64,000 bases of DNA from Faecalibacterium hattorii (GTDB lineage: Bacteria > Bacillota > Clostridia > Oscillospirales > Ruminococcaceae), in the NCBI RefSeq assembly GCF_003287455.1, contig NZ_PRLC01000006.1:1-64000 (forward strand). Reading direction: 5' to 3'. The translations under genes and the position numbers were made by a program. The notes under the pieces were generated by a model, which did not search any database, had not been told where the DNA came from, and worked only from the letters and a program-made list of their open reading frames with translations. Shown in pieces: positions 1-64,000 of this stretch. Every line of letters begins with the position of its first letter. The stretch's first letter is position 1.

Positions 1-270
1 GTGAGAGGCCTTGGCAGTCCGCAAAGTTTGCAGTTCAGCACTTTACGCCCTGCTGCCGCAAAGGAGCCGAAGGCGCTGCGCGGAGACTTCACGCCTTTGC
101 CAAGGGCTCCCCCTTTGGGAAAGACTCCCTCCGGCCGGAGGGAGATGTCGCATATGCGACAGAGGGAGGACAGCTGGCGCGAAGCGCCTGAGAGGGCGAG
201 CCCGGCAGAGGCGGCGCAGGGCGTAGGTTTAGATAGTGCATATGATGGGGCAGACTGCGCCCCGGTTTAG
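1..270. repeat. Interspersed GC-rich repeat, copy A, with nested palindromes
   Basis: The window opens inside a long intergenic repeat that recurs at 331-606, 4559-4800 and 4868-5100. It shares the blocks GAGAGGCCTTGGCAGTCCGC, CTTTACGCCCTGCTGCC and GGCGCGAAGCGCCTGAGAGG. Relative to copy B it carries about 50 extra bases at roughly 121-170. These hold two perfect palindromes, CTCCCTCCGGCCGGAGGGAG (125-144) and TGTCGCATATGCGACA (146-161). The open frames here are low-complexity translations of the repeat, not genes. Confidence 0.8.
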
Positions 271-330
271 CTGATGCTTACGATGGGATAGACTTCCGAA
301 AGGCTTGATCTAAACTTACGCGGTGCGTTC

Positions 331-606
331 TTGTCAGCGTGCTTGCCCTCTCCGTCATCGCTCCGCGATGCCACCTCTCCCAAAGTGAGAGGCCTTGGCA
401 GTCCGCCAAGTTTCCGGTTTTATACTTTACGCCCTGCTGCCACAAAAAGAGCCGTCAGGCGCTGCACTCAGACTTCACGCCTTTGCCAAGGGCTCCCACT
501 TTGGGGGAGCTGGCGCGAAGCGCCTGAGAGGGCGAGCCCGGCAGAGGCGGCGCAGGGCGTAGGTTTAGATAGTGCGAATGATGTGGCAGACTTCGCCCCG
601 GTTTAG
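331..606. repeat. Interspersed GC-rich repeat, copy B
   Basis: Second copy of the repeat, with the full series GCTTGCCCTCTCCGTCATCG, CTCCCAAAGTGAGAGGCCTT, TTTGCCAAGGGCTCCCACTT and GGCGCGAAGCGCCTGAGAGG. It lacks the palindromic insertion seen in copy A. It is bordered by a looser motif (TTTAGATAGTGC, GCAGACTTCG, ATCTAAACTTACGCGGTGCG) that also flanks the copies at 4.5-5.1 kb. Confidence 0.8.
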
Positions 607-655
607 CTGGCGCTTCCTATAGGACCCCTATTTTACATAAAATTTCAAAAAAGGC

Positions 656-684
656 TTGCAAATAGTCCGTAAAAGAGGTATAAT
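656..684 (+). promoter_or_regulatory. Sigma-70 type promoter of tRNA-Asn
   Basis: TTGCAA at 656-661 and TATAAT at 679-684, separated by exactly 17 bp, 45 bp upstream of the tRNA gene. Confidence 0.8.
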
Positions 685-729
685 CCTACTCGCAGCAGCT
701 TTCACCGCTGTAAAGCTCTGAATAAAGAT

Positions 730-806
730 GCCTCTTTAGCTCAGTCGGTTAGAGCACCTGACTGTTAATCAGGGTGTCGCCTGTTCGAGTCAGGCAAGAG
801 GCGCCA
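730..806 (+). tRNA. tRNA-Asn (anticodon GTT), CCA encoded
   Basis: The acceptor stem pairs GCCTCTT (730-736) with AAGAGGC (796-802), followed by discriminator G803 and an encoded CCA (804-806). The anticodon arm is CCTGA-CTGTTAA-TCAGG, giving anticodon GTT for asparagine. The T arm is GCCTG-TTCGAGT-CAGGC. It has its own promoter and terminator, so it is a single-gene transcription unit. Confidence 0.97.
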
Positions 807-813
807 GTAATTT

Positions 814-846
814 GGGCGGCGGGTTTTTGATCCGCCGCCCTTTTTT
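814..846 (+). terminator. Rho-independent terminator of tRNA-Asn
   Basis: GGGCGGCGG and CCGCCGCCC form a 9-bp GC stem around a short loop, followed by TTTTTT. Confidence 0.93.
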
Positions 847-923
847 ATCGGTGTGGGCTGTAACCATTCTGTTTCTTTTTTCACATTTTTTTCAAAATTA
901 ACGGTTTCTTAAAAAATGTCCTC

Positions 924-952
924 TTGAAGAAGCTGTCAGATTGTGGTATACT
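924..952 (+). promoter_or_regulatory. Promoter upstream of the MAM exporter
   Basis: TTGAAG (924-929), a 17-bp spacer and TATACT (947-952), with an extended TGG just before the -10. It lies about 330 bp upstream of the exporter start, so the transcript would have a long structured leader. A second weaker candidate, TTGTGT (1171-1176) - 17 bp - TAGAAT (1194-1199), sits closer to the gene. Confidence 0.7.
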
Positions 953-959
953 GCACCTA

Positions 960-1280
960 AGCTTTAGGAAGTTTTCCTGAAGCGATGAACCGATCAAAGG
1001 GTAGGCGCTCCCTTCTTTTTGATAGCAGCTTGGCCTCTGCTTTGCCTTGGTTCTCCGCAGGGCAGGGCAAAGCAGAGGGCTATGCGCTGCTTTTTGAGAG
1101 CGAAGAACCTTTCTCCTGCGTCAAAATCTGCTGAAGATGCTCTGCATTTGCGGTGCGCACAAAGTTTTGCTTGTGTATTTGACCGTATTGTGCTAGAATA
1201 TGGGAGGCAGTTTTGAATATTAGAAAGTTGAAGAGAGATCGTTTCCCATTGGTTGTCGGTCTCTTGTAAAGGAAACATCT
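960..1280 (+). promoter_or_regulatory. Long structured 5' leader of the exporter gene
   Basis: No credible gene is seen in these roughly 320 bases. A short stem, AAGGG with CCCTT (about 996-1016), is followed by CTTTTTG and could be a weak attenuator. A strong inverted repeat follows: CCTCTGCTTTGCC (1034-1046) pairs perfectly with GGCAAAGCAGAGG (1066-1078) around a 19-nt loop. The exporter ribosome site, AAAGGAAA, lies just before ATG 1281. Whether the stems act as attenuator, protein site or processing site is not known. Confidence 0.45.
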
Positions 1281-3674
1281 ATGCGTTATACCTATGTGCG
1301 GCAGCACGACACGACCGACTGTGCAGCTGCCAGTCTCGCAATGGTGTGCCTCCATTACAAAAAGGAAATCACCATCACCCGCTTACGCGACATGATGGGT
1401 ACCGACATGAAGGGCACGAACCTCGTGGGTCTGCAGAAAGCCGCCAATGAGATGGGCTTCAACACGGCAGCTGTCCGTGTGGACCGCGAGAACTTTTTAA
1501 GTGATTTTACGCTTCCCTGTATCGCACAGGTCATTACGGATCAGGGCATGACACACTTCGTGGTGGTCTTCAAAAAGACCACCATCAAGGACGACACCGC
1601 CCGCCACAAGCATGTGCAGCAGGAAGAGGAACGCAAGGCCGATAAGACCAAGAAGTATAAATGCAAGGACACCGTGATCATCGGCGACCCGGCAAAAGAC
1701 CTTGAGAAGATCAGCCTTGATGAGTTCTATAAGAACTTTACCGGCGTGTTGCTGCTGCTGAACCCGACTTCCGAGTTCAAGGGCGGCAAGGCGAAAAAGT
1801 CCACCAGTGTCAACGGCACCGCGAAGGACGATGGTAAGGGCAAGGAAGAGTTCAGCTACAAGGAAGGCAAGCACCGCATGTTGAAGCGGTACATCGACCT
1901 GTTGTGGCCGCAAAAGAAACTCTTTTTCTACGCTATCCTCAGTTCGGTGATCCTGACGGTGATCGGCATCGTCTCCACAGTGTTCAACAAGGCGCTGATG
2001 GACGAGGTGCTCCCGTACGGATTGAAGAACTTGCTCGTCTCCTTGATCATCGTGTTCAGCGTGGTCAACCTCACCAGCAACCTGCTCAGCACGGTTCGCG
2101 AGTGGATCTTGATCTTCCTGTCCATCAAGGTAGACATCCCGTTGATGATGGGCTACTTCGAGCATGTGTACAAACTGCCGATGAAGTTCTTCGCAACGCG
2201 GAAGACCGGCGAGATCACCACCCGCTACTCCGATGCAAGCACCATCAAGTCCGTTCTGACCAGCATGGCGATGAGTATCGTCATGGACGTGGTCATGGCG
2301 CTGGGTGTGGGCGTCGTGCTGTTCCGGATGAACTCCACGCTGTTCTCCCTCACCTTGTTCAGCACCGCGCTGAGCTTCCTGCTCGTCATCATCTTCAAGC
2401 AGCCGTACAAGCGGATCAATGAAGAAACGATGCAGCAGTCGGCGATCCTGAACAGCCAGATGATCGAGAGTCTGCGCGGCATTGAGACCATCAAGTGCAA
2501 TGCGTGCGAAGACCGCGAACTGGAAGCGCTGGAACGGGAGTACATCAAGAGCCTGAAGATCAGCCTCCGGTCCAGCAAGATCAGCACCGGGCAATCCCTG
2601 ATCTCCACCGTTATCACCACGGTGCTGGGCATGGTCACGACCTATGCCGGTATCATGCAGGTGCTGAACGGCGACCTGACGCTGGGCGGTTACATGGCGT
2701 TCAGCACGCTTTCGGGCTACTTTACTTCTCCGGTGAGCGACCTGATCGGGATGCAGATGTCGATTCAGGAAGCTGATATCTCTATGAAGCGTCTGACCGA
2801 GATCATGGACTACGAGTCCGAGCAGTCGGAAGACGAGGAGCACACCGAGATGGAGCAGATCGAGGGCGACATCGAGTTCAAGGATGTTACCTTCCGGTAT
2901 GGCAACCGCAACCCCGCACTGAACCACATCTCCTTCACGATCCCGCAGGGCAAGAAGGTGGCGCTGGTGGGCAGCAGCGGCAGCGGCAAGTCCACCATCA
3001 CCAAGCTCCTGCTCAAGTATTATGAGCCGGAGAGCGGCGAGATCGATGTGAATGGCATCAACCTCGACGAGTACACCAACGCATCGGTGCGCCGCGCGAT
3101 CTCTTACGTTCCGCAGAATGTCGAGCTGTTCAGCAAGACTCTGTTTGAGAATATCCGCATTTCCAACCCGAACGCCACCATGGAACAGGTGAAGGAAGCA
3201 GCGAAGAAGGCCGATGCACACGAGTTCATCCGCAAGCTGCCGCTGCAGTACAACACCTACTTGGAGGAAGCCGGCAACGGCCTGTCCGGCGGTGAGAAGC
3301 AGCGGATCGCTCTGGCACGAGCTTTCCTGAAGGACTCGAACCTCTATATTCTGGACGAATCGACCAGCAGTCTGGATTTTGGCACAGAGAACACCATCTT
3401 TGACATGATCTACAACCAACTGGCTGATAAGTCGATGCTCATTGTGGCCCACCGCCTGTCCACCATCCGCGATTGTGACCTGATCTTGGTCATGGATCAC
3501 GGCGAGATCGTGGAGCGCGGCACCCATGAGGAGCTGCTGGAGAAAAAGGGCAAGTATTACGAGCTTTGGAACCTCCAGCAGGGCATCTTCCGCCATAAGA
3601 AGGAAGCGCCCAAACCCGTGGCAGCGGCCGTTGTCGAGGAAGATGACGACGGTGAGGAGGCCATTACTTATTAA
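1281..3674 (+). CDS. Peptidase-containing ABC exporter (C39 peptidase - TMD - NBD), probable MAM exporter
   Basis: A 797-aa exporter of the bacteriocin/PCAT type. The N-terminal C39 peptidase (about 1-150) cleaves double-glycine leaders. Gln8 and Cys14 (QHDTTDCAAASL), His92 (THFVVV) and Asp136 (IIGDPA) fit its active site. Transmembrane helices span about 210-500. The nucleotide-binding domain has Walker A GSSGSGKST with Lys570, signature LSGGEKQ, Walker B LYILDE and an H-loop AHRLS, so it looks fully active. Unusual are a charged Lys/Glu-rich insertion (about 98-130) between catalytic His and Asp, and a second charged linker (about 165-205) before the first helix. The gene lies 107 bp upstream of a double-glycine precursor, its likely substrate. 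Confidence 0.95.
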   Translation: MRYTYVRQHDTTDCAAASLAMVCLHYKKEITITRLRDMMGTDMKGTNLVGLQKAANEMGFNTAAVRVDRENFLSDFTLPCIAQVITDQGMTHFVVVFKKTTIKDDTARHKHVQQEEERKADKTKKYKCKDTVIIGDPAKDLEKISLDEFYKNFTGVLLLLNPTSEFKGGKAKKSTSVNGTAKDDGKGKEEFSYKEGKHRMLKRYIDLLWPQKKLFFYAILSSVILTVIGIVSTVFNKALMDEVLPYGLKNLLVSLIIVFSVVNLTSNLLSTVREWILIFLSIKVDIPLMMGYFEHVYKLPMKFFATRKTGEITTRYSDASTIKSVLTSMAMSIVMDVVMALGVGVVLFRMNSTLFSLTLFSTALSFLLVIIFKQPYKRINEETMQQSAILNSQMIESLRGIETIKCNACEDRELEALEREYIKSLKISLRSSKISTGQSLISTVITTVLGMVTTYAGIMQVLNGDLTLGGYMAFSTLSGYFTSPVSDLIGMQMSIQEADISMKRLTEIMDYESEQSEDEEHTEMEQIEGDIEFKDVTFRYGNRNPALNHISFTIPQGKKVALVGSSGSGKSTITKLLLKYYEPESGEIDVNGINLDEYTNASVRRAISYVPQNVELFSKTLFENIRISNPNATMEQVKEAAKKADAHEFIRKLPLQYNTYLEEAGNGLSGGEKQRIALARAFLKDSNLYILDESTSSLDFGTENTIFDMIYNQLADKSMLIVAHRLSTIRDCDLILVMDHGEIVERGTHEELLEKKGKYYELWNLQQGIFRHKKEAPKPVAAAVVEEDDDGEEAITY

Positions 3675-3679
3675 GTTGC

Positions 3680-3699
3680 AATCGAGTGCGCACTCGATT
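3680..3699. promoter_or_regulatory. Perfect 20-bp palindrome between exporter and precursor genes
   Basis: AATCGAGTGCGCACTCGATT is perfectly self-complementary and starts 5 bp after the exporter stop codon. No T-run follows, so it is not a standard terminator. It could be a dimeric regulator site or an RNA structure that sets the precursor-to-exporter mRNA ratio. A second stem follows: GGCTTTT (about 3710) with AAAAGCC (ending about 3743). Confidence 0.5.
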
Positions 3700-3781
3700 A
3701 CATAAAAACGGCTTTTGGAAGGTTGCGCAGCCGGAAAAAAGCCTCAAATTCGATTCAATCATTTGAAGGGAGTAATTCATT

Positions 3782-4237
3782 ATGATGATGCCTGCAAACT
3801 ACTCTGTTATCGCAGAGAACGAGCTGTCCTATGTCGAGGGCGGCGCATCCTTTATCGACTGGGTTGGCGATCGCACTGCTACCGTTTGGACTGCTGCTAA
3901 CGTCAAGACCTTCAACACCAACGTTGTGACCATCGTTGGCAACGCTTTCGTTGACGACATGGTCCACAACACTCTGGGCTATGTCTTCGGCGGCAACGCT
4001 AACTGGAAGGGCATTGGCGATGCTTTCAAGGGCTTCTTCGTTGCTAAGAACAAGAACGTCGGCGACTCTATTGCTCACACTCTGGGCAATGTTGCTGCTG
4101 TTTACCTGCTGGGCAACACCACTGTTGCTAACAAGGCTGGCGACGTGAAGCTGAAGGCTGGTAGCCCCGCTTCCAAGACCTTCTCCTACCTCGGCGAGGA
4201 TGGCAATTGGAAAGAGATTTTCAAGGTCGTTGGCTAA
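3782..4237 (+). CDS. mam: MAM-like secreted protein precursor with double-glycine leader
   Basis: A 151-aa precursor. The leader is MMMPANYSVIAENELSYVEG plus a second Gly; the ELSYVEGG pattern is the classic signal cut by C39 exporters. Cleavage after Gly21 would leave a roughly 130-residue, hydrophobic, Ala/Asn/Gly/Val-rich protein of about 14 kDa without Cys. The start and the ASFIDWVGD / WTAANVKTFNTN segment match my memory of the Microbial Anti-inflammatory Molecule of F. prausnitzii, reported to dampen NF-kB signalling in gut cells. Ribosome site GAAGGGAG lies 9 bp before the first of three in-frame ATGs. The gene follows the C39 exporter and has its own terminator. Exporter-substrate pairing is inferred from order and leader type. 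Confidence 0.88.
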   Translation: MMMPANYSVIAENELSYVEGGASFIDWVGDRTATVWTAANVKTFNTNVVTIVGNAFVDDMVHNTLGYVFGGNANWKGIGDAFKGFFVAKNKNVGDSIAHTLGNVAAVYLLGNTTVANKAGDVKLKAGSPASKTFSYLGEDGNWKEIFKVVG

Positions 4238-4320
4238 TTTGGCTTAACAACTAAATAGAAAGAGTATTTCATTTGCACCGCCCTACTTGTTAGGCGGGGC
4301 TGATGACAATGCCTCGTAAT

Positions 4321-4363
4321 GGTGTGCCAGGAGGCGTGAGCCTTCTGGCACACCTTATTTTTA
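4321..4363 (+). terminator. Rho-independent terminator after mam
   Basis: GGTGTGCCAG pairs with CTGGCACACC across a 14-nt loop and is followed by TTATTTTTAT. A smaller stem, CCGCC with GGCGG, lies at about 4279-4297. Confidence 0.85.
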
Positions 4364-4484
4364 TAGCGTCACTTATTATGTGCCCCGCAACGCTCCGCGC
4401 CCGGTGAGGGCTTTGTCGTAAACCGGATGCAACGGCGGGGAGGGGCGGTAATAGGTGATCGTGTGTGGAAAAATAAAACCATTT

Positions 4485-4547
4485 GCTCTATCGCAAGTGC
4501 TATCTGTCCTATCGCAAGTGTAAGCTGCTCCATCGCAAGTGCAATCT
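4485..4547. repeat. Three tandem 21-bp units
   Basis: Three imperfect 21-bp units at 4485-4505, 4506-4526 and 4527-4547 share the core CATCGCAAGTG or CTATCGCAAGTG. No reading frame uses them sensibly. The 10-mer TATCGCAAGT also begins the 96-bp repeats at 57037 and 62712. Confidence 0.75.
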
Positions 4548-4558
4548 AAACGGACGCG

Positions 4559-4800
4559 GTGCGCCGCCGTGAGCGGGCTTGCCCTCTCCGTCATCGCTTG
4601 CGCGATGCCACCTCTCCCAAAGTGAGAGGCCTTGGCAGTCCGCCAAGTTTGCAGTTCGGTACTTTACGCCCTGCTGCCGCAAAGGAGCCGTCAGGCGCTA
4701 CGCGGAAACTTTCCGCCTTTGCCAAGGGCTCTCCCTTTGGGAGAGCTGGCGCGAAGCGCCTGAGAGGGCAAGGACGCTGACGGGGAGACGACTGGTTGGT
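4559..4800. repeat. Interspersed GC-rich repeat, copy C
   Basis: Same order of blocks as copy B, including GCTTGCCCTCTCCGTCATCG, GAGAGGCCTTGGCAGTCCGC, CTTTACGCCCTGCTGCCGC and GGCGCGAAGCGCCTGAGAGG. Open frames over this repeat are judged spurious. Confidence 0.8.
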
Positions 4801-4867
4801 TTAGATGACGCTTACGATGGGGCAGACTTCCGAAAGCCTCAATCTAAACTGACGCGGTACGTTCTTG

Positions 4868-5100
4868 TGAGCGGGCTTGCCCTCTCCGTCATCGCTTCGC
4901 GATGCCACCTCTCCCAAAGTGAGAGGCCTTGGCAGTCCGCCGAGTTTTCGGTTTAATACTTTACGCCCTGCTGCCGCAAGGGGAGCCGTCAGGCGCTGCG
5001 CTCAGACTTCACGCCTTTGCCAAGGGCTCCCACTTTGGGGGAGCTGGCGCGAAGCGCCTGAGAGGGCGAGGACGCTGGCGGGGAGACTTCGCCTCAGTTT
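4868..5100. repeat. Interspersed GC-rich repeat, copy D
   Basis: Fourth copy, separated from copy C by the same linker (TTACGATGGGGCAGACTTCC, ATCTAAACTGACGCGGTACG) that separates copies A and B. The A-B and C-D pairs therefore look like two instances of one larger composite unit. Confidence 0.8.
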
Positions 5101-5171
5101 AGCAGATGCGTATGATAGGGCAGACCCAAGAAACGGCAGAAAGGGGCATTTTTGTGAAGGAAACCACGGTT

Positions 5172-5519
5172 GTGAAAAACAACAAAATGCTTCCGGTTGC
5201 CCGAAGATTGCGCCGTGAAATGACCTTATCAGAGCAACACCTTTGGTTTCGCTTTCTGCGCTCCTACCCAGTAAAAATCTACAAACAGCGGATCATTGAA
5301 TCTTTTGTGGTAGATTTTTACTGTGCGGAAGCACGATTGGTTATTGAATTGGACGGCTTACAGCATTATACTGAACAGGGGAAGGCTTACGACGAAGAGC
5401 GGAGCCAGATCCTGCGCGAGTATGGCTTGAAGGTATTGCGCTTTTCCAACCGCGAGGTGGAACAGCAGTTCGATGTGGTGTGCGAGAAAATCCATCAAGA
5501 GATTCAAGCGAGGGTGTAG
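5172..5519 (+). CDS. DUF559 domain protein (endonuclease-like fold)
   Basis: About 115 aa from GTG 5172, chosen because AAGGAAA lies 8 bp upstream; an in-frame ATG at 5106 lies in repeat DNA and lacks a ribosome site. Core residues LPVARRLRREMTLSEQHLW, the FVVDFYC strand, VIELDG and the end LRFSNREV are typical of the DUF559 family, which is related to Vsr-like/PD-(D/E)xK nucleases. The D of VVDFY and the E/D of VIELDG match the usual acidic residues. Members of this family are often found stranded between repeats. Whether this one cuts DNA is not known. Confidence 0.82.
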   Translation: MKNNKMLPVARRLRREMTLSEQHLWFRFLRSYPVKIYKQRIIESFVVDFYCAEARLVIELDGLQHYTEQGKAYDEERSQILREYGLKVLRFSNREVEQQFDVVCEKIHQEIQARV

Positions 5520-5591
5520 GATAACAATTTCCCCTTTCCCACAGACGATCACCCATTACCATAAAATCTAATGAAACAGGTGGACAAAACG

Positions 5592-6047
5592 ATGAGAGAA
5601 ATTCAAGTTGCAGAACACAAGACCCTGAAGCTGACCAACGTGTTGGCGCGGAAGGTGGACGGCAGCGAGCTGGGCAACCTGCCCGTGGTGCTGACCCAGA
5701 TGCAGAACTTTATCCGCAGCCACAACGCCATGCCCGTTGGCCCCATCATCCAGTGCGTTAAAATGCGCACCGGCCCCAACCCCACGGCGGACATCTACTT
5801 TATGCAGCAGGTCAACCAGTTGATCACCCGGCTGGACCCCGGCTACGAGATGGACGCGGTGCTGCGTGTGCGCAACTGCCTCTACGCCCACTATGTCGGC
5901 CCCATGGATCACAGCAGCCTCGCCAGCCAGAAGCTCGACATCTATGCCTTTGAGAACGAGATCGAGCGCACCGGCGATGTGTACAGCATCTATGTCAATC
6001 AGGACGAAGACGAAGGCGTGCTTGACGTCTTTATGGAGACCAAATAA
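5592..6047 (+). CDS. Conserved small protein in the MAM export cluster
   Basis: 151 aa from ATG 5592, preferred over ATG 5571 because CAGGTGG lies about 8 bp upstream. It is soluble, with no signal peptide or membrane segment. The pattern (a start like REIQVAEHKTL, then MPVGPIIQCVKM and a final VYSIYVNQ) resembles the effector-binding (GyrI-like) fold, but I cannot place it firmly. It is separated by only 2 bp from the HlyD-like adaptor gene, so the two are almost certainly co-translated. A role in the export unit, as cytoplasmic chaperone, sensor or immunity factor, is inference from position only. Confidence 0.7.
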   Translation: MREIQVAEHKTLKLTNVLARKVDGSELGNLPVVLTQMQNFIRSHNAMPVGPIIQCVKMRTGPNPTADIYFMQQVNQLITRLDPGYEMDAVLRVRNCLYAHYVGPMDHSSLASQKLDIYAFENEIERTGDVYSIYVNQDEDEGVLDVFMETK

Positions 6048-6049
6048 TT

Positions 6050-7159
6050 ATGACGACCATTCAGAATCTTTCCGATCTGCAGGATCGCCGCATCATGATG
6101 GAGAAAAAGCTGCCGCCCTTCGGCTATGCGATGATCCTCCTCGTGGCATTCCTGCTGGTGTTCCTGACCATCTGGAGCACCAAGAATTACCGCACCTACG
6201 TCAGCCAGTCGGTCGGCACCGTGCAGGCAAGCAATAAAACCTACATCATGTCCAGCTACTCCGGCACCCTGACCGAGCTGAACGTCTCTGAGGGTAGCTA
6301 CGTCAACGAGGGCGACCTCATTGCCCACATCAAGAGCACGGACATCGATATGCAGACCGACGGCTACAAGAGCCAGCTGGAGATCTACGAAAAGCAGAAG
6401 TCCCAGTACGAGAAGCTGCTCAAGTCCATTCAGGACGACAAGAACTACTTCAGCGAGACGGATATCGACGATCAGCCGTACTATTATCAGTACGAGAACT
6501 ACAAGAGCCAAGTACAGCAGAAGGCCTTTGACGCTTCGCCCTATCAGGCCGCGGGCTACTCCGAGGAGCAGATCAAGGCCCTGATGGAGCAGAACCAGAG
6601 CGAGATCGAGTCACTGTACTACTCCACTTTGCAGTCGGTGACCGCGAACCTGACCAGCGTTCAGGCCAACATCGACAACCTGCAGACCCAACTGGACGCA
6701 CTGGAAAGCGGCGCGAACGATTACTATATCTATGCCCCCACCTCCGGCGTCATCCACATGGACACCCCCTACAAGGAGGGCATGGTGCTGAGCGCCGGTT
6801 CCGCGCTGGCCACCGTCGCCAGCGAGAACAGCGACCTTGAGGTGGTGGCGGCCCTGACCGTCAGCGACCGGCCCCTCGTCAACGTGGGCGACCCATGCAA
6901 GATCGCCATCACCGGCCTGTCCGAGTATTCCTACGGCAACCTGACCGGCACCGTCACTTCCATCGACAGCGATGTGACCTCCAGCACGTCCGGCTCCTAC
7001 TACAAGATGACCATCAAGCCCAACAGCACCTATGTGGTGAGCAACGGCGGCGACAAGGTCGATCTGGCCAACGGCATGAGCGTGACCGCCCGTGTCGAGT
7101 ACGACGAGCTGACTTACTTCGACTACGTGATGGAGGCTCTGGGCGTTTTGTTCCGTTAA
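6050..7159 (+). CDS. HlyD-family adaptor (membrane fusion protein) of the exporter
   Basis: 369 aa. One N-terminal membrane helix (about 24-43, after a short cytoplasmic arm) is followed by a lipoyl-like half (VGTVQASNKTYIMSSYSGTL, VSEGSYVNEGDLIAHI). A coiled coil follows (about 100-220, with QTDGYKSQLEIYEKQKSQYE and later SVQANIDNLQTQLDALES). The second lipoyl half (YYIYAPTSGVIHMD) leads into a beta-barrel region. This is the accessory protein that partners C39 ABC exporters in Gram-positive bacteria and crosses the cell envelope. It is the only such adaptor in the window and lies 2.4 kb downstream of the exporter, so joint function is likely though not proved. Confidence 0.88.
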   Translation: MTTIQNLSDLQDRRIMMEKKLPPFGYAMILLVAFLLVFLTIWSTKNYRTYVSQSVGTVQASNKTYIMSSYSGTLTELNVSEGSYVNEGDLIAHIKSTDIDMQTDGYKSQLEIYEKQKSQYEKLLKSIQDDKNYFSETDIDDQPYYYQYENYKSQVQQKAFDASPYQAAGYSEEQIKALMEQNQSEIESLYYSTLQSVTANLTSVQANIDNLQTQLDALESGANDYYIYAPTSGVIHMDTPYKEGMVLSAGSALATVASENSDLEVVAALTVSDRPLVNVGDPCKIAITGLSEYSYGNLTGTVTSIDSDVTSSTSGSYYKMTIKPNSTYVVSNGGDKVDLANGMSVTARVEYDELTYFDYVMEALGVLFR

Positions 7160-7198
7160 ACAGCGTCCGTAAACCAACGCCCAAAGAGGTACGATAGA

Positions 7199-8686
7199 AT
7201 GAAATTGAACCCGAAACAGTTGGCCGTAAGCGCCGCGCTGCTCACCCTGCTGGCCGCAGGGGCCGCGCTGCCCGCCACAGCCGCCAGCCCCATTTCTGCT
7301 CCCGCGGCCATCACCTTCCCGTGGAGCGTCGTCGCCACCGAGAGCGTGGAGACCGGCGATTATGCCGCCTCCATGACCGTGGGCACCGCGCAGCAGCTTT
7401 CGCCGGTGGTCACCCCCGCCAAGGCCGCGAAGCGCAACGGCGTCAGCTACGTTTCCGATAACCCGAACATCGTCTCGGTGACGGAGGACGGCGTGGTACA
7501 GGCCGTCGGCCTCGGCACGGCCCAGATCACGGCCACCTGCGGCGGCGTGAGCTGCACCTATGCCATCACCACCCAGCCCGACAGCACGATGATCGCCACC
7601 GAGATGGACATCACGCTGGCGTCCAGCACCATCGCGGTGGGCGATCACACCAACGTCTCGCTGGCGGTCCTGCCCACTACGGCGGCAAATTACATCAATG
7701 TGACGCTGACTTCTTCCGACCCCAGCGTGGCCACCGTCAACAACTTCGGCAAGGTGACGGGCATCGCCCCCGGCAAAGCGACCATCACGGCTTCCACCGG
7801 CGATGTGAGCTGCTCGGCGACGGTCACGGTGGTGGCGGCGCCCAGCTCCAGTACCGGCGCGGCGGAGTCCCTCTCCCTGAACACGAACTACCTCGTGCTC
7901 AAGCCGGGCGCGTCCGGCAAGATCACCGGCTCGGTGGCACCCTCCACGGCGTCCCAGTCCCTGACCTTCACCAGCCGCGATAAGAGCATCGCCACCGTCA
8001 GCGCCAGCGGCGTTGTTACCGGCGTTTCCACCGGTGCGACCTCCGTGGTCGTCTCCAACGGCACGGTCTCTTCGTCGGTGACGGTCATCGTCAACCGCAC
8101 GGCGTCTTCCAGCAGCAACGGCGGCACCGCCGACGGCGACGGCACCGAACCCGCCGACGGCGACCCCATCGTGAACGCCATCGAGAATGCGGCGTCGGAC
8201 ACCATCTCCTACCCGCAGGAGCAGGTGCCGGTGATCACCACCGAGATGCTCAACGCCCTGCGCACCACGGGCCGCACCCTCGTGCTCGACGCCAAGGACT
8301 ACACCCTGACCGTGGACGGCAGCGCTATCCGCAACACCACCAGTGAGATCGCCACCGCGCTGACCTTTACGCAGGACGAGAACGGCCTCCGCTTTACCCT
8401 GAACGACGGCGGCGAGATGCCCTGCGGGGTGCAGATCGCCCTGACCGGGGAGAATGCAGCCTACAGCCGCCTCTACCTACACAACAGCGTCAGCGGCAAG
8501 TGGCAGTTCCTGAACAGCTACAAGGACGGCGTCCTCCACGCCGATGTGGCGGGCGAGTACCTGCTGACGAACCAGAATCTGCGGTTCACCAGCATCAACT
8601 GGACCTTCTTCATCGGGGCCGGTGTAGTGGTCGTCGCCTGTCTGATCGCCTATATCGCGGTCAAGAAGCGGTATTGGTTCTGGTAA
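7199..8686 (+). CDS. BIG2-repeat surface protein with signal peptide and C-terminal membrane anchor
   Basis: 495 aa. The signal peptide (about 1-29) ends in ATAAS. Three bacterial Ig-like group 2 repeats follow at about 60-125, 137-212 and 224-298. Each closes with the family pattern SVTEDGVVQAVGLGTAQIT, SVATVNNFGKVTGIAPGKA or SIATVSASGVVTGVSTGAT. A Ser/Gly/Asp linker leads to a further beta-rich domain (about 330-465). A membrane helix (about 467-487) and a short basic tail (KKRYWFW) complete it, so it should sit on the outer face of the membrane. It lies 39 bp after the HlyD-like gene with ribosome site AGAGG. In this setting it may be a wall-spanning conduit or anchor for the exporter, which is inference. 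Confidence 0.85.
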   Translation: MKLNPKQLAVSAALLTLLAAGAALPATAASPISAPAAITFPWSVVATESVETGDYAASMTVGTAQQLSPVVTPAKAAKRNGVSYVSDNPNIVSVTEDGVVQAVGLGTAQITATCGGVSCTYAITTQPDSTMIATEMDITLASSTIAVGDHTNVSLAVLPTTAANYINVTLTSSDPSVATVNNFGKVTGIAPGKATITASTGDVSCSATVTVVAAPSSSTGAAESLSLNTNYLVLKPGASGKITGSVAPSTASQSLTFTSRDKSIATVSASGVVTGVSTGATSVVVSNGTVSSSVTVIVNRTASSSSNGGTADGDGTEPADGDPIVNAIENAASDTISYPQEQVPVITTEMLNALRTTGRTLVLDAKDYTLTVDGSAIRNTTSEIATALTFTQDENGLRFTLNDGGEMPCGVQIALTGENAAYSRLYLHNSVSGKWQFLNSYKDGVLHADVAGEYLLTNQNLRFTSINWTFFIGAGVVVVACLIAYIAVKKRYWFW

Positions 8687-8703
8687 GATCGTACGTTAAA
8701 ACG

Positions 8704-8736
8704 AAAAACTCCCGGACGAAGTGTCCGGGAGTTTTT
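8704..8736. terminator. Terminator between the MAM cluster and the suf operon
   Basis: AACTCCCGGAC pairs with GTCCGGGAGTT over a 5-nt loop, with T-runs on both strands, so it can serve both converging operons. Confidence 0.92.
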
Positions 8737-8752
8737 GCGTAGAGGGGAATCC

Positions 8753-9196
8753 TTACTTCGATTCAATCGTGCCTTCGCCGTCCAGCGCTTCCTCCAGCGT
8801 GTGCCACGCGAGGACCGCGCACTTGACGCGGGCGGGAACATGGGCGATGCCCTGCAGCGCGGCGGCGTCTTCGAGGTCGTCGAGCTGCTCCGGGGTGATC
8901 TTGCCCTTGATCATATCAAAATACAGGCCGATGAGGCGGCGTGCGTCCTCCACGGTGCGGCCCTTCACGAGGTCGATCATCAGGGAGGCCGACGCTTGGG
9001 AGATGGCGCAGCCGGTGCCGATGAACCCGGCGTCCTCAATGACGCCGTCCTTGACCCGCAGCTGAAGGGTGATGTCGTCGCCGCAGCTGGGGTTGACGCC
9101 CTCAAGGCTGTGGGTGGCCCCCTCGACGGGGTGGCGGTTCTCCTTGCTGCGGCTGTTTTCGGTAATGATCTGGGTGTAAAGCTCGTTCAGATTCAT
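8753..9196 (-). CDS. sufU: SufU-type Fe-S scaffold / sulfur-transfer protein
   Basis: 147 aa from ATG 9196, which overlaps the sufS stop as ATGA. The three conserved cysteines are present (NPSCGDD, GTGCAIS, VKCAVLAWHTLEEAL), as is the DD that helps bind zinc. In Gram-positive bacteria SufU accepts persulfide sulfur from SufS and passes it to the SufBCD scaffold. It is the last gene of the sufCBDSU operon, and the stop lies close to the bidirectional terminator at 8704-8736. Confidence 0.95.
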   Translation of the reverse strand: MNLNELYTQIITENSRSKENRHPVEGATHSLEGVNPSCGDDITLQLRVKDGVIEDAGFIGTGCAISQASASLMIDLVKGRTVEDARRLIGLYFDMIKGKITPEQLDDLEDAAALQGIAHVPARVKCAVLAWHTLEEALDGEGTIESK

Positions 9197-10410
9197 AAAC
9201 CCATCACCTTTCGTACATTTTCGAGATTGTTCAGCAGCGCGTCGATGTCTTCCGGCGTGTTGTAGATGGCCACGCTGGCGCGGCAGCAGGAGCCGATGCC
9301 GAGGAAGTCCATCAGGGGCTGGGCACAGTGGTGCCCGGCCCGGATGGCCACGCCGCCCGCATCCAGAATGGTGGCGACGTCGTGGGGGTGGACGTCCTGC
9401 ACATTGAAGGACACCACGCCGAACCGCTTGGCGGCGGTGGGGTCCCCGTACACGGTCAGCCACGGCATATCGGCCATGCCCTTGAGCATCCGCTCCAGCA
9501 GGGCGTGCTCGTGATCCATCATGGTCTGCCAGCCGATGTGGTCGATGTAGTCCAGCGCGGCGGCAAAGCCCACCTCGCCGCCCACGTTCCGGGTGCCCGC
9601 CTCAAACTTGCGGGGGCCCTCGGCCCATGTGGCGCTGTGCTCATGGACCGCGCCGATCATGTCGCCGCCGCTGAGGAAGGGGGGCATCTTGTCCAGCAGC
9701 TCCCTGCGGGCGTAGAGGGCGCCCATGCCCATGGGGGCGTAGAGCTTGTGGGCGGAACAGGCCGCGAAATCCACGTCCAGCGCCTTCACGTCCACGGGCA
9801 TGTGGGGCGCGCTCTGGGCGCAGTCCAGCACCACGACGGCCCCGACAGCGTGGGCGCGGGCCACGATCTCTTCCACCGGGGCCCGCAGCCCCAATACGTT
9901 GGACACCATGCCGATGGCCACGAGCTTGGTCTTGGCGGTGATCTTCCGGTCCAGCTCATCGGTGGTCAGGCGGCCGTCCGGGCCGGGGTAGAGGTACACG
10001 AGGGCTGCGCCCGTGGCCTCGGCCACCCGCTGCCACGGCACGAGGTCGGAATGGTGCTCCGCGACCGAGATCACGATCTCGTCGCCCGCGTGCAGGAAGT
10101 GGAGCCCGTAGCTGTAGGCCACAAGGTTCAGGGACTCGGTGGTGTTCTGGGTGAAGACGATCTCATCGTCCTCCGCGTGGAAGAACTGGGCCACCCGGTG
10201 CCGGGCCCCCTCGTGGGCGTCGGTGGCCCGCATGGCGAGGTCATACACGCCCCGGTGGGGGTTGGCGTTGTCGTGGGTGTAGTAGCGGGTCACGGCGTCC
10301 AGCACCTGCGTGGGGTGCTGGGTGGTGGCGGCGCTGTCCAGATAAACGAGCCGGGTGCCGTTTTCGTCGGCGCTCAGGATCGGGAAATCCTTAATCCATG
10401 GATTCTGCAT
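9193..10410 (-). CDS. sufS: SufS cysteine desulfurase
   Basis: 405 aa from ATG 10410, which has GCAAGGAGGC just upstream; a longer upstream open frame has no ribosome site. It is a PLP enzyme converting cysteine to alanine and a protein-bound persulfide. The PLP lysine is Lys222 (CSAHKLY) and the catalytic cysteine is Cys362 (RAGHHCAQP). VYLDSAATTQ and EHHSDLVPW are typical group II motifs. The start lies 20 bp inside the sufD 3' end, and the stop overlaps the sufU start, so expression is tightly coupled. Confidence 0.97.
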   Translation of the reverse strand: MQNPWIKDFPILSADENGTRLVYLDSAATTQHPTQVLDAVTRYYTHDNANPHRGVYDLAMRATDAHEGARHRVAQFFHAEDDEIVFTQNTTESLNLVAYSYGLHFLHAGDEIVISVAEHHSDLVPWQRVAEATGAALVYLYPGPDGRLTTDELDRKITAKTKLVAIGMVSNVLGLRAPVEEIVARAHAVGAVVVLDCAQSAPHMPVDVKALDVDFAACSAHKLYAPMGMGALYARRELLDKMPPFLSGGDMIGAVHEHSATWAEGPRKFEAGTRNVGGEVGFAAALDYIDHIGWQTMMDHEHALLERMLKGMADMPWLTVYGDPTAAKRFGVVSFNVQDVHPHDVATILDAGGVAIRAGHHCAQPLMDFLGIGSCCRASVAIYNTPEDIDALLNNLENVRKVMGL

Positions 10411-11479
10411 CGTCGAGCCTCCTTGCTGCCGCCTCGCGCACTTCGTCCTGAAGCGCCGCGAGGGGAATCTTTTCGATGGCCGGGGCAAAGCGGGCGTCCA
10501 CCATCAGGCGGCGTGCCTGTTCCTCGGAAAGGCCGCGGGAGCGCAGGTAGTAGAGCTTGGCCTCATCCAGCCGCCCGATGGAGGCAGCGTGCTGGCCCTC
10601 GACTTCTTCTTCGCCGCAGAGGATCAGCGGCGCGGTGCGGTTGCGGGCGGCGGGGCTGAACAGCAGCACGTCCTCGCTCTCGTGGCCGACGCTGCGCTTG
10701 GCACCCCGGCGGAAGTCGATGGTGCCGCGCAGGATCTTATCGGCATGGCCGGTCAGGACGCCGGCAGTGTGCATCTCGCACAGGGTGTCCTTGGCGGTGT
10801 GAACGGAGACATCGTTGTAATCCAGCACGGCGTCGCCGCTGCCGAAGTAGACGGCATCAAGGTCGTACTCGCTCTTGGAAGCGGCGAGCTGTGCCTTGGC
10901 ACCGCATGCCGAGAGGGCACCGCCCAGCTCGATGCGCACCTGCTCCACCTTGGCGCTCTTGGCTTCCTCGATGGCGACGGCGTTCCAGCGGCGGGCGTGG
11001 GAACCCAGCAGCTGCACCTGCACCAGCTTGACGTGGGCGTTCTCGCCCGCGCGGATGCGGGTGAGGGAAGCGGCGGCACCGTTTTCCGCGTCGCCCCGCA
11101 CCACCTGCACCACGGTCAGGCTGCTGCCCGCCTTGGCGTCCACGGAAAGGACGCTCAGGGCGTTGGGGTGGGCAGCGTCCAGCGTGACCTCAAAGAGGGC
11201 GGGCGCTTCCACCTTGGTATCTTCGGCCACTGTCAGCGCATGGCGGACGGTGGCATTTTCCAGCAGATAGGTATCGACGGCCTCGCCCATGCCGCTCTCC
11301 GAAAAGGCGGTGAAGTCGTTCTCGGCTTCGCCGACCCCGGCGGGCAGGGTGAAGGCGATGTTCGCTTCACCCCAGTCGTCGCCGGGGATCTCCGGCAGCG
11401 CCGCTGCTTTGGGAGCGCTGTTGACGCCGCACTGGTTCCAAGTAGGAACCGGCAGACGATTCATGTTCAAGTCATTCAT
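10391..11479 (-). CDS. sufD: SufD, Fe-S cluster assembly scaffold subunit
   Basis: 362 aa. The C-terminal half has the SufB/SufD beta-helix pattern, with HTAKDTLCEMHTAGVLTG, GTIDFRRGAKRSVGHES, and the family end LYYLRSRGLSEEQARRLMV. It forms the SufBC2D complex with SufB and the ATPase SufC. The gene starts 19 bp after sufB. The N-terminal region is shorter and less conserved, as is usual for SufD. Confidence 0.93.
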   Translation of the reverse strand: MNDLNMNRLPVPTWNQCGVNSAPKAAALPEIPGDDWGEANIAFTLPAGVGEAENDFTAFSESGMGEAVDTYLLENATVRHALTVAEDTKVEAPALFEVTLDAAHPNALSVLSVDAKAGSSLTVVQVVRGDAENGAAASLTRIRAGENAHVKLVQVQLLGSHARRWNAVAIEEAKSAKVEQVRIELGGALSACGAKAQLAASKSEYDLDAVYFGSGDAVLDYNDVSVHTAKDTLCEMHTAGVLTGHADKILRGTIDFRRGAKRSVGHESEDVLLFSPAARNRTAPLILCGEEEVEGQHAASIGRLDEAKLYYLRSRGLSEEQARRLMVDARFAPAIEKIPLAALQDEVREAAARRLDDAESMD

Positions 11480-11498
11480 AACACTTCCGGCCCTCCTT

Positions 11499-12917
11499 TC
11501 AGCCGATGCTACCCTTCATTTCGAGGTGGATGAGGTTGTTCATCTCCACCGCGTACTCCACGGGCAGCTCCTTGGCAATGGGTTCTGCAAAACCGCCCAC
11601 GATGAGGGCGCGGGCATCCTCTTCGCTCAGGCCGCGGCTCATCAGGTAGAAGACCGCTTCCTCGCTGATGCGGCCGATCTTGGCTTCGTGGCCCACATCC
11701 ACCGCGTCGCAGCGGATGTCCATCTCCGGGATGGTGTCGGAGCGGGAGCGGTCGTCCAGCATCAGGCTCTCGCAGGAGACGGCGCTGCGGCTGTTCTTCG
11801 CGCCCGGCAGCACCGTGACGGAGCTGCGGAAGTTCGAGATGCCACCGTCCCGCGCGATGGACTTGGTCGTGATGTGGGAACTGGTGTTGGGGGCCGCGTG
11901 GACCACCTTGGCACCGGTGTCGAGGTCCTGCCCGGCACCCGCAAAGGTGATGCCGGTGAACTCCATCCGGGCACCCTCGCCCGCCAGAATGCTCATGGGG
12001 TAGAGGCAGGAGGTATGGGAGCCGAAGGAACCGGAGACCCATTCGATCGTGCCGCCCTTTTCCACCTTGGCGCGCTTGGTGTTCAGGTTGTACATGTTCT
12101 TCGACCAATTCTCAATGGTCGAGTAGCGGACGCGGGCGTTCTCGCCCACGTAAATTTCCACGCAGCCCGCATGGAGGTTGGCCACGTTGTACTTCGGGGC
12201 CGAGCAGCCTTCGATGAAGTGGAGGTAGGCACCCTTGTCCACGATGATGAGGGTGTGCTCGAACTGGCCCGCACCGGGGGCGTTCAGGCGGAAGTAGGAT
12301 TGCAGCGGGATCTCCACATGCACCCCGGCGGGAACGTACACGAAGGAGCCGCCGCTCCACACCGCCCCGTGCAGGGCCGCGAACTTGTGGTCGGTGGGGG
12401 GCACCAGCTTCATGAAGTGGCTCTTGACCATGTCGGCGTAGGGGCCGGTGAGGGCGCTTTCCATGTCGGTGTAGACGACGCCCTGCGCGGCCACCTCTGC
12501 TTTGACGTTGTGGTAGACCACCTCGGAGTCGTACTGCGCACCCACGCCGGCCAGCGAAGCCCGCTCGGCCTTGGGAATGCCCAAGCGCTCAAAGGTGTTC
12601 TTGATGTCCTCCGGCACCTCGCTCCACTTGCCCCGCATCTCGGTGTTGGGGCGGACGTAGGTGACGATATTGCGCATATCCAGCCCTTCGATGGAAGGGC
12701 CCCAGTTCTGCACCGGCATCTTGTTGTAAATTTCAAGGCTCTTCTGGCGGAACCCACGCATCCACTCCGGGTCGTGCTTTTCCTCGGAAATTTTGGCCAC
12801 GATGTCGGGTGTCAGGCCGGAATTTACCTCAAAGGCGGCGTTTGCGGCGTCCTTGATGTCGTAAATGCTGCGGTCCACTTCGGCAACATCGGTCTTTTCG
12901 GTCTCAAAGGCTCTCAT
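11499..12917 (-). CDS. sufB: SufB, Fe-S cluster scaffold
   Basis: 472 aa, the usual length for SufB. Recognisable segments are PDIVAKISEEKHDPEWM, PVQNWGPSIEGLDM, SFVYVPAGVHVEIPLQSYF, HFIEGCSAPKY and the end FYLMSRGLSEEDARALIVGG. It is the main scaffold on which the nascent cluster is built, with SufC driving conformational change. It overlaps the sufC stop by 4 bp (ATGA), so the two are translationally coupled. Confidence 0.97.
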   Translation of the reverse strand: MRAFETEKTDVAEVDRSIYDIKDAANAAFEVNSGLTPDIVAKISEEKHDPEWMRGFRQKSLEIYNKMPVQNWGPSIEGLDMRNIVTYVRPNTEMRGKWSEVPEDIKNTFERLGIPKAERASLAGVGAQYDSEVVYHNVKAEVAAQGVVYTDMESALTGPYADMVKSHFMKLVPPTDHKFAALHGAVWSGGSFVYVPAGVHVEIPLQSYFRLNAPGAGQFEHTLIIVDKGAYLHFIEGCSAPKYNVANLHAGCVEIYVGENARVRYSTIENWSKNMYNLNTKRAKVEKGGTIEWVSGSFGSHTSCLYPMSILAGEGARMEFTGITFAGAGQDLDTGAKVVHAAPNTSSHITTKSIARDGGISNFRSSVTVLPGAKNSRSAVSCESLMLDDRSRSDTIPEMDIRCDAVDVGHEAKIGRISEEAVFYLMSRGLSEEDARALIVGGFAEPIAKELPVEYAVEMNNLIHLEMKGSIG

Positions 12918-13672
12918 TTCGCTTCGTCCTCCTTCAGCGCGTGGAAGCCCTCCTCGATGATCTCGTTCACAAGGCTGCCATCGCCGGTGCGCACGATGCG
13001 GGCATCGTCCAGCACATGCACAAAATCCACCTTCAGGCCCTCAAGGATCTTGGCGTTGTGGGTGATGATGAGGAGGGCGTTCTCCTCGTTGTGGTAAGCG
13101 CGGACGCCCTGCGCCACGGTCTTTACGGCGTCCACGTCAAGGCCGGAGTCCGTTTCGTCCAGCAATGCCAGCTTCGGCTTGAGCATGAGGAGCTGCAAGA
13201 TCTCGCTCTTCTTCTTCTCGCCGCCGGAGAAGCCCACGTTCAGGTAGCGCTCGGCATAGCTGGGGTCCATGCCAAGGGCCTCCATCTGCTGTGCCAGCTC
13301 CTTGCGGAAGGCGAAGACCTTGACGGGCTTGCCGGTGATGGCACCCTGTGCGGTGCGCAGGAAATTTTCCAGCGTGATGCCGGGGATCTCCTCCGGCGTC
13401 TGAAAGGAAAGGAACATGCCCAGCTTTGCGCGGACGTCCGCGCTCTCGTGGGTCACATCCTGCCCGCGGAAAACAATGCTGCCGCGGGTGACGGTATAGC
13501 GGGGATCGCCCATCAGGGCGCTCATCAGGGTGGATTTGCCCGCGCCGTTGTGGCCCATCAGAACATGGGTCTCACCGGGGTTGACGGTCAGGTTCAGGCC
13601 GTCCAGAAGCACCTTCTGCTCCTCGCCGACCGTGACCTGTAAATCTTTGACTTCCAGCAGGGGACTGCTCAT
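12914..13672 (-). CDS. sufC: SufC, ABC-type ATPase of the SUF system
   Basis: 252 aa from ATG 13672, chosen for the ideal AAGGAGGT 9 bp upstream. Walker A is GHNGAGKST, the signature is FSGGEKKKSEI, Walker B is LALLDETDSGLD, and the switch His follows in IITHN. The EKKKSEI signature is characteristic of SufC rather than of transporters. It energises SufB/SufD. First gene of the operon. Confidence 0.97.
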   Translation of the reverse strand: MSSPLLEVKDLQVTVGEEQKVLLDGLNLTVNPGETHVLMGHNGAGKSTLMSALMGDPRYTVTRGSIVFRGQDVTHESADVRAKLGMFLSFQTPEEIPGITLENFLRTAQGAITGKPVKVFAFRKELAQQMEALGMDPSYAERYLNVGFSGGEKKKSEILQLLMLKPKLALLDETDSGLDVDAVKTVAQGVRAYHNEENALLIITHNAKILEGLKVDFVHVLDDARIVRTGDGSLVNEIIEEGFHALKEDEAK

Positions 13673-13751
13673 AGGATCTACCTCCTTGTAACGCAATACC
13701 GCACGCACTCTCAATTCAGAGTGGTGTGGTAGGATAACTCTCGACCTTTAT

Positions 13752-13778
13752 ACTATACCAACTTTCTAGGAATTGCAA
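13752..13778 (-). promoter_or_regulatory. Promoter of the suf operon
   Basis: On the minus strand TTGCAA is followed 15 bp later by TATAGT, preceded by an extended TGG. It lies about 80 bp upstream of sufC. A near-palindrome CTCTNAATTNAGAG (about 13708-13721) lies between promoter and ribosome site and could be a regulator site, though no IscR box is evident. Confidence 0.6.
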
Positions 13779-13874
13779 GGGGTGTCAAAAAAGATTAACA
13801 CTCTTCGGCGCTTATACCAAGAAACGGTGGAGAACTTTCGGCCCCCTTTGTGCAGGGTGAAGGGCGATAAGAAA

Positions 13875-13915
13875 GAGCGGGAACTCTGTGCCGCACACAG
13901 GGTCCCCGCTCTTTT
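13875..13915 (-). terminator. Terminator after the GNAT gene
   Basis: GAGCGGG pairs with CCCGCTC, with an inner CTGTG/CACAG stem. Runs of T occur on both sides, so it may also stop plus-strand transcription. Confidence 0.7.
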
Positions 13916-13926
13916 CTCAGTTTTCG

Positions 13927-14445
13927 TTACAGTTTCCGGTAGCCGGAAGGCTCATCGTCCTTGCAGCGGCGTTCCATCAAAAGGGTGTCCAGCCAGCGGC
14001 CGTGGCAGTCCCGCGCGATCCGCTCACGGCGGCCCACAAGGCGGAAGCCGCATTTCAGGTGCAACCCCTTGGAGGCGGCGTTGTCCTGCAGGACGGTGGA
14101 TTGCAGCGTCCAGTACCCGGCCTCCTCGGCTTCTTGGCAGAGAGCGTTCAGGAGCTGGGAACCCAGCCCCCGGCCCCGGAAGCGCTCACCAATGTAGATG
14201 CTGATCTCGGCCACGCCCCGGTAGCACCAGCGCGGGTCTACCCGGTGCAGGGCGGCCCACCCGGCCAGCACGCCGTCATCCACCACCACAAGGCGGCATT
14301 CCTTGGTGTGGGAGGCATCCCACGCGGTATAAGGCGGGCAGTCGGTCTGGAAGGTGGCGTGCTCGGTGGCAATGCCTTCCAGATAGATCTTGGCGACTGC
14401 GGACCAATCTTCCGGCGTCATGGGCCGGACTGTGATCTCGTTCAT
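13927..14445 (-). CDS. GNAT acetyltransferase, phosphinothricin-acetyltransferase-like
   Basis: 172 aa from ATG 14445 (GTCAGGGGAACG upstream). The acetyl-CoA binding loop is FRGRGLGSQLLNAL. The start ITVRPMTPEDWSAVAKIYLEGI and the segment VAEISIYIGERFRGRG are typical of the PAT/YncA-like branch, which N-acetylates small amines or amino-acid analogues. The C-terminal part LKCGFRLVGRRERIARDCHGRWLDT fits as well. The substrate cannot be told from sequence. Monocistronic, with its own terminator. Confidence 0.85.
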   Translation of the reverse strand: MNEITVRPMTPEDWSAVAKIYLEGIATEHATFQTDCPPYTAWDASHTKECRLVVVDDGVLAGWAALHRVDPRWCYRGVAEISIYIGERFRGRGLGSQLLNALCQEAEEAGYWTLQSTVLQDNAASKGLHLKCGFRLVGRRERIARDCHGRWLDTLLMERRCKDDEPSGYRKL

Positions 14446-14542
14446 ACGTTCCCCTGACCGGAGCCGCAATGCTCCGCATTTCCCTCACAAAATTCCTTCT
14501 GACAGCTTCAGTATAGCAGACTTTTCGGCAAAGTACAACGGC

Positions 14543-14702
14543 TCAGACGGGGCCGGGCAGAGAACCCGGCACTTTGATGCCGAGGCTGCGCAGGCAGGAC
14601 TGCTTTTCCCGCAGCAGGGGCGCCGCGTCCGGCTTTTCCGGCGCGTGGGCGTCGCAGCCGACGATGACCTGCTCCTTTTTTATGGCAGAAACCTTTCCGA
14701 AA
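14543..14702 (-). pseudogene. C-terminal remnant of a PHP-domain (histidinol-phosphatase-like) protein
   Basis: A minus-strand frame ending at TGA 14543-14545 reads VIVGCDAHAPEKPD, then LREKQSCLRSLGIKVPG. The G-x-DAH-x-PE motif and a following helix ending in LGI are the usual end of PHP-family phosphatases such as HisJ. No start codon or upstream body remains, since the frame runs into the promoter region of the next operon. Only about 50 codons survive. Assignment rests on this short motif. Confidence 0.45.
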
Positions 14703-14710
14703 AGGATCGG

Positions 14711-14722
14711 TTGTGATACAAT
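14711..14722 (+). promoter_or_regulatory. Extended -10 promoter of the hydrolase operon
   Basis: TGA-TACAAT with the hexamer at 14717-14722. The -35 candidate TTTCCG (14694-14699) is poor at 17-bp spacing, as is common for extended -10 promoters. It lies about 100 bp upstream of ATG 14820. Confidence 0.5.
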
Positions 14723-14819
14723 AGAGTAAATATTTTGGGCTGTATTTGCCCGTGCAGAAAATCATTATAGACCACTTCGCGGAAAAATGCAATCCGGGCA
14801 GCAGCAAAGGAGCGTACCC

Positions 14820-15881
14820 ATGAAAAAGAGAACGAAGCTGGCGGCGGCGCTGTGCTGTCTTGGCCTGATGATGACGCTGGCGCTGCCTACGTTTGCGGCG
14901 GGCACCATCACCACCGAGACCACGATGGGTGAGATCCGCTCGGACCCCCGCGTACAGGCTTCCGGCATCTGGACCTACCAGAAGGCTAACGATGACCCGG
15001 AACCGAAAGCCGCAGAGACCACCCTGCGGGACTATGTGGGCGAATCCGTGGCGGACGACTGCGCAAAGATGATAAACGCCCTGCTGGACCGGTACGAAGC
15101 GGGCGGGCAGGTAACTTATAAAGTCTACACCGAGGAGGAGATCGCCGCGCAGCCCACCCGGAACGATGTGGAGCTGTATTATCTCCCCGCCGAAACGCCG
15201 GGCGGCAAGTATGTCATTGTGATGTCCGGCAATGTGCTGAACAAGACCTCCAACCTCGCCGAGGGCTATGCGACCGCGTGGCAGCTCCACGAGCGGGGAT
15301 ATGCCGTCTTTGTGCTGCGCTACCGCGTCTTCCAAGAGGCAAAAGACAACGCCCCGGTGGATGATCTGGGCCGGGCCGTGCAGTACATCACGGCCCATGC
15401 CGAGACCTTCGGCGCCCAGCCGGAAGATTACGCGCTGCTGGGCTATTCCTCCGGTGGCCATCTGGCGGGCATCTTCGGCTCCGAGGCCCACGGCTACCGC
15501 AATTATGGCGTCCCCCGGCCCGGTGCGCTGATCTTGGGCTACCCCATTAACGACTTCTTCGAGTATAAGCCGATCTACCATCTGGCGATGGACCCCCACA
15601 CCCTGCAATCCCGCTATTATGAGTGGACCATCTCCGGCTGCATCACCGACGACTACCCGCCCGTGTTCCACTGGTACGGGATGGATGATTATGTCTTCCC
15701 GCTGCTGTGGTATCCGGCTCAGCGCCCGGCACTGAACAAGGCCTTGCAAGCACATCACATCCCCTATGAAGAGCGGCTTTACAAGCGGGCGACCCATGGT
15801 GTCGGCACTGGAACGAACACCGACGCAGAAGGCTGGCTCGACGCCGCCGCTGCCTTCTGGGAAGCCCAGACCGCTGAATAA
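14820..15881 (+). CDS. Secreted alpha/beta hydrolase (esterase-like), first of three tandem copies
   Basis: 353 aa from ATG 14820, which has AAAGGAGC upstream. A signal peptide (about 1-26, ending TFAAG) is followed by a conserved leader block (TTMGEIRSDPRVQ) and an alpha/beta hydrolase core. The nucleophile is Ser210 in LLGYSSGGHLAG. A probable acid is in HWYGMDDYVF and the His is in RATHGVGTG near the end. LHERGYAVFVLRYRV is typical of acetyl-esterase-like (BD-FAE/fold-3) families. It is probably exported to act on acylated glycans or similar substrates, but the substrate is not shown. First gene of an operon with 15900, 17019 and 18156. Confidence 0.87.
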   Translation: MKKRTKLAAALCCLGLMMTLALPTFAAGTITTETTMGEIRSDPRVQASGIWTYQKANDDPEPKAAETTLRDYVGESVADDCAKMINALLDRYEAGGQVTYKVYTEEEIAAQPTRNDVELYYLPAETPGGKYVIVMSGNVLNKTSNLAEGYATAWQLHERGYAVFVLRYRVFQEAKDNAPVDDLGRAVQYITAHAETFGAQPEDYALLGYSSGGHLAGIFGSEAHGYRNYGVPRPGALILGYPINDFFEYKPIYHLAMDPHTLQSRYYEWTISGCITDDYPPVFHWYGMDDYVFPLLWYPAQRPALNKALQAHHIPYEERLYKRATHGVGTGTNTDAEGWLDAAAAFWEAQTAE

Positions 15882-15899
15882 CAAAGAAGGAAACCGTAC

Positions 15900-16991
15900 A
15901 TGACGAACCGGAATCGAATCTTGCGCATCCTGCTGGCTGCATTGGCCCTTCTGGTGGTGCTGGCCCTGCCCGCCTTCGCCGAAGGCAAGAAGGGGGAAGC
16001 CAACATCACCCCGCAGACCACCATGAAAGAACTGCGGGAGAACCCCAGCATCAAAGGCTCCGGGCTGTACACCTATGTGTACGTCTGGGAGCGGGACTGC
16101 GGCTTTTTGCAGAACAGCAAGGACAACGACACCCTGCAGCAGGTCATCGGCAAGCAGTCGGTCAACAGCTGCGTGGCCGGGATGAATCTCATCATCGAGA
16201 CCTACAACGCGGGCACGCAGATCACCTATAAGCTCTTCACCCCGGAGGAGATCGCGCAGGACAAGAGCCGCGACCATGTGGAGCTGTATTATTTCCCGGC
16301 GGAGCAGCCCAACGCGAAGTACGCGGTGGTGCTTTCCGGCAATGCGCTGTTCTACAGCGGCGAGATGCGGGGCGGTGTTTCGACGGCATGGGAGCTGCAC
16401 CAGCGGGGCTACGCGGTGTTCGCGCTGCGCTACCGTATCGGCAAGGAGGCCAAGGACAACGCCCCGCTGGAAGACCTTGGCCGGGCCATCCAGTTCATCA
16501 CCGCCAACGCCGAGACCTTCGGCGTCCGCACCGAGGACTACGCCCTGCTGGGCTATTCCTCCGGCGGGCAGATCACGGGGGTGTTCTGCGGCAAGGAGCT
16601 GGGCTACCGGAACTACAATGTGCCCAAGCCCGGTGTGCTGCTGCTGGTCTACCCCATCAACAACTTTTATGAGGCAAAACCGATCTACCACCTGCTGCTG
16701 GATACCCACGGCGACGGCCGCCGCTATTACGATCATAACATCTCCGACTGCATAGATGCGGATTACCCGCCCACGTATTTCTGGTACGCGCGGAACGATG
16801 TGATGCTGATGGCGTTCAACTATTGGCAGCAGGGCCCCGCGCTGCAACAGGCGCTGGCGGCGAACGGCGTGCCCTATCAGGAGCACGTCTACCGCTGCGC
16901 CCAACACGGCGTCGGCATCGGGGAAGGAACTGACGCCGAGGGCTGGATCAAGGAAGCGGTTGCGTTCTGGGAAGCGCACACCGCCCCATAA
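15900..16991 (+). CDS. Secreted alpha/beta hydrolase, second tandem copy
   Basis: 363 aa, starting 18 bp after the previous gene, with ribosome site AGAAGGAAA. The signal peptide (about 1-26, LLVVLALPAFAEG) is followed by the TTMKELRENPSI block. Ser220 lies in LLGYSSGGQITG, an Asp in WYARNDVMLM and His in CAQHGVGIG. About 113 bp covering its signal peptide and leader block (15942-16054) are nearly identical to the third copy while the catalytic domains differ widely. This suggests recent gene conversion or selection on the export region. Confidence 0.87.
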   Translation: MTNRNRILRILLAALALLVVLALPAFAEGKKGEANITPQTTMKELRENPSIKGSGLYTYVYVWERDCGFLQNSKDNDTLQQVIGKQSVNSCVAGMNLIIETYNAGTQITYKLFTPEEIAQDKSRDHVELYYFPAEQPNAKYAVVLSGNALFYSGEMRGGVSTAWELHQRGYAVFALRYRIGKEAKDNAPLEDLGRAIQFITANAETFGVRTEDYALLGYSSGGQITGVFCGKELGYRNYNVPKPGVLLLVYPINNFYEAKPIYHLLLDTHGDGRRYYDHNISDCIDADYPPTYFWYARNDVMLMAFNYWQQGPALQQALAANGVPYQEHVYRCAQHGVGIGEGTDAEGWIKEAVAFWEAHTAP

Positions 16992-17018
16992 AACGAAAAA
17001 AGGGAGTGGAAACACAAG

Positions 17019-18125
17019 ATGCAGAAAACACGAACCGGCCGGGTGCTGGCGGCCACGCTGGCCCTGCTGGTGGTGCTGGCCCTGCCCGCCTTCGCCGAAG
17101 GCAAGAAGGGGGAAGCCAACATCACCCCGCAGACCACCATGAAAGAATTGCGGGAGAACCCCAGCATCGCGGACTCCGGCTTTTATACCTATTCGCAGGA
17201 TAAGGACTGCCCGCCGGGCCAGCGCCTGTGGGAACGAACCACGCTGGAACAGTACACCAACCGCTATGTGGCCCAAGGCAGCGCCGACGGCATGAACCTC
17301 GTCATCGAAAATTACAACGCAGGCGTCAAGGTGACCCACCTGTTCTACACAATGGATGAGATCGCGCAGGACTCCACCAAGGCGAAGACGGCACTGTTCT
17401 ATTTCCCGGCCAAGGAGGCGGGCGCGAAGTATGCCCTCGTCATCCCCGGCAGCGGCTGGAACGAGAGCGCTGAGCTGGAAGAGGGAGCATGCACTGCGTG
17501 GCAGCTGCACGAAATGGGGTATGCCGTCTTCGTGCTGCGCTACCGCATCTGGACGGATGCAGGAGATAACGCCCCGCTGGAGGACATCGGCCGGGCGGTG
17601 CGGTACATCACGGAACATGCCGCAGAGTTCGCCATCCAGCCGGAAAACTACGCCATCGTGGGGTATTCGATGGGCGGGCATCTGACCGGGCTGTTCGGCT
17701 CCGACGCTGTAGGATACAAAAATTATCAGGTTCCGAAACCGGCGGCGCTGCTGCTGGGATATCCGGTCAACAATATGACGCTGGTGAAAGGGGCATACCG
17801 CTTTTTGCAGGACCCCGGCATCCGGGAGCCTCGCTATTACACAATGAATGTTTCGGATTATGTCACCGACGATTTCCCGGCCACGTACCACTGGCATGGG
17901 AAGGACGACATCACGCTGTTTGCCCTGAACGCAGCCCAGCAGGAACCAGTGTTGGAAGCAGCCCTTGCAGCACACAATGTGCCGCACAAGTATATCGTGT
18001 ACGATCATGCACCCCATGTCAGCGGCATCGGCACCGGAACGGATGCCGACGGCTGGCTGTACGACGCGGCGGCATTCTGGGAAGAACAGGCGGCGCAGAA
18101 TACGGCACAGCAGCCCGCCGCATAA
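17019..18125 (+). CDS. Secreted alpha/beta hydrolase, third tandem copy
   Basis: 368 aa, 27 bp after copy two. The signal peptide ends in ALPAFAEG, followed by the same TTMKELRENPSI block. The nucleophile is Ser217 in IVGYSMGGHLTG, the likely acid is in HWHGKDDITL and the His is in DHAPHVSG. The Met in GYSMGG and divergent loop regions suggest a different substrate from copies one and two. An extended Gln/Ala C-terminus (EEQAAQNTAQQPAA) is unique to this copy. Confidence 0.87.
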   Translation: MQKTRTGRVLAATLALLVVLALPAFAEGKKGEANITPQTTMKELRENPSIADSGFYTYSQDKDCPPGQRLWERTTLEQYTNRYVAQGSADGMNLVIENYNAGVKVTHLFYTMDEIAQDSTKAKTALFYFPAKEAGAKYALVIPGSGWNESAELEEGACTAWQLHEMGYAVFVLRYRIWTDAGDNAPLEDIGRAVRYITEHAAEFAIQPENYAIVGYSMGGHLTGLFGSDAVGYKNYQVPKPAALLLGYPVNNMTLVKGAYRFLQDPGIREPRYYTMNVSDYVTDDFPATYHWHGKDDITLFALNAAQQEPVLEAALAAHNVPHKYIVYDHAPHVSGIGTGTDADGWLYDAAAFWEEQAAQNTAQQPAA

Positions 18126-18155
18126 CGACGAAAGTAAAAAGAAAGGAATGGTTCG

Positions 18156-19643
18156 ATGAAGGATCAGAACAAGGCATTCCGCAGCCTGAACGCAGGGCTG
18201 CCGGACGATGTGGAGCGGCTGAAGGCCGCGGGCTATTACCAAGAGGCCATTGAGCGGATCGACGAATATCTGGCTGAGGACTGGACCGACACCCAGAACA
18301 GCCCCCGCAGCCAAGGGCTTGACCCGATGGGCGGCCCGCTGCCCCAGAACCCGACGCCGCAGGGCGTGGAGGCGCTGCGGGAAGCGATGCTGGCTCAGCG
18401 GGAGATGATGCGCCGCCTCCCGGCAGAATACTGCTACACCGAGGCCGAGGCCGTAGCCCGGATGCAGGGGCTGGTGAAGGACTTCACCGCCGAAGAGTTC
18501 CGCCAGCTCGTCAAGCACGGCCGGGTGGACTGGCGGTTCGTGGAAGGGGAAAAGCACTACCTCGACCGCTTCGCCGAAACGCTGCTGGCCACCCATGCCG
18601 ACCTTGCGGCCCGGCAGCTGGACCCGCCCGCGCCGAACACCGCCGCGCGGGAGTTCCGCCGCCGCCAGCACGAGCAGATGGAGCAGACCGGCAACGCCAG
18701 CGCCCGCATCACCCTGCGCGCCAGCGTCGGCATGTCGGACGAAGCGTTTGCCGAAGCGCTGGCAAAGGCCAAGGCGGAAGGGCGGAGCAGCGTCCATGTC
18801 CGGGCGTGGCTGCCCATCCCGGCGGCGTGCCTTTCCCAGAGCGAGATCGAGCTGCTTGATCTCACCGAGCCGCCCGCCCGCATTGCGGACGAAAATGCGC
18901 CCCAGCGCACCGTGTACTGGGAGGCCGACCTTACCGAGAACCGCCGCTTCGGCGTGCAGTACCGCTACCGTGAGACGGCTGCTTATACCGACCCGCTGGA
19001 CTTCACCCCCGACGCAGAGCAGCCGACCTTCGACACCGGGGAGGAAGCGCCCCACATCGTCTTTACGCCCTACCTGAAAGCGCTGGCCCATCAACTGACC
19101 GACGGCATTACCGACCCGGCGGAAAAGGCCAAGCGCATCTATGATTACGTTACCCTGAACGTCCGCTACCACTACCAGCCTGCCTACTTCGTGCAGGAGT
19201 GTCTGCCCGACCACTGCGCGCGGGACCGCCGGGGCGACTGCGGCATCATGGCGCTGACCTTCATCACCCTCTGCCGCATCGTGGGCATCCCGGCCCAGTG
19301 GCAGAGCGGCCTGTCCGTTTCCCTCACCGGGGTCGGCTGCCACGACTGGGCCATGTTCTACATCGCACCGAAGGGCTGGATGTACGCCGATTGCTCCTTT
19401 GGCGCCTCCATGGCGCGGCTGGGGGACGAGACCATGCGCCGCCACTACTTCGGCAGTCTGGACACCGGCCGCATGGTGGCAAACCGCGCCTTCGAAGCGC
19501 CTTTTGACCCGCCCATGACCGGTTTCCGCTCCGACCCCTACGACAACCAGTCCGGCGAATGCGAAGTGGACGGCGTGGGCCTTTACGGCGATGCCCTCGA
19601 CACCCGCAAAGAGCTGGTGGACTACGAACTTTTGGAAGAATAA
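18156..19643 (+). CDS. Transglutaminase-like (papain-fold) domain protein
   Basis: 495 aa. No signal peptide is visible, so it is probably cytoplasmic. An alpha-helical N-terminal half (about 1-190) and a beta region (about 195-300) precede a transglutaminase core. The full triad is present: Cys362 (RRGDCGIMALTF), His396 (VGCHDWAMFY) and Asp412 (MYADCSFG). Such proteins are mostly cysteine proteases or amidases. The gene lies 30 bp after the third hydrolase with ribosome site AAAGGAATG and closes the operon, followed by a strong terminator. A link between the hydrolases and this enzyme is suggested only by co-transcription. Confidence 0.87.
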   Translation: MKDQNKAFRSLNAGLPDDVERLKAAGYYQEAIERIDEYLAEDWTDTQNSPRSQGLDPMGGPLPQNPTPQGVEALREAMLAQREMMRRLPAEYCYTEAEAVARMQGLVKDFTAEEFRQLVKHGRVDWRFVEGEKHYLDRFAETLLATHADLAARQLDPPAPNTAAREFRRRQHEQMEQTGNASARITLRASVGMSDEAFAEALAKAKAEGRSSVHVRAWLPIPAACLSQSEIELLDLTEPPARIADENAPQRTVYWEADLTENRRFGVQYRYRETAAYTDPLDFTPDAEQPTFDTGEEAPHIVFTPYLKALAHQLTDGITDPAEKAKRIYDYVTLNVRYHYQPAYFVQECLPDHCARDRRGDCGIMALTFITLCRIVGIPAQWQSGLSVSLTGVGCHDWAMFYIAPKGWMYADCSFGASMARLGDETMRRHYFGSLDTGRMVANRAFEAPFDPPMTGFRSDPYDNQSGECEVDGVGLYGDALDTRKELVDYELLEE

Positions 19644-19654
19644 GACCTTAAACC

Positions 19655-19688
19655 GGGTCCCGCCCAGTACGGCGGGACCCGCATTTTC
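19655..19688 (+). terminator. Terminator of the hydrolase-transglutaminase operon
   Basis: GGGTCCCGCC pairs perfectly with GGCGGGACCC over a 6-nt loop, followed by GCATTTTC. Confidence 0.85.
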
Positions 19689-19712
19689 AATGTTTCAGAT
19701 CAGGAGAACCGA

Positions 19713-21038
19713 ATGGAATATCTGGCAGGACTTTATACCCTTTTGCTCGTTGCCATCTGCTTGGAACTGGCCGTGGTGCTCTGGCGCACCGGCAAAAAGC
19801 AGAATGCCGCGCAGAACAATGAGGAACTCAAGCGCTGGATGCAGCAGCAGTTCGACGCACAGGCCAAAGATCTTGCGGCCCAGCAGGCCGCGCTGGCGGA
19901 GCAGAACTACACCGCCATCCGCAGCGTGAGCGAGACATTACAGACCGCCGTGCAGAACATGAGCACCACCCTCGCCCAAGGGCAGAACGGCCAGCAGCAG
20001 ATTCTGGAACGGCGCTTGCAGTCGCTGGAAGCGGCCAACACCCAAAAGCTCGAAGAGCTGCGCAAGACGCTGGCCGACAGCATGACGGCCCTCCAAGCCG
20101 AGAACACCCGCAAGCTGGATGAAATCCGCCGCACCGTCGATGAGCAATTGCAGGACGCCTTGCAGAAGCGGGTGACCGAGAGCTTCAAGGCCGTGAACGC
20201 CCAGCTCGAACAGGTGTACAAGGGCCTCGGCGAGATGCAGAGCCTTGCGGCGGATGTGGGCGGGCTGAAGCAGGTGCTCTCCGGCGTCAAGACCCGCGGC
20301 ATTCTGGGTGAAATTCAATTGGGAGCCATCCTCGAAGAGATCCTCGCCCCGGAGCAGTACGAAACGAACGTGGCCACCATCCCCGGCAGCACCCAGCGGG
20401 TCGAGTACGCCATCAAGATGCCGGGCGTGGACGGCGGCACCGTCTGGCTCCCCATCGATTCGAAGTTCCCCGGTGACACCTATGCCCACTTGCAGGACGC
20501 ACAGGCTTCCGGCAATGCACAGGCCGTGGAAAACGCCCGGCACGCGCTGGAACTGGTGCTGCGCAGCGAGGCCAAGGACATCCACGAAAAATACGTCGAG
20601 CCGCCCTATACCACCACGTTCGGCATCCTCTTCCTGCCCTTTGAGGGCCTGTATGCCGAGGTGGTCAACGCGGGGCTTCTGGAAGTGCTGCAGCGGGATT
20701 ATCAGGTCAATGTGGCCGGCCCCAGCACCATGGCCGCTTTGCTGAACAGCTTACAGATGGGCTTCAAGACCCTCGCCATCCAGAAGCGCTCCGGCGAGGT
20801 CTGGCAGCTGCTGGGCGCGGTGAAGACCGAGTTCGACAAGTTCGGGCAGGGCCTTGCCAAGATGCAGCAGCGCCTCCGCCAGACCGACGAGGAACTGGAC
20901 AACCTCATCGGCGTGCGTACCCGCGCCATCAGCCGGAAACTGCGGAGCGTGCAGAGCCTTGACGAGGAGAGCGCGGCAACGCTGCTGGAACTGGACAGCG
21001 AGCCGGGCCGCCCGGTCACCGCACAGCTGCCGGAGTAA
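19713..21038 (+). CDS. rmuC: RmuC family DNA recombination protein
   Basis: 441 aa. An N-terminal membrane helix (about 4-24) is followed by a long coiled coil (about 40-185, repeats such as QKLEELRKTLADSM and RKLDEIRRTVDEQL) and the RmuC nuclease-like domain. That domain contains VLSGVKTRGILGEIQLGAIL, WLPIDSKFPGDTY, KYVEPPYTTTFGILFLPFEG and LQMGFKTLAIQKRS. RmuC limits inversions at short repeats in E. coli. That is of interest here because the window is rich in repeat-mediated rearrangements. Confidence 0.95.
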   Translation: MEYLAGLYTLLLVAICLELAVVLWRTGKKQNAAQNNEELKRWMQQQFDAQAKDLAAQQAALAEQNYTAIRSVSETLQTAVQNMSTTLAQGQNGQQQILERRLQSLEAANTQKLEELRKTLADSMTALQAENTRKLDEIRRTVDEQLQDALQKRVTESFKAVNAQLEQVYKGLGEMQSLAADVGGLKQVLSGVKTRGILGEIQLGAILEEILAPEQYETNVATIPGSTQRVEYAIKMPGVDGGTVWLPIDSKFPGDTYAHLQDAQASGNAQAVENARHALELVLRSEAKDIHEKYVEPPYTTTFGILFLPFEGLYAEVVNAGLLEVLQRDYQVNVAGPSTMAALLNSLQMGFKTLAIQKRSGEVWQLLGAVKTEFDKFGQGLAKMQQRLRQTDEELDNLIGVRTRAISRKLRSVQSLDEESAATLLELDSEPGRPVTAQLPE

Positions 21039-21162
21039 CAGGGAAGATTGTAGGAAAACGAATCTTGCAATAAGAAAATCCATGTGCTATACTAAGAAAA
21101 GTTCCTAGTAAAAACTTCCGGTTCGCCGGAAAAACGATAAAATCAGAGAAAGGTTGTCTTCT

Positions 21163-22344
21163 ATGAGCGTGAAAAAGATCAGCGATGCCATTCTGGGCAT
21201 CGGTGTGGATGATACCACCATCGACCTGTTTGAGAGCCAGTACCCCGTGCCCACGGGCGTCAGCTACAACTCCTATGTCATCCGGGACGAAAAGACCGCG
21301 ATCCTCGATACGGTGGATGCCCGCGCCACCGACCCGTGGCTGGAAAATCTGGCCGAGGTACTGGGCGGCGCAGCCCCCGATTACCTCGTCGTCTCCCACA
21401 TGGAGCCGGACCACGGTGCCAACATCGCCAAGCTCGCCGCGCTCTACCCGGAGATGCAGGTGGTGGGCAACGCCAAGACGTTCCTGTATATGGAGCAGTT
21501 CTTCGGGGCTGACGCCATCGCCAAGGACCGCCGCGTTGTGGTCAAGGACGGCGAGAGCCTGAGCTTGGGTGCCCACACCCTGACCTTCGTTTTTGCCCCC
21601 ATGGTCCACTGGCCGGAGGTCATGGTCAGCTACGAGTCCACCGAGAAGGTCCTCTTCTCCGCCGACGGCTTCGGCCGCTTCGGCGCCGTGGCAAAATACG
21701 ATGCAAACGCTGATTGGGCCAGCGAGGCCCGCCGCTACTTCCTGAACATCGTGGGCAAGTACGGCCCGCAGGTTCAGGCCCTGCTGAAAAAGGCGGCCGC
21801 GCTGGACATCCAGACCATCTGCCCCCTCCACGGCCCGGTCCTGACCGGAGACCTGAGCAAGTATCTGGCCTACTACGATATGTGGTCCAGCTACAAGGCC
21901 GAGGAGCCGGAAAAGGTTCTCGTCGCCAGCGCCTCCATCCACGGCCACACCCGTGAGGCCGCACACCTCATGGCCGAAAAGCTCCGCGCCAAGGGAGCCA
22001 AGGTGGTGGAGATGGATCTGACCCGCACCGACGTCTCCTACGCCGTGACCGAAGCCTTCCGCTGCGGCAAGATCGTGCTGGCCTGTGCCACCTACGACGG
22101 CTTCCTCTTCCCGCCGATGGAAAATCTGCTGGCCCACCTCAAGACCAAGAACTTCCAGAGCCGCACCGTCGGCCTGATGGAGAACGGCACGTGGGCCCCC
22201 ATGGCGGCCAAGCTCATGCGCGCCGAATTGGAGGGTATGAAGAACATCACCGTCTGCGAGAATGTCGTCACCATCCGTTCCGCCGCCAATGAAGCGGCCA
22301 AGGCGCAGATGGATGCGCTGGCAGATGAACTTGTGCTGAAATGA
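21163..22344 (+). CDS. fprA: FprA-type flavo-diiron protein (oxygen / NO reductase)
   Basis: 393 aa from ATG 21163, with GAGAAAGG 9 bp upstream. The N-terminal metallo-beta-lactamase-like diiron domain contains the ligand motif HMEPDHG and later HWPEVM, SADGFGRFG and CPLHGPV. The C-terminal flavodoxin domain (about 250-393) starts VLVASASIHGHTREAAHLMA and binds FMN. The enzyme reduces O2 to water, and sometimes NO, protecting strict anaerobes. Rubredoxin, the usual electron donor, is not in this window. Monocistronic with a strong terminator. Confidence 0.95.
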   Translation: MSVKKISDAILGIGVDDTTIDLFESQYPVPTGVSYNSYVIRDEKTAILDTVDARATDPWLENLAEVLGGAAPDYLVVSHMEPDHGANIAKLAALYPEMQVVGNAKTFLYMEQFFGADAIAKDRRVVVKDGESLSLGAHTLTFVFAPMVHWPEVMVSYESTEKVLFSADGFGRFGAVAKYDANADWASEARRYFLNIVGKYGPQVQALLKKAAALDIQTICPLHGPVLTGDLSKYLAYYDMWSSYKAEEPEKVLVASASIHGHTREAAHLMAEKLRAKGAKVVEMDLTRTDVSYAVTEAFRCGKIVLACATYDGFLFPPMENLLAHLKTKNFQSRTVGLMENGTWAPMAAKLMRAELEGMKNITVCENVVTIRSAANEAAKAQMDALADELVLK

Positions 22345-22448
22345 TGTGCAGCCTGCCCATCCTGAGGGCATACAGCGCACCGAATTGTCCGTGCTCGACA
22401 AAATGACCATAGCGCAGCATGGGACCCGCCCCGCTGCAAAGAAAAAAG

Positions 22449-22482
22449 CGCCCACACTTCGTGAGAAGTGTGGGCGTTTTTT
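22449..22482. terminator. Bidirectional terminator between fprA and prfB
   Basis: CGCCCACACTTC pairs perfectly with GAAGTGTGGGCG over GTGA, flanked by AAAAAA and TTTTTT, so it works in both directions for the converging genes. The preceding 100 bases hold nothing recognisable. Confidence 0.95.
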
Positions 22483-22494
22483 GGTTCGGGCAGA

Positions 22495-23616
22495 TCAGGT
22501 ATCCTGCAGCTCCCCGCGGCTGGCGGCCTTGAGGTAAGCAAAGATGAAACCGTCGAGGTCGCCGTCCATAACGGCATCCACATTGCCGGTCTCGTAGTTG
22601 GTGCGGTGATCCTTGACCATCGTGTAAGGCATGAAGACGTAGCTGCGGATCTGGTGGCCCCATGCGATCTCGTTCTGGACGCCCTTGATATCCTCGATCT
22701 TGTCCATGTGCTGCTGCTGGGCAATCTGATACAGCTTTGCCTTCAGCATTTCCATCGCGTAGTCGCGGTTCTGGAACTGGCTGCGCTGGGTCTGGCAGCT
22801 GACCACGACGCCGGTGGGCTTGTGGATCAGACGGACAGCAGAAGAGGTCTTATTGATGTGCTGGCCGCCGGCACCGGAGGAGCGGTAGACCTGCATTTCG
22901 ATGTCTTCGGGGCGGATATCCACCTGAATGGTGTTGTCCAGCTCCGGCATGACTTCCAGCGAAGCGAAGCTGGTCTGGCGGCGGGCGTTGGCGTCAAAGG
23001 GGGAGACGCGGACCAGACGGTGCACGCCGTTCTCGCTCTTGAGCAGACCGTAGGCGTTGGCACCCTTGACCATCATGGAAGCGCTCTTCAGGCCGGCCTC
23101 GTCGCCGTCCTGATAGTCCAGCACTTCCACGGTCATGCCGTGGGCAGCGGCCCAGCGGTTGTACATGCGGTAGAGCATCTCGGCCCAGTCCTGCGCCTCA
23201 GTGCCGCCGGTGCCGGCGTGGAAGGTCAGGATGGCGTTGCTGTGGTCGTACTCGCCGTTCAGCATGGTCATGAGCTGCAGCTCGTCCACCGCCTTTTCCA
23301 CGGTGTTGACGGCCTCCTCGGCTTCGGGGATCATGTCGGGGTCGTACTCCTCGTCCAGCATTTCCAGCATGGTCTCGGCGTCGTCGTACAGGCCCTGCAG
23401 CTTTTCAAAGCGGTTCAGCTTGCCGCGCAGGTCGCCCACCTCGTCGAACACCTTCTTGCTCAGCTCGGCGTCGTCATAGAAGCCGGGGCGGGACATGGTG
23501 TGCTCCAGCTCCTGCACACGCTTGCGGGAAGCCTCGATGGCGAGAGCCTCTTCGAGGTCCTTCACCGCTGTGCCGTATTCGGCCAGCTTCACTTTCAGTT
23601 CTTCGGTCGTGATCAT
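22495..23616 (-). CDS. prfB: Peptide chain release factor 2
   Basis: 373 aa. It releases the peptide at UGA and UAA stops. The GGQ motif is at 250-252 (SSGAGGQHINK) and the codon-reading SPF tripeptide at 205-207 (RVSPFDAN). ILTFHAGTGGTEAQDWAEML precedes them. Unlike many RF2 genes, the N-terminal region is a single continuous frame: no in-frame UGA or CUU-UGA slip site occurs near codon 25, so autoregulatory frameshifting is absent. The ribosome site GCGAGG precedes ATG 23616. Confidence 0.97.
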   Translation of the reverse strand: MITTEELKVKLAEYGTAVKDLEEALAIEASRKRVQELEHTMSRPGFYDDAELSKKVFDEVGDLRGKLNRFEKLQGLYDDAETMLEMLDEEYDPDMIPEAEEAVNTVEKAVDELQLMTMLNGEYDHSNAILTFHAGTGGTEAQDWAEMLYRMYNRWAAAHGMTVEVLDYQDGDEAGLKSASMMVKGANAYGLLKSENGVHRLVRVSPFDANARRQTSFASLEVMPELDNTIQVDIRPEDIEMQVYRSSGAGGQHINKTSSAVRLIHKPTGVVVSCQTQRSQFQNRDYAMEMLKAKLYQIAQQQHMDKIEDIKGVQNEIAWGHQIRSYVFMPYTMVKDHRTNYETGNVDAVMDGDLDGFIFAYLKAASRGELQDT

Positions 23617-23666
23617 ATTCTCATATACCTCGCAAAAAGATACAGTTTATACACAGATACTTCATT

Positions 23667-23695
23667 AGTATACCGGGAATTCATGATAAAGTAAA
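23667..23695 (-). promoter_or_regulatory. Promoter of prfB
   Basis: On the minus strand TTTACT - 17 bp - TATACT, about 50 bp upstream of the start codon. Confidence 0.6.
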
Positions 23696-23796
23696 GAGGA
23701 AAAATCATCATCGTGCTGGAAATTTGAAGATTTTCACCTTTTCTTTTCTCCGGGAAGGGAGTATAATAGCATCAAGTACCATTATGGGAGGAAATT

Positions 23797-24777
23797 ATGC
23801 CAAAATATTATGGCTGTCCCTGCGAGGGCTGCGGCAAGCCGCTGACATTGCGGGACGATATCGTTGTCTGCCCGGACTGCGGCGCACCGTATCACCGGGA
23901 TTGTTACGAAAAACTGGGCCGCTGCATCCACAGCGCCGCCCATGCCGCCGGATATGAGTGGAAGTTCCCGTATCAGGAATCCGAGCTGTGCACCTGCCCG
24001 GCGTGCGGCGAGCGGACATTGCGCAGCGAAGAGCACTGCCGCTGCTGCGGCGCGGTGCTGCCGCCGGAGGGGGCCGAAGAACCCGCCGACCGCAGCGAGG
24101 ACCCCGGCGAGGGCAGTTTTGATTATTCCAGCTTCTACCGCCAGTTTCAGGAGACCGGCACCCCGTCGGTAGACCCCATGAAACAGGCGTATGAGGCAGC
24201 CTTCGGCAAGGAGGAAGCCATGGACGGCATCCCCTGCGCGGACTGGGCCAGCTACATCGGCCCCGCATCCCCGGCCTATATGAACACCTACTGCCGGATG
24301 CAGCTTGCCCACAGCAAGGTCTCCATGAGCTTTTCGGCGCTGCTGTTCGGGCCGTTCTATTTCTTCTACCGCAAGGCGTGGAAACCGGCCTTCGGCTTCT
24401 TGGCGGCGGAACTGCTGCTGGCGGTGCCGACCCTGCTGCAATTGATGCAGATCACCGGCAGCACCATGGCCCCGGCTCTCAGCGACTCCACCATGGTCCT
24501 GCTGGCCCGCATCTGCTCGGCGCTGAGCTTCCTGCTGATGGTCGTGCGCGGTATGTACGGCAAGTGGCTCTACCGCAAGAGCGCTGCCGAGAAGATCAAG
24601 CGCATCCGGGCCGAGTTCCCGGACGCAGCCCAGCGCAAAGCCGTTCTGGCGGCGCAGGGCGGCGTGAGCATTGCCGCCGTGTTCGGCTGCTTTTTGCTGC
24701 TGATGGTCGTCGGCAGTGCGGCCACCCTGCTGCTGGGCCCCAATGTGGACGCCCTCATCAATCTGGTTTACGGCTGA
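23797..24777 (+). CDS. RING-finger-like zinc-binding membrane protein (Prok-RING / DUF2628-like)
   Basis: 326 aa. The N-terminal zinc cluster has Cys7, Cys9, Cys12, Cys25, Cys28, His33 and Cys36 (CPCEGCGKPL, VVCPDCGAPYHRDCYEKLG). This matches the prokaryotic RING finger family 4 pattern. A second ribbon follows (CTCPACGERTL, HCRCCGAVLP). After a flexible linker come about four membrane segments in the last 170 residues, including SFSALLFGPFYFFYRKAWKP, as in DUF2628 proteins. The biological role is unknown. Its ribosome site is GGGAGG, and a TATAAT at 23762-23767 is a likely -10. The galU gene follows 38 bp later. Confidence 0.8.
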   Translation: MPKYYGCPCEGCGKPLTLRDDIVVCPDCGAPYHRDCYEKLGRCIHSAAHAAGYEWKFPYQESELCTCPACGERTLRSEEHCRCCGAVLPPEGAEEPADRSEDPGEGSFDYSSFYRQFQETGTPSVDPMKQAYEAAFGKEEAMDGIPCADWASYIGPASPAYMNTYCRMQLAHSKVSMSFSALLFGPFYFFYRKAWKPAFGFLAAELLLAVPTLLQLMQITGSTMAPALSDSTMVLLARICSALSFLLMVVRGMYGKWLYRKSAAEKIKRIRAEFPDAAQRKAVLAAQGGVSIAAVFGCFLLLMVVGSAATLLLGPNVDALINLVYG

Positions 24778-24815
24778 TGCACCCCGCCTGAAACATATTT
24801 GAAGGAGAACGAATC

Positions 24816-25691
24816 ATGAAGAACGTCACGAAAGCCGTTATCCCCGCTGCGGGCCTCGGCACCCGCGTGCTGCCCGCCACCAAGGCCATGCCCAAGGGTA
24901 TGCTGCCCATCGTGGACAAGCCCGCCATCCAGTACCTCGTGGAAGAGGCGGTGCGCTCCGGCATCACCGATATCCTGATCATTCTGGGCCGCAACCAGAG
25001 CATCATCGAAGACCACTTTGACCGTGCTCCGGAGCTGGAAGAGAAGCTGACTGCCCCCGGCAAGGAGAAAATGCTGGAAGAGTGTCTCGGCATCTCCAAC
25101 ATGGCCAACATTTATTTCGTCCGCCAGAAGCAGACCCTCGGCCTCGGCCATGCGGTCAGCATGGCAAAGGCCTTTACCGGCGAGGACCCCTTCGTGGTCA
25201 TCTACGGTGACGACGTCATCTGGGGCGAAGATCCGGTCTGCGCCCAGCTCATCCGCGCTTACGAGGAATTCGGCCGCCCGGCAGCGGGCGTGTCCGCCGT
25301 GCCTTGGGCCGACGTGAGCCGCTATTGCAGCCTGAAGACCACCCCCATTCACGACAACTATTTCTTCGTGGATGACATGATCGAGAAGCCCAAGAAAGGG
25401 CAGGAGTTCAGCAACTACTCCATTCTGGGCCGCGTTCTGCTGACCCCGGAGATCTACGACATCCTCGCCCACACCAAGCCCGGCGCAGGCGGCGAGATCC
25501 AGCTGACCGACGCCATGGCCGAGTATGCCCGCAATTACGGCGGCATGACCGCGGTGGAATTCACCGGCAAGCACTACGACATGGGCAACAAGCTCAAGGT
25601 CGCAGAGGCGCAGGTCGAGCTGGCATTGCAGCACCCGGAGATCGGCGAGGCATTCCGTGCCTACCTCAAGGAGTTCTGTAAGACTCTCTAA
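24816..25691 (+). CDS. galU: UTP-glucose-1-phosphate uridylyltransferase
   Basis: 291 aa, normal length. It makes UDP-glucose from UTP and glucose-1-phosphate for cell-surface sugars. The nucleotide-binding start is AVIPAAGLGTRVLPATKAMP with KGMLPIVDKP. Further family marks are VRQKQTLGLGHAV, VIYGDDVIW and GGEIQLTDAMAEY. The ribosome site is GAAGGAG. The gene ends just before a terminator stem that encloses a repeat element. Confidence 0.97.
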   Translation: MKNVTKAVIPAAGLGTRVLPATKAMPKGMLPIVDKPAIQYLVEEAVRSGITDILIILGRNQSIIEDHFDRAPELEEKLTAPGKEKMLEECLGISNMANIYFVRQKQTLGLGHAVSMAKAFTGEDPFVVIYGDDVIWGEDPVCAQLIRAYEEFGRPAAGVSAVPWADVSRYCSLKTTPIHDNYFFVDDMIEKPKKGQEFSNYSILGRVLLTPEIYDILAHTKPGAGGEIQLTDAMAEYARNYGGMTAVEFTGKHYDMGNKLKVAEAQVELALQHPEIGEAFRAYLKEFCKTL

Positions 25692-25712
25692 GCTTCATCG
25701 GACAAAAAACAG

Positions 25713-25873
25713 CGGGGCTGTTGCAATAACTCCCTCAGTCACGGCTTTGCCGTGCCAGCTCCCTCTAGGAGGGAGCCTTGGCGTAACGGTTCGCTGTGAA
25801 AGCCTCCCTCATTGAGGGAGGTGGCATCGCGTAAGCGATGACGGAAGGAGTTGTGCAACAACCCCGTTTTTTT
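25713..25873. repeat. REP-like palindromic element held inside a terminator stem
   Basis: Outer arms CGGGGCTGTTGCA (starting 25713) and TGCAACAACCCCG (about 25854-25866), followed by TTTTTTT, form a terminator for galU. Between them lie about 110 bases of nested palindromes: CTCCCTC-TA-GGAGGGAG, CCTCCCTCATTGAGGGAGG and CATCGCGTAAGCGATG. The blocks GGCATCGCGTAAGCGATGAC and CCAGCTCCCTCTAGGAGGGA relate it to the family inserted in copy A at 121-170. Confidence 0.75.
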
Positions 25874-25876
25874 CGT

Positions 25877-26512
25877 TTACCGGCTTTTCCGCCGGGAGGT
25901 CTTTTCGAATTTCAGGCCGGGCTTGCCGGAGGCTTTGTAGGCCGCCGTCTTCCGCTTTTTGGGGCGCAGGGCGTAGACATAGCCGAAGCCGGTGCCACAG
26001 ATGCCGCCCACGATGTGCATGAAGTTGGCCACGTTGTCGTGGACGAAAAGGACATCATACACCTGCTGGCCGAGGTAGAGGGCAGCCACCAGCAGCATCG
26101 TGACCGGGATGCCGCCCGAAAAGCCGGACAGCGACGCCAGCATGATGAGCATGAAGACGATGCCGGAGGCCCCCAATAGGGCCGTGCGGGGGAAGAGGGC
26201 GCATTGCAGCACGCCCGACACCAGCGCCGTGAAGACGATGCCTTCCAACAGGGGAACACTGCCGTACTTTTCTTCCATCGGCGGGCCGATGACGAGGAGC
26301 AGGAGCATATTGTTCAGGAAATGGTCCCAGCTTGCGTGGCCCAGCACATGCCCGAACAGGCGGACATAGAACAGCGGATCCTTCAGCGACGAGCGGTAGA
26401 CGCAGAACAGGTGCATGGTCGTCCAGCCGTTCGTCCACTGGCCGAGGAAGAACACTGCCAGCGACAGCAGAAAAAAGGTCAGGATCAGGGGGGAGTTATA
26501 TTGGAGCTGCAA
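25877..26512 (-). CDS. Rhomboid-family intramembrane serine protease
   Basis: About 211 aa with six predicted membrane segments. The catalytic Ser lies in LLGASGIVFML (GxSG motif) and His in ANFMHIVGGICG. HASWDHFLNNMLLLLVIGPPME is the conserved first loop and helix. The Arg/Lys-rich tail is cytoplasmic. Rhomboids cleave membrane proteins inside the bilayer. The start is unclear: the only in-frame candidate at the expected place is TTG 26512 without a good ribosome site, so the true N-terminus may differ by a few residues. Confidence 0.88.
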   Translation of the reverse strand: MQLQYNSPLILTFFLLSLAVFFLGQWTNGWTTMHLFCVYRSSLKDPLFYVRLFGHVLGHASWDHFLNNMLLLLVIGPPMEEKYGSVPLLEGIVFTALVSGVLQCALFPRTALLGASGIVFMLIMLASLSGFSGGIPVTMLLVAALYLGQQVYDVLFVHDNVANFMHIVGGICGTGFGYVYALRPKKRKTAAYKASGKPGLKFEKTSRRKSR

Positions 26513-26807
26513 AGTCAGTTTGGGGCGTTTCGTAGGCGGTCCATCCTTTCACTTCAGACGGCTTCCTTTCATTTTTCCGGGCAGGAGGTACTTGTTCGCT
26601 GGTTTTAACCGTCTTCAGCAGTTTTCGAAAATCAAGCTCAGTATAGCATGTTTTTTACCCTAAGAAAAGCCCCTGTGCGGCATTTTTTCGGTATCAGACC
26701 GCAGGACGGATTGACAACGCCGCCCAACTCAGGTACACTAGCGGTACGGATTTCTCCGGCATCCGCGGGCCGCAAAAAAGCCCGCATCCACGAAAGAAGG
26801 TTCTTTT

Positions 26808-27836
26808 TTGGCAACGGAAGCAAAACTCCGGCAGCTGGCGGACAGCGGCTGCCCGGTCTACTATTTTTATTCCAGCGAGCGGTATCTCGTGCGTCAGGCC
26901 GTGGCTGCCGCCGTGCGGGTCCTCTCGGCGGACAGCGGCGAAGAGGCCACCGTGCTGGACGGTGCGGCCCCGGAGCTGGAACAGCTCATCATGGCGGCGG
27001 GCACCATCTCCTTTTTCGGCACCCGGCGCGTCGTCGTGCTGCCGGAGCTCGACCCCGCCGCCTATAGCGACAAGGACCTCGACGAGCTGTGCGGGACGCT
27101 GGAAAGCTTGGAGAACGCCGTGGCCGTGCTGGGCAGCGTCTTCCCGCTGGAACGCGGGAAGCTCAAGACCGGAAAGCGGGCCCAGAAGCTGATCGCCGCG
27201 TGCAAAAAAATCGGCTTTGCCGAAGAACTGGCAAAGCCGAAACCCTATGAGCTCAAGGTCATGCTGATCGACCGGGCCAAGGCGCAGGACACCACCCTGC
27301 CCGAAGGCGCCGCCGCCGCCCTGTTGGAGCGCTGCGGCGAGGACCCCTTCCTGCTGGAAAACGAGGTGGATAAGCTCTGCGCCCTGTCCGGTTACCAGAC
27401 CGTCACCGCCGCCATGGTGGCCGAGATGGGCACCGTCAGCTTGGAGGCCGACGTTTTCGAGATGATCCGGATGATCACGGCAAAAAATGCCACCGGGGCG
27501 TGCAAAAAAATGCAGACCCTTCTCCGCTTGCAGCAGGAGCCCATCGCCATCACCGCCGCCATGATCGGCAGCTACGTGGACCTGTACCGGGTCAAGCTGG
27601 GGGCCGCCAAGCGGAAGAGCTACAGCGCCGTCTTCAAGGATTTCGGCTACAAGGGCAGCGACTACCGCCTCAAGCGCTCGGCCGAAACGGCCAGCCACTA
27701 TACCCTTGGCCAGCTCGAAGCCTGTTTGCAGGTGCTGCTGGACCTCGATAAATTTTTGAAAAGCCAGCCCGTAGACGACGAAGTGCTGCTGGAAGCAGCC
27801 CTGTGCCGCCTTGCGCTGGCGGGGAGCGGACGATGA
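26808..27836 (+). CDS. holA: DNA polymerase III delta subunit
   Basis: 342 aa from TTG 26808, supported by AGAAGG 7 bp upstream. Delta opens the beta clamp in the clamp loader. Typical segments are VYYFYSSERYLVRQAV (arm that contacts the clamp), ISFFGTRRVVVLPELD, ALLERCGEDPFLLENEVDKL and EPIAITAAMIGSYVDLYRV. It overlaps rnmV by 4 bp (ATGA), an arrangement that couples replication and rRNA-maturation genes. Confidence 0.93.
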   Translation: MATEAKLRQLADSGCPVYYFYSSERYLVRQAVAAAVRVLSADSGEEATVLDGAAPELEQLIMAAGTISFFGTRRVVVLPELDPAAYSDKDLDELCGTLESLENAVAVLGSVFPLERGKLKTGKRAQKLIAACKKIGFAEELAKPKPYELKVMLIDRAKAQDTTLPEGAAAALLERCGEDPFLLENEVDKLCALSGYQTVTAAMVAEMGTVSLEADVFEMIRMITAKNATGACKKMQTLLRLQQEPIAITAAMIGSYVDLYRVKLGAAKRKSYSAVFKDFGYKGSDYRLKRSAETASHYTLGQLEACLQVLLDLDKFLKSQPVDDEVLLEAALCRLALAGSGR

Positions 27837-28447
27837 GCCAACGAGAACTTCTGCATACCGACCGGGTCTTGGTGGTGGAGGGCAAATACGACGCGGCCCG
27901 CCTCTCTCACCTGACCGATGCGATGATCCTGCTGACGGACGGCTTCGGCATCTACAAGGACAAAAAGCGCCAGCAGCTTCTGAAAGCGCTGGCCAAGAAA
28001 AACGGCCTCATCCTCTTCACCGATTCGGACGCCGCCGGGTTTCGCATCCGCACCTATATCACGAACCTCGTCGGGGCCGAGCATGTGGTTCAGGCTTATG
28101 TTCCGGCCATCCACGGCAAGGAAAAACGGAAGCCCCAGCCCGGCAAGGAAGGGCTGCTGGGGGTCGAAGGCGTGGACGACGCCATTGTATTACAGGCCCT
28201 CAAAGACGCCCTCGGCCCGGAGGCCAATGCCGCCGCGGCCCCGAAACCGGCGGGCCGCGCCATCACCTACACCGACCTGTACAACTGGAAACTTTCCGGC
28301 ACGCCCGGCAGCGCCGAGCGGAAATACGCCCTGCTGAACGCCCTCGGTCTTCCGCCCCGGCTCTCGAAAAAGGAGCTGGTGGAGGCGCTGAACCGCCTGT
28401 ACAGCTTCGAAGAGCTGGACAAACTTCAAGCAGAAATTTTGAAATAA
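27833..28447 (+). CDS. rnmV: Ribonuclease M5 (5S rRNA maturase)
   Basis: 204 aa from ATG 27833 overlapping the holA stop. The Toprim domain has the catalytic Glu in VLVVEGKYDAARL and DxD in LFTDSDAAGFRIR. LLGVEGVDDAIVLQAL and ITYTDLYNWKLSGTP are diagnostic for RNase M5, which trims the 5S rRNA precursor in low-GC Gram-positives. A strong terminator follows. Confidence 0.93.
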   Translation: MSQRELLHTDRVLVVEGKYDAARLSHLTDAMILLTDGFGIYKDKKRQQLLKALAKKNGLILFTDSDAAGFRIRTYITNLVGAEHVVQAYVPAIHGKEKRKPQPGKEGLLGVEGVDDAIVLQALKDALGPEANAAAAPKPAGRAITYTDLYNWKLSGTPGSAERKYALLNALGLPPRLSKKELVEALNRLYSFEELDKLQAEILK

Positions 28448-28451
28448 AACG

Positions 28452-28488
28452 AACGGCACAGAAGCTCACTCTTTCTGTGCCGTTTTAT
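28452..28488. terminator. Terminator after rnmV, shared with the sigma factor gene
   Basis: AACGGCACAGAA pairs perfectly with TTCTGTGCCGTT, followed by TTAT on the plus strand. The element overlaps the 3' end of the converging sigma-factor gene. Confidence 0.85.
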
Positions 28489-29164
28489 GTTCCCACCCCT
28501 CCCGCAGCAGCGCGAGGGCATGGGTCTCCAGCCGGGAAACGTAGCTTCGACTGATTTGCAGCAGCTTTGCCGTTTCCAACTGGGTCAGCGGCGGCTGGCC
28601 CGCCAGCCCGTACCGCAGCAAGATCAGCTTCCGTTCCCGCGCCGGCAGCCCCTCGATGAGCTGCCGCAGCCGCCGGGCCTCGTCCTGCTGCTCGCACCGG
28701 TCCTCCATGCAGAAGCCGTCCTGCAATACGTCCGAAAGAGTCAGGGCCGTGTCATCCTTGCCCGCTTCCAGCGTTTCCTGCAGCGAGACCGTCCCGCCGT
28801 TCTTGCGCTCCCGCCGGAAATACATCCGAAGCTCGTTTTCAATGCACCGGCTGGCGTAGGTGGAAAACCGCGCCTTGCGGGTGGAGTCGAAGGTGTCTAC
28901 CGCCTTCATCAGGCCGATGGTGCCGATGGAGATTAAATCTTCTTGGTCGCCGGGCTGGGCGTAGTATTTTTTCGCCACATGGGCCACCAGCCGCAGATTG
29001 TGCCGGATGAGTTTCTCCCGCGCAGAGCCGTCTCCCGCCCGCAGCGCGGCGAAGGTCTCGATCTCCTCCCGCGCGGTCAGGGGCTTGGGAAAGCTCCCGG
29101 CTTCCAAATGCAGCGCCAGCACCAGAAACTTCGTGGCGAAAAATTGCAGCAGCGACAACAGCAT
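28466..29164 (-). CDS. sigK: SigK-type RNA polymerase sigma-70 factor
   Basis: 232 aa from ATG 29164 with GGGAGG upstream. The order is a hydrophobic N-terminus (MLLSLLQFFATKFLVLALHL), then FPKPLTAREE, region 2 (EKLIRHNLRLVAHVAKKYY, EDLISIGTIGLMKAVDTFD, RFSTYASRCIENELRMYFRR), region 3 and region 4 (LETAKLLQISRSYVSRLE). This is the arrangement of the late mother-cell factor SigK, including a start that resembles its pro-sequence. Faecalibacterium is described as non-sporulating, so retention or reuse of this gene is notable. The ATPase or protease that would process it is not in the window. Confidence 0.88.
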   Translation of the reverse strand: MLLSLLQFFATKFLVLALHLEAGSFPKPLTAREEIETFAALRAGDGSAREKLIRHNLRLVAHVAKKYYAQPGDQEDLISIGTIGLMKAVDTFDSTRKARFSTYASRCIENELRMYFRRERKNGGTVSLQETLEAGKDDTALTLSDVLQDGFCMEDRCEQQDEARRLRQLIEGLPARERKLILLRYGLAGQPPLTQLETAKLLQISRSYVSRLETHALALLREGWEHKTAQKE

Positions 29165-29300
29165 AGCAGCACCTCCCGGAGCAGTTCTCCTATAGTTTAT
29201 GTGGCAAGGTGGGAGGGCAGCACAAAACGGATGGTGTGTTTTTTCTTGAACGTGATTTTTAGAGGGCAGCTCGTTTGGTAAAATGACCACATGAAGAAGG

Positions 29301-29576
29301 TACAACCTGCTGGAGCAGCTGTACCAAAAATTCAACTGCGCCCGCCCTCTGGATTACCATGGGCACAGCTTGTCGGTCAGCGATGTGATCATGCTGAACC
29401 AGAACGGGAAAATTTCGGCGCACTATGTGGACAGCATCGGCTTCAAGGAACTGCCGGGGTTTCTGGACAAGCAGTCGGAACGCCCCTCTGTTCTGCAAAC
29501 TCTCAAAGAGAAGTGCGATGCCCCGGAGTGCAACCCAACTGGGTGCCGGAAAGTGAGGGATGCCCATGAACTTTAA
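29301..29576 (+). pseudogene. 5'-truncated YodL-domain protein (mobile-element relic)
   Basis: In this frame the sequence reads LLEQLYQKFNCARPLDYHGH, then SLSVSDVIMLNQNGKISAHY and GFKELPGFLD, the hallmark of YodL domains found in conjugative transposons. An in-frame stop lies just upstream of 29301 and there is no start codon in the upstream part, so only the C-terminal half of the domain remains. It overlaps the next gene by 11 bp. Confidence 0.7.
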
Positions 29577-29769
29577 CCATGAAGAACTGATGCTGCTGAT
29601 GCTCTACAACACAGGCACCCGACTGGAGCTTATCCACGAACTACGGCTGATGCAGTGCTACCTGATGCCCGATGAGACTGCCCTGCGGGAGTTTTCAGAG
29701 GGAGTTATCGAAAAGCTGAAACTGCTGACCGATGCGGAGCTTGCCGAACTGGAATTTCCCCCGGACTGA
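29566..29769 (+). CDS. Transposon-transfer assisting protein-like (TTRAP) small protein
   Basis: 67 aa from ATG 29566 (GAGGGA 5 bp upstream; ATG 29560 is a second option). MNFNHEELMLLMLYNTGTRL, ELRLMQCYL, then KLKLLTDAELAEL fit the TTRAP family, small acidic helical proteins carried by Tn916-like and Tn1549-like conjugative elements. Together with the YodL relic it marks the stump of an excised or decayed integrative element. No integrase or att site was found nearby. Confidence 0.7.
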   Translation: MNFNHEELMLLMLYNTGTRLELIHELRLMQCYLMPDETALREFSEGVIEKLKLLTDAELAELEFPPD

Positions 29770-29802
29770 CTTTTGCCGCCTGCGGGCGGCGTACATAAAG
29801 TA

Positions 29803-29831
29803 TTTTGTTCTTCCAAAAGATATGCTATAAT
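29803..29831 (+). promoter_or_regulatory. Promoter of the 29.9-30.7 kb genes
   Basis: TTTTGT (29803-29808) - 17 bp - TATAAT (29826-29831) with an extended TGC. Just upstream, GCCGCC-TGC-GGGCGGC (about 29776-29790) is a small hairpin that could end the previous transcript. The remaining bases to 29942 hold only the leader and the GGAGG ribosome site. Confidence 0.75.
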
Positions 29832-29942
29832 CAAATTAGACAAAATTCCTCTCTTCAAGCGATTTCTCCGCAATTTTCCTGTGGCTCTGCTCGTATCAAA
29901 AATAAGGGACTGAATTTTAATTGTCAGAACGGAGGAACCATT

Positions 29943-30290
29943 ATGGCAATCTTTGAAAAGACCATCCGAAACAAAAACTTTGACAAGCTGCTTCGGAAGC
30001 TGGAAAATGAAATCCCGGACAGCAGTTGGTCGGCAGATTTAGAGGCAGGCAGTGATTTCAAAGAGGGCGATGCCCGGTGCAGTGTCCGTGTATTTGAACG
30101 GTACAGCATGATGGGCGGCAACCGCTTGAGTCTGACGCTGACCATGTTCCAGAATGCGGACAGTCCGATTCGGCTGTCTGCCATCACCGCAGGAGGCAGT
30201 CAAGCGGTGTTCTTCAAGGTGAACACCCTTGGAGAAGAATCTTTTCTGGACGATGTAAAGAACCTGCTGGAAGAAATTTTGGAGGAGTGA
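29943..30290 (+). CDS. DUF6054-like protein
   Basis: 115 aa from ATG 29943, preceded by CGGAGGAACC. Soluble. The segments DFKEGDARCSVRVFERYSMM and AITAGGSQAVFFKVNTLGEE recur in small Clostridia proteins I know as DUF6054. The fold suggests an actin- or bet-v1-like beta sheet with helix, but no function is known. It is separated by one base from the next gene, so the two form an operon. Confidence 0.6.
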   Translation: MAIFEKTIRNKNFDKLLRKLENEIPDSSWSADLEAGSDFKEGDARCSVRVFERYSMMGGNRLSLTLTMFQNADSPIRLSAITAGGSQAVFFKVNTLGEESFLDDVKNLLEEILEE

Positions 30291-30291
30291 A

Positions 30292-30651
30292 ATGTTTTAC
30301 GCTGGAATTGATCTGCTGTTCAGCATTCTGTTTCCCATCCTGTTCCTTGTGGTTTTGGGTATGATCCTATACACCATCATCGGAAATATCAGCACATGGA
30401 ATAAAAACAACCATTCGCCGCGGCTGACCGTTCCGGCAACGGTTGTGGCAAAGCGAACGGAAGTTTCTCGCCACCATACAGACAATACGATGGCGCATAC
30501 GTTCACGACCTATTATGTGACCTTTCAGGTAGAGAGCGGCGACCGCATGGAGCTTACCGTAAGTGGTTCGGACTACGGAATGCTTGTGGAGGGCGACATC
30601 GGTAAGCTGAGTTTTCAGGGCACGCGCTATCTTGGATTCGAGCGGAACTAA
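30292..30651 (+). CDS. DUF2500 membrane-anchored protein
   Basis: 119 aa with one N-terminal membrane helix (about 8-30). The body contains VPATVVAKRTEVSRHH, then YYVTFQVESGDRMELTVSGSDYGMLVEGD, the beta-rich DUF2500 signature. The family is common in Clostridia and of unknown function. It starts one base after the DUF6054-like gene and has no separate promoter. Confidence 0.82.
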   Translation: MFYAGIDLLFSILFPILFLVVLGMILYTIIGNISTWNKNNHSPRLTVPATVVAKRTEVSRHHTDNTMAHTFTTYYVTFQVESGDRMELTVSGSDYGMLVEGDIGKLSFQGTRYLGFERN

Positions 30652-30703
30652 GCGTTCTCCTACATTACATAGTATCGTATCACATTCACCCATTCTCCTC
30701 GGA

Positions 30704-30847
30704 ATGCCTGATGCTGAAATTTTTAGCTTCGACAATGGCACGATTCATCCTTGTCAGTATGAAGATACGGACAGCTACGTTATCACCAAAACAGTTGTAA
30801 ATAATCGGCAACATTTTTTGAACCAGCTTCTGAATGAAGAGCCGTAA
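30704..30847 (+). CDS. Short hypothetical protein, possibly a gene fragment
   Basis: 47 aa from ATG 30704 (MPDAEIFSFDNGTIHPCQYE to LNQLLNEEP). No good ribosome site is seen, and the frame continues upstream into the end of the previous gene, so this may be the C-terminal stump of a larger protein. The sequence is not low-complexity and is acidic and polar. I do not recognise it. Confidence 0.3.
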   Translation: MPDAEIFSFDNGTIHPCQYEDTDSYVITKTVVNNRQHFLNQLLNEEP

Positions 30848-30868
30848 TGCCGGGAAAGGACATTCTAT

Positions 30869-31804
30869 ATGAGTGATTCTACGTTGAAAGAACTTTGGCA
30901 GCAGGTCGCAGAAAAGAAGAACTGTGAAGCAAAACAGAAAGAACTGACCGCCCAGAGAGATACGCTTGCTGACCGCCTGAAAAAGCTGGAAAAATCCAGG
31001 CTGGCGGAGCAGGCTGATGTGGACCGTCTGGAGGGACACAGCCTTGCCGCATTTTTCTATCAGGTCATCGGAAAGATGGATGAAAAGCTGGACAAAGAAC
31101 GGCAGGAAGCCTATGCAGCCCGCGTCAAGTACGATGCGGCTCTCCATGACCTTTCTTCCGTTGATGCCGACTTGGATCAGATTGAAAATAGACTGGCACG
31201 ACTGTCCGATTGCGAAAGGCAGTATCAAGCTGCTCTTTCCGAAAAAATCAAAAGCATCAAAGTCTCTGCCCATCCTGCCGCACAGCAGGTTGCAGAAAGC
31301 GAAAGCCGTATTGCCGCGCTGAAAGTCCAAAAACGGGAGCTGCTGGAAGCCATCAACGCCGGAAAGACCGCCCTGCATACGGTCAACGAAGTTCTCGAAA
31401 CCCTCGACAATGCCGAGGGCTGGAGTACATGGGACGTAATGGGCGGCGGTTTGATGGCCGATCTTGCCAAGTATGAGGAACTGGACGATGCACAGGAACA
31501 AATCGAACAGCTCCAAGTGGAACTGCGGCGGTTCAAAACTGAGCTTGCCGATGTTGAGATCACCGCAGACCTTCAGGTTACGGTGGACAGCTTTTTGAAA
31601 TTTGCGGATTTCTTCTTTGACGGCCTCTTTGCAGACTGGGCAGTTCTGGATCACATCAATCAGGCACAGAGCAGAGTGGAGAATACCAAAGGTCAAATCA
31701 AGCGAGTCCTCGCACTTTTGAAAAAGATGCGCGAAGATGTTGATGTCCAAATCGCTGACGAAAAAGAGAAGCAGGAGCAGCTTGCAGTTGAAACTGAACT
31801 GTAA
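30869..31804 (+). CDS. Coiled-coil protein of unknown function
   Basis: 311 aa from ATG 30869 with GGGAAAGGA upstream. Two coiled-coil stretches (about 5-60 and 80-175) surround an ordered region. A third helical part ends the protein (QSRVENTKGQIKRVLALLKK). A central glycine-containing turn (WSTWDVMGGGLMADLAKYEE) recurs in coiled-coil proteins of anaerobic Firmicutes. It has no signal peptide or membrane segment and no ATPase motifs. It may be a cytoskeletal or stress-related scaffold, but nothing specific can be claimed. Confidence 0.7.
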   Translation: MSDSTLKELWQQVAEKKNCEAKQKELTAQRDTLADRLKKLEKSRLAEQADVDRLEGHSLAAFFYQVIGKMDEKLDKERQEAYAARVKYDAALHDLSSVDADLDQIENRLARLSDCERQYQAALSEKIKSIKVSAHPAAQQVAESESRIAALKVQKRELLEAINAGKTALHTVNEVLETLDNAEGWSTWDVMGGGLMADLAKYEELDDAQEQIEQLQVELRRFKTELADVEITADLQVTVDSFLKFADFFFDGLFADWAVLDHINQAQSRVENTKGQIKRVLALLKKMREDVDVQIADEKEKQEQLAVETEL

Positions 31805-31865
31805 GTTTGAAGAGTCCGCTTATGTGATATGATTCGATAAAACCGAATTTGCAGGAGGTGTTTCG

Positions 31866-32195
31866 ATGAAAACAAGAAGGTTTGCTTTATGTCTGGCAAC
31901 GGTTTTTCTGGTGGCGATTTATATCAATATTCAGAGAAGCCATACTTTCACCCTTTCAAACGATGAAGGCACCATAAAGACAGAACAAATACAGCCACTT
32001 TGGGGAACTGTAAAAGTAAGCGGCGATTGTGATACTGATGTGGTCTTTACCGATGTAGAGACTGGAGAAAAATACAGAATCGGATATATTACACAGGGCG
32101 TAACGGAAAGAATCAAACTCGAAAGAGGCAAATGGTATAAGGTGGCGGGCGGAGGCAACCTTACACTGAATCTGGTAAACATTCGAGTCGAATAA
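31866..32195 (+). CDS. Small exported hypothetical protein
   Basis: 109 aa from ATG 31866 (GGAGGTG just upstream). An N-terminal hydrophobic segment (about 5-22) is an uncleaved or cleaved signal. The rest is a compact beta-rich domain (TVKVSGDCDTDVVFTDVETG, ERIKLERGKWYKVAGGGNLT). It resembles small secreted beta-sandwich proteins without a name. Followed after 80 bp by another small membrane protein gene. Confidence 0.6.
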   Translation: MKTRRFALCLATVFLVAIYINIQRSHTFTLSNDEGTIKTEQIQPLWGTVKVSGDCDTDVVFTDVETGEKYRIGYITQGVTERIKLERGKWYKVAGGGNLTLNLVNIRVE

Positions 32196-32277
32196 ATGTA
32201 AGTTCCTTGCGGGCAGCTATGAAAGCTGAAGCTGAGAAGAGAGTTTTGAATATTCACATAGGAAGGAGTACAGTTCT

Positions 32278-32439
32278 ATGAATTACGGATGGGCAACTGT
32301 TTTCACTTTAGCGGCATGGTTTGCAGGGCTTGTGATTGATGTAAATGTGCGGGTCGGCGACCTCGGTTTACGAACCGTGCTTCCCGTCATCGTGATGGGG
32401 TGCTGCGTTATGAAGTACATAAAGGGCAATAGCAAATAA
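32278..32439 (+). CDS. 53-aa membrane protein
   Basis: Short gene reading MNYGWATVFTLAAWFAGLVI, then DVNVRVGDLGL and VLPVIVMGCCVMKYIKG. Two hydrophobic stretches. The ribosome site AGGAAGGAG lies 8 bp before ATG 32278, which makes it credible despite its length. Function unknown. Confidence 0.55.
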   Translation: MNYGWATVFTLAAWFAGLVIDVNVRVGDLGLRTVLPVIVMGCCVMKYIKGNSK

Positions 32440-32459
32440 TCTTATCTCGATACACTTTC

Positions 32460-32538
32460 CGGCGGGCGGCCACAAAACGGTTGCCTGATCGCTATTGCAG
32501 TGGTCGTGGTGCTGATCCTGATCGTCTTGGGTGGCTGA
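32460..32538 (+). pseudogene. Remnant of a Gly-rich single-helix protein (paralogue of 61525-61743)
   Basis: The frame reads NGCLIAIAVVVVLILIVLGG then stop, nearly the same as the C-terminal helix NGCGCLIAIAVVVVLVLIAM of the intact gene at 61525. The Gly-rich N-terminal part and start are missing. It is one of several gene copies shared between this region and 61.5-62.7 kb. Confidence 0.75.
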
Positions 32539-32652
32539 ATCAATCCCTGCAGGTGAAACACAGGTTTTCCCTGTGGGGATTTTTCGAATCTGCTTGTAGA
32601 AAACGGCGGTCTATGGTAGCATGAAATCAAAGAAAAACAGGAGGGCTTACAC

Positions 32653-33180
32653 ATGGTTTTACTGGTTGTGGATACACAGAAAGGTATCGTGGATGAACGC
32701 CTGTATGCGTTTGAAAAGTTTGTCAGCAACATCAGGAAACTAATCCGGACTGCCCGCGAACAGGGAATCGAGGTCGTCTATGTCCAGCATGACGATGGAC
32801 CCGGCACTGGCTTTTCCATCGGGGACGATGAATTTGAGGTCTATTCCGGGTTTGCGCCGCTGCTGACTGAAAAACGGTTCGTCAAAACCGTATGCAGTGC
32901 GTTCAAAAAAGAAAGCGGTCTGCTGGAATATCTGACGGAAAAGGGCGAAAAAGATGTGATGGTCTGCGGCATCATGACCGACTTCTGCATCAATGCAACG
33001 GTGGAGGCGGGCTTTGAGCATGGCCTGCACATGATCGTTCCTGCCTATGCAAATTCCACGCAGGACAACGAGTACATGACAGGGGAGCAGAGCTATCGCT
33101 ATTACAATGAATTCCTCTGGCCGGACCGCTATGCCGATTGTGTGCCCATGGACAAGGCGCTGGAGCTGCTCAAAAAGTGA
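32653..33180 (+). CDS. Isochorismatase-like cysteine hydrolase
   Basis: 175 aa. The catalytic Asp lies in LLVVDTQKG, the Lys in [12 protein letters not shown], and the nucleophile Cys in [19 protein letters not shown]. This fits the isochorismatase superfamily, which includes nicotinamidases and other amidohydrolases. The ribosome site GGAGGG lies about 8 bp before ATG. A promoter with -10 TAGCAT and extended TGG precedes it (about 32616-32624). Co-oriented with the macrodomain gene 10 bp downstream. The substrate is not known, but an NAD/ADP-ribose context is possible. Confidence 0.87.
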
Positions 33181-33190
33181 GGTGTTTACA

Positions 33191-33718
33191 ATGATTTCCG
33201 AAAAAGTCAAAAATCAAATTCAAGTGGTGCAGGGTGATATTACCAAACTGGACTGTGACGGCATCGTGAATGCGGCCAATCGCAGTCTGCTGGGTGGCGG
33301 CGGTGTGGATGGTGCCATCCACCGGGCAGCAGGGCCGGAATTGTTGGCGGAGTGCCGCACGCTGCACGGCTGCCGCACCGGAGAAGCAAAAATCACTAAG
33401 GGCTACCGGTTGAGAGCAAAGTATATCATTCATACAGTGGGGCCGATTTATTCCGGCACAGCAGAGGATGCCGCGCAGCTGGCGGACTGCTACCGCAATT
33501 CGCTGAACCTTGCCAAAGAGCATGATGTCCATAGCATTGCCTTCCCGGCAATTTCGACCGGCGTGTATGGCTACCCGCTGGAAGATGCCACGGAGATTGC
33601 GGTCAAAACAGTGGCGCAGTGGCTGGAAGCACATGCGGATTACGCAATGCAGGTGATGTTCTGCTGCTTCGATGCCCGGACGGAGCGGGTGTATCAGACA
33701 AAAATGAAAATGGAGTAA
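33191..33718 (+). CDS. Macrodomain protein (O-acetyl-ADP-ribose deacetylase-like)
   Basis: 175 aa from ATG 33191. The ADP-ribose binding motifs are [54 protein letters not shown] and [18 protein letters not shown]. This is the MacroD/YmdB-type macrodomain, which removes or hydrolyses ADP-ribose adducts or O-acetyl-ADP-ribose. It starts 10 bp after the isochorismatase-like gene. Its last codons (QTKMKME) recur as an isolated remnant at 61984-62010. Confidence 0.93.
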
Positions 33719-33721
33719 AGA

Positions 33722-34003
33722 TTGAAATACAGAGAAATCGCAGACGGCATTTTTGTTGACCGTCCCAACCGCTTTATTGCCCATGTGGAAGTGAATGGAG
33801 CAGTGGAAACCGTCCATGTCAAGAATACCGGGCGGTGCAAGGAGCTATTGCTGCCCGGCACTGCGGTGCGGCCAAATGTCAGCACACAGCCGGAGTTTGG
33901 CACGGCACTGGCCGAAGCAAAGGCCGCTGGTGTGCAGGTGCTGTTTTTGCTCTGCCATGTAGGGCGGGATAGTCTGGAAATCGTGGAGCAGAGGGAAGGG
34001 TGA
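33722..34003 (+). pseudogene. sfsA: sfsA with a 384-bp in-frame internal deletion
   Basis: A 93-codon frame that begins KYREIADGIFVDRPNRFIAH and ends FGTALAEAKAAGVQVLFLLC like the full 221-aa SfsA at 62014. It lacks the middle 128 residues, including the nuclease-like core (RIDFYM and LLEVKGCTL). The break joins AVR directly to PNV. Start TTG 33722 and the GGAG ribosome site are preserved. The shortened protein could be made but should be inactive. Confidence 0.88.
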
Positions 34004-34113
34004 AGACGGCAGAAAAACGCTTTGCGTGATTCAGTCACAGAAATCATAAATAGGAAATGTTATCATATAGACACAAGAAACACACCGATAACATTCCAAT
34101 GGAGGATTTCGAT

Positions 34114-34491
34114 ATGAAGGCAAAGTTTTACATCTGCAATCACTGCGGCAACCTCGTCACTACCATCCATAACGCAGGCGTTCCGCTGGTCTGCTGCGGG
34201 GAGAAAATGAAAGAGCTGGTTCCCAATACGGTGGAAGCCAGCGGCGAGAAGCATCTGCCGGTGGCAGAGCTTTCCGGCAGTCGTCTCACGGTCACAGTGG
34301 GCGCGGTGGAGCACCCCATGGCGGATGTTCACTATATTCAGTGGATTTTTGTGGAGACTGAGAACGGCGGGCAGATCCGCTATCTGAATCCGGGGCAGGC
34401 TCCCGGCACTGTTTTTGAACTGGGAAGTGAAAAGCCGGTGGCCGTTTACGCATACTGCAATCTGCATGGCCTCTGGATGACGAAACTCTGA
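34114..34491 (+). CDS. dfx: Desulfoferrodoxin (superoxide reductase, 2Fe type)
   Basis: 125 aa from ATG 34114, with ribosome site ATGGAGGA. The N-terminal desulforedoxin centre has Cys8, Cys11, Cys27 and Cys28 (CNHCGN, VCCGEKM). The C-terminal active iron site has His ligands in EKHLPV, HPMADVHYIQWI and the Cys-x-x-His of AYCNLHGLWM. It reduces superoxide to hydrogen peroxide with electrons from rubredoxin, complementing FprA. A gutted second copy lies at 61806-61902. Confidence 0.95.
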   Translation: MKAKFYICNHCGNLVTTIHNAGVPLVCCGEKMKELVPNTVEASGEKHLPVAELSGSRLTVTVGAVEHPMADVHYIQWIFVETENGGQIRYLNPGQAPGTVFELGSEKPVAVYAYCNLHGLWMTKL

Positions 34492-34503
34492 TACAATCAA
34501 TGC

Positions 34504-34539
34504 AAACAGGGAGTGATTTGATGTCACTCCCTGTTTTTT
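34504..34539 (+). terminator. Terminator after dfx
   Basis: AACAGGGAGTGA pairs perfectly with TCACTCCCTGTT, followed by TTTT. Confidence 0.92.
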
Positions 34540-34587
34540 GATGAGAATTTAAAGTTGGCTGAAGCATCTTTTCTTTTGACGGTTATC

Positions 34588-34683
34588 ATGGCTATGAATA
34601 ATGTTCAATTTATGTCTGCAAGGAAAGTTGATTTTGCCAAGGAATTGAAAAAGATTACGGCGGACCTCCGGGTATGGGGATAG
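34588..34683 (+). other. Short open frame of 31 codons, probably a fragment
   Basis: Reads MAMNNVQFMSARKVDFAKEL, then KKITADLRVWG. No ribosome site and no recognisable family. It may be the end of a lost gene. No larger gene fits in 34540-34769. Confidence 0.2.
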
Positions 34684-34700
34684 GAAAAAGCAAAATCCTC

Positions 34701-34729
34701 TTTTTCAATGCCCAAAAGCGTGGTAGAAT
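34701..34729 (+). promoter_or_regulatory. Promoter of the DUF523-HAD operon
   Basis: TTTTTC (34701-34706) - 17 bp - TAGAAT (34724-34729) with extended TGG. The same TGG-TANNAT pattern occurs before several other genes of the window. Confidence 0.55.
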
Positions 34730-34769
34730 AGGGAAAAGATTCAGTATCTGAAAAACGGAGCGCGCAACA

Positions 34770-35231
34770 ATGAAGATTCTGGTCAGCGCCTGCCTGCTGG
34801 GCGAAAACTGCAAATACAGCGGCGGAAACAATTACAATCAGGCGGTCTGTGATTTTGCGCGGGGGCATCAGGTGGTTCCGGTCTGCCCGGAGGTTTTGGG
34901 CGGCCTGCCCACACCGCGGTGCCCGGCGGAAATCGTGCAGGGCGCTGTCACGAACAAAGAGGGCATCAATGTGGACCGGGAGTTCCGGGCAGGTGCAGCG
35001 AAAGCCCTTGCCATTGCAAAAGAAAATGGGGTGGAGCTTGCCATCCTGCAATCCCGCAGTCCCAGCTGCGGCGTGAAGGAAATCTACGACGGAACGTTTT
35101 CCGGGACAAAGATTCCCGGACAGGGTGTTTTTGCCAAGATGCTGATGGACGAAGGCATCCGTGTTCTGGATGCCGGGGAATTGCCTAAAATTATCTTGAA
35201 AAATGAGGACGGAAAATGTCAATCAAACTGA
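34770..35231 (+). CDS. DUF523 family protein
   Basis: 153 aa. Starts ILVSACLLGENCKYSGGNNY and contains VVPVCPEVLGGLPTPRCPAE and LQSRSPSCGVKEIYDGTFSG. The conserved Cys residues and SPSCG motif are typical for DUF523, a widespread small family whose reaction is not settled. Its last 16 bp overlap the start of the HAD gene, so the two are translationally coupled. Confidence 0.9.
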   Translation: MKILVSACLLGENCKYSGGNNYNQAVCDFARGHQVVPVCPEVLGGLPTPRCPAEIVQGAVTNKEGINVDREFRAGAAKALAIAKENGVELAILQSRSPSCGVKEIYDGTFSGTKIPGQGVFAKMLMDEGIRVLDAGELPKIILKNEDGKCQSN

Positions 35232-35992
35232 TTTGCAGCGACATTGACGGTACGCTGCTGCAATACGGCAAAAAGGAACTGGAAGACGAGATCTTTGAGC
35301 AGATACGGGAGCTGCATCGGCGCGGCATTCTGTTTTGCCCGGCATCCGGCCGGCAGTATACCAGCCTGCGCAAGCTCTTTGCACCGGTGGCGGACTGCTG
35401 TGTGTTTCTCTGCGAAAACGGCGGCGTGATCTATAAGGACGAACAGTGCATCGCCAAGAATCCGATGCCCCGTGCATTGGCCGAAGAAATTGCCAACGAC
35501 CTGTGGACCCGCAGCGACGGGCAGGGCGAAGTGATGCTTTCCGGCCAGAATACTGCATACCTGATGGAGCGGGGTCTGGGAATGCTCAAGCGTATTCAGT
35601 TCATCGGGAACAATTATCAAATCATCCATGACCCTTCCGAGGTGCCGGAGGAGATCACAAAAGTATCGGTGTATCTGCACGAGGGCGTGGGGGCCTATAC
35701 AGAACGGTTTGTCCCACGATGGAAAGGGGCGAACTGCGCTGTGGCAGGGCCGTACTGGATCGACACCACCTTTGCCAACAAGGGCATCGGTGTGCGCAGC
35801 ATCTGCAAGACTCTGGACATCGCCCTTGCCGATGTGATGGCTTTTGGCGACAATTATAACGATGTGTCGATGCTGGACATTGTGGGTGTGCCCTACATTA
35901 TGGATGGTGCCGCCGCACCGCTGCGGGAAAAGTACCCGAACCATACACCCCGCCCAGAGGATGTGCTGCGGGAGTTCTTGAAGCAGAACTGA
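35216..35992 (+). CDS. HAD-family hydrolase, Cof subfamily
   Basis: 258 aa. Motif I is SDIDGTLL (nucleophile Asp), motif II is in FCPASGRQYTSL, and motif IV is MAFGDNYNDVSMLDIVG, with Lys in ITKVSVYLHE. A cap domain lies between. Cof-type HADs dephosphorylate sugar phosphates, nucleotides or PLP. The substrate is not evident here. Overlaps DUF523. Confidence 0.9.
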   Translation: MSIKLICSDIDGTLLQYGKKELEDEIFEQIRELHRRGILFCPASGRQYTSLRKLFAPVADCCVFLCENGGVIYKDEQCIAKNPMPRALAEEIANDLWTRSDGQGEVMLSGQNTAYLMERGLGMLKRIQFIGNNYQIIHDPSEVPEEITKVSVYLHEGVGAYTERFVPRWKGANCAVAGPYWIDTTFANKGIGVRSICKTLDIALADVMAFGDNYNDVSMLDIVGVPYIMDGAAAPLREKYPNHTPRPEDVLREFLKQN

Positions 35993-36020
35993 ATTTTGCA
36001 CGCATGTGTGCAAAATTCAA
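35991..36020. promoter_or_regulatory. Inverted repeat after the HAD gene
   Basis: GAATTTTGCAC and GTGCAAAATTC form a perfect 11-bp inverted repeat around a 6-nt centre, overlapping the HAD stop codon. No long T-run follows, so it is either a weak terminator or a regulator site for the downstream phosphatase gene. Confidence 0.5.
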
Positions 36021-36049
36021 AATGATACGATATAAGGAAATATTTTGAC

Positions 36050-36499
36050 ATGACGAAAGTGCTTTTCATCTGCCACGGCAACATTTGCCGCAGCCCAATG
36101 GCCGAATTTGTAATGAAAGACTTGGTGGCCAAAGCCGGGCTTTCTGATAAATTTGAAATCGCATCCGCGGCCACCAGCACCGAGGAAATCGGCAACCCGG
36201 TCTATCCGCCCGCCCGGCGGAAGCTGGCCGAGCACGGCATCTCCTGCGAGGGTAAAATCGCCCGACAGATGACCCGGAGGGATTACGAAACCTACGATTA
36301 CCTGATCGCCATGGATCACAACAACCTGCGCAATATGGCGCGCTTTGTGGGCGGCGACCCGGAGCATAAAGTGTCTCTGCTGATGGATCATACCCGCCGC
36401 CCCGGCGATGTGGCCGACCCGTGGTATACCGGGGACTTTGAGGCCACTTGGCAGGACGTGCTGGAAGGCTGCACGGCTCTGCTGGAAGAACTGCGCTGA
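36050..36499 (+). CDS. Low-molecular-weight protein tyrosine phosphatase
   Basis: 149 aa. The P-loop CHGNICRS (Cys8, Arg14) lies at the N-terminus and the general acid is in DVADPWYTGDFE. Length and motif order are normal for LMW-PTP, which dephosphorylates tyrosine or arginine residues. It starts a four-gene plus-strand group with pentapeptide protein and Pth2 at short spacings (12 bp and 12 bp). Confidence 0.94.
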   Translation: MTKVLFICHGNICRSPMAEFVMKDLVAKAGLSDKFEIASAATSTEEIGNPVYPPARRKLAEHGISCEGKIARQMTRRDYETYDYLIAMDHNNLRNMARFVGGDPEHKVSLLMDHTRRPGDVADPWYTGDFEATWQDVLEGCTALLEELR

Positions 36500-36511
36500 C
36501 AGGAGAATTTT

Positions 36512-37099
36512 ATGACAGAGCGTTATTGTGAGGGTGAACGGTTTGCTGACCTGTCGTTCACCGAGGAGACTTTTGAGGATTGCGACTTTACCGACTGCGT
36601 GTTTGTGGATTGCTCCTTTACCAAATGCGAACTGGATCATACCACGCTGAACGAGTGCAAATTCGTGCGGTGTGAGATCACAGGTCTGCGCAGCACCCAT
36701 TCTTCGGTGCAGTCGCTGGATTTTGAGGACTGCCGCCTGAATGAAATTGAGTGGGCACCGCTGATGTCCAACGGTGCCTTCCCGGACCCTATCCACACGC
36801 TGAAAGAGTGCAGTCTGAAATATAACACCTTCACCGAAATGAACTTTAACCGTTTCAACTTTTCGGACGGCAACGAAATTGTCGGCTCCATGTTTGCCAA
36901 ATGCGAGATGCAGCTGGCAAATTTCAAGGGCACAGAGCTGCACGAGACGGAGTTTTACCAGTGTGATCTGCGCAAGGCGGATTTCCGGGATGCTACAGGC
37001 TATAAGGTGGACATTCTGGGCAGCCGCCTGAAGGATGCAAAGTTTTCCCTGCCGGAAGCGGTGAATCTGCTGGCAGATTTGAAGATCAAGCTGTCGTAA
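36512..37099 (+). CDS. Pentapeptide-repeat protein
   Basis: 195 aa. Roughly 20 pentapeptide units of the A(D/N)LxX type, such as CDFTDCVFVDCSFTKCELDH and LANFKGTELHETEFYQCDLR. They build a right-handed quadrilateral beta-helix that can mimic DNA. A two-helix insertion lies at about 85-105. Some relatives (Qnr, MfpA) protect gyrase, but that function cannot be assumed. Ribosome site AGGAG, 12 bp after the phosphatase. Confidence 0.9.
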   Translation: MTERYCEGERFADLSFTEETFEDCDFTDCVFVDCSFTKCELDHTTLNECKFVRCEITGLRSTHSSVQSLDFEDCRLNEIEWAPLMSNGAFPDPIHTLKECSLKYNTFTEMNFNRFNFSDGNEIVGSMFAKCEMQLANFKGTELHETEFYQCDLRKADFRDATGYKVDILGSRLKDAKFSLPEAVNLLADLKIKLS

Positions 37100-37111
37100 G
37101 AAGGAGAGAAA

Positions 37112-37564
37112 ATGCGTCAACTCATCATTGCACGAAAAGATCTGCAGATGTCTCCCGGTAAGCTGGCGGCGCAGTGCTGCCACGCTTCGCTGGCGTTCCT
37201 TACCGACCCCATCGGCATGGGACAGGGCGTGGAACCCATCGAGAAAGACGGAGAAATTACCGGCTATCGGGCAGAAATCATGTTGGAGAAAGCAACCTAT
37301 GAAGAATGGTTCGATGGCTCTTTTACCAAAACTATCTGCGGGGCAAAGAACCGCAATCAACTGCTGAAAGCAAAGACCATTGCCGAGGAATTGGGCCTTG
37401 TGGAAAACCGTGATTTTTTCCTCATCCGGGATGCCTGCCACACCGAGCTGGAGCCGGAAGAATTTGATGAAAACGGAGAAGGCATGACCCTGACCTGCAT
37501 CGGGTTCCGTCCGCTGCCGGACGAAATTGCACACCAGATCAGCCATAAGTTCCATTTGTATTGA
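37112..37564 (+). CDS. Pth2-type peptidyl-tRNA hydrolase
   Basis: 150 aa. The core RKDLQMSPGKLAAQCCHASL and FLIRDACHTELEPEE follow the archaeal/eukaryotic Pth2 fold, not the bacterial Pth1. Between them is an unusually long insertion (TDPIGMGQGVEPIEKDGEIT) compared with the roughly 115-residue archaeal enzymes. It would recycle peptidyl-tRNA. A bacterial Pth2 is uncommon, and the canonical pth gene is expected elsewhere. Last gene of the phosphatase-pentapeptide group. Confidence 0.85.
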   Translation: MRQLIIARKDLQMSPGKLAAQCCHASLAFLTDPIGMGQGVEPIEKDGEITGYRAEIMLEKATYEEWFDGSFTKTICGAKNRNQLLKAKTIAEELGLVENRDFFLIRDACHTELEPEEFDENGEGMTLTCIGFRPLPDEIAHQISHKFHLY

Positions 37565-37616
37565 GTGCTGGTTCGCGGAATAATAAAAATAGTCCCGGCC
37601 ATAGAACTCCTTTATT

Positions 37617-38498
37617 TTATAAGCATTTTCCACAGTCACTGCAGCCGTTGCAGATCAACTTGCTGCCGCAGGTCTCGCAGTTTGTGCGGAAATGAGGCAC
37701 ATAGAGATCTTCCTGCGGGATGGGGTAACCCCAGTCGTCCACGAGGTCAAAACGGATGGGCCTTCCCTGAAAGTTCATACCGGATTTATAAGCCATCCGG
37801 CTTTGCAGCTGCTTGCTGGGCAGGTGGTAACGCTTGCCGTCCTTGATGAACACGGTGCCGGTCTCGATAAAGCAGAAGGTCACGTTGGCATCCACGCATT
37901 CCTGCCGGAGAAACTTGACCCAATCAAAATTGCAGGGGCGGGCACCATCGTAATTTTCGCCGCCGCAGATGACCTGCTCGATCTGCCCGGCGGAAAGGTA
38001 CTGCCGGATGCTTACTGGCCCGATGAAGGGTGCGCACATGATGCCCTTGTGCTTGAAGGGCAGGTCAAACAGAATGGGAATGCGCTCATCGGCGCGGCGC
38101 TGATTTTCACAGGTGACGTTGAAAAAGATGTTGTCCCAACCGCTGCCCCAGTCCGGCGGCAGGCACTCCCGTACCCGCTGCGGCCGTTTGGTGAGCAGAA
38201 AAAACACCACATCGCTGCGCTGGCGCATGATGTTCCACGCCTCAGCCCGCCACGGGTCGGCTTCTTCCAAGAAGAAATCCGAGGTCATGCAGACCCGGAT
38301 CTGCTCACCACTCTGGATTTTGTAGTGTCCGGTGCGGTCTTTCTGGAGCGGATAGGAAAAGCCGCTTTTCGTTTTGTAGATCTCGGCTCCGTTCTGGTTC
38401 CGCATCCGGTCGAGAAAATACATGTAGCAGTTCTGGCAGCCCTCGCTGCACTTGACGCAGCCGTGCCATGGATTCCAGATGTCGTGCAGGAAGCTCAC
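37617..38498 (-). CDS. DUF5131 / Gp37-Gp68 family protein
   Basis: 293 aa. The start WNPWHGCVKCSEGCQNCYMY holds four Cys (14, 17, 21, 24) and FFLLTKRPQRVRE and VICGGENYDGARPCNFDWV are diagnostic for DUF5131, phage-associated proteins that look like radical-SAM relatives. The C-terminus has a Cys-rich knuckle (CETCGSKLICNGCSDCGKC). Function is not established. Expressed from its own promoter, opposite to the neighbours. Confidence 0.9.
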   Translation of the reverse strand: MSFLHDIWNPWHGCVKCSEGCQNCYMYFLDRMRNQNGAEIYKTKSGFSYPLQKDRTGHYKIQSGEQIRVCMTSDFFLEEADPWRAEAWNIMRQRSDVVFFLLTKRPQRVRECLPPDWGSGWDNIFFNVTCENQRRADERIPILFDLPFKHKGIMCAPFIGPVSIRQYLSAGQIEQVICGGENYDGARPCNFDWVKFLRQECVDANVTFCFIETGTVFIKDGKRYHLPSKQLQSRMAYKSGMNFQGRPIRFDLVDDWGYPIPQEDLYVPHFRTNCETCGSKLICNGCSDCGKCL

Positions 38499-38513
38499 CT
38501 TCTTTCTGTACCT

Positions 38514-38542
38514 ATTATAATAGCTGCGCGGACAGGAAACAA
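38514..38542 (-). promoter_or_regulatory. Promoter of the DUF5131 gene
   Basis: On the minus strand TTGTTT - 17 bp - TATAAT, about 16 bp upstream of the start codon region. Confidence 0.75.
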
Positions 38543-38660
38543 GAGCACCCCTTGCGCCGCCCCGCCGGATGTGATAAGATTAAATAAAATTTAATAACGC
38601 TTTGTATGAAAACAACTTTAGATAGAATTCCAGTATGATACAATAGAAGGGAATTTGACT

Positions 38661-40460
38661 ATGGCACGATATAGCGTGAATAATTATACGGTGGATGTGC
38701 TTTTGGCGGATATAAAATCCGGTAATATTGCGATTCCGGAAATGCAACGTCCATTTGTATGGGACGCAACGCAAGTGCGTGATTTGATGGATTCGCTCTA
38801 TAAGGGCTTTCCGGTCGGATATATTATCGTATGGCAAAATCCAAGTGTAAAGTTGAAAGACGGAACAGTTGCAATAGGGAAAAAAGTTCTGATCGACGGG
38901 CAACAGCGTATTACTGCTATGGCGGCTGCAATTGTGGGACAGGAGGTTTTAGACAGCCACTATAAATGGAAACGGGTCTGTATTGCGTTTAACCCCATTG
39001 ACGAAATATTTGAAGTGGCAAATTCCGCAAATCAAAAAAGCAGTAAATGGATTCCGGATATTGCAAAAGTGCTGGATGTGTCCTTTGGTTCTTTTTCTTT
39101 TGTGATGGAATATTGCCAGAAAAACGGAATTATGGACAAAGCACAGGAAATCAATGACACAATCAATCGGTTGAGGGCAATACAAAATAATAGCATTGGT
39201 GTTATTACGCTGGCAGAAGATTTGGATATTGACAGTGTAACGGAAATTTTTATTCGAATCAATTCTAAGGGTGTGGTTCTGTCGCAAGCAGATTTTGCAA
39301 TGTCTAAGATTTCTTCGAATGAAATATATAATGGAAATGTGACCCGAAAAACGATTGATTACTTCTGTCATTTATTGGAGTCTCCGGAGGATTTGAAAGA
39401 AATCAAGAAAAATGATGCTGAATTTGCGGCGAGACCGGAATTCGAAGCTATAAAGTGGGCAGCTGCAAAGAATGCACTGATTTATCGCACATGTTATACG
39501 GATATTCTTCGTGTTGCATTTACATATAAATTCAAGCGAGGAAAGCTAGCAGATTTGGTTAGCTTGCTTTCAGGTCGAGATTTTGAAACGCGTGAATTTA
39601 AGATCGAAATAGAAGAGAGGTCGTTCAATCAATTACGTGAGGCAGTTCTGCAAGCGGTGAATCAGACAAATTACGAACGGTATTTGATGATTGTGCGCTC
39701 AGCGGGAATTGTGAAAAAATCGCTGATTCGTTCACAAAATGTTTTGAACTTTGGCTATGCGCTTTTTCTTGCACTTCGTGAACGAAAAGTGGATAGTAAT
39801 CAAATTGAAAAGATTGTACGCAAGTGGCTGGCTTTGTCTATTTTGACGGGAAGATATTCTTCTGGCTCGCCAGAGTCTGCATTTGATTACGACATTAAGA
39901 GATTCTTTGCTTATGATGATCCGATGCAGTACCTGAATATCACAGAGGCGGGCGAATTATCTGAGGCGTACTGGAAGGTAAATCTTGTTCAACGGCTGAA
40001 CACATCGGTTGCGAGCAGTCCATATTTTAATATGTTCCTTGTGGCACAGGTCAAGGCACACGATAAAGGCTTTTTGTCGATGGAAATTGATATTGAGTCC
40101 ATGTTGGAAAACAGAGGCGATATTCACCATTTGTTCCCGAAAAATTACTTGATAAAAAATGGAATTGTGCAAGCACAATACAATCAAATTGCGAATTATG
40201 CTTTTATTCAACAGGAAATCAACATTAAAATTAAAGATAGTTCGCCAGCCCACTATATGACTGAAGTGATAGGGCAATGCAATACGAAAAAGCCTGTTTA
40301 TGGTGGAATCATAGAACAAGATAGGCTGGCTGAAAATCTTAAACAGAATTGTATTCCAGACGGATTTGAAAGCATGGAGATTGGCGACTATCAGGATTTT
40401 CTACAAAGGCGTCGGGAACTGATGGCCGAGAAAATACATCAATACTATGATTCTCTCTGA
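38661..40460 (+). CDS. DUF262 (GmrS-like) - HNH-type (GmrD-like) fusion, candidate type IV restriction/defence protein
   Basis: 599 aa from ATG 38661 (AGAAGGGA 8 bp upstream). The N-terminal DUF262 domain has IPEMQRPFVWDATQVRDLMD and KVLIDGQQRITAM, the ParB/Srx-like NTPase motif of GmrS. The C-terminal part has GDIHHLFPKNYLIKNGI with downstream QIANYAFI, matching the DUF1524/GmrD HNH-type nuclease, with His-His as the likely catalytic pair. This architecture is typical of GmrSD-type enzymes that restrict glucosylated or modified phage DNA. The gene is clearly more AT-rich than its surroundings, and its 3' end abuts a truncated gene, both signs of acquisition. Confidence 0.87.
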   Translation: MARYSVNNYTVDVLLADIKSGNIAIPEMQRPFVWDATQVRDLMDSLYKGFPVGYIIVWQNPSVKLKDGTVAIGKKVLIDGQQRITAMAAAIVGQEVLDSHYKWKRVCIAFNPIDEIFEVANSANQKSSKWIPDIAKVLDVSFGSFSFVMEYCQKNGIMDKAQEINDTINRLRAIQNNSIGVITLAEDLDIDSVTEIFIRINSKGVVLSQADFAMSKISSNEIYNGNVTRKTIDYFCHLLESPEDLKEIKKNDAEFAARPEFEAIKWAAAKNALIYRTCYTDILRVAFTYKFKRGKLADLVSLLSGRDFETREFKIEIEERSFNQLREAVLQAVNQTNYERYLMIVRSAGIVKKSLIRSQNVLNFGYALFLALRERKVDSNQIEKIVRKWLALSILTGRYSSGSPESAFDYDIKRFFAYDDPMQYLNITEAGELSEAYWKVNLVQRLNTSVASSPYFNMFLVAQVKAHDKGFLSMEIDIESMLENRGDIHHLFPKNYLIKNGIVQAQYNQIANYAFIQQEINIKIKDSSPAHYMTEVIGQCNTKKPVYGGIIEQDRLAENLKQNCIPDGFESMEIGDYQDFLQRRRELMAEKIHQYYDSL

Positions 40461-40487
40461 TTTCAAAGGCGAAACTTGATATAAAGG

Positions 40488-40670
40488 GATGCACTTCGCA
40501 ATGCGGTCTCTCTGGGCGGCGACAGCGACACCCTTGCCTGCATCACCGGCGGCATTGCCGAAGCCTTTTATGGGATGCCGCAGAAACTGCGGGACGAGAC
40601 TTTGAAACGTCTGCCGGAGGATATCCGGGAAGGATATGAGCTGTTTCGGTGGAACATCGGCCAGAGATAA
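40488..40670 (+). pseudogene. C-terminal remnant of an ADP-ribosylglycohydrolase
   Basis: 60 codons reading NAVSLGGDSDTLACITGGIA, then EAFYGMPQKLRDETLKRLPE and LFRWNIGQR. GGDSDT is the metal-binding motif at the end of DraG-type ADP-ribosylglycohydrolases. There is no start, and everything upstream is replaced by the AT-rich DUF262 gene. A strong terminator still follows. Confidence 0.85.
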
Positions 40671-40681
40671 GACATTCGGAG

Positions 40682-40738
40682 AACCAAGGAGCAGATACAA
40701 CACACTCGTGATGTGAAGTATCTGCTCCTTGGTTTTTA
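40682..40738 (+). terminator. Terminator of the ADP-ribosylglycohydrolase remnant
   Basis: A 16-bp perfect stem (AACCAAGGAGCAGATA with TATCTGCTCCTTGGTT) and TTTT. Confidence 0.95.
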
Positions 40739-40760
40739 ATAAGACTCGATGAAGGGTGTC

Positions 40761-40789
40761 TTGCATCGGCCTGAAAAATCCGATATACT
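40761..40789 (+). promoter_or_regulatory. Promoter of punA
   Basis: TTGCAT (40761-40766) - 17 bp - TATACT (40784-40789), 47 bp upstream of the start codon. Confidence 0.85.
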
Positions 40790-40835
40790 GAACCCAGAGA
40801 GTATATCGAATTTTTTGGGAAAAGGAGAGAACGGT

Positions 40836-41660
40836 ATGGAACATCTTTATGAAAAGGCACTGGAAAGTGCGGAATATATCAAGACGCACACGAAAAAGCG
40901 CCCGAAGATCGCAGTGGTGCTGGGCTCCGGCCTTGGCAAGCTGACCGCGGACTTTACGGACACGGAAGAACTGTCCTACAAGGATATCCCCAACTTCCCG
41001 GTATCCACGGTGGCAGGACACAAAGGCGCATTGTTGGCTGGCAAGCTGGGGGACACGGAAGTCTACGCCATGGAAGGCCGCTTCCATTTCTATGAGGGCT
41101 ACTCCATGAAGGAAGTCTGCTACCCGTTCTATGTGTTCAAGCTGTTGGGCGTGGAAAAGGTGGTGTTGACCAACGCCTGCGGCGGCATCAACCGGGAGTT
41201 TGCGCCGGGCACCCTGATGCTCATTACCGACTTCATCAACATGATGGGCACGAACCCCCTCATTGGCCCCAACGATGAGCGCTTCGGCCCCCGCTTCCCG
41301 GACATGACCGAACCTTACAGTCTGGAACTGCGGAACCTTGCCAAGCAGACCGCCGATGAACTGGGCATTGCCTACAAGGAGGGCGTTTACATGGGCTTTA
41401 TGGGCCCTTGCTATGAAACGGCGGCTGAAATTCGCGCCTTTGCGGGGATGGGAGCCGATGCCGTGGGCATGAGCACCGTGCCGGAAACCATGGTCTGCAA
41501 CTACATGGGCATGAAGGTACTGGCCGTCAGCTGCATCACCAACATGGCCACCGGCATCCAGACGGTCAAGCATAGCCACGCCCGCGTGCTGGAGATCGCA
41601 AATCAGGCAGGCGATACCCTGTGCCGATGGCTGGGTGCGGTGATTCAGAGAATGGAGTAA
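40836..41660 (+). CDS. punA: Purine nucleoside phosphorylase
   Basis: 274 aa from ATG 40836 (AAAGGAGAG upstream). It converts inosine or guanosine and phosphate to base and ribose-1-phosphate. Motifs are AVVLGSGLGKLTADF, VAGHKGALLAGKLG, EGRFHFYEGYSMKEV, TNACGGINREFAPGTLMLIT and YETAAEIRAFAGMGADAVGM. This is the trimeric PNP-I type. Functionally it pairs with the adenine deaminase at 44.6 kb in purine salvage. Confidence 0.95.
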   Translation: MEHLYEKALESAEYIKTHTKKRPKIAVVLGSGLGKLTADFTDTEELSYKDIPNFPVSTVAGHKGALLAGKLGDTEVYAMEGRFHFYEGYSMKEVCYPFYVFKLLGVEKVVLTNACGGINREFAPGTLMLITDFINMMGTNPLIGPNDERFGPRFPDMTEPYSLELRNLAKQTADELGIAYKEGVYMGFMGPCYETAAEIRAFAGMGADAVGMSTVPETMVCNYMGMKVLAVSCITNMATGIQTVKHSHARVLEIANQAGDTLCRWLGAVIQRME

Positions 41661-41668
41661 AAAAGATA

Positions 41669-41941
41669 TTGAAAGCCATCGATCAAAATTTCCGGGCATC
41701 GCTACGGACGGTAGAGGAACGCCCCATAGCGTGCATCAATGTCCGCACCGAGGAAGCCTACGAAACGGCCCATGAGGTGCTGCGGGCGGAAGGACTGTTT
41801 CTGGGCACATCGGCAGCAGCGGCTTTGCACGCAGCGGTGCAGGTGGGCCGCAGACCGGAGAATCAGGGAAAGAACATCGTGGTCATCGTCCCGGACAACG
41901 GCATGAAATATCTGTCTACGCCGATGTACCGGCAGAAATAA
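41669..41941 (+). pseudogene. C-terminal remnant of cysteine synthase
   Basis: The frame, lacking a good start and ribosome site, contains VRTEEAYETAHEVLRAEGLF, LGTSAAAALHAAVQVGRRPE and GKNIVVIVPDNGMKYLST. This is the end of the CysK/CysM fold, where the PLP phosphate loop precedes these residues. About the last 90 residues survive. The PLP lysine region is gone, so it is inactive. Confidence 0.85.
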
Positions 41942-42016
41942 TAAAAACACGATGATGCAACTGAATTTTGAAAAGATTGCATAGGATTTTATAAAAGTGT
42001 TATTCTTTCATGAATT

Positions 42017-42059
42017 TTAGTACTCTTCTATTGACACTGCTAATTAACGGTGCTATAAC
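42017..42059 (+). promoter_or_regulatory. hsp20 promoter with an overlapping CIRCE-like operator
   Basis: TTGACA (42031-42036) - 17 bp - TATAAC (42054-42059) is a near-consensus promoter. TTAGTACTC (42017-42025), exactly 9 bases, then CACTGCTAA (42035-42043) matches the HrcA operator TTAGCACTC-N9-GAGTGCTAA at 15 of 18 positions and covers the -35 box. Repression by HrcA would make the gene heat-inducible. Confidence 0.65.
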
Positions 42060-42178
42060 AGTGGCGTGCTCAGGAGGAAGGGCAAAAGGAGAGCCGCAAG
42101 GCTCCCCGGAAAGCCTTTCCGAGTGGACGCTTCAGATTTTTTGCCCCGACCCGAACGCCGGGATTGGAGGAATGATTT
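42060..42178 (+). other. Leader of hsp20
   Basis: About 120 bases without a gene. GAGAGCC-GCAA-GGCTCCC-type and GGAAAGCC/TTTCC stems occur. The ribosome site GGAGGAATG lies before ATG 42179. A thermosensor role is possible but not supported beyond the stems. Confidence 0.3.
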
Positions 42179-42643
42179 ATGCTTATGCCGACTGTTTTCC
42201 ATGAAAACCTGTTCGATGATTTCTTCGATCCGTTCTGGAATGACGCTGCACTGGAACGTATGATGAACCGTGAGGCTCGTGATACCTTTGGTAAGCGCGG
42301 TGCAAACATGATGAAGACCGATGTCAAACAGACGGACAACGGCTACGAAGTAGCGGTTGATCTGCCGGGCTGCAAGAAGGAAGACGTTCAGATGGATCTG
42401 AACGACGGCTACCTGACCATTCAGGCAGTGCGCAGCCACAGCAACGATGAAAAGGATAAGAAGGGCCGCTATCTGCGGCGCGAATCCTTCTCCGGCACCT
42501 GCGCACGCAGTTTCTACGTAGGCGATGTGAAGAAGGAAGACATCCACGCAAAGTTCGAGGATGGCGTCCTGCACGTCGAGCTGCCTGCTCCTCAGCAGAC
42601 GAAGGCTTTGCCTGAGAACCCGAACCTGATCGAGATCGAGTAA
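42179..42643 (+). CDS. Small heat-shock protein, Hsp20/alpha-crystallin family
   Basis: 154 aa. The alpha-crystallin domain runs from about 45 to 140 (KTDVKQTDNGYEVAVDLPGC, DVQMDLNDGYLTIQA, RRESFSGTCARSFYVG, HAKFEDGVLHVELPA). The C-terminal tail has NPNLIEIE in place of the usual IxI. A short N-terminal arm (VFHENLFDDFFDPFW) helps build oligomers. It holds unfolding proteins during heat or other stress. Start ATG 42179 has GGAGG upstream. Confidence 0.95.
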   Translation: MLMPTVFHENLFDDFFDPFWNDAALERMMNREARDTFGKRGANMMKTDVKQTDNGYEVAVDLPGCKKEDVQMDLNDGYLTIQAVRSHSNDEKDKKGRYLRRESFSGTCARSFYVGDVKKEDIHAKFEDGVLHVELPAPQQTKALPENPNLIEIE

Positions 42644-42652
42644 AACGCCGGT

Positions 42653-42772
42653 CGTGTGCGCCAAAGCACAACGCACATAAGATGCCCCCGGAGAGCCGCA
42701 ACAAGCCCTCCGGGGGCATTTTTGTTTCGCTATCTTTTCCGCAAGGGAAAAACATGGTATACTGAGAACAGC
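42653..42772 (+). repeat. Terminator-promoter cassette, copy 1 (terminator 42682-42724)
   Basis: ATGCCCCCGGAG pairs with CTCCGGGGGCAT, then TTTTTG: the hsp20 terminator. It is followed by CTATCTTTTCCGCAAGG and a TGG-TATACT promoter (-10 at about 42758-42763). The whole block of about 120 bp, beginning GCGCCAAAGCACAACGCACA, is repeated at 44440-44560. Confidence 0.85.
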
Positions 42773-42800
42773 AACTCAGAATTTATAGAGGTACTTCACT

Positions 42801-42851
42801 ATGGAATTCGGAGCCGCCGCAGGAAAACGAGCGGCCCGGAGAAAGATTTGA
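42801..42851 (+). CDS. Possible 16-aa leader peptide before the GNAT gene
   Basis: ATG 42801 has TAGAGG 9 bp upstream and reads MEFGAAAGKRAARRKI then stop, 11 bp before the GNAT start. A translated upstream frame could couple or tune the GNAT gene. It could equally be chance. Confidence 0.3.
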   Translation: MEFGAAAGKRAARRKI

Positions 42852-42862
42852 GGAAACGTAAA

Positions 42863-43333
42863 ATGAGAATCCGTAAGGCAAAGGAAAAAGATATTCCCAG
42901 ACTTCTTGCGTTGCTGGGGCAGGTACTGCAGATCCACGCAGAGATCCGTCCCGATGTTTTTATTTCCGGCACCACCAAATACACCGTCCGCGAGCTGGCA
43001 GAGCTTTTGAAGCAGGAGGATAGACCCATCTACGTTGCCGTGAACGAGGATGATGTGTGTGTGGGCTACGCTTTCTGTCAAATGCAGGAGCAGCCATTTT
43101 CTACGAATATGGTGCCCTTTAAGTCACTTTTCATCGACGATTTGTGCGTTGACCAGCAGGCACGGGGACAGCACATCGGAGAAAGCCTGTTTGAATATGT
43201 AAAGCAGCAGGCAAAAGAGCAAGGCTGCTATGAGGTGACGCTGAACGTCTGGGCAGGAAACACCTCGGCAGAGCACTTCTACGAAAAAATGGGGATGAAA
43301 ACAAAGGAACGGCAGATGGAGTATATCCTGTGA
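42863..43333 (+). CDS. GNAT-family N-acetyltransferase
   Basis: 156 aa from ATG 42863 (GAGGAAA upstream). IRKAKEKDIPRLLALLGQVL, the acetyl-CoA loop DQQARGQHIGESLFEYV and the C-terminal WAGNTSAEHFYEKMGMKTKE are typical of GNAT. LFIDDLCVDQQARG is common in diamine/aminoglycoside-like and RimI-like enzymes. The substrate cannot be assigned. Follows a promoter in the repeated cassette. Confidence 0.9.
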   Translation: MRIRKAKEKDIPRLLALLGQVLQIHAEIRPDVFISGTTKYTVRELAELLKQEDRPIYVAVNEDDVCVGYAFCQMQEQPFSTNMVPFKSLFIDDLCVDQQARGQHIGESLFEYVKQQAKEQGCYEVTLNVWAGNTSAEHFYEKMGMKTKERQMEYIL

Positions 43334-43402
43334 GCCGGGTGAGCGGCTGACTTTTGCGGTATACTCCGTTCGGAAAGATCAAAGCGCATGGAGGGAATAA
43401 GC

Positions 43403-44437
43403 ATGCTGACCTATACCTATGTTTCAGAGGGGACGTTTGCCCTGATGGAAAAACCAAAGCCGGTGCTGCAGCACGAGCGGGACGCCATTGTAAAGGTGAC
43501 CCTTGCCAGTATCTGCTCCAGCGATCTGCACATCAAGCACGGCAGCGTGCCCCGGGCGGTGCCCGGCATCACGGTAGGGCACGAGATGGTGGGCATCGTA
43601 GAAGAAGTGGGCAGTGCGGTGACCAATGTGAAACCCGGCGACCGGGTGACGGTGAATGTGGAGACCTTCTGCGGGGAGTGCTTCTTTTGCAAAAAAGGCT
43701 TTGTGAACAACTGCACCGATCAAAACGGCGGCTGGGCGCTGGGCTGCCGCATCGACGGCGGGCAGGCCGAGTATGTCCGGGTGCCCTTTGCGGATCAGGG
43801 GCTGAACAAGATCCCGGACGGCGTTACCGATCGGCAGGCGCTGCTGGTGGGCGATGTGCTGGCCACCGGCTTTTGGGCGGCACGCATTTCGGAGATTACC
43901 CCCGAGGATACCGTGCTGATCCTCGGTGCAGGGCCTACCGGCATCTGTACGTTGCTGTGCGTCATGCTGCACAGCCCCAAGCGCATCATCGTGTGCGAAA
44001 AGGACGAGAACCGGTTGCAGTTCATCCGTCGGCACTACCCGCAGGTGCTCACGGTGCAGCCGGAGGACTGCGCCGCCTTTGTGCGCGCCCACAGCGACCA
44101 CGGCGGGGCCGATGTGGTGCTGGAGGTGGCAGGGGCGGACACTACCTTCCGGCTGGCGTGGGAGTGCGCACGGCCCAACGCCGTTGTGACGGTGGTGGCG
44201 CTGTACGATAAGGCACAGACCCTGCCGCTGCCGGAAATGTACGGCAAAAACCTCACCTTTAAGACCGGCGGCGTGGACGGCTGCGATTGTGAAGAAACGC
44301 TGCGTCTCATCGCAGAAGGCAAGATCGATACCGAACCGCTCATCACCCACACCTACCCCCTGCGCCGGATCGCAGAGGGCTACGAGCTGTTTGAAAAGAA
44401 ACGGGACGGCGTGATCAAGGTGGCAGTGGAGTGCTGA
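43403..44437 (+). CDS. Zinc-dependent alcohol dehydrogenase family protein
   Basis: 344 aa from ATG 43403 (GGAGGG upstream). It is a medium-chain dehydrogenase. Catalytic zinc ligands: Cys in SICSSDLHIKHG, His-Glu in VGHEMVGIVEEVG, and Cys/Asp later. The structural zinc lobe is present but short (CGECFFCKKGFVNNC). The NAD(P)-binding loop is LILGAGPTGICTLL. WALGCRIDGGQAEYVRVP is close to threonine/sorbitol-type relatives. Substrate unknown. Ends with the second terminator-promoter cassette. Confidence 0.9.
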   Translation: MLTYTYVSEGTFALMEKPKPVLQHERDAIVKVTLASICSSDLHIKHGSVPRAVPGITVGHEMVGIVEEVGSAVTNVKPGDRVTVNVETFCGECFFCKKGFVNNCTDQNGGWALGCRIDGGQAEYVRVPFADQGLNKIPDGVTDRQALLVGDVLATGFWAARISEITPEDTVLILGAGPTGICTLLCVMLHSPKRIIVCEKDENRLQFIRRHYPQVLTVQPEDCAAFVRAHSDHGGADVVLEVAGADTTFRLAWECARPNAVVTVVALYDKAQTLPLPEMYGKNLTFKTGGVDGCDCEETLRLIAEGKIDTEPLITHTYPLRRIAEGYELFEKKRDGVIKVAVEC

Positions 44438-44439
44438 CG

Positions 44440-44560
44440 GTCTGCGCCAAGGCACAACGCACACAAAGGGACCCCGGAGAGCTGCAGCAAGCCCACCGGG
44501 GCCATTTTTGTTTCCCGACATCTTTTCCGCAGCGGCAAGGCGTGGTAGAATAAGGACAGA
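44440..44560 (+). repeat. Terminator-promoter cassette, copy 2
   Basis: Repeats the block at 42653-42772: GCGCCAAGGCACAACGCACA, then GACCCCGGAGAGCTGCAGCA with GCCCACCGGGGCCATTTTTG, CATCTTTTCCGCAG, and a TGG-TAGAAT promoter (-10 at about 44543-44548). The stem is less perfect than copy 1. It ends the dehydrogenase gene and starts the adenine deaminase gene. Confidence 0.82.
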
Positions 44561-44609
44561 ACCAATCCACAGGTGAGAAAATCGAACTTCAGAGAGAGGA
44601 GATGTTTCT

Positions 44610-46349
44610 ATGCAGTCTGATGAGCTGAAACGCCGGATCTCGGCAGGCAGAGGAGATGCTTTGGCCGATCTGGTTTTGAAAAATGCCAGAATCGTCAATG
44701 TGTTTACCGATGAGGTCGACACCGCTGACATTGCCGTCAGCGGAAATTCGATCGTGGGTGTGGGTGCGTATCACGGCCGGAAAGAAGTTGATCTGCACGG
44801 CAAATATGTCTGCCCGGGCCTGATCGATGGGCATATCCACATCGAAAGCTCCATGCTCTGTGGTCCGGCTTTCGAGCAGGCAGTGCTGCCCCACGGTACC
44901 ACTGCGGTGGTCACAGACCCACACGAGATCTCGAACGTTGCGGGGCTGGAAGGCTTGGATTTTATGCTGGAAACAACAAAAAATCTGACCCTTTCGGTTT
45001 ATTTCATGCTGCCCTCCTGTGTGCCGGCCACGGATCTGGATGAATCCGGCGCGGTGCTGAACGCAGAACAGCTGCGGCCTTACTACGGCGATCCTCGTGT
45101 GCTGGGGCTTGCGGAACTGATGAACGCCTATGGAACGGTGCGCTGTGACCCGAAGATCCTGCAGAAGATCCGCGACTGCACCGAAGCGGGAAAGATCGTG
45201 GATGGCCATGCACCGCTCTTGAGCGATAAGGACCTGAATGCTTATATTGCGGCAGGCGTTCAGTCTGATCACGAGTGCTCCAACATTAAGGAAGCCATGG
45301 AAAAATTCCGGCTCGGACAATATATCATGATCCGGGAAGGAACGGCTGCCAAAAATATGGAGGCCCTGATGCCGCTGTTCCGGGAGCCTTATTGCAGCCG
45401 CTGCATGCTGGTGACGGATGATAAGCACCCCGGTGACCTGCTGGACAGCGGACACATCGATTCCAACATCCGTAAAGCGATCCGGCTGGGCGCAGACCCA
45501 GCAGTGGCCGTCAAAATGGCAACGCTGGTCCCGGCACAGTATTTTGGATTCAAGCAGCACGGTGCCGTAGCACCGGGATATCGGGCAGATCTGGTTGTGG
45601 TTTCTGATCTGGAATCCTTTACGGTCGAACAGGTTTACAAGAACGGCACGCTGGTGGCAGAACACGGAAGGGTGCAGAAACCCGCATCGCTTGAAATCGA
45701 CCATGCGCGCTTTGCACGCGTCATGAACTCGTTCGATTTGGATGAGATCACACTGGAGGATTTGGAACTTCGGGAGAGCGGGGAGCAGGAGCGTGTCATC
45801 TGCCTGAACCGGGGCGAGCTGCTTACGGAGGAAAAAATCATCCCGTTCCAACGGCAGCCGGGCAAAGCTCCCGGTGTGGACCCGGAACACAACATCGTAA
45901 AACTGGCCGTTTTTGAGCGGCATCATCACTCCGGCCATGTGGGCATTGGCTTTTTAGGAAACTTCAGCCTGAAATGCGGAGCCGTTGCATCGAGCATCGC
46001 ACATGATTCCCATAACCTGATCGTGGCAGGGGACAACGATACCGATATGATGCTGGCCGGCAACACTGTGCGGAAAAACAAAGGCGGACTTGCGTTTGTG
46101 GCAGATGGACAGGTCGTGGCAGAACTTGCGCTTCCGGTGGCCGGATTGATGAGCACCGAAAGCGCAGAGAGCGTTGCGGCGAAAATGCAGGCGCTGAACG
46201 ATGCCCTCAAGGCACATGGTGTAGCGGAAGATATCGGCATCTTTATGACCCTCGCCTTCGTCAGCCTTCCGGTCATTCCAAAACTCAGACTGAATACATA
46301 CGGCATCATCGATGTAGCGCAGCAGAAAGTCGTTCCGGCTGTTTTTTAA
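44610..46349 (+). CDS. ade: Adenine deaminase
   Basis: 579 aa, as in Bacillus. It deaminates adenine to hypoxanthine. The metal-binding motif GLIDGHIHIESSM lies near residue 75, followed by VLPHGTTAVVTDPHEISNVAG, VDGHAPLLSDKDLNAYIAAG and SDHECSNIKEAMEKFRLGQY. The C-terminal half has NIVKLAVFERHHHSGHVGIG and AIAHDSHN-type residues (SIAHDSHNLIVAGDND). The ribosome site is AGAGAGGAG. Works with punA in purine salvage. Confidence 0.96.
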   Translation: MQSDELKRRISAGRGDALADLVLKNARIVNVFTDEVDTADIAVSGNSIVGVGAYHGRKEVDLHGKYVCPGLIDGHIHIESSMLCGPAFEQAVLPHGTTAVVTDPHEISNVAGLEGLDFMLETTKNLTLSVYFMLPSCVPATDLDESGAVLNAEQLRPYYGDPRVLGLAELMNAYGTVRCDPKILQKIRDCTEAGKIVDGHAPLLSDKDLNAYIAAGVQSDHECSNIKEAMEKFRLGQYIMIREGTAAKNMEALMPLFREPYCSRCMLVTDDKHPGDLLDSGHIDSNIRKAIRLGADPAVAVKMATLVPAQYFGFKQHGAVAPGYRADLVVVSDLESFTVEQVYKNGTLVAEHGRVQKPASLEIDHARFARVMNSFDLDEITLEDLELRESGEQERVICLNRGELLTEEKIIPFQRQPGKAPGVDPEHNIVKLAVFERHHHSGHVGIGFLGNFSLKCGAVASSIAHDSHNLIVAGDNDTDMMLAGNTVRKNKGGLAFVADGQVVAELALPVAGLMSTESAESVAAKMQALNDALKAHGVAEDIGIFMTLAFVSLPVIPKLRLNTYGIIDVAQQKVVPAVF

Positions 46350-46507
46350 TAGGCGATAACAAAAATACTGCCGGAGATCGACCTGAATGGTCCGTCTCCG
46401 GCAACAGAACAGTTCGTTCCTACTCTTAGAAGCGAGCCACATCAAGAGAAAAATTGACGGAAATTCTTATTTGATAAATCGTAAGTTATATGTGGAGGAG
46501 GATTATT
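46350..46507. other. Intergenic region after ade
   Basis: The stem TGCCGGAGA with TCTCCGGCA (about 46369-46402) could end the ade transcript, but no T-run follows. The last 60 bases are AT-rich and end with GGAGGAGGA for the next gene. No gene seen. Confidence 0.5.
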
Positions 46508-46756
46508 ATGAATACAGTTAGAATGATTTTATGTGGAAATGTTGAAGATAGCAGAATGAATCCAAGTGAAAAGGTAGGAGTAGTATCAGTGGTTTTTGTT
46601 TCTACAGAGGAGGAAAAAATTAAGAATAAACTTAAAAAATTGCAAGATAAAAATCCTGAAAAATTTTATATGGAATACGTTACTCCATTAGATGTTGACT
46701 TAACAAGTTTAGAACACTATCCATCGATTGAAATATCAAAAAATGATTTACAATAA
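46508..46756 (+). CDS. Small AT-rich hypothetical protein
   Basis: 82 aa from ATG 46508 with GTGGAGGAGG upstream. Starts MNTVRMILCGNVEDSRMNPS, with VGVVSVVFVSTEEEKIKNKL. Mixed alpha/beta, no signal or membrane segment. Codon use is much more AT-rich than its neighbours, so it was probably acquired. I do not recognise it. Confidence 0.6.
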   Translation: MNTVRMILCGNVEDSRMNPSEKVGVVSVVFVSTEEEKIKNKLKKLQDKNPEKFYMEYVTPLDVDLTSLEHYPSIEISKNDLQ

Positions 46757-46793
46757 CAAATTCGCGTTTGTGGAAGTTATAAAGGGGTGCATC

Positions 46794-47198
46794 ATGGAAA
46801 TCGAGTATAAACAAACAAAAGATTTCACGGCCGATGAATTGCAGAAACTGTTTTTATCCGTTCACTGGGAATCCGGCAATTATCCCGAAAAACTTGTCCG
46901 TGCGATGCACAATTCCACACGAGTTATTTCTGCATGGGATGGTGATAAGCTGGTCGGGCTGGTTCGTGCGCTTGATGATGGAGAAACCGTCGCATTTTTG
47001 CATTATTTTTTGGTGGCTCCTGCTTATCAGGGACAGTACATTGGAGATGAGCTGATGAAACGGATCATGAGTTTCTATCAAAATCTTCTGTATGTGAAAG
47101 TTATGCCGTCTGATCCTAAAACGATCCCATTTTATGAGCGATATGGCTTTCAACAATATGATAATTACTCTCCAATGGTGCGGAAGCACTTTTTGTGA
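46794..47198 (+). CDS. GNAT-family N-acetyltransferase
   Basis: 134 aa from ATG 46794 (AAGGGGTG upstream). LQKLFLSVHWESGNYPEKLV, LVRALDDGETVAFLHYFLVA and the acetyl-CoA loop PAYQGQYIGDELMKRIM, then FYERYGFQQYDNYSPM. It belongs to a compact group common in Firmicutes, of unknown substrate. Slightly AT-rich like the gene before it. Confidence 0.9.
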   Translation: MEIEYKQTKDFTADELQKLFLSVHWESGNYPEKLVRAMHNSTRVISAWDGDKLVGLVRALDDGETVAFLHYFLVAPAYQGQYIGDELMKRIMSFYQNLLYVKVMPSDPKTIPFYERYGFQQYDNYSPMVRKHFL

Positions 47199-47253
47199 GT
47201 TGGTATGATGGATCGATTTGCAGCTAGCAAGGAAACCGTAAGGAGTACAGAGC

Positions 47254-47778
47254 ATGGATGCAAACTGTACCAGTAAAAGAAGGAAAGTCAAGAGTATGGA
47301 AACGGTATACATTGCAGGCGGGTGCCTTTGGGGCGTCCAGCATTTTTTTGACACGGTGCCCGGTGTACGGACGACCGAAGCCGGGAGAGCCAACGGAACA
47401 ACAAACACGCTGGACGGCCCGTATGATGGATACGCAGAGTGCGTTAAAGTGGTCTTTGATGAGAAATGTACCAGTGTTACAGAGCTTATGGAGCATCTGT
47501 TTGAAATCATCGACCCGTACAGCCTGAACAAACAGGGCGTTGATGTTGGAAAAAAGTATCGCACGGGGCTTTACAGCACAAATCCCGGACATCTGGAAGA
47601 AGCAAGAGCCTTTATTGACAGCCGGAAGGACCGGGATAAAATTGTTGTAGAAGTGCTGCCGCTGACGAATTACGTCCGGAGTGCAGAGGAGCATCAGCAC
47701 CATCTGGAGCGATACCCGGAAGATTGCAGCTACTGTCATATCCCGGATGAAGTCTTAAACAAATACAGGAATCAGTAA
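47254..47778 (+). CDS. msrA: Peptide-methionine (S)-S-oxide reductase MsrA
   Basis: 174 aa from ATG 47254 (GTAAGGAG just upstream); ATG 47296 with its own GAAGGAAA gives a 160-aa form that starts like most MsrA. The catalytic Cys is in AGGCLWGVQHFFD (usually GCFWG). EAGRANGTTNTLDGPYDGYA and YAECVKVVFDEKCTSVTELM follow. Repairs oxidised methionine. In an anaerobe it complements FprA and desulfoferrodoxin. Confidence 0.93.
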   Translation: MDANCTSKRRKVKSMETVYIAGGCLWGVQHFFDTVPGVRTTEAGRANGTTNTLDGPYDGYAECVKVVFDEKCTSVTELMEHLFEIIDPYSLNKQGVDVGKKYRTGLYSTNPGHLEEARAFIDSRKDRDKIVVEVLPLTNYVRSAEEHQHHLERYPEDCSYCHIPDEVLNKYRNQ

Positions 47779-47795
47779 GCAAAGGAAAAACGAAA

Positions 47796-47954
47796 ATGCG
47801 GGGATTGGGAACGATCTCCAAGATACTGACGGTTAGGCCAGATGGAACTTTGAGCACCGGTGGCTCTATGGTCATGATTCTATCGCTGGCGTTGGGTGCG
47901 CTGCTGGGTGAACTTATTGATCTGGATGCACAGTTCTGGTTGCAGTGGCGCTGA
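47796..47954 (+). pseudogene. Remnant of a DUF554 membrane protein
   Basis: A 52-codon frame begins MRGLGTISKIL and jumps to GSMVMILSLALGALLGELID then LDAQFWLQWR. DUF554 proteins start with M-x-GT(I/V) and later contain SL-x-LGALIGELIDI. The intervening membrane segments are missing, so this is an internally deleted and truncated copy. It has a plausible ribosome site. Confidence 0.55.
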
Positions 47955-47996
47955 CGGGGATTTTGTGAATCGGAACTTGACGAGGAGTGTGATTGT

Positions 47997-48332
47997 ATGA
48001 AAAAGAAGCTATCTGTTATAGCTGTAATCATCTTGGTTCTTGCGATATGTGTATCGGCGTGGTTTTATGGATACTACAATCACAAAAGCAACGACAATCT
48101 TCCCACTCTGGCGGCAATCGCAGAAATGAGTGAAGCCGATGTTAATAGCCTTTTGCCGGGGTATCATATTGACCAGCTTAGAGAGGTATGGGGGAAGCCT
48201 GATACCAGTGAAAACGGCACAGCATGTTGGAAAATAGGAAATGATACCATTCTCGTTGTGAGTTATAAAAATAATGGTATAGTTGCGATTTGTGGTCTTA
48301 AAGACGATAGCGGTACCTCCATAGGAGAATAA
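47997..48332 (+). CDS. Exported hypothetical protein
   Basis: 111 aa. A hydrophobic N-terminal segment (about 5-24) is followed by a soluble domain with LPTLAAIAEMSEADVNSLLP, LREVWGKPDT and ILVVSYKNNGIVAICGLKDD. The LREVWGKP-type motif resembles BLIP/SmpA-like small outer-surface domains. Function unknown. Its stop overlaps the HD remnant. Confidence 0.65.
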   Translation: MKKKLSVIAVIILVLAICVSAWFYGYYNHKSNDNLPTLAAIAEMSEADVNSLLPGYHIDQLREVWGKPDTSENGTACWKIGNDTILVVSYKNNGIVAICGLKDDSGTSIGE

Positions 48333-48736
48333 CAGATGCCAAAACCATTGGTGAGCTGGAGGGGCTGGACGCAGACACGCAGTTTATTCTGGAGGTGGCG
48401 GCCATTACCCACGATATCGCCTGCCCGCTCTGCCGCAAAAAGTACGGCAACACCAATGGTAAATATCAGGAGCAGGAGGGTGCCCCGCTGGTGCGGGAGT
48501 TCTTGGCGGATACCGGCATGACAGCAGAACAGATCGACCGTGTGGCCTATCTGGTAGGGCACCACCATAGTCCGGCGCAGATCGACGGCATTGACTATCA
48601 GATTCTGATTGAGGCAGATTATATCGTCAATGCGTCCGAAAGTGGGTACGGCCGACAGGCAATCCGAACCTTTATGGAACATACGATGAAGACGGCAGCA
48701 GGTGTCCGGCTGACGAAAGCAGTGTTCGGAGTGTAA
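48329..48736 (+). pseudogene. HD-domain phosphohydrolase lacking its N-terminus
   Basis: Reads TIGELEGLDADTQFILEVAA, then ITHDIACPLCRKKYGNTNGK, YLVGHHHSPAQIDGIDYQIL and EADYIVNASESG. These are the second half of an HD hydrolase (HD dyad in THDI, then GHHH and D). The first His that completes the metal site is lost, and the frame runs upstream into the previous gene without a start or ribosome site. Confidence 0.75.
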
Positions 48737-48757
48737 AAATGATTCAGAAGCATTGCT

Positions 48758-49849
48758 TTGAATCTGGACGAAGTGGGGAATAAGCTGTTTTACCTGCCGA
48801 ACCTCGCGCAAATTTCAACAAATGGTATGAAGCAGTTGCTCTCTGTCCCTGTCAGTGGACAAAACTTCGGTTTGTCGGCGATGACCGAGGAAATTTATGC
48901 TACTTTTCAAATTGAAAGTATCCGCTCGACCCGCAGCAGTATCCGTTATATCCTCAATGGTTATGCCCCTCGTGATGAACAAGAAGCCCGCATCTATGGT
49001 ATGAAGCGCGGACTGGAGTTTATCGCGAATCGTCAGAATAGGATCACCGAGGAGAATCTGCATCACCTATATCAGATCAGCACAGGGGATTATCTCCCGG
49101 ATGAAGATCGATTACTGCTAAACCACTTTTATCGGCATGGCGATGTTTTTATTGTGGGCGGTGAAGAACCCAGACCGGGACTTCCGGCAGAGCGGCTTCC
49201 CGGTGCTATGAAATGTCTTGTCGATTTTGCGAATGCCAATGACGGCATCAATGAGCTGCATAAGGCTGCCATTCTGCACTTTGCTTTTGCATACTACCAC
49301 CCCTATTTTGACGGGAATGGACGCACTGCACGGCTATTCCACCTCTGGTATCTTGTTCAGCAGGGCTATCCTGCGGCACTATTCACGCCGTTTTCTCGAT
49401 ACATCGCTGAAAACAAGGACGCATATTACAAAGCCTACGAACGCGTGGAGAGAAATGCTCTGATTTCCGGCTATACGGATGTGACTCCCTTTCTGTTCTA
49501 CTTCTGCAATGAGGTCTATAACCGCCTGCAGGTGGATGCAGTCCCGCCGAAAACTGATCTTGAGGTATATCAAACTGCTCTTGCGGAAGGAAAAATCACA
49601 GAAAAAGAACGGCTGCTTTGGGAGTATGTTCTGTCTGCTTATGGTGCAGAGGAGTTTACCACAAAGCAGCTGGAAAAGGATTTCCGAAACGCTGCGTATG
49701 CAACCATTCGGACGTTTGTGATGAAATTCCATGAGATGGGGCTGCTTACTGCAAGAAAAGCAGGAAACAGGGTGTTCTATCGTGTCGGTGGGACTTCTGA
49801 CGGTCGGCCATTAAGAGCAAAATGCAGCTTATTCGATTTGTTGAGATAA
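48758..49849 (+). CDS. Fic-domain protein (probable AMP-transferase)
   Basis: 363 aa by TTG 48758, but the start is doubtful: ATG 48740 upstream is in another frame, so a small frameshift may have damaged the N-terminus. The Fic motif HPYFDGNGRTAR (His181) is complete. N-terminal TFQIES resembles the inhibitory (S/T)xxxE(G/N) helix of class II Fic proteins except for the last residue. A winged-helix-like C-terminal domain follows (LEKDFRNAAYATIRTFVMKF). Fic proteins AMPylate target proteins. Confidence 0.85.
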   Translation: MNLDEVGNKLFYLPNLAQISTNGMKQLLSVPVSGQNFGLSAMTEEIYATFQIESIRSTRSSIRYILNGYAPRDEQEARIYGMKRGLEFIANRQNRITEENLHHLYQISTGDYLPDEDRLLLNHFYRHGDVFIVGGEEPRPGLPAERLPGAMKCLVDFANANDGINELHKAAILHFAFAYYHPYFDGNGRTARLFHLWYLVQQGYPAALFTPFSRYIAENKDAYYKAYERVERNALISGYTDVTPFLFYFCNEVYNRLQVDAVPPKTDLEVYQTALAEGKITEKERLLWEYVLSAYGAEEFTTKQLEKDFRNAAYATIRTFVMKFHEMGLLTARKAGNRVFYRVGGTSDGRPLRAKCSLFDLLR

Positions 49850-49888
49850 TTCGCTATCCGATGAAGTATTAGAAGTAAAATAGAGAAA

Positions 49889-49951
49889 AAGTCCTACAAG
49901 GCTCAAATTGGACCACAAGACCGACCGAAAACCTTGTAGGGCTTGTTTTTT
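49889..49951 (+). terminator. Terminator after the Fic gene
   Basis: AGTCCTACAAGG pairs with CCTTGTAGGGCT around a roughly 30-nt loop, then TTTTTT. Beyond it, up to 50067, about 110 bases hold nothing recognisable. Confidence 0.75.
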
Positions 49952-50067
49952 GAGCTTTTTCAAATTTATATGTGAAAAAAGTTGTCTAGGACTTGACATC
50001 GTGCAGAGTTCATGGCCACCATACAAGAAAGTGACCGCCCAGTGAAAGTGTGTTCACAGAAAGATAA

Positions 50068-50101
50068 GAGGCACCCGACTCAGAATCGGGTGCCTCATTT
50101 T
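50068..50101. terminator. Terminator at the end of the argG remnant
   Basis: GAGGCACCCGA pairs perfectly with TCGGGTGCCTC over 7 nt, followed by ATTTTGTC on the plus strand. On the minus strand it directly follows the argG remnant. Confidence 0.85.
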
Positions 50102-50102
50102 G

Positions 50103-50309
50103 TCATGCAAAGTTTTCCTGAATGATCTTTCCCCAAGGCAGCATCTGGTCGAGACGCTCCTCCAAGCCTTCCAGCTCACCTTTCTGCCCCACATTGCCGC
50201 ACACGGCAATGACCTCGCAGTTGTTATAGTGCTCTTTCAGCCACGGGATGATAATGGAAGTATCCAGACCGCCGGAATATGCCAGCACGACCTTTTTGAC
50301 CTCGGACAT
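50103..50309 (-). pseudogene. argG: argG (argininosuccinate synthase), N-terminal 68 codons only
   Basis: Starts at ATG 50309 after GAACGGAGGC and reads [20 protein letters not shown], then [20 protein letters not shown]. The ATP-pyrophosphatase P-loop AYSGGLDTS and the following strand belong to ArgG, which makes argininosuccinate from citrulline and aspartate. The remaining roughly 330 residues are absent. A stop occurs after ENFA and a terminator follows immediately. Confidence 0.93.
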
Positions 50310-50383
50310 AGGAACTGCCTCCGTTCAAACCAACTTTATATACTTTTCAATTTCCCTCGTGCAATTTCAAGATTGCAGTGTCC

Positions 50384-50411
50384 ATTATACGGTCACTTGG
50401 AAAATGTGCAA
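50384..50411 (-). promoter_or_regulatory. Preserved promoter of the argG remnant
   Basis: On the minus strand TTGCAC - 16 bp - TATAAT, about 75 bp upstream of ATG 50309, with an AT-rich leader. Confidence 0.65.
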
Positions 50412-50449
50412 AAAGTGTTCTGCATATAGCAGCAATATGAAAGCAGTAT

Positions 50450-50478
50450 TTCACAGCGGGGCATTATGAATCTATAAT
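50450..50478 (+). promoter_or_regulatory. Promoter of the gene at 50515
   Basis: TTCACA - 17 bp - TATAAT (-10 at 50473-50478), 36 bp before the start codon. Confidence 0.75.
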
Positions 50479-50514
50479 AGGTAGTTGGAAATAAACAGAA
50501 AGAGGGTCTTTTTG

Positions 50515-51267
50515 ATGGCAACGATATTTCCAAGAGAAGAAAAGGCAGAGGCACTGTTCGGGGAGATTCTGAAAAATCCAGAAGCCTGCCGCCGCCTGAT
50601 GGATACCTTCAACGACTCGCTGGACATGGCAGACGTACTGGATGCGCCGACCGTGAGTGCACAGCAGTTTGCCGCAGCGCTGTTCAACGCCTACGAGAAC
50701 AAGGATCTGTCTGCCTTTCTGATGGCGATCTGCCAGCACAGTATGTTTGACCTGCTACGGAACGCTGCCCTGATTCCGTTTAAATTCAACGCCGATGGCC
50801 AGCCGAACCCGGTGATCCTGACGGATGATGACGGTGTTCTTTTGCCGAACAACAAATTTGCCGTGAGCAGCAAAGTATACGACCGGTTCATCCAAGTGTT
50901 CCAGAAGCAGGAAAAGGTAAAAATGTACCTTGCCAGCGGCTACTGCAAGTATCACGGCTACGACGAAGGCTCGATGGATGTGGTGGAGTACCACTACAAC
51001 CAGCATTTGGGGCTGCTGCTGATCTACGAACTGCCGGACACCGTGAAGCAGAAGGTAACGGAAGCGGAGGCCTACTCCACCGTCTGGGATATCCAGATGA
51101 AGCTGCAGCACGCACTGCCCCGTTCCGTGGTCTACTATGGACAGGATACGCTCAAGGACGGCGGAACCCGCTACGATGAACTTGGCGTTTTTCTGCCGCT
51201 GGAACACTTTGCCGACCGGCTGGAACGCCATGTGGAAACTGCTACCAAGATCGTTTACGGCGAGTAA
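50515..51267 (+). CDS. Conserved hypothetical protein
   Basis: 250 aa from ATG 50515, with AGAGGG upstream. Soluble, mixed alpha/beta. The N-terminus has ATIFPREEKAEALFGEILKN and AAALFNAYENKDLSAFLMAI. The middle has YLASGYCKYHGYDEGSMDVV and LGLLLIYELPDTVKQKVTEA. No domain I can name. Its own promoter and a perfect terminator suggest a real single-gene unit. Confidence 0.7.
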   Translation: MATIFPREEKAEALFGEILKNPEACRRLMDTFNDSLDMADVLDAPTVSAQQFAAALFNAYENKDLSAFLMAICQHSMFDLLRNAALIPFKFNADGQPNPVILTDDDGVLLPNNKFAVSSKVYDRFIQVFQKQEKVKMYLASGYCKYHGYDEGSMDVVEYHYNQHLGLLLIYELPDTVKQKVTEAEAYSTVWDIQMKLQHALPRSVVYYGQDTLKDGGTRYDELGVFLPLEHFADRLERHVETATKIVYGE

Positions 51268-51314
51268 ACGCCCTGTAAACGAACTCCCTTTATAAAGTGC
51301 ATCACAGCAAAACA

Positions 51315-51353
51315 AAACGCAGCGAACCGTTAAAAGATTCGCTGCGTTTTGCC
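51315..51353 (+). terminator. Terminator after the gene at 50515
   Basis: AAAACGCAGCGAA pairs perfectly with TTCGCTGCGTTTT over 11 nt. Confidence 0.9.
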
Positions 51354-51381
51354 TTATAAAGGAGAATGGAAATGCTGCACA

Positions 51382-52716
51382 TCAGGTGCAATAACGGAAA
51401 GTTTTGTCAGTGACAATACGGGCGAAGATCAGCCCTAACGGCAGGGCCACGATGATGAGAATGGCATCTGCAAACCATGTGGCGGAGTCCATCAGAGACA
51501 GGATGCCCAGATTATAGATGGCACGGTAGAAATACAGTCCCGGTACCATGATAACGATGGACGGCACGGTGACGGAGATGCGGGGATAACCGACGGCGCT
51601 CTTCAGGCAGGAGGCCAGCAATCCGGACAGCAGTGCGCCCAGAAACGCTGCAATAGCGGGCGGAAAGCCCGCAAGGCTCACCAGCTCCAGCCGGAACGTG
51701 TTCGTTACCGCACCGATAAGGGCGGCGCAGACTGCTAGGTTCCGGGGACTGTTGAACATGAGCGAAAAGCCGAACACACCGCCAAAACTTGCCAGAAGCC
51801 GGAACACGATCTCTTCCGGGAGTGTCAGGCTCAGGGCAGGGAACTGCACCGGCCGCAAATGCAGCAGCAGTGCCATGATCCAAGCCGTCATGGTTGCCAC
51901 CAGAATGATGAGGACGGCGTAGGCCAGACGTTCCAGCCCGGAGCGCATATCCAGCTTGGCAAGGTCGATGCCGCTGGTAATGAACGGAAAGCCCGGAATG
52001 ATGAAGAGCATGGAGCAGATATACCCCGCCTCGTGCTGCGCCGATACGGCAAACAGAACTTCTGCCAGCTTCAGCAGGATGGCATACACGAGGCTTGCTG
52101 AACAGACCGACGCCGTAATGCCCAGAAACAGGGTGAAATGGTGCTTTGTCAGCTTGCACCGTACAAAGTTGCCGATGCCTGCACCGCAGAAGGCACACAG
52201 CATTTCCACAATGCCGCCGCCCAGCAGAAAGGTGAAGCAGCCGCAGGCCAGTGCAGCTGCAAAGCCCAGTGCGATGGGCGAATACAAGCCGTGGATGCGC
52301 TCGATCTCATCGAGGTGGCTGTGCAGTTCTTCGCCGGTCATAAATTTTCCTTCCCGGTCGAAGTCGTTGACGAAATGCTCCAGCCGGTTCAGCCGGGAGG
52401 TATTCACGCCCGTGTTTGTCAGACAGAGTGACTGGGTATAACACTGGTCACCGTCAAAGCAGGTGAACTCAATGGACAACAGGCCGATGTCCGCTGTTGT
52501 TGTGACTCCCAGCTCCCGCGAAAGGGTGTTCATGGAGCTTCGGACACGCCATGCGCCGGTGCCGCATTCCAGCAGCATCAGCCCGGTGCGTCCAATGACG
52601 GAGGCTTTTTCCACAAGCCCCGCCTCGGTAATGGGAACGCCCTTGCTGGCCGACGCATAGTCGTGCCAGTAGACTTCCATGTGATTTTTGATGATCTCAC
52701 TTTGCCGTTGTCCCAT
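51382..52716 (-). CDS. ThrE-type threonine/serine exporter family protein
   Basis: 444 aa from ATG 52716 with AAAGGAGG upstream. An N-terminal DUF1212 part (about 1-250) includes TTTADIGLLSIEFTCFDG, TSRLNRLEHFVNDFDRE and FLLGGGIVEMLCAFCGAGIG. A C-terminal DUF3815 part adds more membrane helices (GFPFITSGIDLAKLDMRSGL, LVSLAGFPPAIAAFLGALLS, SVTVPSIVIMVPGLYFYR). Both halves of the exporter are fused, as in full-length ThrE. Exports threonine, serine or similar small molecules. Confidence 0.88.
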   Translation of the reverse strand: MGQRQSEIIKNHMEVYWHDYASASKGVPITEAGLVEKASVIGRTGLMLLECGTGAWRVRSSMNTLSRELGVTTTADIGLLSIEFTCFDGDQCYTQSLCLTNTGVNTSRLNRLEHFVNDFDREGKFMTGEELHSHLDEIERIHGLYSPIALGFAAALACGCFTFLLGGGIVEMLCAFCGAGIGNFVRCKLTKHHFTLFLGITASVCSASLVYAILLKLAEVLFAVSAQHEAGYICSMLFIIPGFPFITSGIDLAKLDMRSGLERLAYAVLIILVATMTAWIMALLLHLRPVQFPALSLTLPEEIVFRLLASFGGVFGFSLMFNSPRNLAVCAALIGAVTNTFRLELVSLAGFPPAIAAFLGALLSGLLASCLKSAVGYPRISVTVPSIVIMVPGLYFYRAIYNLGILSLMDSATWFADAILIIVALPLGLIFARIVTDKTFRYCT

Positions 52717-52774
52717 ACCGGAAAGCCTCCTTTGTGATATGGGAATGTTGCAGCCGTTTCAAGACTGCGGTGCT

Positions 52775-52803
52775 ATTATAAGGGAAATTGCAGGGCGGGT
52801 AAA
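52775..52803 (-). promoter_or_regulatory. Promoter of the ThrE-type exporter
   Basis: On the minus strand TTTACC - 17 bp - TATAAT, about 60 bp upstream of the start. Confidence 0.65.
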
Positions 52804-52879
52804 ACGTATCTTGAATATGCCGGCAATGTTCGTTTGGTATTTCAAAGAAGAAAAGTGGTTCCTTGTTTTTCTTGTAAGA

Positions 52880-53086
52880 GCACGGGGTTGATGGTATCAT
52901 AGAGGCAATGTAATCTTCAATGGTGGAAACCAACTGTTCCCGGCTGGTGAATGTCTGTCCGTAATAGCATTCACGTTTCAAGATTCCCCAGAAGCCCTCC
53001 ATCGGGCCATTGTCAATACAGCGGCCAACACGGGACATACTTTGCGTCATTCCGGCATCCAACAGCTTCTTGTGGAAGGTTCTGCT
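52880..53086 (-). mobile_element. C-terminal fragment of an IS3-family transposase
   Basis: Reads FHKKLLDAGMTQSMSRVGRC, then IDNGPMEGFWGILKRECYYG and FTSREQLVSTIEDYI on the minus strand, the end of the integrase core of IS3/IS150 transposases (final catalytic Glu in GPMEGFWG). The start and inverted repeats are missing. The downstream residues are changed by a frameshift and run into the ThrE promoter region. Confidence 0.82.
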
Positions 53087-53119
53087 GGTGTATAGCAGCT
53101 TTACGGAGCAATGCGTCTG

Positions 53120-53490
53120 TTACCCGTATAGTTTCCCCACGATCTTTCCGCGTGCTGCGGCGGGCAGGAGTTTGCACAAAAGGCTCAGGAATTTATACTG
53201 TGCGCCGGCAACATAAACGACTGCCGGGTTCTTTTTCTCCACAATACCGGCGATGTATCGTCCAATGCGTGCCGGGTCCATGCCGTTTTGTTCGTCGTGC
53301 TCCATCTGACTGACGCTCCGGGAGATGCGCCCGCCGTATTCCTCATCGCCGAGAATGCTTTTCTGACGTGCTTTTGTAAACCCGGTGCAGATGTCACCCA
53401 ATTCCACGACGGTAACATGGATGCCGTGCACCGTCCGATGCCGGAGCTTCCTCCGGTCACAACGACCACCTTGTTGTCTTCTCCTGCCAT
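53120..53490 (-). pseudogene. Short-chain dehydrogenase (SDR) with an internal deletion
   Basis: The minus strand starts MAGEDNKVVVVTGGSSGIGR (Rossmann TGxxxGIG) at 53490. After about 25 codons the sequence passes into another frame reading GIHVTVVELGDICTGFTKAR, then PARIGRYIAGIVEKKNPAVV and LLCKLLPAAARGKIVGKLYG, the C-terminal part of the same family. The central 130 residues with the Tyr-x-x-x-Lys active site are missing. Confidence 0.78.
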
Positions 53491-53793
53491 GATTTTCCGC
53501 CTGAAACGGTTGATCTGGTTCGAGTATACCGCATCGCAGGGCGGCTGTCTATACGGATGGCCGGATTGCGGAAAAGTACAGGGAGCAACTTGCGTAAATT
53601 TTCACGCAGATGGGCCTCTCTTTTTTACACAGCCAATGCCAATTAGCGCTTGAAATCGAAACGCTGCGCAAGTATACTATACTAGTTATATTGTACAAGC
53701 GTGATCACAAATCAGTATGCCAGTTGACCATAAAAGACATACCAGAATGGAAGCGTGCGGCGGGGTCAAAACCCTACGAGGATGAAGAAGAAA
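53491..53793. other. Intergenic region before the sensor kinase
   Basis: About 300 bases without a gene. AGTATACTATACT (about 53670-53682) contains a TATACT -10-like box and could start the kinase transcript. No clear -35 or terminator found. Confidence 0.35.
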
Positions 53794-56700
53794 ATGAAAT
53801 TCGATAGAAGACTTACAGATGAAATCTACACTTCCGATACGGTAAGGCTGGGAAAAGATGCATTTCAGGCCATGCAGGAGACGATCTATCATAATGGCGG
53901 TGTCGGAACCATTGCCGGGTACTATGATGCCGAATTGTCGATCCTGTCGGTCAGTGATCTGTTGCTGCATAATCTGAACCACAGCTATGCATCCCTGATG
54001 GAGCAGACAAAGGGTTCGCTGAAGAATCTTTTCTACAAGAAAGATGGCACATTCCTTGACAATGCACGCTTTCGTCAGCTCCAAGGCGAAGGAGAAGGCC
54101 GGATCCTTACAGCAGATGGCTCTCCCGTCTATGTGCGTCTCTACAAAAAAGATGCAGTCGATACGGATGGAACACCGATCTGGATCATGTCAGTACAGAT
54201 GAACTGGGCGTATGAGAACCTTGCGCTGGTTAACGAATCCATCCATTCTGCGCTGTGGTATTTTGAGTGTAATGAAAACGGTGAGATCGTTCATGTGAAC
54301 TGGAGCCATGCGTTCCGGCAGATCCTTGGATATCATGACATTCTGGATTTTCCGAACAAACTGGATTCGTGGTCGAACCTTCTGCACCCGGAGGACTATG
54401 ACCGGGTAATGCAGCTGCTTTTGGAAACGATTGCGGACAAAACCAATACTACAAAATATAATGTTGAGTACCGGCTGAAAATGCAGGATGGCCAATACCA
54501 GTGGTTCCGGGCATCGGCGGAGGTGATACGCCGTCTGGATGGCTCGGCCAATCGAATAGCCGGAATCATCAGCAACATTGACGCGGAAAAAAGAAGCCGG
54601 ATGCAGGCGCAGCGGGCAGCGGCATTTCACCGTGCATTTACCAGCGCAAACCTCTGCGAATACTTTGTAAATCTGGAAAAGAACACCTTTGATACCTTCA
54701 AAGTGGAGCCCTCTTTGATGACGGCCTTTGAGCAGAACCACACATGGGATGGATTGGTCAGATTCTTGGTGGACAACTATGTGGTGGAAGAGGACAAAAA
54801 GTCTGTAACGGATTTCTATAATCGCGCCTACATCACAGAAAAATTAAAGGGGCTGGAGACGGAGCTGCGTCAGGATTGCCGCATCGTTCTGAATGGGGAG
54901 GAACGATGGGTCAGCAACGTGGTCATGCGCGGTGAGATCGAAGATTCTGAATATGCGATGATTTTTCTGCGGGACATCACAGAGTCCAAAATAGAGATGG
55001 CACGGCGGATGCAGATGGCCTCAGATAACGCATCGATGGATCTTTTGATCAAGAGTGTGGTGCGTCTGCTGGACCGCTTTGTGGTCTGCGATCTGGAGAA
55101 TGACCGGTATCGGTTCTATAATCTGCAAGGTGAAATGATATACGCGCCGACGGGAACCTACCATGATTTTGTGGAGCAGGTGGTTGCAAAGTATAAGACA
55201 CTGGAACCGCTGGACGCATTGACTGCTTTGATTTCACCGGAAAATATCCGAAAGAATCTGCAGGGCGAGAACGACATCTACAAATTTGAGTACTGCTCCA
55301 TGGATGAGAACACCTATAAGATCGCTTCCTTCATTCCGCTGGAGTGGGAGGGCACAAAGCTGGTCAAAGCACTGTTGGCATCTATGGATGTGTCACAGGA
55401 GAAAAAGGCCGAGATCGAATCCCATAAGGCACTGAAGGATGCGTACCGGGCGGCGGAAAACGCAAGCCGCGCCAAGACAGAATTTCTCTCCAATATGTCC
55501 CATGATATCCGTACACCGATGAATGCAATCGTTGGCTTGACCGCCATTGCGGGTGCGAATATCGAGAGTCAGGACAGGGTGGTCGAGTGCCTTGGCAAGA
55601 TCACAAAGTCCAGTCGTCATCTGTTGGGACTGATCAATGAAGTGCTGGATATGGCCCGGATCGAGAGCGGGCGAATAAGCCTTGCCGAGGAGGATTTCAG
55701 TCTGCCGGAGCTGGTGGATAACCTGATCACCCTCACAAAACCGGCAATCGACGAGCACCACCATCAGCTCGAAGTCCATGTTGAGCACATCGAGCACGAA
55801 GCTGTCTGCGGCGACAGTCTGCGCATCCAGCAGGTCTTTGTGAACCTGATGAGCAACGCCGTCAAGTATACCCCGGATGGCGGAAACATCACCTTCACGA
55901 TCAAGGAAAAACCGAACGGCTTCTCGGAGCTTGGCTGCTACGAGTTTTCCATCGAGGACAACGGCATCGGTATGACGCCGGAATTCCAGAAGATCATGTT
56001 CGAGCCGTTCAGCCGGGCAGACGATCACCGGACGACCAAGGTGCAGGGCACCGGCCTTGGCATGGCCATTGCAAGAAACATCGTCAACCTGATGAATGGT
56101 GACATTCAGGTCGAAAGCGCTCCCAACAAGGGAACGAAGATCACGGTCACGGTCTATCTGAAGCTTCAGGAGAACGAGAGGGAACAGGAAAAAGAACTGC
56201 TCGATCTGCCGGTACTGGTCGTGGACGACGACAAGACCTGCTGCGAAAGCACCGTTGCGACCCTTCAGGAGATCGGCATAGCGGGCGAATGGGTCCTGAC
56301 CGGTAAGGAAGCTGTGGAGCGCTGCTATGCGCGTCATGAGACCAACAGTGACTATTTTGCGGTGATTCTGGACTGGAAGATGCCGAAAATGGACGGTATT
56401 GCAACCGCCAGAAAAATCCGGGAACGGGTAGGAGAAGATGTCATGATCATCATCCTGACTTCCTTTGATTTCAGCGAGATCGAAGAAGAAGCCAGAGCGG
56501 CGGGCGTGAATGCGTTTATGGCAAAGCCGCTGTTCCGTTCCCGTCTGACGGCAACTCTGCGGCAGTTTACATCCGGGAAGAAGGAGGAAAACGCCCGGAA
56601 CTATCTGGAAGACTTTGCGAAGGAAAACTATGCGGGCAAGCGGATCCTTCTTGTGGAAGATAACGAGCTGAACCGTGAGATCGCAACCGAGATCATAGGC

Positions 56701-57006
56701 ATGACGGGCGTGACCATCGACAGCGCCGAAAACGGAAAAATTGCAGTCGAAAAGGTGATGGAAGCGCCAGAAAAGTGGTACGATCTCATTTTGATGGACA
56801 TCCAGATGCCCATCATGAATGGTTACGAAGCCACTGCTGCGATCCGTGCCCTTGCCGGCAGCCGGGGCAAAGTGCCCATCATTGCCATGACGGCAAATGC
56901 CTTTGCCGAGGACGTGCAGCTGGCAAAGAACACCGGTATGAACGAGCATATCGCCAAACCGCTTGATTTGAATAAGCTGAACGATGTGCTGAAACGGTGG
57001 CTGTGA
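53794..57006 (+). CDS. Hybrid sensor histidine kinase with two receiver domains
   Basis: About 1070 aa. The start is uncertain: ATG 53794 (GAGG 12 bp upstream) or ATG 53782. Soluble N-terminal sensor: two or more PAS-like domains (about 140-270 with SIHSALWYFECNENGEIVHV and YRLKMQDGQYQWFRASAEVI, and 275-400). HisKA has His570 in EFLSNMSHDIRTPMNAI. HATPase has FVNLMSNAVKYTPDGGNITF and GTGLGMAIARNIV. Two receiver domains follow, with Asp860 (VILDWKMPKMDG) and Asp1002 (LILMDIQMPIMNG). No membrane helix or output domain, so it is a cytosolic phosphorelay hub. No Hpt protein is in the window. Confidence 0.93.
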   Translation: MKFDRRLTDEIYTSDTVRLGKDAFQAMQETIYHNGGVGTIAGYYDAELSILSVSDLLLHNLNHSYASLMEQTKGSLKNLFYKKDGTFLDNARFRQLQGEGEGRILTADGSPVYVRLYKKDAVDTDGTPIWIMSVQMNWAYENLALVNESIHSALWYFECNENGEIVHVNWSHAFRQILGYHDILDFPNKLDSWSNLLHPEDYDRVMQLLLETIADKTNTTKYNVEYRLKMQDGQYQWFRASAEVIRRLDGSANRIAGIISNIDAEKRSRMQAQRAAAFHRAFTSANLCEYFVNLEKNTFDTFKVEPSLMTAFEQNHTWDGLVRFLVDNYVVEEDKKSVTDFYNRAYITEKLKGLETELRQDCRIVLNGEERWVSNVVMRGEIEDSEYAMIFLRDITESKIEMARRMQMASDNASMDLLIKSVVRLLDRFVVCDLENDRYRFYNLQGEMIYAPTGTYHDFVEQVVAKYKTLEPLDALTALISPENIRKNLQGENDIYKFEYCSMDENTYKIASFIPLEWEGTKLVKALLASMDVSQEKKAEIESHKALKDAYRAAENASRAKTEFLSNMSHDIRTPMNAIVGLTAIAGANIESQDRVVECLGKITKSSRHLLGLINEVLDMARIESGRISLAEEDFSLPELVDNLITLTKPAIDEHHHQLEVHVEHIEHEAVCGDSLRIQQVFVNLMSNAVKYTPDGGNITFTIKEKPNGFSELGCYEFSIEDNGIGMTPEFQKIMFEPFSRADDHRTTKVQGTGLGMAIARNIVNLMNGDIQVESAPNKGTKITVTVYLKLQENEREQEKELLDLPVLVVDDDKTCCESTVATLQEIGIAGEWVLTGKEAVERCYARHETNSDYFAVILDWKMPKMDGIATARKIRERVGEDVMIIILTSFDFSEIEEEARAAGVNAFMAKPLFRSRLTATLRQFTSGKKEENARNYLEDFAKENYAGKRILLVEDNELNREIATEIIGMTGVTIDSAENGKIAVEKVMEAPEKWYDLILMDIQMPIMNGYEATAAIRALAGSRGKVPIIAMTANAFAEDVQLAKNTGMNEHIAKPLDLNKLNDVLKRWL

Positions 57007-57036
57007 TCTGTGCAGTGCAGGAAGGCGCGTGGTATC

Positions 57037-57132
57037 TATCGCAAGTCAAGAAATGAGCGCAACATTCAAACAGCATAGTTGCGATATGCAATTCAACGTT
57101 GTTGCTGTTGCATTAAAAAGTTGAATTGCTAT
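57037..57132. repeat. 96-bp interspersed repeat, copy 1
   Basis: Ungapped match (93 of 96 bases; the three differences are all G/T) to 62712-62807. Contains the perfect inverted repeat GCAATTCAAC (57088-57097) and GTTGAATTGC (57120-57129). Begins with TATCGCAAGTCAAG, related to the tandem units at 4485. No gene seen in 57007-57205. Confidence 0.93.
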
Positions 57133-57205
57133 CATTGCCCATCAAAAATACGTTGGTACGTTTTACACTGTGACGATTCAAAAAACAAAGGAGAGGTGTT
57201 TTACT

Positions 57206-59260
57206 ATGATCTACAAAAAGCAATACGGTCAACCGTTTGATACCGAAAGTGTAGTGGGTTCTTTTCTGCCCATGATGGAAACGATACCCTATCTGACCAA
57301 GGAGCCGGATGGTTTCTCCTATGCCATGGAACCGCAGGATGTCCTGTATGGTCTTGGCGAAAACGTCCGTGGTATCAACAAGCGCGGGTGGGTGTACGAA
57401 AGCAAATGCTCCGATGACGGCAACCATACCGAGGGCAAATCCTCGCTGTACGGTGCTTATAATTTTATGATCGTGTCCGGCAAGGATACATTTGGCTTTT
57501 TTATCGACTACCCGGGCAAGGTCACCTTTGACTGCGGCTACACCGACATGGATACCTTACGCATCACGGTACCCGAGGAAAATTACGATCTCTACATCAT
57601 TGAGGGCGAGAGCCTGACCGATATTGTGCACCAGTTCCGCCAGTTGGTTGGGCGCAGTTATATTCCGCCCAAATGGGCTTTTGGCAACGCCCAGAGCCGC
57701 TGGAGCTACATGAACGAGGACGAGGTCCGCGAGGTGGTGGCAAATTACCGTGCCAATCATATGCCGCTGGACGCTGTGGTTCTGGATATTGATTACATGG
57801 AGCGTTACAAGGACTTTACGGTGGATGCGCAGCGCTTCCCGGATTTTGCGGACTTTGCCGCCGAGATGAAAGCGCAGGGCATCCATCTTGTCCCCATCAT
57901 CGATGCAGGAGTCAAGGTCGAAGAGGGATATGATGTGTACGAGGAAGGCGTGAAAAACGGCTACTTCTGCACGAATCAGGATGGCACTCCCTTTGTAGCC
58001 GGTGTGTGGCCGGGACGGGTACACTTCCCCGATATGCTCAACCCGGAAGCCCGTGCTTGGTTTGGCAGTCAATATAAAGTTCTGCTGGATCAGGGGATCG
58101 AGGGCTTCTGGAATGATATGAACGAGCCAGCAATCTTCTACGCAGAGGAAAGACTGAAAAAGGTCTTTGCTAAAATTGGGGAATACGACAAGCAAAACCT
58201 AGATATTTCCAGCTTTGGTGCTTTTACCAGCATGGTGGCAGAGCTTTCCAACAACGAAAACGATTATAAGCTGTTCTACCACAACACCAAGCAGGGGCGT
58301 ATGCGGCACGACAAGGTACATAATCTTTTTGGTTATAACATGACCCGTGCGGCGGGCGAGGCTTTTGAGCGGCTGGAGCCGGACAAGCGCATTTTGATGT
58401 ACTCCCGTTCTGCCTGCATCGGGATGCACCGGTATGGCGGCATCTGGACTGGCGACAACCATTCTTGGTGGAGCCACATTCTGCTTGCGCTGCACATGAT
58501 GCCCTCCCTGAATATGTGCGGCTTCCTGTACGAAGGCCCCGACATTGGCGGCTTTGGCAGCAATACCACGGAGGATCTGGTGCTGCGCTGGTACGGCATG
58601 GGCATCTTCTCTCCGCTGCTGCGGAACCACTCTGCCAAGGACACCCGCCGACAGGAACCCTACCGCTTTAAGAACAAGGCTGCCTTTGCTGGTATTTTAC
58701 AGCTGCGCTACCTGCTGCTGCCCTACATTTACAGCGAGTACATGAAGGCTGCTCTGCACGACAGCATGTACTGTATGCCGTTGGCGTTCGCCTTCCCGGA
58801 GGACGACTTTGCCCGCCGGGTGGAGGATGAGGTGATGATCGGTGAAAGCCTGTTGATCGCCCCGGTATATGAGCAAAATGCCCGTGGTCGGTATGTTTAT
58901 CTGCCGGAGGAGATGCTGCAGGTGAGGGTAAAGTGCAGCGAAAGCAACCGCATGGAAACCAGCGTGCTGCCAGCAGGTCATCATTACATTCCGGTGGAGC
59001 TGGATGAAGTGGTGTTCTATGTGCGCAAGGGATGCCTTGTACCCCTTGCCAAGGACGGCAAAAAGATCCAGAGCGTTGCCGATGTGGATTTTGCAGATCT
59101 GCGTCTGCTTGCCTATGCTCCCGATGGTGCATCCTACGAATACTATACCGATGACGGCGAGACAAGGGATTATGATAAGCCGGAACATTTTGTGCACATC
59201 ACGCTGGATGCGGATGGAAACGCAAAGAGCGATCGTGCTACGGTCAAAGTAGAAGGATAA
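57206..59260 (+). CDS. Glycoside hydrolase family 31 alpha-glucosidase-type enzyme
   Basis: 684 aa from ATG 57206 (GAGAGG upstream). The N-terminal beta-sandwich starts at about 15 (YGLGENVRGINKRG), then the catalytic barrel. The nucleophile is Asp304 (GFWNDMNEPAIF) and the acid/base Asp417 (GIWTGDNHSWW). WAFGNAQSRWSYMNEDEVRE and AVVLDIDYMERYKDFTVD complete the active site. No signal peptide, so cytosolic: it should release glucose from imported maltose/isomaltose-like oligosaccharides. Flanked by a repeat upstream and a strong terminator downstream. Confidence 0.95.
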   Translation: MIYKKQYGQPFDTESVVGSFLPMMETIPYLTKEPDGFSYAMEPQDVLYGLGENVRGINKRGWVYESKCSDDGNHTEGKSSLYGAYNFMIVSGKDTFGFFIDYPGKVTFDCGYTDMDTLRITVPEENYDLYIIEGESLTDIVHQFRQLVGRSYIPPKWAFGNAQSRWSYMNEDEVREVVANYRANHMPLDAVVLDIDYMERYKDFTVDAQRFPDFADFAAEMKAQGIHLVPIIDAGVKVEEGYDVYEEGVKNGYFCTNQDGTPFVAGVWPGRVHFPDMLNPEARAWFGSQYKVLLDQGIEGFWNDMNEPAIFYAEERLKKVFAKIGEYDKQNLDISSFGAFTSMVAELSNNENDYKLFYHNTKQGRMRHDKVHNLFGYNMTRAAGEAFERLEPDKRILMYSRSACIGMHRYGGIWTGDNHSWWSHILLALHMMPSLNMCGFLYEGPDIGGFGSNTTEDLVLRWYGMGIFSPLLRNHSAKDTRRQEPYRFKNKAAFAGILQLRYLLLPYIYSEYMKAALHDSMYCMPLAFAFPEDDFARRVEDEVMIGESLLIAPVYEQNARGRYVYLPEEMLQVRVKCSESNRMETSVLPAGHHYIPVELDEVVFYVRKGCLVPLAKDGKKIQSVADVDFADLRLLAYAPDGASYEYYTDDGETRDYDKPEHFVHITLDADGNAKSDRATVKVEG

Positions 59261-59286
59261 TCGTCAGTCATTACGCAGTTCCTACA

Positions 59287-59327
59287 GAGTGACAGCGTTT
59301 CAGCTTGAAATGCTGTCACTCTTTTTT
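59287..59327 (+). terminator. Terminator after the GH31 gene
   Basis: GAGTGACAGC pairs with GCTGTCACTC, then TTTTTT. Confidence 0.92.
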
Positions 59328-59362
59328 GTTGTCTATATCACAGACAAAATGGCCGTTTCATC

Positions 59363-59391
59363 TTGAAAACAGCGTAAAGATTTATTATAAT
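59363..59391 (+). promoter_or_regulatory. Promoter of the polymerase-YolD operon
   Basis: TTGAAA (59363-59368) - 17 bp - TATAAT (59386-59391), about 40 bp before ATG 59432. I see no clear LexA box overlapping it. Confidence 0.85.
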
Positions 59392-59431
59392 GAGATAAAT
59401 GGTTGTGAAACAAGCAAAAGAGGAGTGAATT

Positions 59432-60949
59432 ATGGCAGCGCAGCGCACCTATCTGGCAATCGACCTGAAAAGTTTCTATGCCTCGGTGGAGTGCGTAGAC
59501 CGTCATCTGGACCCCCTGACCACCAATCTGGTGGTGGCAGACGCCTCCCGCACCGAAAAGACCATCTGCCTTGCGGTGTCGCCCTCCCTGAAAGCCTACA
59601 AGATCCCCGGCAGAGCGCGGCTGTTTGAAGCCGTTCAGCGGGTGAAAGAGGTCAACGCTCAGCGGCTGCAAACTGCCATCCAGAAGAAAAAGGCAGTCCG
59701 GGGAGAGGATGGAAAATACCACTTTGCCAGCACCTCTTTCGATGCCAACGCCCTGAACGCAGACCCTGCACTGGGGTTGAGTTACATTGTTGCGCCGCCC
59801 CGGATGCAGCGGTATCTGGATGTGTCCACCCAGATCTACAAAACCTACCTCAAATATGTGTCCCCGGCAGATATTTACCCCTACTCCATCGACGAGGTTT
59901 TCATTGATGTGACGGGCTATCTGCCCTATTATCACATGAGCGCCCATGAGCTTGCCATGACCATGGTGCGGGAGGTGCTGACCAACACCGGCATCACCGC
60001 AACGGCGGGCATCGGCTCCAACCTCTACCTTGCAAAGCTGGCCATGGACATCGTAGCAAAGCACATCCCGGCGGACAAGGACGGCGTGCGTATTGCAGAG
60101 CTGGACGAGCAGTCCTATCGGTATCTGCTGTGGAACCATCGCCCGCTGACGGATTTCTGGATGACCGGTCCCGGCACAGTGAAAAAGCTGGAAGCCCACG
60201 GCATCTATACCATGGGGGACTTGGCACGGTTTTCTATCCACGGAGAAGATCGTCTGTATGAGATTTTTGGCGTGGATGCGGAAATTCTCATCGACCACGC
60301 ATGGGGCTATGAGCCCTGTGGTATGGCTGAGATCAAAAGCTACAAGCCCAGCACCAACAGCATCAGCGAGGGGCAGGTGCTGACCTGCCCTTACCCCAAC
60401 GACAAAGCCAAGCTCATCGTCCGGGAGATGGCAGAGATTCTGATGTTCCGGCTCACCGAAAAGAAGCTGGTGACGGAATCCATCACCTTGGAGATAGGCT
60501 ACGACCGGGAGAACGTGGACAAGGGCGGCTACCGTGGCCTGACCCAGACCGACCGCTACGGCAGAACCATCCCCAAGGCAGCCCACGGCACCGTCCGGTT
60601 CGATGCTCCCACCAATCTGGGCAGCACCCTCATCAACGAAAGCGCAAAGCTGTTTGAGCGCATCACTAACCCGGCGCTGACGGTGCGGCGCATTACCATC
60701 AACGCCAACAAGGTCACGCCGGACGAGGGCATCTATCAGGTGGATCTTTTCACGGACACCAAGAAGCTGGAAAAGGAGAAAAAACTCCAGCAAGCCATGC
60801 TGGGCATCAAGAACAAGTACGGCAAAAACGCCGTGCTGAAAGCCAGCAGCTACGAGGAAGGTGCCACCATGCGCCAGCGCAACGCACAAATCGGCGGGCA
60901 CAGCGCAGGAGGTTCGGCGGGAGGTTCAGATGGAAAACTACAAAAATAG
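59432..60949 (+). CDS. Y-family DNA polymerase (UmuC/ImpB type)
   Basis: 505 aa. Catalytic residues: Asp in YLAIDLKSFYASVECVDR, and the Asp-Glu pair in YPYSIDEVFIDVTGYL. Finger/thumb marks are SLKAYKIPGRARLFE and TATAGIGSNLYLAKLAMDIV. The little-finger domain follows (NENVDKGG-type loops). It is longer than DinB and has a glycine/serine tail (HSAGGSAGGSDGK). It copies damaged DNA in the SOS response. Overlaps the YolD-like gene by 20 bp, the usual partner in Firmicutes. Confidence 0.94.
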   Translation: MAAQRTYLAIDLKSFYASVECVDRHLDPLTTNLVVADASRTEKTICLAVSPSLKAYKIPGRARLFEAVQRVKEVNAQRLQTAIQKKKAVRGEDGKYHFASTSFDANALNADPALGLSYIVAPPRMQRYLDVSTQIYKTYLKYVSPADIYPYSIDEVFIDVTGYLPYYHMSAHELAMTMVREVLTNTGITATAGIGSNLYLAKLAMDIVAKHIPADKDGVRIAELDEQSYRYLLWNHRPLTDFWMTGPGTVKKLEAHGIYTMGDLARFSIHGEDRLYEIFGVDAEILIDHAWGYEPCGMAEIKSYKPSTNSISEGQVLTCPYPNDKAKLIVREMAEILMFRLTEKKLVTESITLEIGYDRENVDKGGYRGLTQTDRYGRTIPKAAHGTVRFDAPTNLGSTLINESAKLFERITNPALTVRRITINANKVTPDEGIYQVDLFTDTKKLEKEKKLQQAMLGIKNKYGKNAVLKASSYEEGATMRQRNAQIGGHSAGGSAGGSDGKLQK

Positions 60950-61427
60950 CAAGATCGGACAAGAGACCGCCCAAAAGTACGGGGACATCCTAGAGATGGA
61001 ACGCCCCCAGACCGAAGAATCGCTCCACAAGCACCCCCGCATGACCCTTCAGAACCGGGCAAAAATCTTCTCGCCCTTCTCTCCGCTGCGGGGCTATGAC
61101 GAGCAGCTTGCCGCAGAAAAGCAACGCACCGAGCGGGTGACCAAGCGCATTCTGACCGAGGAAGAAATGTCGGCTCTGTCCGATCGGCTGATGCAGGTCA
61201 CCAAGGGCATGACCATTACAGTGCGGTATTTCAAAGAGGATACCGCCCACCCGGAGATTCCCGCAGTGGGCAACTACATCACGCTGACCGGAAAAGCAGA
61301 CCGCATCGACCCGGTGTTCCGTACCTTGCAGGTGGGAGACACCGTGGTGCCCTTTGAAGATCTGGTGGAGGTCAGAGGGGAAGGCATCATGGACATTGAT
61401 GTGTATCTGGGCATCGGGAAAGAATAA
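60930..61427 (+). CDS. YolD-like protein
   Basis: 165 aa from ATG 60930 (GGGAGG upstream). The N-terminal half has HPRMTLQNRAKIFSPFSPLR, AEKQRTERVTKRILTEEEM. The C-terminal half (ITVRYFKEDTAHPEIPAVGN, FRTLQVGDTVVPFEDLVEV) is the YolD domain, a small beta-barrel thought to regulate or assist the Y-family polymerase. Longer than the roughly 110-aa Bacillus YolD. Starts inside the polymerase gene, so they are co-expressed. Confidence 0.88.
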   Translation: MENYKNSKIGQETAQKYGDILEMERPQTEESLHKHPRMTLQNRAKIFSPFSPLRGYDEQLAAEKQRTERVTKRILTEEEMSALSDRLMQVTKGMTITVRYFKEDTAHPEIPAVGNYITLTGKADRIDPVFRTLQVGDTVVPFEDLVEVRGEGIMDIDVYLGIGKE

Positions 61428-61524
61428 GATGATAAAAAATGCTGAAAGAGATGTTTATGGGACACCTCTTTCGATAAAATGACCTCAGAAGAAGCAAAAC
61501 ACACTTCGGATGGAGGAAAATACC

Positions 61525-61743
61525 ATGGCAAACGGTGATTACGGCTATTTCGGCAAAGGTGACACGGGCTATGCCCAGTACATGACGGCCTTCAACCGCA
61601 ACTTCGGCGGCTCGTCCGGCGGCGGTGGCGGCGGCGGAAACCACAACAATGGCGGCGGTGGCGGGGGAGACGGCAACGGTTGCGGCTGCCTTATCGCCAT
61701 TGCGGTGGTGGTCGTGCTGGTGCTCATTGCCATGGGAAGCTGA
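61525..61743 (+). CDS. Gly-rich single-helix membrane peptide
   Basis: 72 aa from ATG 61525 (TGGAGGA upstream). After a polar start (YGYFGKGDTGYAQYMTAFNR) come two Gly runs around HNN, a Cys pair (NGCGCLIA) and a C-terminal membrane helix. Such designs occur in small envelope or spore/stress proteins of Firmicutes, but no function is known. A degraded copy lies at 32460-32538. Confidence 0.65.
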   Translation: MANGDYGYFGKGDTGYAQYMTAFNRNFGGSSGGGGGGGNHNNGGGGGGDGNGCGCLIAIAVVVVLVLIAMGS

Positions 61744-61805
61744 GGGCATCCCCACAGTACAGGGCTGTCTTGCGTGACCCGGTCACAGAAAATCTAACTA
61801 GGAAA

Positions 61806-61902
61806 TGTTATCATATAGCCACAGGAAACACCAACAACATTCCGATGGAGGATTTTAATATGCCTACTGCAACCTGCATGGTCTGTGGATGACGAAGCTG
61901 TA
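61806..61902 (+). pseudogene. dfx: Desulfoferrodoxin remnant (start joined to end)
   Basis: The leader (AAATGTTATCATATAG, CCGATGGAGGATTTTAATAT) matches that of the intact dfx at 34.06-34.11 kb. Just after the ATG it jumps to the last 12 codons (TACTGCAACCTGCATGGTCT). About 330 bp are lost and the frame is broken. Confidence 0.88.
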
Positions 61903-61983
61903 AGAAATAAACGGGCTCCTGCCAGTGGTTAAACGGTTGCAGGAGTCTGTTTTGGCGTGCAGCCAATGGTTCTGGCGCAGACG

Positions 61984-62010
61984 TATCAGACAAAAATGAA
62001 AATGGAGTAA
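61984..62010 (+). pseudogene. Tail of a macrodomain gene
   Basis: CGTATCAGACAAAAATGAAA, AATGGAGTAA is identical to the end of the macrodomain gene at 33690-33718 (YQTKMKME then stop) and stands directly before sfsA in both places. The rest of the gene is gone. Confidence 0.8.
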
Positions 62011-62013
62011 ACA

Positions 62014-62679
62014 TTGAAATACAGAGAAATCGTGGACGGCATTTTTCTTGACCGTCCCAACCGTTTTATTGCCCATGTAGACGTGAACGGCACGGTGGAA
62101 ACCGTCCATGTCAAAAACACCGGGCGGTGCAGGGAACTGCTGCTGCCCGGTGCGGCGGTGCGTCTAGAAGTGTCAGACAACCCGAAACGCAAGACAAAAT
62201 ACGACCTTGTGGCGGTCCGCAAGCAGGAACTTGGCTGGGTCAATATGGACAGTCAGGCACCCAACAAGGTGGTAGGAGAATGGCTCTCAAAGCAGGAGTT
62301 TGACCTTGTCAGGCCGGAGTTTGCATACGGAAAATCCCGCATTGACTTCTACATGGAAAAGGGCGAACAGAAATACCTGCTGGAGGTCAAAGGCTGCACA
62401 TTGGAAGTGGGCGGCGTCGGCTATTTCCCGGATGCACCCACCGAACGGGGCGTGAAGCACTTGCACGAGCTAGCGCAAGCGCAGCGGGCAGGATATCGGT
62501 GCGCAGTGGCCTTTGTAATTCAGATGGAAGGCGTCGCCGAGGTAAGGCCGAATGTTGATATTCAGCCGGAGTTTGGCACAGCGCTGGCTGAAGCGAAAGC
62601 CGCTGGCGTGAGGGTGCTGTTCCTGCTTTGCCATGTCGGGCGGGACAGTCTGGAGATCGTGGAGCAGCGGGAAGGGTAA
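62014..62679 (+). CDS. sfsA: SfsA family protein (DNA/RNA-binding nuclease-like)
   Basis: 221 aa from TTG 62014, as in the truncated copy. DGIFLDRPNRFIAHVDVNGT, VHVKNTGRCRELLLPGAAVR, DLVAVRKQELGWVNMDSQAP and the core RIDFYMEKGEQKYLLEVKGC (Asp, Glu, Lys of a PD-(D/E)xK fold), then EYFPDAPTERG-like PDAPTERGVKHLHEL. SfsA is named for sugar fermentation stimulation in E. coli. Its cellular target is unclear. Confidence 0.93.
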   Translation: MKYREIVDGIFLDRPNRFIAHVDVNGTVETVHVKNTGRCRELLLPGAAVRLEVSDNPKRKTKYDLVAVRKQELGWVNMDSQAPNKVVGEWLSKQEFDLVRPEFAYGKSRIDFYMEKGEQKYLLEVKGCTLEVGGVGYFPDAPTERGVKHLHELAQAQRAGYRCAVAFVIQMEGVAEVRPNVDIQPEFGTALAEAKAAGVRVLFLLCHVGRDSLEIVEQREG

Positions 62680-62711
62680 AATGGGATGGAATGAAAGAAC
62701 ATCCTGTTTCT

Positions 62712-62807
62712 TATCGCAAGTCAAGAAATTAGCGCAACATTCAAACAGCATATTTGCGAGATGCAATTCAACGTTGTTGCTGTTGCATTAAAAAGTTGAA
62801 TTGCTAT
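62712..62807. repeat. 96-bp interspersed repeat, copy 2
   Basis: Second copy of the block at 57037-57132, with the same 10-bp inverted repeat. Its left flank is the sfsA end; its right flank is a terminator. Confidence 0.93.
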
Positions 62808-62831
62808 TGTAAAAATCAGGGGGTAAGTTAC

Positions 62832-62884
62832 AAAAGGCCGCTGTGTCGCAGAGCGCTTCTCCGGCACAGCGGCCTTTTCGTTTT
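62832..62884. terminator. Terminator after sfsA region
   Basis: AAAAGGCCGCTGTG pairs perfectly with CACAGCGGCCTTTT around 19 nt, then CGTTTTT. Confidence 0.9.
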
Positions 62885-62894
62885 TGGCTGCGGC

Positions 62895-63100
62895 TTACCG
62901 CATCCGTCCATCGCCGCCCATCAAGGCGGTCATTTCTTCAAGATAATCCAGCGGGAACGGCGGAGCGCACAGGGGCTTTATGGCAATGCTCATGAGCTTC
63001 ATGGGATTGTCGTCTGCCGCCACCCGGTTGGAGCTGAGCTTTCCGCAGCGTTTGCAGCGGTGGATGATGGCCCACTCGCCGCCTTTTTGAAATCATTGTT
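62895..63100 (-). pseudogene. C-terminal remnant of an RNHCP-domain protein
   Basis: The minus strand reads GEWAIIHRCKRCGKLSSNRV, then AADDNPMKLMSIAIKPL and ends GGDGRMR. HRCxxCG with NRxAxDDN is the end of the RNHCP zinc-ribbon family, whose earlier half carries the RNHCP motif. That half and the start are missing. The rest of 63101-63127 has nothing recognisable. Confidence 0.78.
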
Positions 63101-63127
63101 CATCATGCGTTCTGGAAAAGTTATATT

Positions 63128-63193
63128 TTTCGCACATTTTCTATTGACATGCTCTGTGCAATGTGATATATTTATCACACAAGATGTGCGAAA
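63128..63193 (+). promoter_or_regulatory. Promoter enclosed by two nested operators, before the membrane protein/XRE pair
   Basis: TTGACA (63144-63149) - 17 bp - TATATT (63167-63172). Outer perfect arms TTTCGCACAT (63128-63137) and ATGTGCGAAA (63184-63193) bracket it. An inner palindrome TGTGATA-TATT-TATCACA (63162-63179) covers the -10. Binding sites for the XRE regulator encoded downstream are the simplest reading. Confidence 0.75.
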
Positions 63194-63250
63194 TTTCTCA
63201 CCTCATTTCATTGTATGGTATATCTTCATTCGCAAGAAAGGAACTTTCCT

Positions 63251-63658
63251 ATGAAAAAAGTCACGTTGAAAGAGCTGGTCGCCGACAAGATCATCTTTGC
63301 CGTTCTGGTCGCGCTCTACTACTGGATGTGGGCACGGAACGACTGGAAGGATTTTTATCCCACTATCCAGACCGTTGTGGGTGGCTTCACGTTCTGGTAT
63401 TTTGTATTCCGCGCTATCCGGGTGCGGAAATATAAGCAGGAAGCTGCCGACGAAATGGCCGAGGCCAATCTCCACCGATGCGACAGCATCTGTCTGAAGG
63501 TCTGCAAGGCCGCCCTGATTGGGATTGGCTTTGCCTGTGCCATCGGTCGGCTCGTGCTCACCACCGAGGTCATCGGTTACTGCCTGATGGGGACGCTGAT
63601 CCTGATTGAAGTCGTGCGCACGGTTGCATTCTGGCTGATGGACGAGAAAGGACTCTGA
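63251..63658 (+). CDS. Small membrane protein paired with an XRE regulator
   Basis: 135 aa from ATG 63251 (GAAAGGAAC upstream). Four probable membrane segments: [48 protein letters not shown] and [15 protein letters not shown]. The layout (membrane protein followed at once by a 67-aa XRE regulator) recurs in Firmicutes. The membrane protein may sense a signal or respond to the regulator. Function unknown. Confidence 0.75.
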
Positions 63659-63660
63659 GC

Positions 63661-63864
63661 ATGGCACTGGTCACGAAACTGAAAGAATACCGGGAGCGGG
63701 ACAATTTCAAGCAGGCGGAGCTGGCCGAGCTGGTCGGGGTACGCCGGGAAACCATTGTCAACCTTGAAAAAGGCAAGTACAACCCCTCCCTGAAACTGGC
63801 GATGGACATTGCAAAGGTCTTTCACACCACGGTGGAAGAATTGTTTGCGTATACAGAGGATTAA
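63661..63864 (+). CDS. XRE-family helix-turn-helix regulator
   Basis: 67 aa, two bases after the previous stop. [20 protein letters not shown], then [20 protein letters not shown] and [16 protein letters not shown] form one complete HTH of the type seen in compact autoregulators. It likely controls its own operon by the operators at 63128-63193. No effector domain. Confidence 0.92.
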
Positions 63865-63867
63865 AAA

Positions 63868-63914
63868 GACGCAGTGCAGATTATGGCAGGGCCGTAACCG
63901 GCACTGCGTCTTTG
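63868..63914 (+). terminator. Terminator after the XRE gene
   Basis: GACGCAGTGC pairs perfectly with GCACTGCGTC around 23 nt, then TTTG. The last 86 bases of the window hold nothing recognisable. Confidence 0.85.
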
Positions 63915-64000
63915 CGTGTGGCTGGCTTTCAAATAACGATATTGAGCGCAGGGTGTGACACCGCCGGTGCTGCACAGACCCAAGCTGTATTGTAAAAACG

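Follow-up and report, generated by a model that had tools for sequence, protein, structure and literature searches.

We analysed a 64,000-nucleotide window of the Faecalibacterium hattorii genome (GCF_003287455.1, contig NZ_PRLC01000006.1, positions 1–64,000 of the forward strand), in which a locus at 924–8686 encodes a predicted protein export system (Table 1). An exporter (PCAT), a MAM-type precursor, a small soluble protein (SML), an HlyD-type adaptor and a BIG2 surface protein were all found where an earlier sequence-only reading of this DNA had placed them. That reading had counted four genes in 5592–8686, downstream of mam; we count three there, and a DUF559 gene intervenes between mam and this trio. 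Because the DUF559 gene adjoins in just 6 of the 26 Faecalibacterium genomes that have the block described below, we rejected it as a component of the system. A single operon for the whole locus is likewise unsupported and, given the 15-pair terminator-like hairpin 3′ of mam, unlikely; such hairpins show no overall excess in the region (8 observed versus a mean of 7.6 in shuffles).

Table 1. Features at the export locus, in window positions.
Feature	Position	Strand	Basis and remarks
tRNA-Asn(GTT)	730..806	+	ARAGORN; usual neighbour upstream of cassette
Promoter-like site upstream of exporter	924..952	+	Consensus scan, 9/12 matches, TG before second hexamer; predicted only
PCAT, C39-peptidase ABC exporter, 797 aa	1281..3674	+	Pfam and TIGR01193
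mam, MAM-type precursor, 151 aa, MMMPAN...VEGG	3782..4237	+	Translation, genus relatives
Double-glycine leader of MAM precursor, 21 aa	3782..3844	+	Alignments A4, A6
Terminator-like hairpin, 15 pairs, 3′ of mam	4321..4354	+	Sequence scan
DUF559 gene, outside core block	5106..5519	+	Pfam DUF559, 100.7 bits
SML, small soluble protein	5592..6047	+	Alternative start of frame 5571
HlyD-type adaptor, 369 aa	6050..7159	+	HlyD_3; begins 2 bases past SML
BIG2 surface protein	7199..8686	+	Big_2; hydrophobic N terminus, three Big_2 stretches, C-terminal beta-rich domain, membrane helix
C-terminal tail KKRYWFW of BIG2 protein, conserved	8663..8683	+	Alignment A7

The exporter (P0001) matched the Pfam models C39 (PF03412), ABC_membrane (PF00664) and ABC_tran (PF00005) above cut-off, scored 578.6 bits against TIGR01193 (cut-off 523.85), and has the C39 catalytic residues Q8, C14, H92 and D136 at the positions given in the part of PMC12184118 used here. 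Judged by its domains and catalytic residues, it is a peptidase-containing ABC exporter, with cleavage and export predicted. Its best PDB sequence match was 4ry2, covering residues 192–766 only; we take this entry to be PCAT1 of Acetivibrio (Clostridium) thermocellum, which like the window protein is a C39-containing ABC exporter for double-glycine cargo. Published support for cleavage of MAM by PCAT, in the sections drawn on here, consists of modelling and of proteomics in which the leader was hardly detected. A genome search found one C39 gene in the window's genome, the PCAT gene of this locus, and six leader matches, five of them off this contig; the cargo collection described below adds one weaker leader ORF from this genome. 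A close PCAT orthologue is present in 26 of 31 Faecalibacterium genomes.

PCAT, SML, HlyD and BIG2 form a single block, in the same order, in all 26 of the 31 Faecalibacterium genomes searched that have the block, indicating that the locus is more than chance. MAM-type genes occur in the same 26 genomes, and mam and the exporter without the 5592–8686 genes were found in 0 of 26, indicating that the adaptor, SML and BIG2 belong with the exporter. The earlier proposal that this trio completes the MAM system held in part: the trio is tied to the exporter (26/26) but not to mam, which lies elsewhere in 8 of the 26 genomes even though their four-gene block is intact. Since the block also has quite different cargo in other genera, the label "MAM export locus" proved too narrow. 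The gene set, and the idea that the trio joins the exporter in transport, are not new: both are in print in Auger 2022 (PMC8836110, section 2.1), which described the set in F. prausnitzii A2-165 and proposed a common transport function. In the sections of that paper considered here, the A2-165 region likewise comprises DUF559, mam, PCAT and a three-ORF cluster including Ig-domain and HlyD proteins, with mam sometimes elsewhere, but neither the fold of the third ORF nor the WFW end of BIG2 is described, nor are further leader-bearing cargo and extra-genus relatives. Added here are the genus-wide block count, the extra-genus loci, the six leader matches, the SML fold, the WFW end and the immunity-like neighbours. 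Rodrigues 2025 (PMC12184118) similarly proposed that PCAT cuts the MMMPAN...VxGG leader and exports MAM to the envelope; by contrast with our findings, the sections used here present the MAM–PCAT pairing as Faecalibacterium-specific, and the words HlyD, bacteriocin and chaperone are absent from the main text.

The window precursor (P0002) consists of MMMPAN, 11 residues and VEGG ahead of its body, matching the MAM leader motif MMMPAN-x(8,11)-V-x-GG as given in PMC12184118 (in the part used here) and consistent with its earlier assignment to the MAM family. MAM-type relatives were found in 26 of the 31 genomes; identity to the window protein reached 64% over residues 1–142 in one of them (G014), with weaker matches in others (alignments A2 and A4 hold 28 and 19 of 42 MAM/leader matches). 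From the retrieved loci only, we assembled 94 cargo ORFs (35 MAM-type, 39 other Faecalibacterium and 20 distant), each with a GG, a leader match at E ≤ 1e-3 and 35 or more residues in the body, which dropped, for example, a GG-less mam (L020), short-leader genes (L004) and a short frame (L075). Most members of the leader family show the pattern hydrophobic-P-x-x-[YF]-...-E-[ML]-x-Y-x-x-GG. A membrane stretch failed as a property common to cargo, the bodies of MAM being membrane-like in 3 of 35 cases. MAM-type cargo showed no surplus of plain GxxxG (76 versus 68 expected, a count reached in 63 of 500 shuffles), and other Faecalibacterium cargo showed no clear zipper excess with either pattern tested.

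The HlyD adaptor (P0005) scored 69.1 bits against HlyD_3 (cut-off 22.2) and, against the bacteriocin secretion accessory protein model TIGR01000, 89.8 bits, under the cut-off of 258.85. Its gene directly follows SML at all 26 genus loci and at 11 of the 15 distant ones (alignment A3 holds 15 of the 26 HlyD sequences). BIG2 scored 103.9 bits against Big_2 (cut-off 22.8), and a C-terminal membrane helix was seen in its predicted model (pTM 0.34). All 25 complete BIG2 relatives listed, together with the window protein, end in [YH]WFW (alignment A7 holds 16 of 26 relatives and window BIG2).

PDB sequence searches with SML profiles were nearly empty, with one match at E 0.2 for A1 (all 26 genus SML) and none up to E 10 for A5 (29 of 34 SML loci plus the window SML, omitting L054, L058, L075, L076 and L077), and the fold was therefore tested by prediction. 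The confident predicted structure was GyrI-like with a duplicated SHS2 fold, by which SML is confidently predicted to belong to the GyrI-like superfamily. Among the best 50 matches listed, the structures closest to the model were the drug-binding GyrI-like domains CTR107, EcmrR, CtaZ and BmrR; the structures of ExiB and TipE do not appear among these 50, which is uninformative either way. By sequence, 4 of 30 SML members matched DUF5085 (PF16895) at E ≤ 1 (22.7, 18.5, 16.6 and 14.0 bits; cut-off 30), one of them over a short stretch out of register, and 2 of 30 matched GyrI-like PF06445 (L064, 19.2 bits; L066, 17.4 bits; cut-off 26). We propose the weak, sub-cut-off link to DUF5085 as a possible likeness in working, not as membership. 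GyrI-like folds usually bind small molecules, and SML could therefore sense a ligand. That SML is a sensor or regulator gating or reporting on export, and not a cargo holdase, nevertheless seems unlikely to us: the drug-binding structural matches would suit such a role, as would an SML relative (L148) that adjoins an apparent response regulator, judged from its translation, but SML is single-domain, without a DNA-binding part, is linked to HlyD and the exporter at all 26 genus loci, and has its best Pfam similarity to DUF5085 (E 1.5e-4) and not to GyrI-like (E 0.0016), both below cut-off. As described in the parts of PMC12744356 and PMC10434224 used here, DUF5085 proteins are cytosolic guards against glycine-zipper toxins, and one of them, ExiB, is GyrI-like; ExiB and TipE, like SML, are small soluble proteins encoded beside exported membrane-active cargo, but they belong to type VII secretion and their similarity to SML is below the Pfam cut-off. 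A guard type known from type VII secretion may thus have a counterpart in an ABC-exporter system.

The block was also found in other Clostridia and in one Coriobacteriales MAG, where a leader of this type precedes unrelated cargo; the contig scan for SML loci was confined to 80 candidate stretches and two peptide patterns. A gene for a small membrane protein follows 12 of the 20 cargo genes from outside Faecalibacterium, an arrangement like that of bacteriocin-immunity pairs, versus 0 of 35 MAM-type and 3 of 39 other Faecalibacterium cargo genes, counts that, like those of membrane stretches, depend on the chosen hydropathy and Shine-Dalgarno rules. Taken together, the Faecalibacterium cargo genes showed no enrichment of such immunity-like neighbours (3/74 versus 13/246 controls). 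When ten cargo proteins were compared with Bacteriocin_IIc (PF10439), that of L070 scored above cut-off (29.7 versus 27.1), those of L078, L065 and L072 matched more weakly, and six gave no match; window MAM scored 21.6 bits, below cut-off. The wider system beyond Faecalibacterium looks like a bacteriocin exporter. L147 lacks a WFW-ended protein although cargo, PCAT, SML and HlyD are all present, L075 has an SML relative with no HlyD within about 10 kb downstream, the SML relative of L148 stands without a cassette, and SML copies in L149, L076 and L077 are broken or cut. The order co-occurrence is based on two genera, and one genome (G223, also that of L068) barely passes the leader cut-off (9.5e-6 against E ≤ 1e-5, our own choice). 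The genomes of the 15 distant loci were searched with leader model A6, which includes rows from 12 of these loci (none from L064, L067 or L076), making that test partly circular.

We consider it probable, though by no means settled, that PCAT, SML, HlyD and BIG2 constitute one export machine of bacteriocin type, including a cytosolic holdase, for small proteins carrying a common double-glycine leader, and that MAM is one specialised, abundant cargo; we infer every functional step from gene order, co-occurrence, the leader family and the predicted SML fold. Cytosolic, GyrI-like SML would hold glycine/alanine-rich cargo, preventing its aggregation and its insertion in the producer's own membrane. 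The C39 domain of PCAT would then cut after GG and the ABC part would export the cargo, with HlyD linking the exporter to the outside, and BIG2, anchored by one membrane helix with the conserved WFW end, may organise or retain cargo at the surface. Leader-bearing genes elsewhere in the genome would share the sole C39 exporter. Several of the observations above weigh against this reading: the sub-cut-off Pfam matches of SML, the usual ligand binding of GyrI-like folds, the scarcity of membrane-like MAM bodies, the absence of a GxxxG surplus in MAM-type cargo and of a clear zipper excess in other Faecalibacterium cargo, the lack of immunity-like neighbours in Faecalibacterium, the SML relatives standing outside a cassette, L147 without its WFW-ended protein, the two-genus basis and borderline G223 value of the co-occurrence, and, as regards one operon, the hairpin 3′ of mam. 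As described in the part of PMC5380434 used here, the Cdz system of Caulobacter is comparable in its small glycine-zipper proteins, type I export and retention at the producer surface, but it is Gram-negative, with immunity via a membrane protein, and SML- or BIG2-like parts are unmentioned there.

Alternatively, secretion may be dedicated to MAM, with the four genes exporting it and assembling an S-layer-like surface lattice and the other leader ORFs being minor paralogues. MAM is indeed reported, in the part of PMC12184118 used here, to be the most abundant envelope protein and to form a hexameric surface lattice, and MAM-type genes and the block share the same genomes. By contrast, the block's association in other genera with different cargo bearing this type of leader, the unlinked mam genes and the five leader matches outside the contig all argue against such dedication, which we regard as improbable. 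A C39 exporter, HlyD and double-glycine cargo are the class II bacteriocin arrangement, but we think it very doubtful that this is an ordinary bacteriocin export locus, with SML as immunity protein and BIG2 an unrelated surface protein downstream by chance, because, although the gene set matches and immunity-like membrane genes lie behind many distant cargo genes, the WFW end of BIG2 is invariant across genera despite 24–31% identity to the window protein in six extra-genus relatives, and each cassette locus has one intact SML though cargo genes are several and diverse.

Taking the multi-cargo export machine as the preferred reading, we more tentatively suggest that it exemplifies an undescribed secretion system of Clostridia and relatives, comprising a C39 exporter, HlyD, a WFW-ended BIG2 and a GyrI-like guard. 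This system might have a bacteriocin-like root, from which Faecalibacterium could have made MAM an abundant envelope protein, the host anti-inflammatory effect then being a side effect of a system for competition or surface functions. Among the open-access papers listed (subscription papers and preprints lay outside this scope), Auger 2022 and Rodrigues 2025 were the two found to treat this locus, and in the listed titles and abstract starts we found no description of SML, of the WFW end or, beyond Faecalibacterium, of the leader; given this scope, the absence is weak evidence of novelty. As a candidate effector of a major gut commensal, MAM has attracted much study; if its exporter serves a whole leader-tagged set and is common to bacteria whose cargo is bacteriocin-like, future work should treat MAM as one among several products of a general machine for surface secretion, with SML and the WFW end of BIG2 as new testable parts and the leader-tagged proteins as candidate secreted proteins of Faecalibacterium. 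In 24 of 25 Faecalibacterium cassette loci checked, tRNA-Asn lies upstream of PCAT; in the exception (L014) the contig ends there.

Among 31 Faecalibacterium genomes compared for gene order, 26 contain close orthologues of the exporter PCAT, the small soluble protein SML and the HlyD-type adaptor, and the same 26 carry a MAM-type gene. The order PCAT, SML, HlyD, BIG2 was unchanged in all 26, and a close BIG2 orthologue was found in these genomes and in G025. The block was absent from 5/31 genomes (G018, G019, G020, G026 and G025, the last of which is 77% complete, with BIG2 close to a contig end). A sequence-only reading of the window, which begins at base 1 of contig C49 (genome size 2.79 Mb), had grouped exporter, MAM-type precursor, small protein, adaptor and BIG2 protein as a MAM export locus. 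This grouping was confirmed at 1281-8686 on the + strand, and the conserved order supports the assignment of adaptor, small protein and BIG2 to the exporter; restricting the locus to MAM export proved too narrow.

Features of the exporter locus
Feature	Position	Strand or placement
tRNA-Asn	730-806	upstream of PCAT
PCAT, C39-ABC exporter	1281-3674	+
mam, MAM-type precursor	3782-4237	+
DUF559 gene	5106-5519	+
SML, small soluble protein	5571 or, more likely, 5592 to 6047	+
HlyD-type adaptor	6050-7159	+
BIG2 protein	7199-8686	+

The reading as a MAM locus was also partly in print. Auger 2022 (PMC8836110) describes the same gene set in strain A2-165, with mam flanked by DUF559 and PCAT, plus a three-ORF cluster in which one ORF resembles an Ig-domain protein and another an HlyD adaptor; the paper places PCAT near the three ORFs in many genomes, reports mam and PCAT in separate regions in several strains, and proposes a common transport function for PCAT and the three ORFs. 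Rodrigues 2025 (PMC12184118), in the text available, models PCAT cleavage of MAM and describes a hexameric MAM lattice on the cell. Hence, the locus as first noted is mostly a rediscovery, and what is worth following up is its extension: a shared leader, several cargo genes, a predicted GyrI-like fold of SML, the WFW end of BIG2, and occurrence beyond the genus.

The position of mam varied. In 18/26 block genomes, one or two mam genes are placed inside the block, separating PCAT from SML, or immediately 5' of PCAT. In the other eight (G008, G011, G013, G017, G027-G030) mam lies elsewhere; in G011, G017, G027, G028, G029 and G030 it shares the block's contig at a distance of about 66 to 750 kb. 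DUF559 is adjacent in 6/26 block genomes, and 24/25 cassette loci examined have a tRNA-Asn 5' of PCAT. In the window, a terminator-like hairpin of 15 pairs follows mam, SML and HlyD are separated by 2 bases, and residue M8 of the longer SML frame is invariant across the family alignment. Diverged copies of a ~300-base repeat flank the exporter-mam stretch (1-600 and 4542-5125), two near the window start and two behind mam, and might partly account for the mobility of mam and DUF559. A 699-aa open frame antisense to the exporter (1497-3596, - strand) is probably a shadow frame. The genes pointing at the cassette from 8753-12917 (- strand) are, judging from their translations, presumably Suf iron-sulphur assembly genes. 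In G028, the exporter is split into frames of 203 and 603 aa (L026, 2063-4389), and in a MAG the first mam-type gene lacks the double glycine and body start (L020, 4683-5021); the former may be an assembly error or a real break, the latter an error or a real change.

In loci from outside Faecalibacterium, genes sited between PCAT and SML or downstream of BIG2 bear the MAM-type leader on differing bodies. In the broader leader alignment, A6, P4, E14, G20 and G21 are invariant and M15 and Y17 nearly so; the window's MAM has L at position 15. At E<=1, leader model A4 matched in 27/31 genus genomes, namely the 26 block genomes and the incomplete G025, and had no match in the four other genus genomes lacking the block. 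In the order sample (394 genomes), the leader was found at E<=1e-5 in exactly the 5 genomes with SML; since four belong to Faecalibacterium and the fifth is only just under the threshold (9.5e-6), this co-occurrence rests on two genera. Model A6 matched in 14/15 distant SML genomes, a partly circular result, including G421 (4 matches) and G424 (1 match), which gave the model no rows.

A single C39 ORF, appearing as two pieces of the same frame, was found in every one of the 26 block genomes, and G020 carries a different C39 frame (293 aa). In the window's genome, the leader search at E<=1 gave six matches, on contigs C49 (MAM), C36 (two), C6, C43 and C29, with E 0.013 for the weakest of the six; a further, weaker match lies next to the C43 gene. 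Judged from translations, the bodies outside the window's contig look unlike MAM. Because PCAT is the sole C39 protein found in this genome, we infer that all of these leader ORFs use it.

A contig scan with the SML alignment yielded 34 loci, 19 from Faecalibacterium and 15 from elsewhere, and HlyD lies directly 3' of SML in 11 of these 15. The full PCAT-SML-HlyD-BIG2 order occurs in L062, L065 (Acetivibrio alkalicellulosi), L066, L072 and L073, with BIG2 of L073 cut by the contig end. Loci L064 and L067 to L071 are cut by contig ends; L067 is from a MAG labelled Coriobacteriales, so contamination is possible. Gene order differs in L074. In L075, SML is accompanied by a leader frame, with no HlyD within about 10 kb downstream, and SML is broken or cut in L076 and L077. 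SML was found in 4/398 genomes of a phylum sample and 5/394 of the order sample, indicating that the system is real but sparse. The phylum-sample genomes were the window's own, G691, G490 and G797, the last with a broken copy (L149). In G691 (L147, 4963-16411), PCAT, SML and HlyD adjoin what we take to be a site-specific recombinase, and four leader-type frames are interleaved with small membrane proteins; a WFW-ended BIG2 was not found. The SML relative in G490 (L148, 8379-8906) stands alone beside an apparent response regulator gene, with neither exporter nor leader found in the 18 kb of the locus.

BIG2 ends in [YH]WFW in 25/25 complete relatives (6 outside the genus) and in the window protein, to which the six are 24-31% identical. 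The motif follows the basic end of the membrane helix. The predicted BIG2 model (pLDDT 79.9, pTM 0.34) contains beta-rich domains and a helix spanning residues 468-494, and its confidence is low in a stretch that follows the N-terminal helix. Conservation of this membrane-adjacent terminus points to possible contact with the export machine. In the mechanism we propose, cargo would be synthesised with its leader attached and held by SML, PCAT would cleave and export it, HlyD would provide coupling, and BIG2 would act at the surface; the observed part of this scheme is the gene associations, to which a predicted SML fold is added. The closest functional parallel found, in the text available, is Caulobacter Cdz, whose small glycine-zipper proteins are retained on the surface after type I export (PMC5380434).

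We analyzed 94 leader ORFs of the retrieved loci (35 MAM-type, 39 other Faecalibacterium, 20 distant) and 34 window control ORFs. Gly+Ala+Ser made up 29.1, 29.4 and 35.8% of the three cargo groups, respectively, and 21.7% of controls. Although zipper-pattern counts are inflated by related sequences, [GAS]xxxGxxx[GAS] exceeded shuffles in MAM-type (67 vs 41.0) and distant cargo (54 vs 29.9; 0/500 shuffles reached either count), with no clear excess in other Faecalibacterium cargo (28 vs 22.6; 79/500) or controls (24 vs 18.7; 69/500). For plain GxxxG, distant cargo alone showed an excess (43 vs 31.5; 7/500), with none in MAM-type (76 vs 68.0; 63/500), other Faecalibacterium (26 vs 23.9; 175/500) or control ORFs (36 vs 29.2; 53/500). 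Membrane-like stretches occurred in 3/35 MAM-type, 28/39 other Faecalibacterium, 12/20 distant and 14/34 control ORFs. On these counts, distant cargo can fairly be read as zipper-like, and the picture for Faecalibacterium is mixed.

Small membrane-protein genes were found <=250 bases downstream of 12/20 distant cargo genes versus 19/140 same-locus controls (Fisher p 1.6e-5, cargo genes within a locus not being independent). In Faecalibacterium, such a gene follows 0/35 MAM-type and 3/39 other cargo genes versus 13/246 controls, and one of the three neighbours (L092) is itself a leader-type frame. Thus, the wider system resembles bacteriocin loci that include immunity genes; in the Faecalibacterium branch, such genes are not seen next to the cargo. 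The Bacteriocin_IIc cut-off was passed by 1/10 cargo proteins tested (L070). Locus L071 shows an alternating series of leader frames and partial exporter 3' ends (4166-8567), as if cargo genes had been duplicated along with a piece of PCAT.
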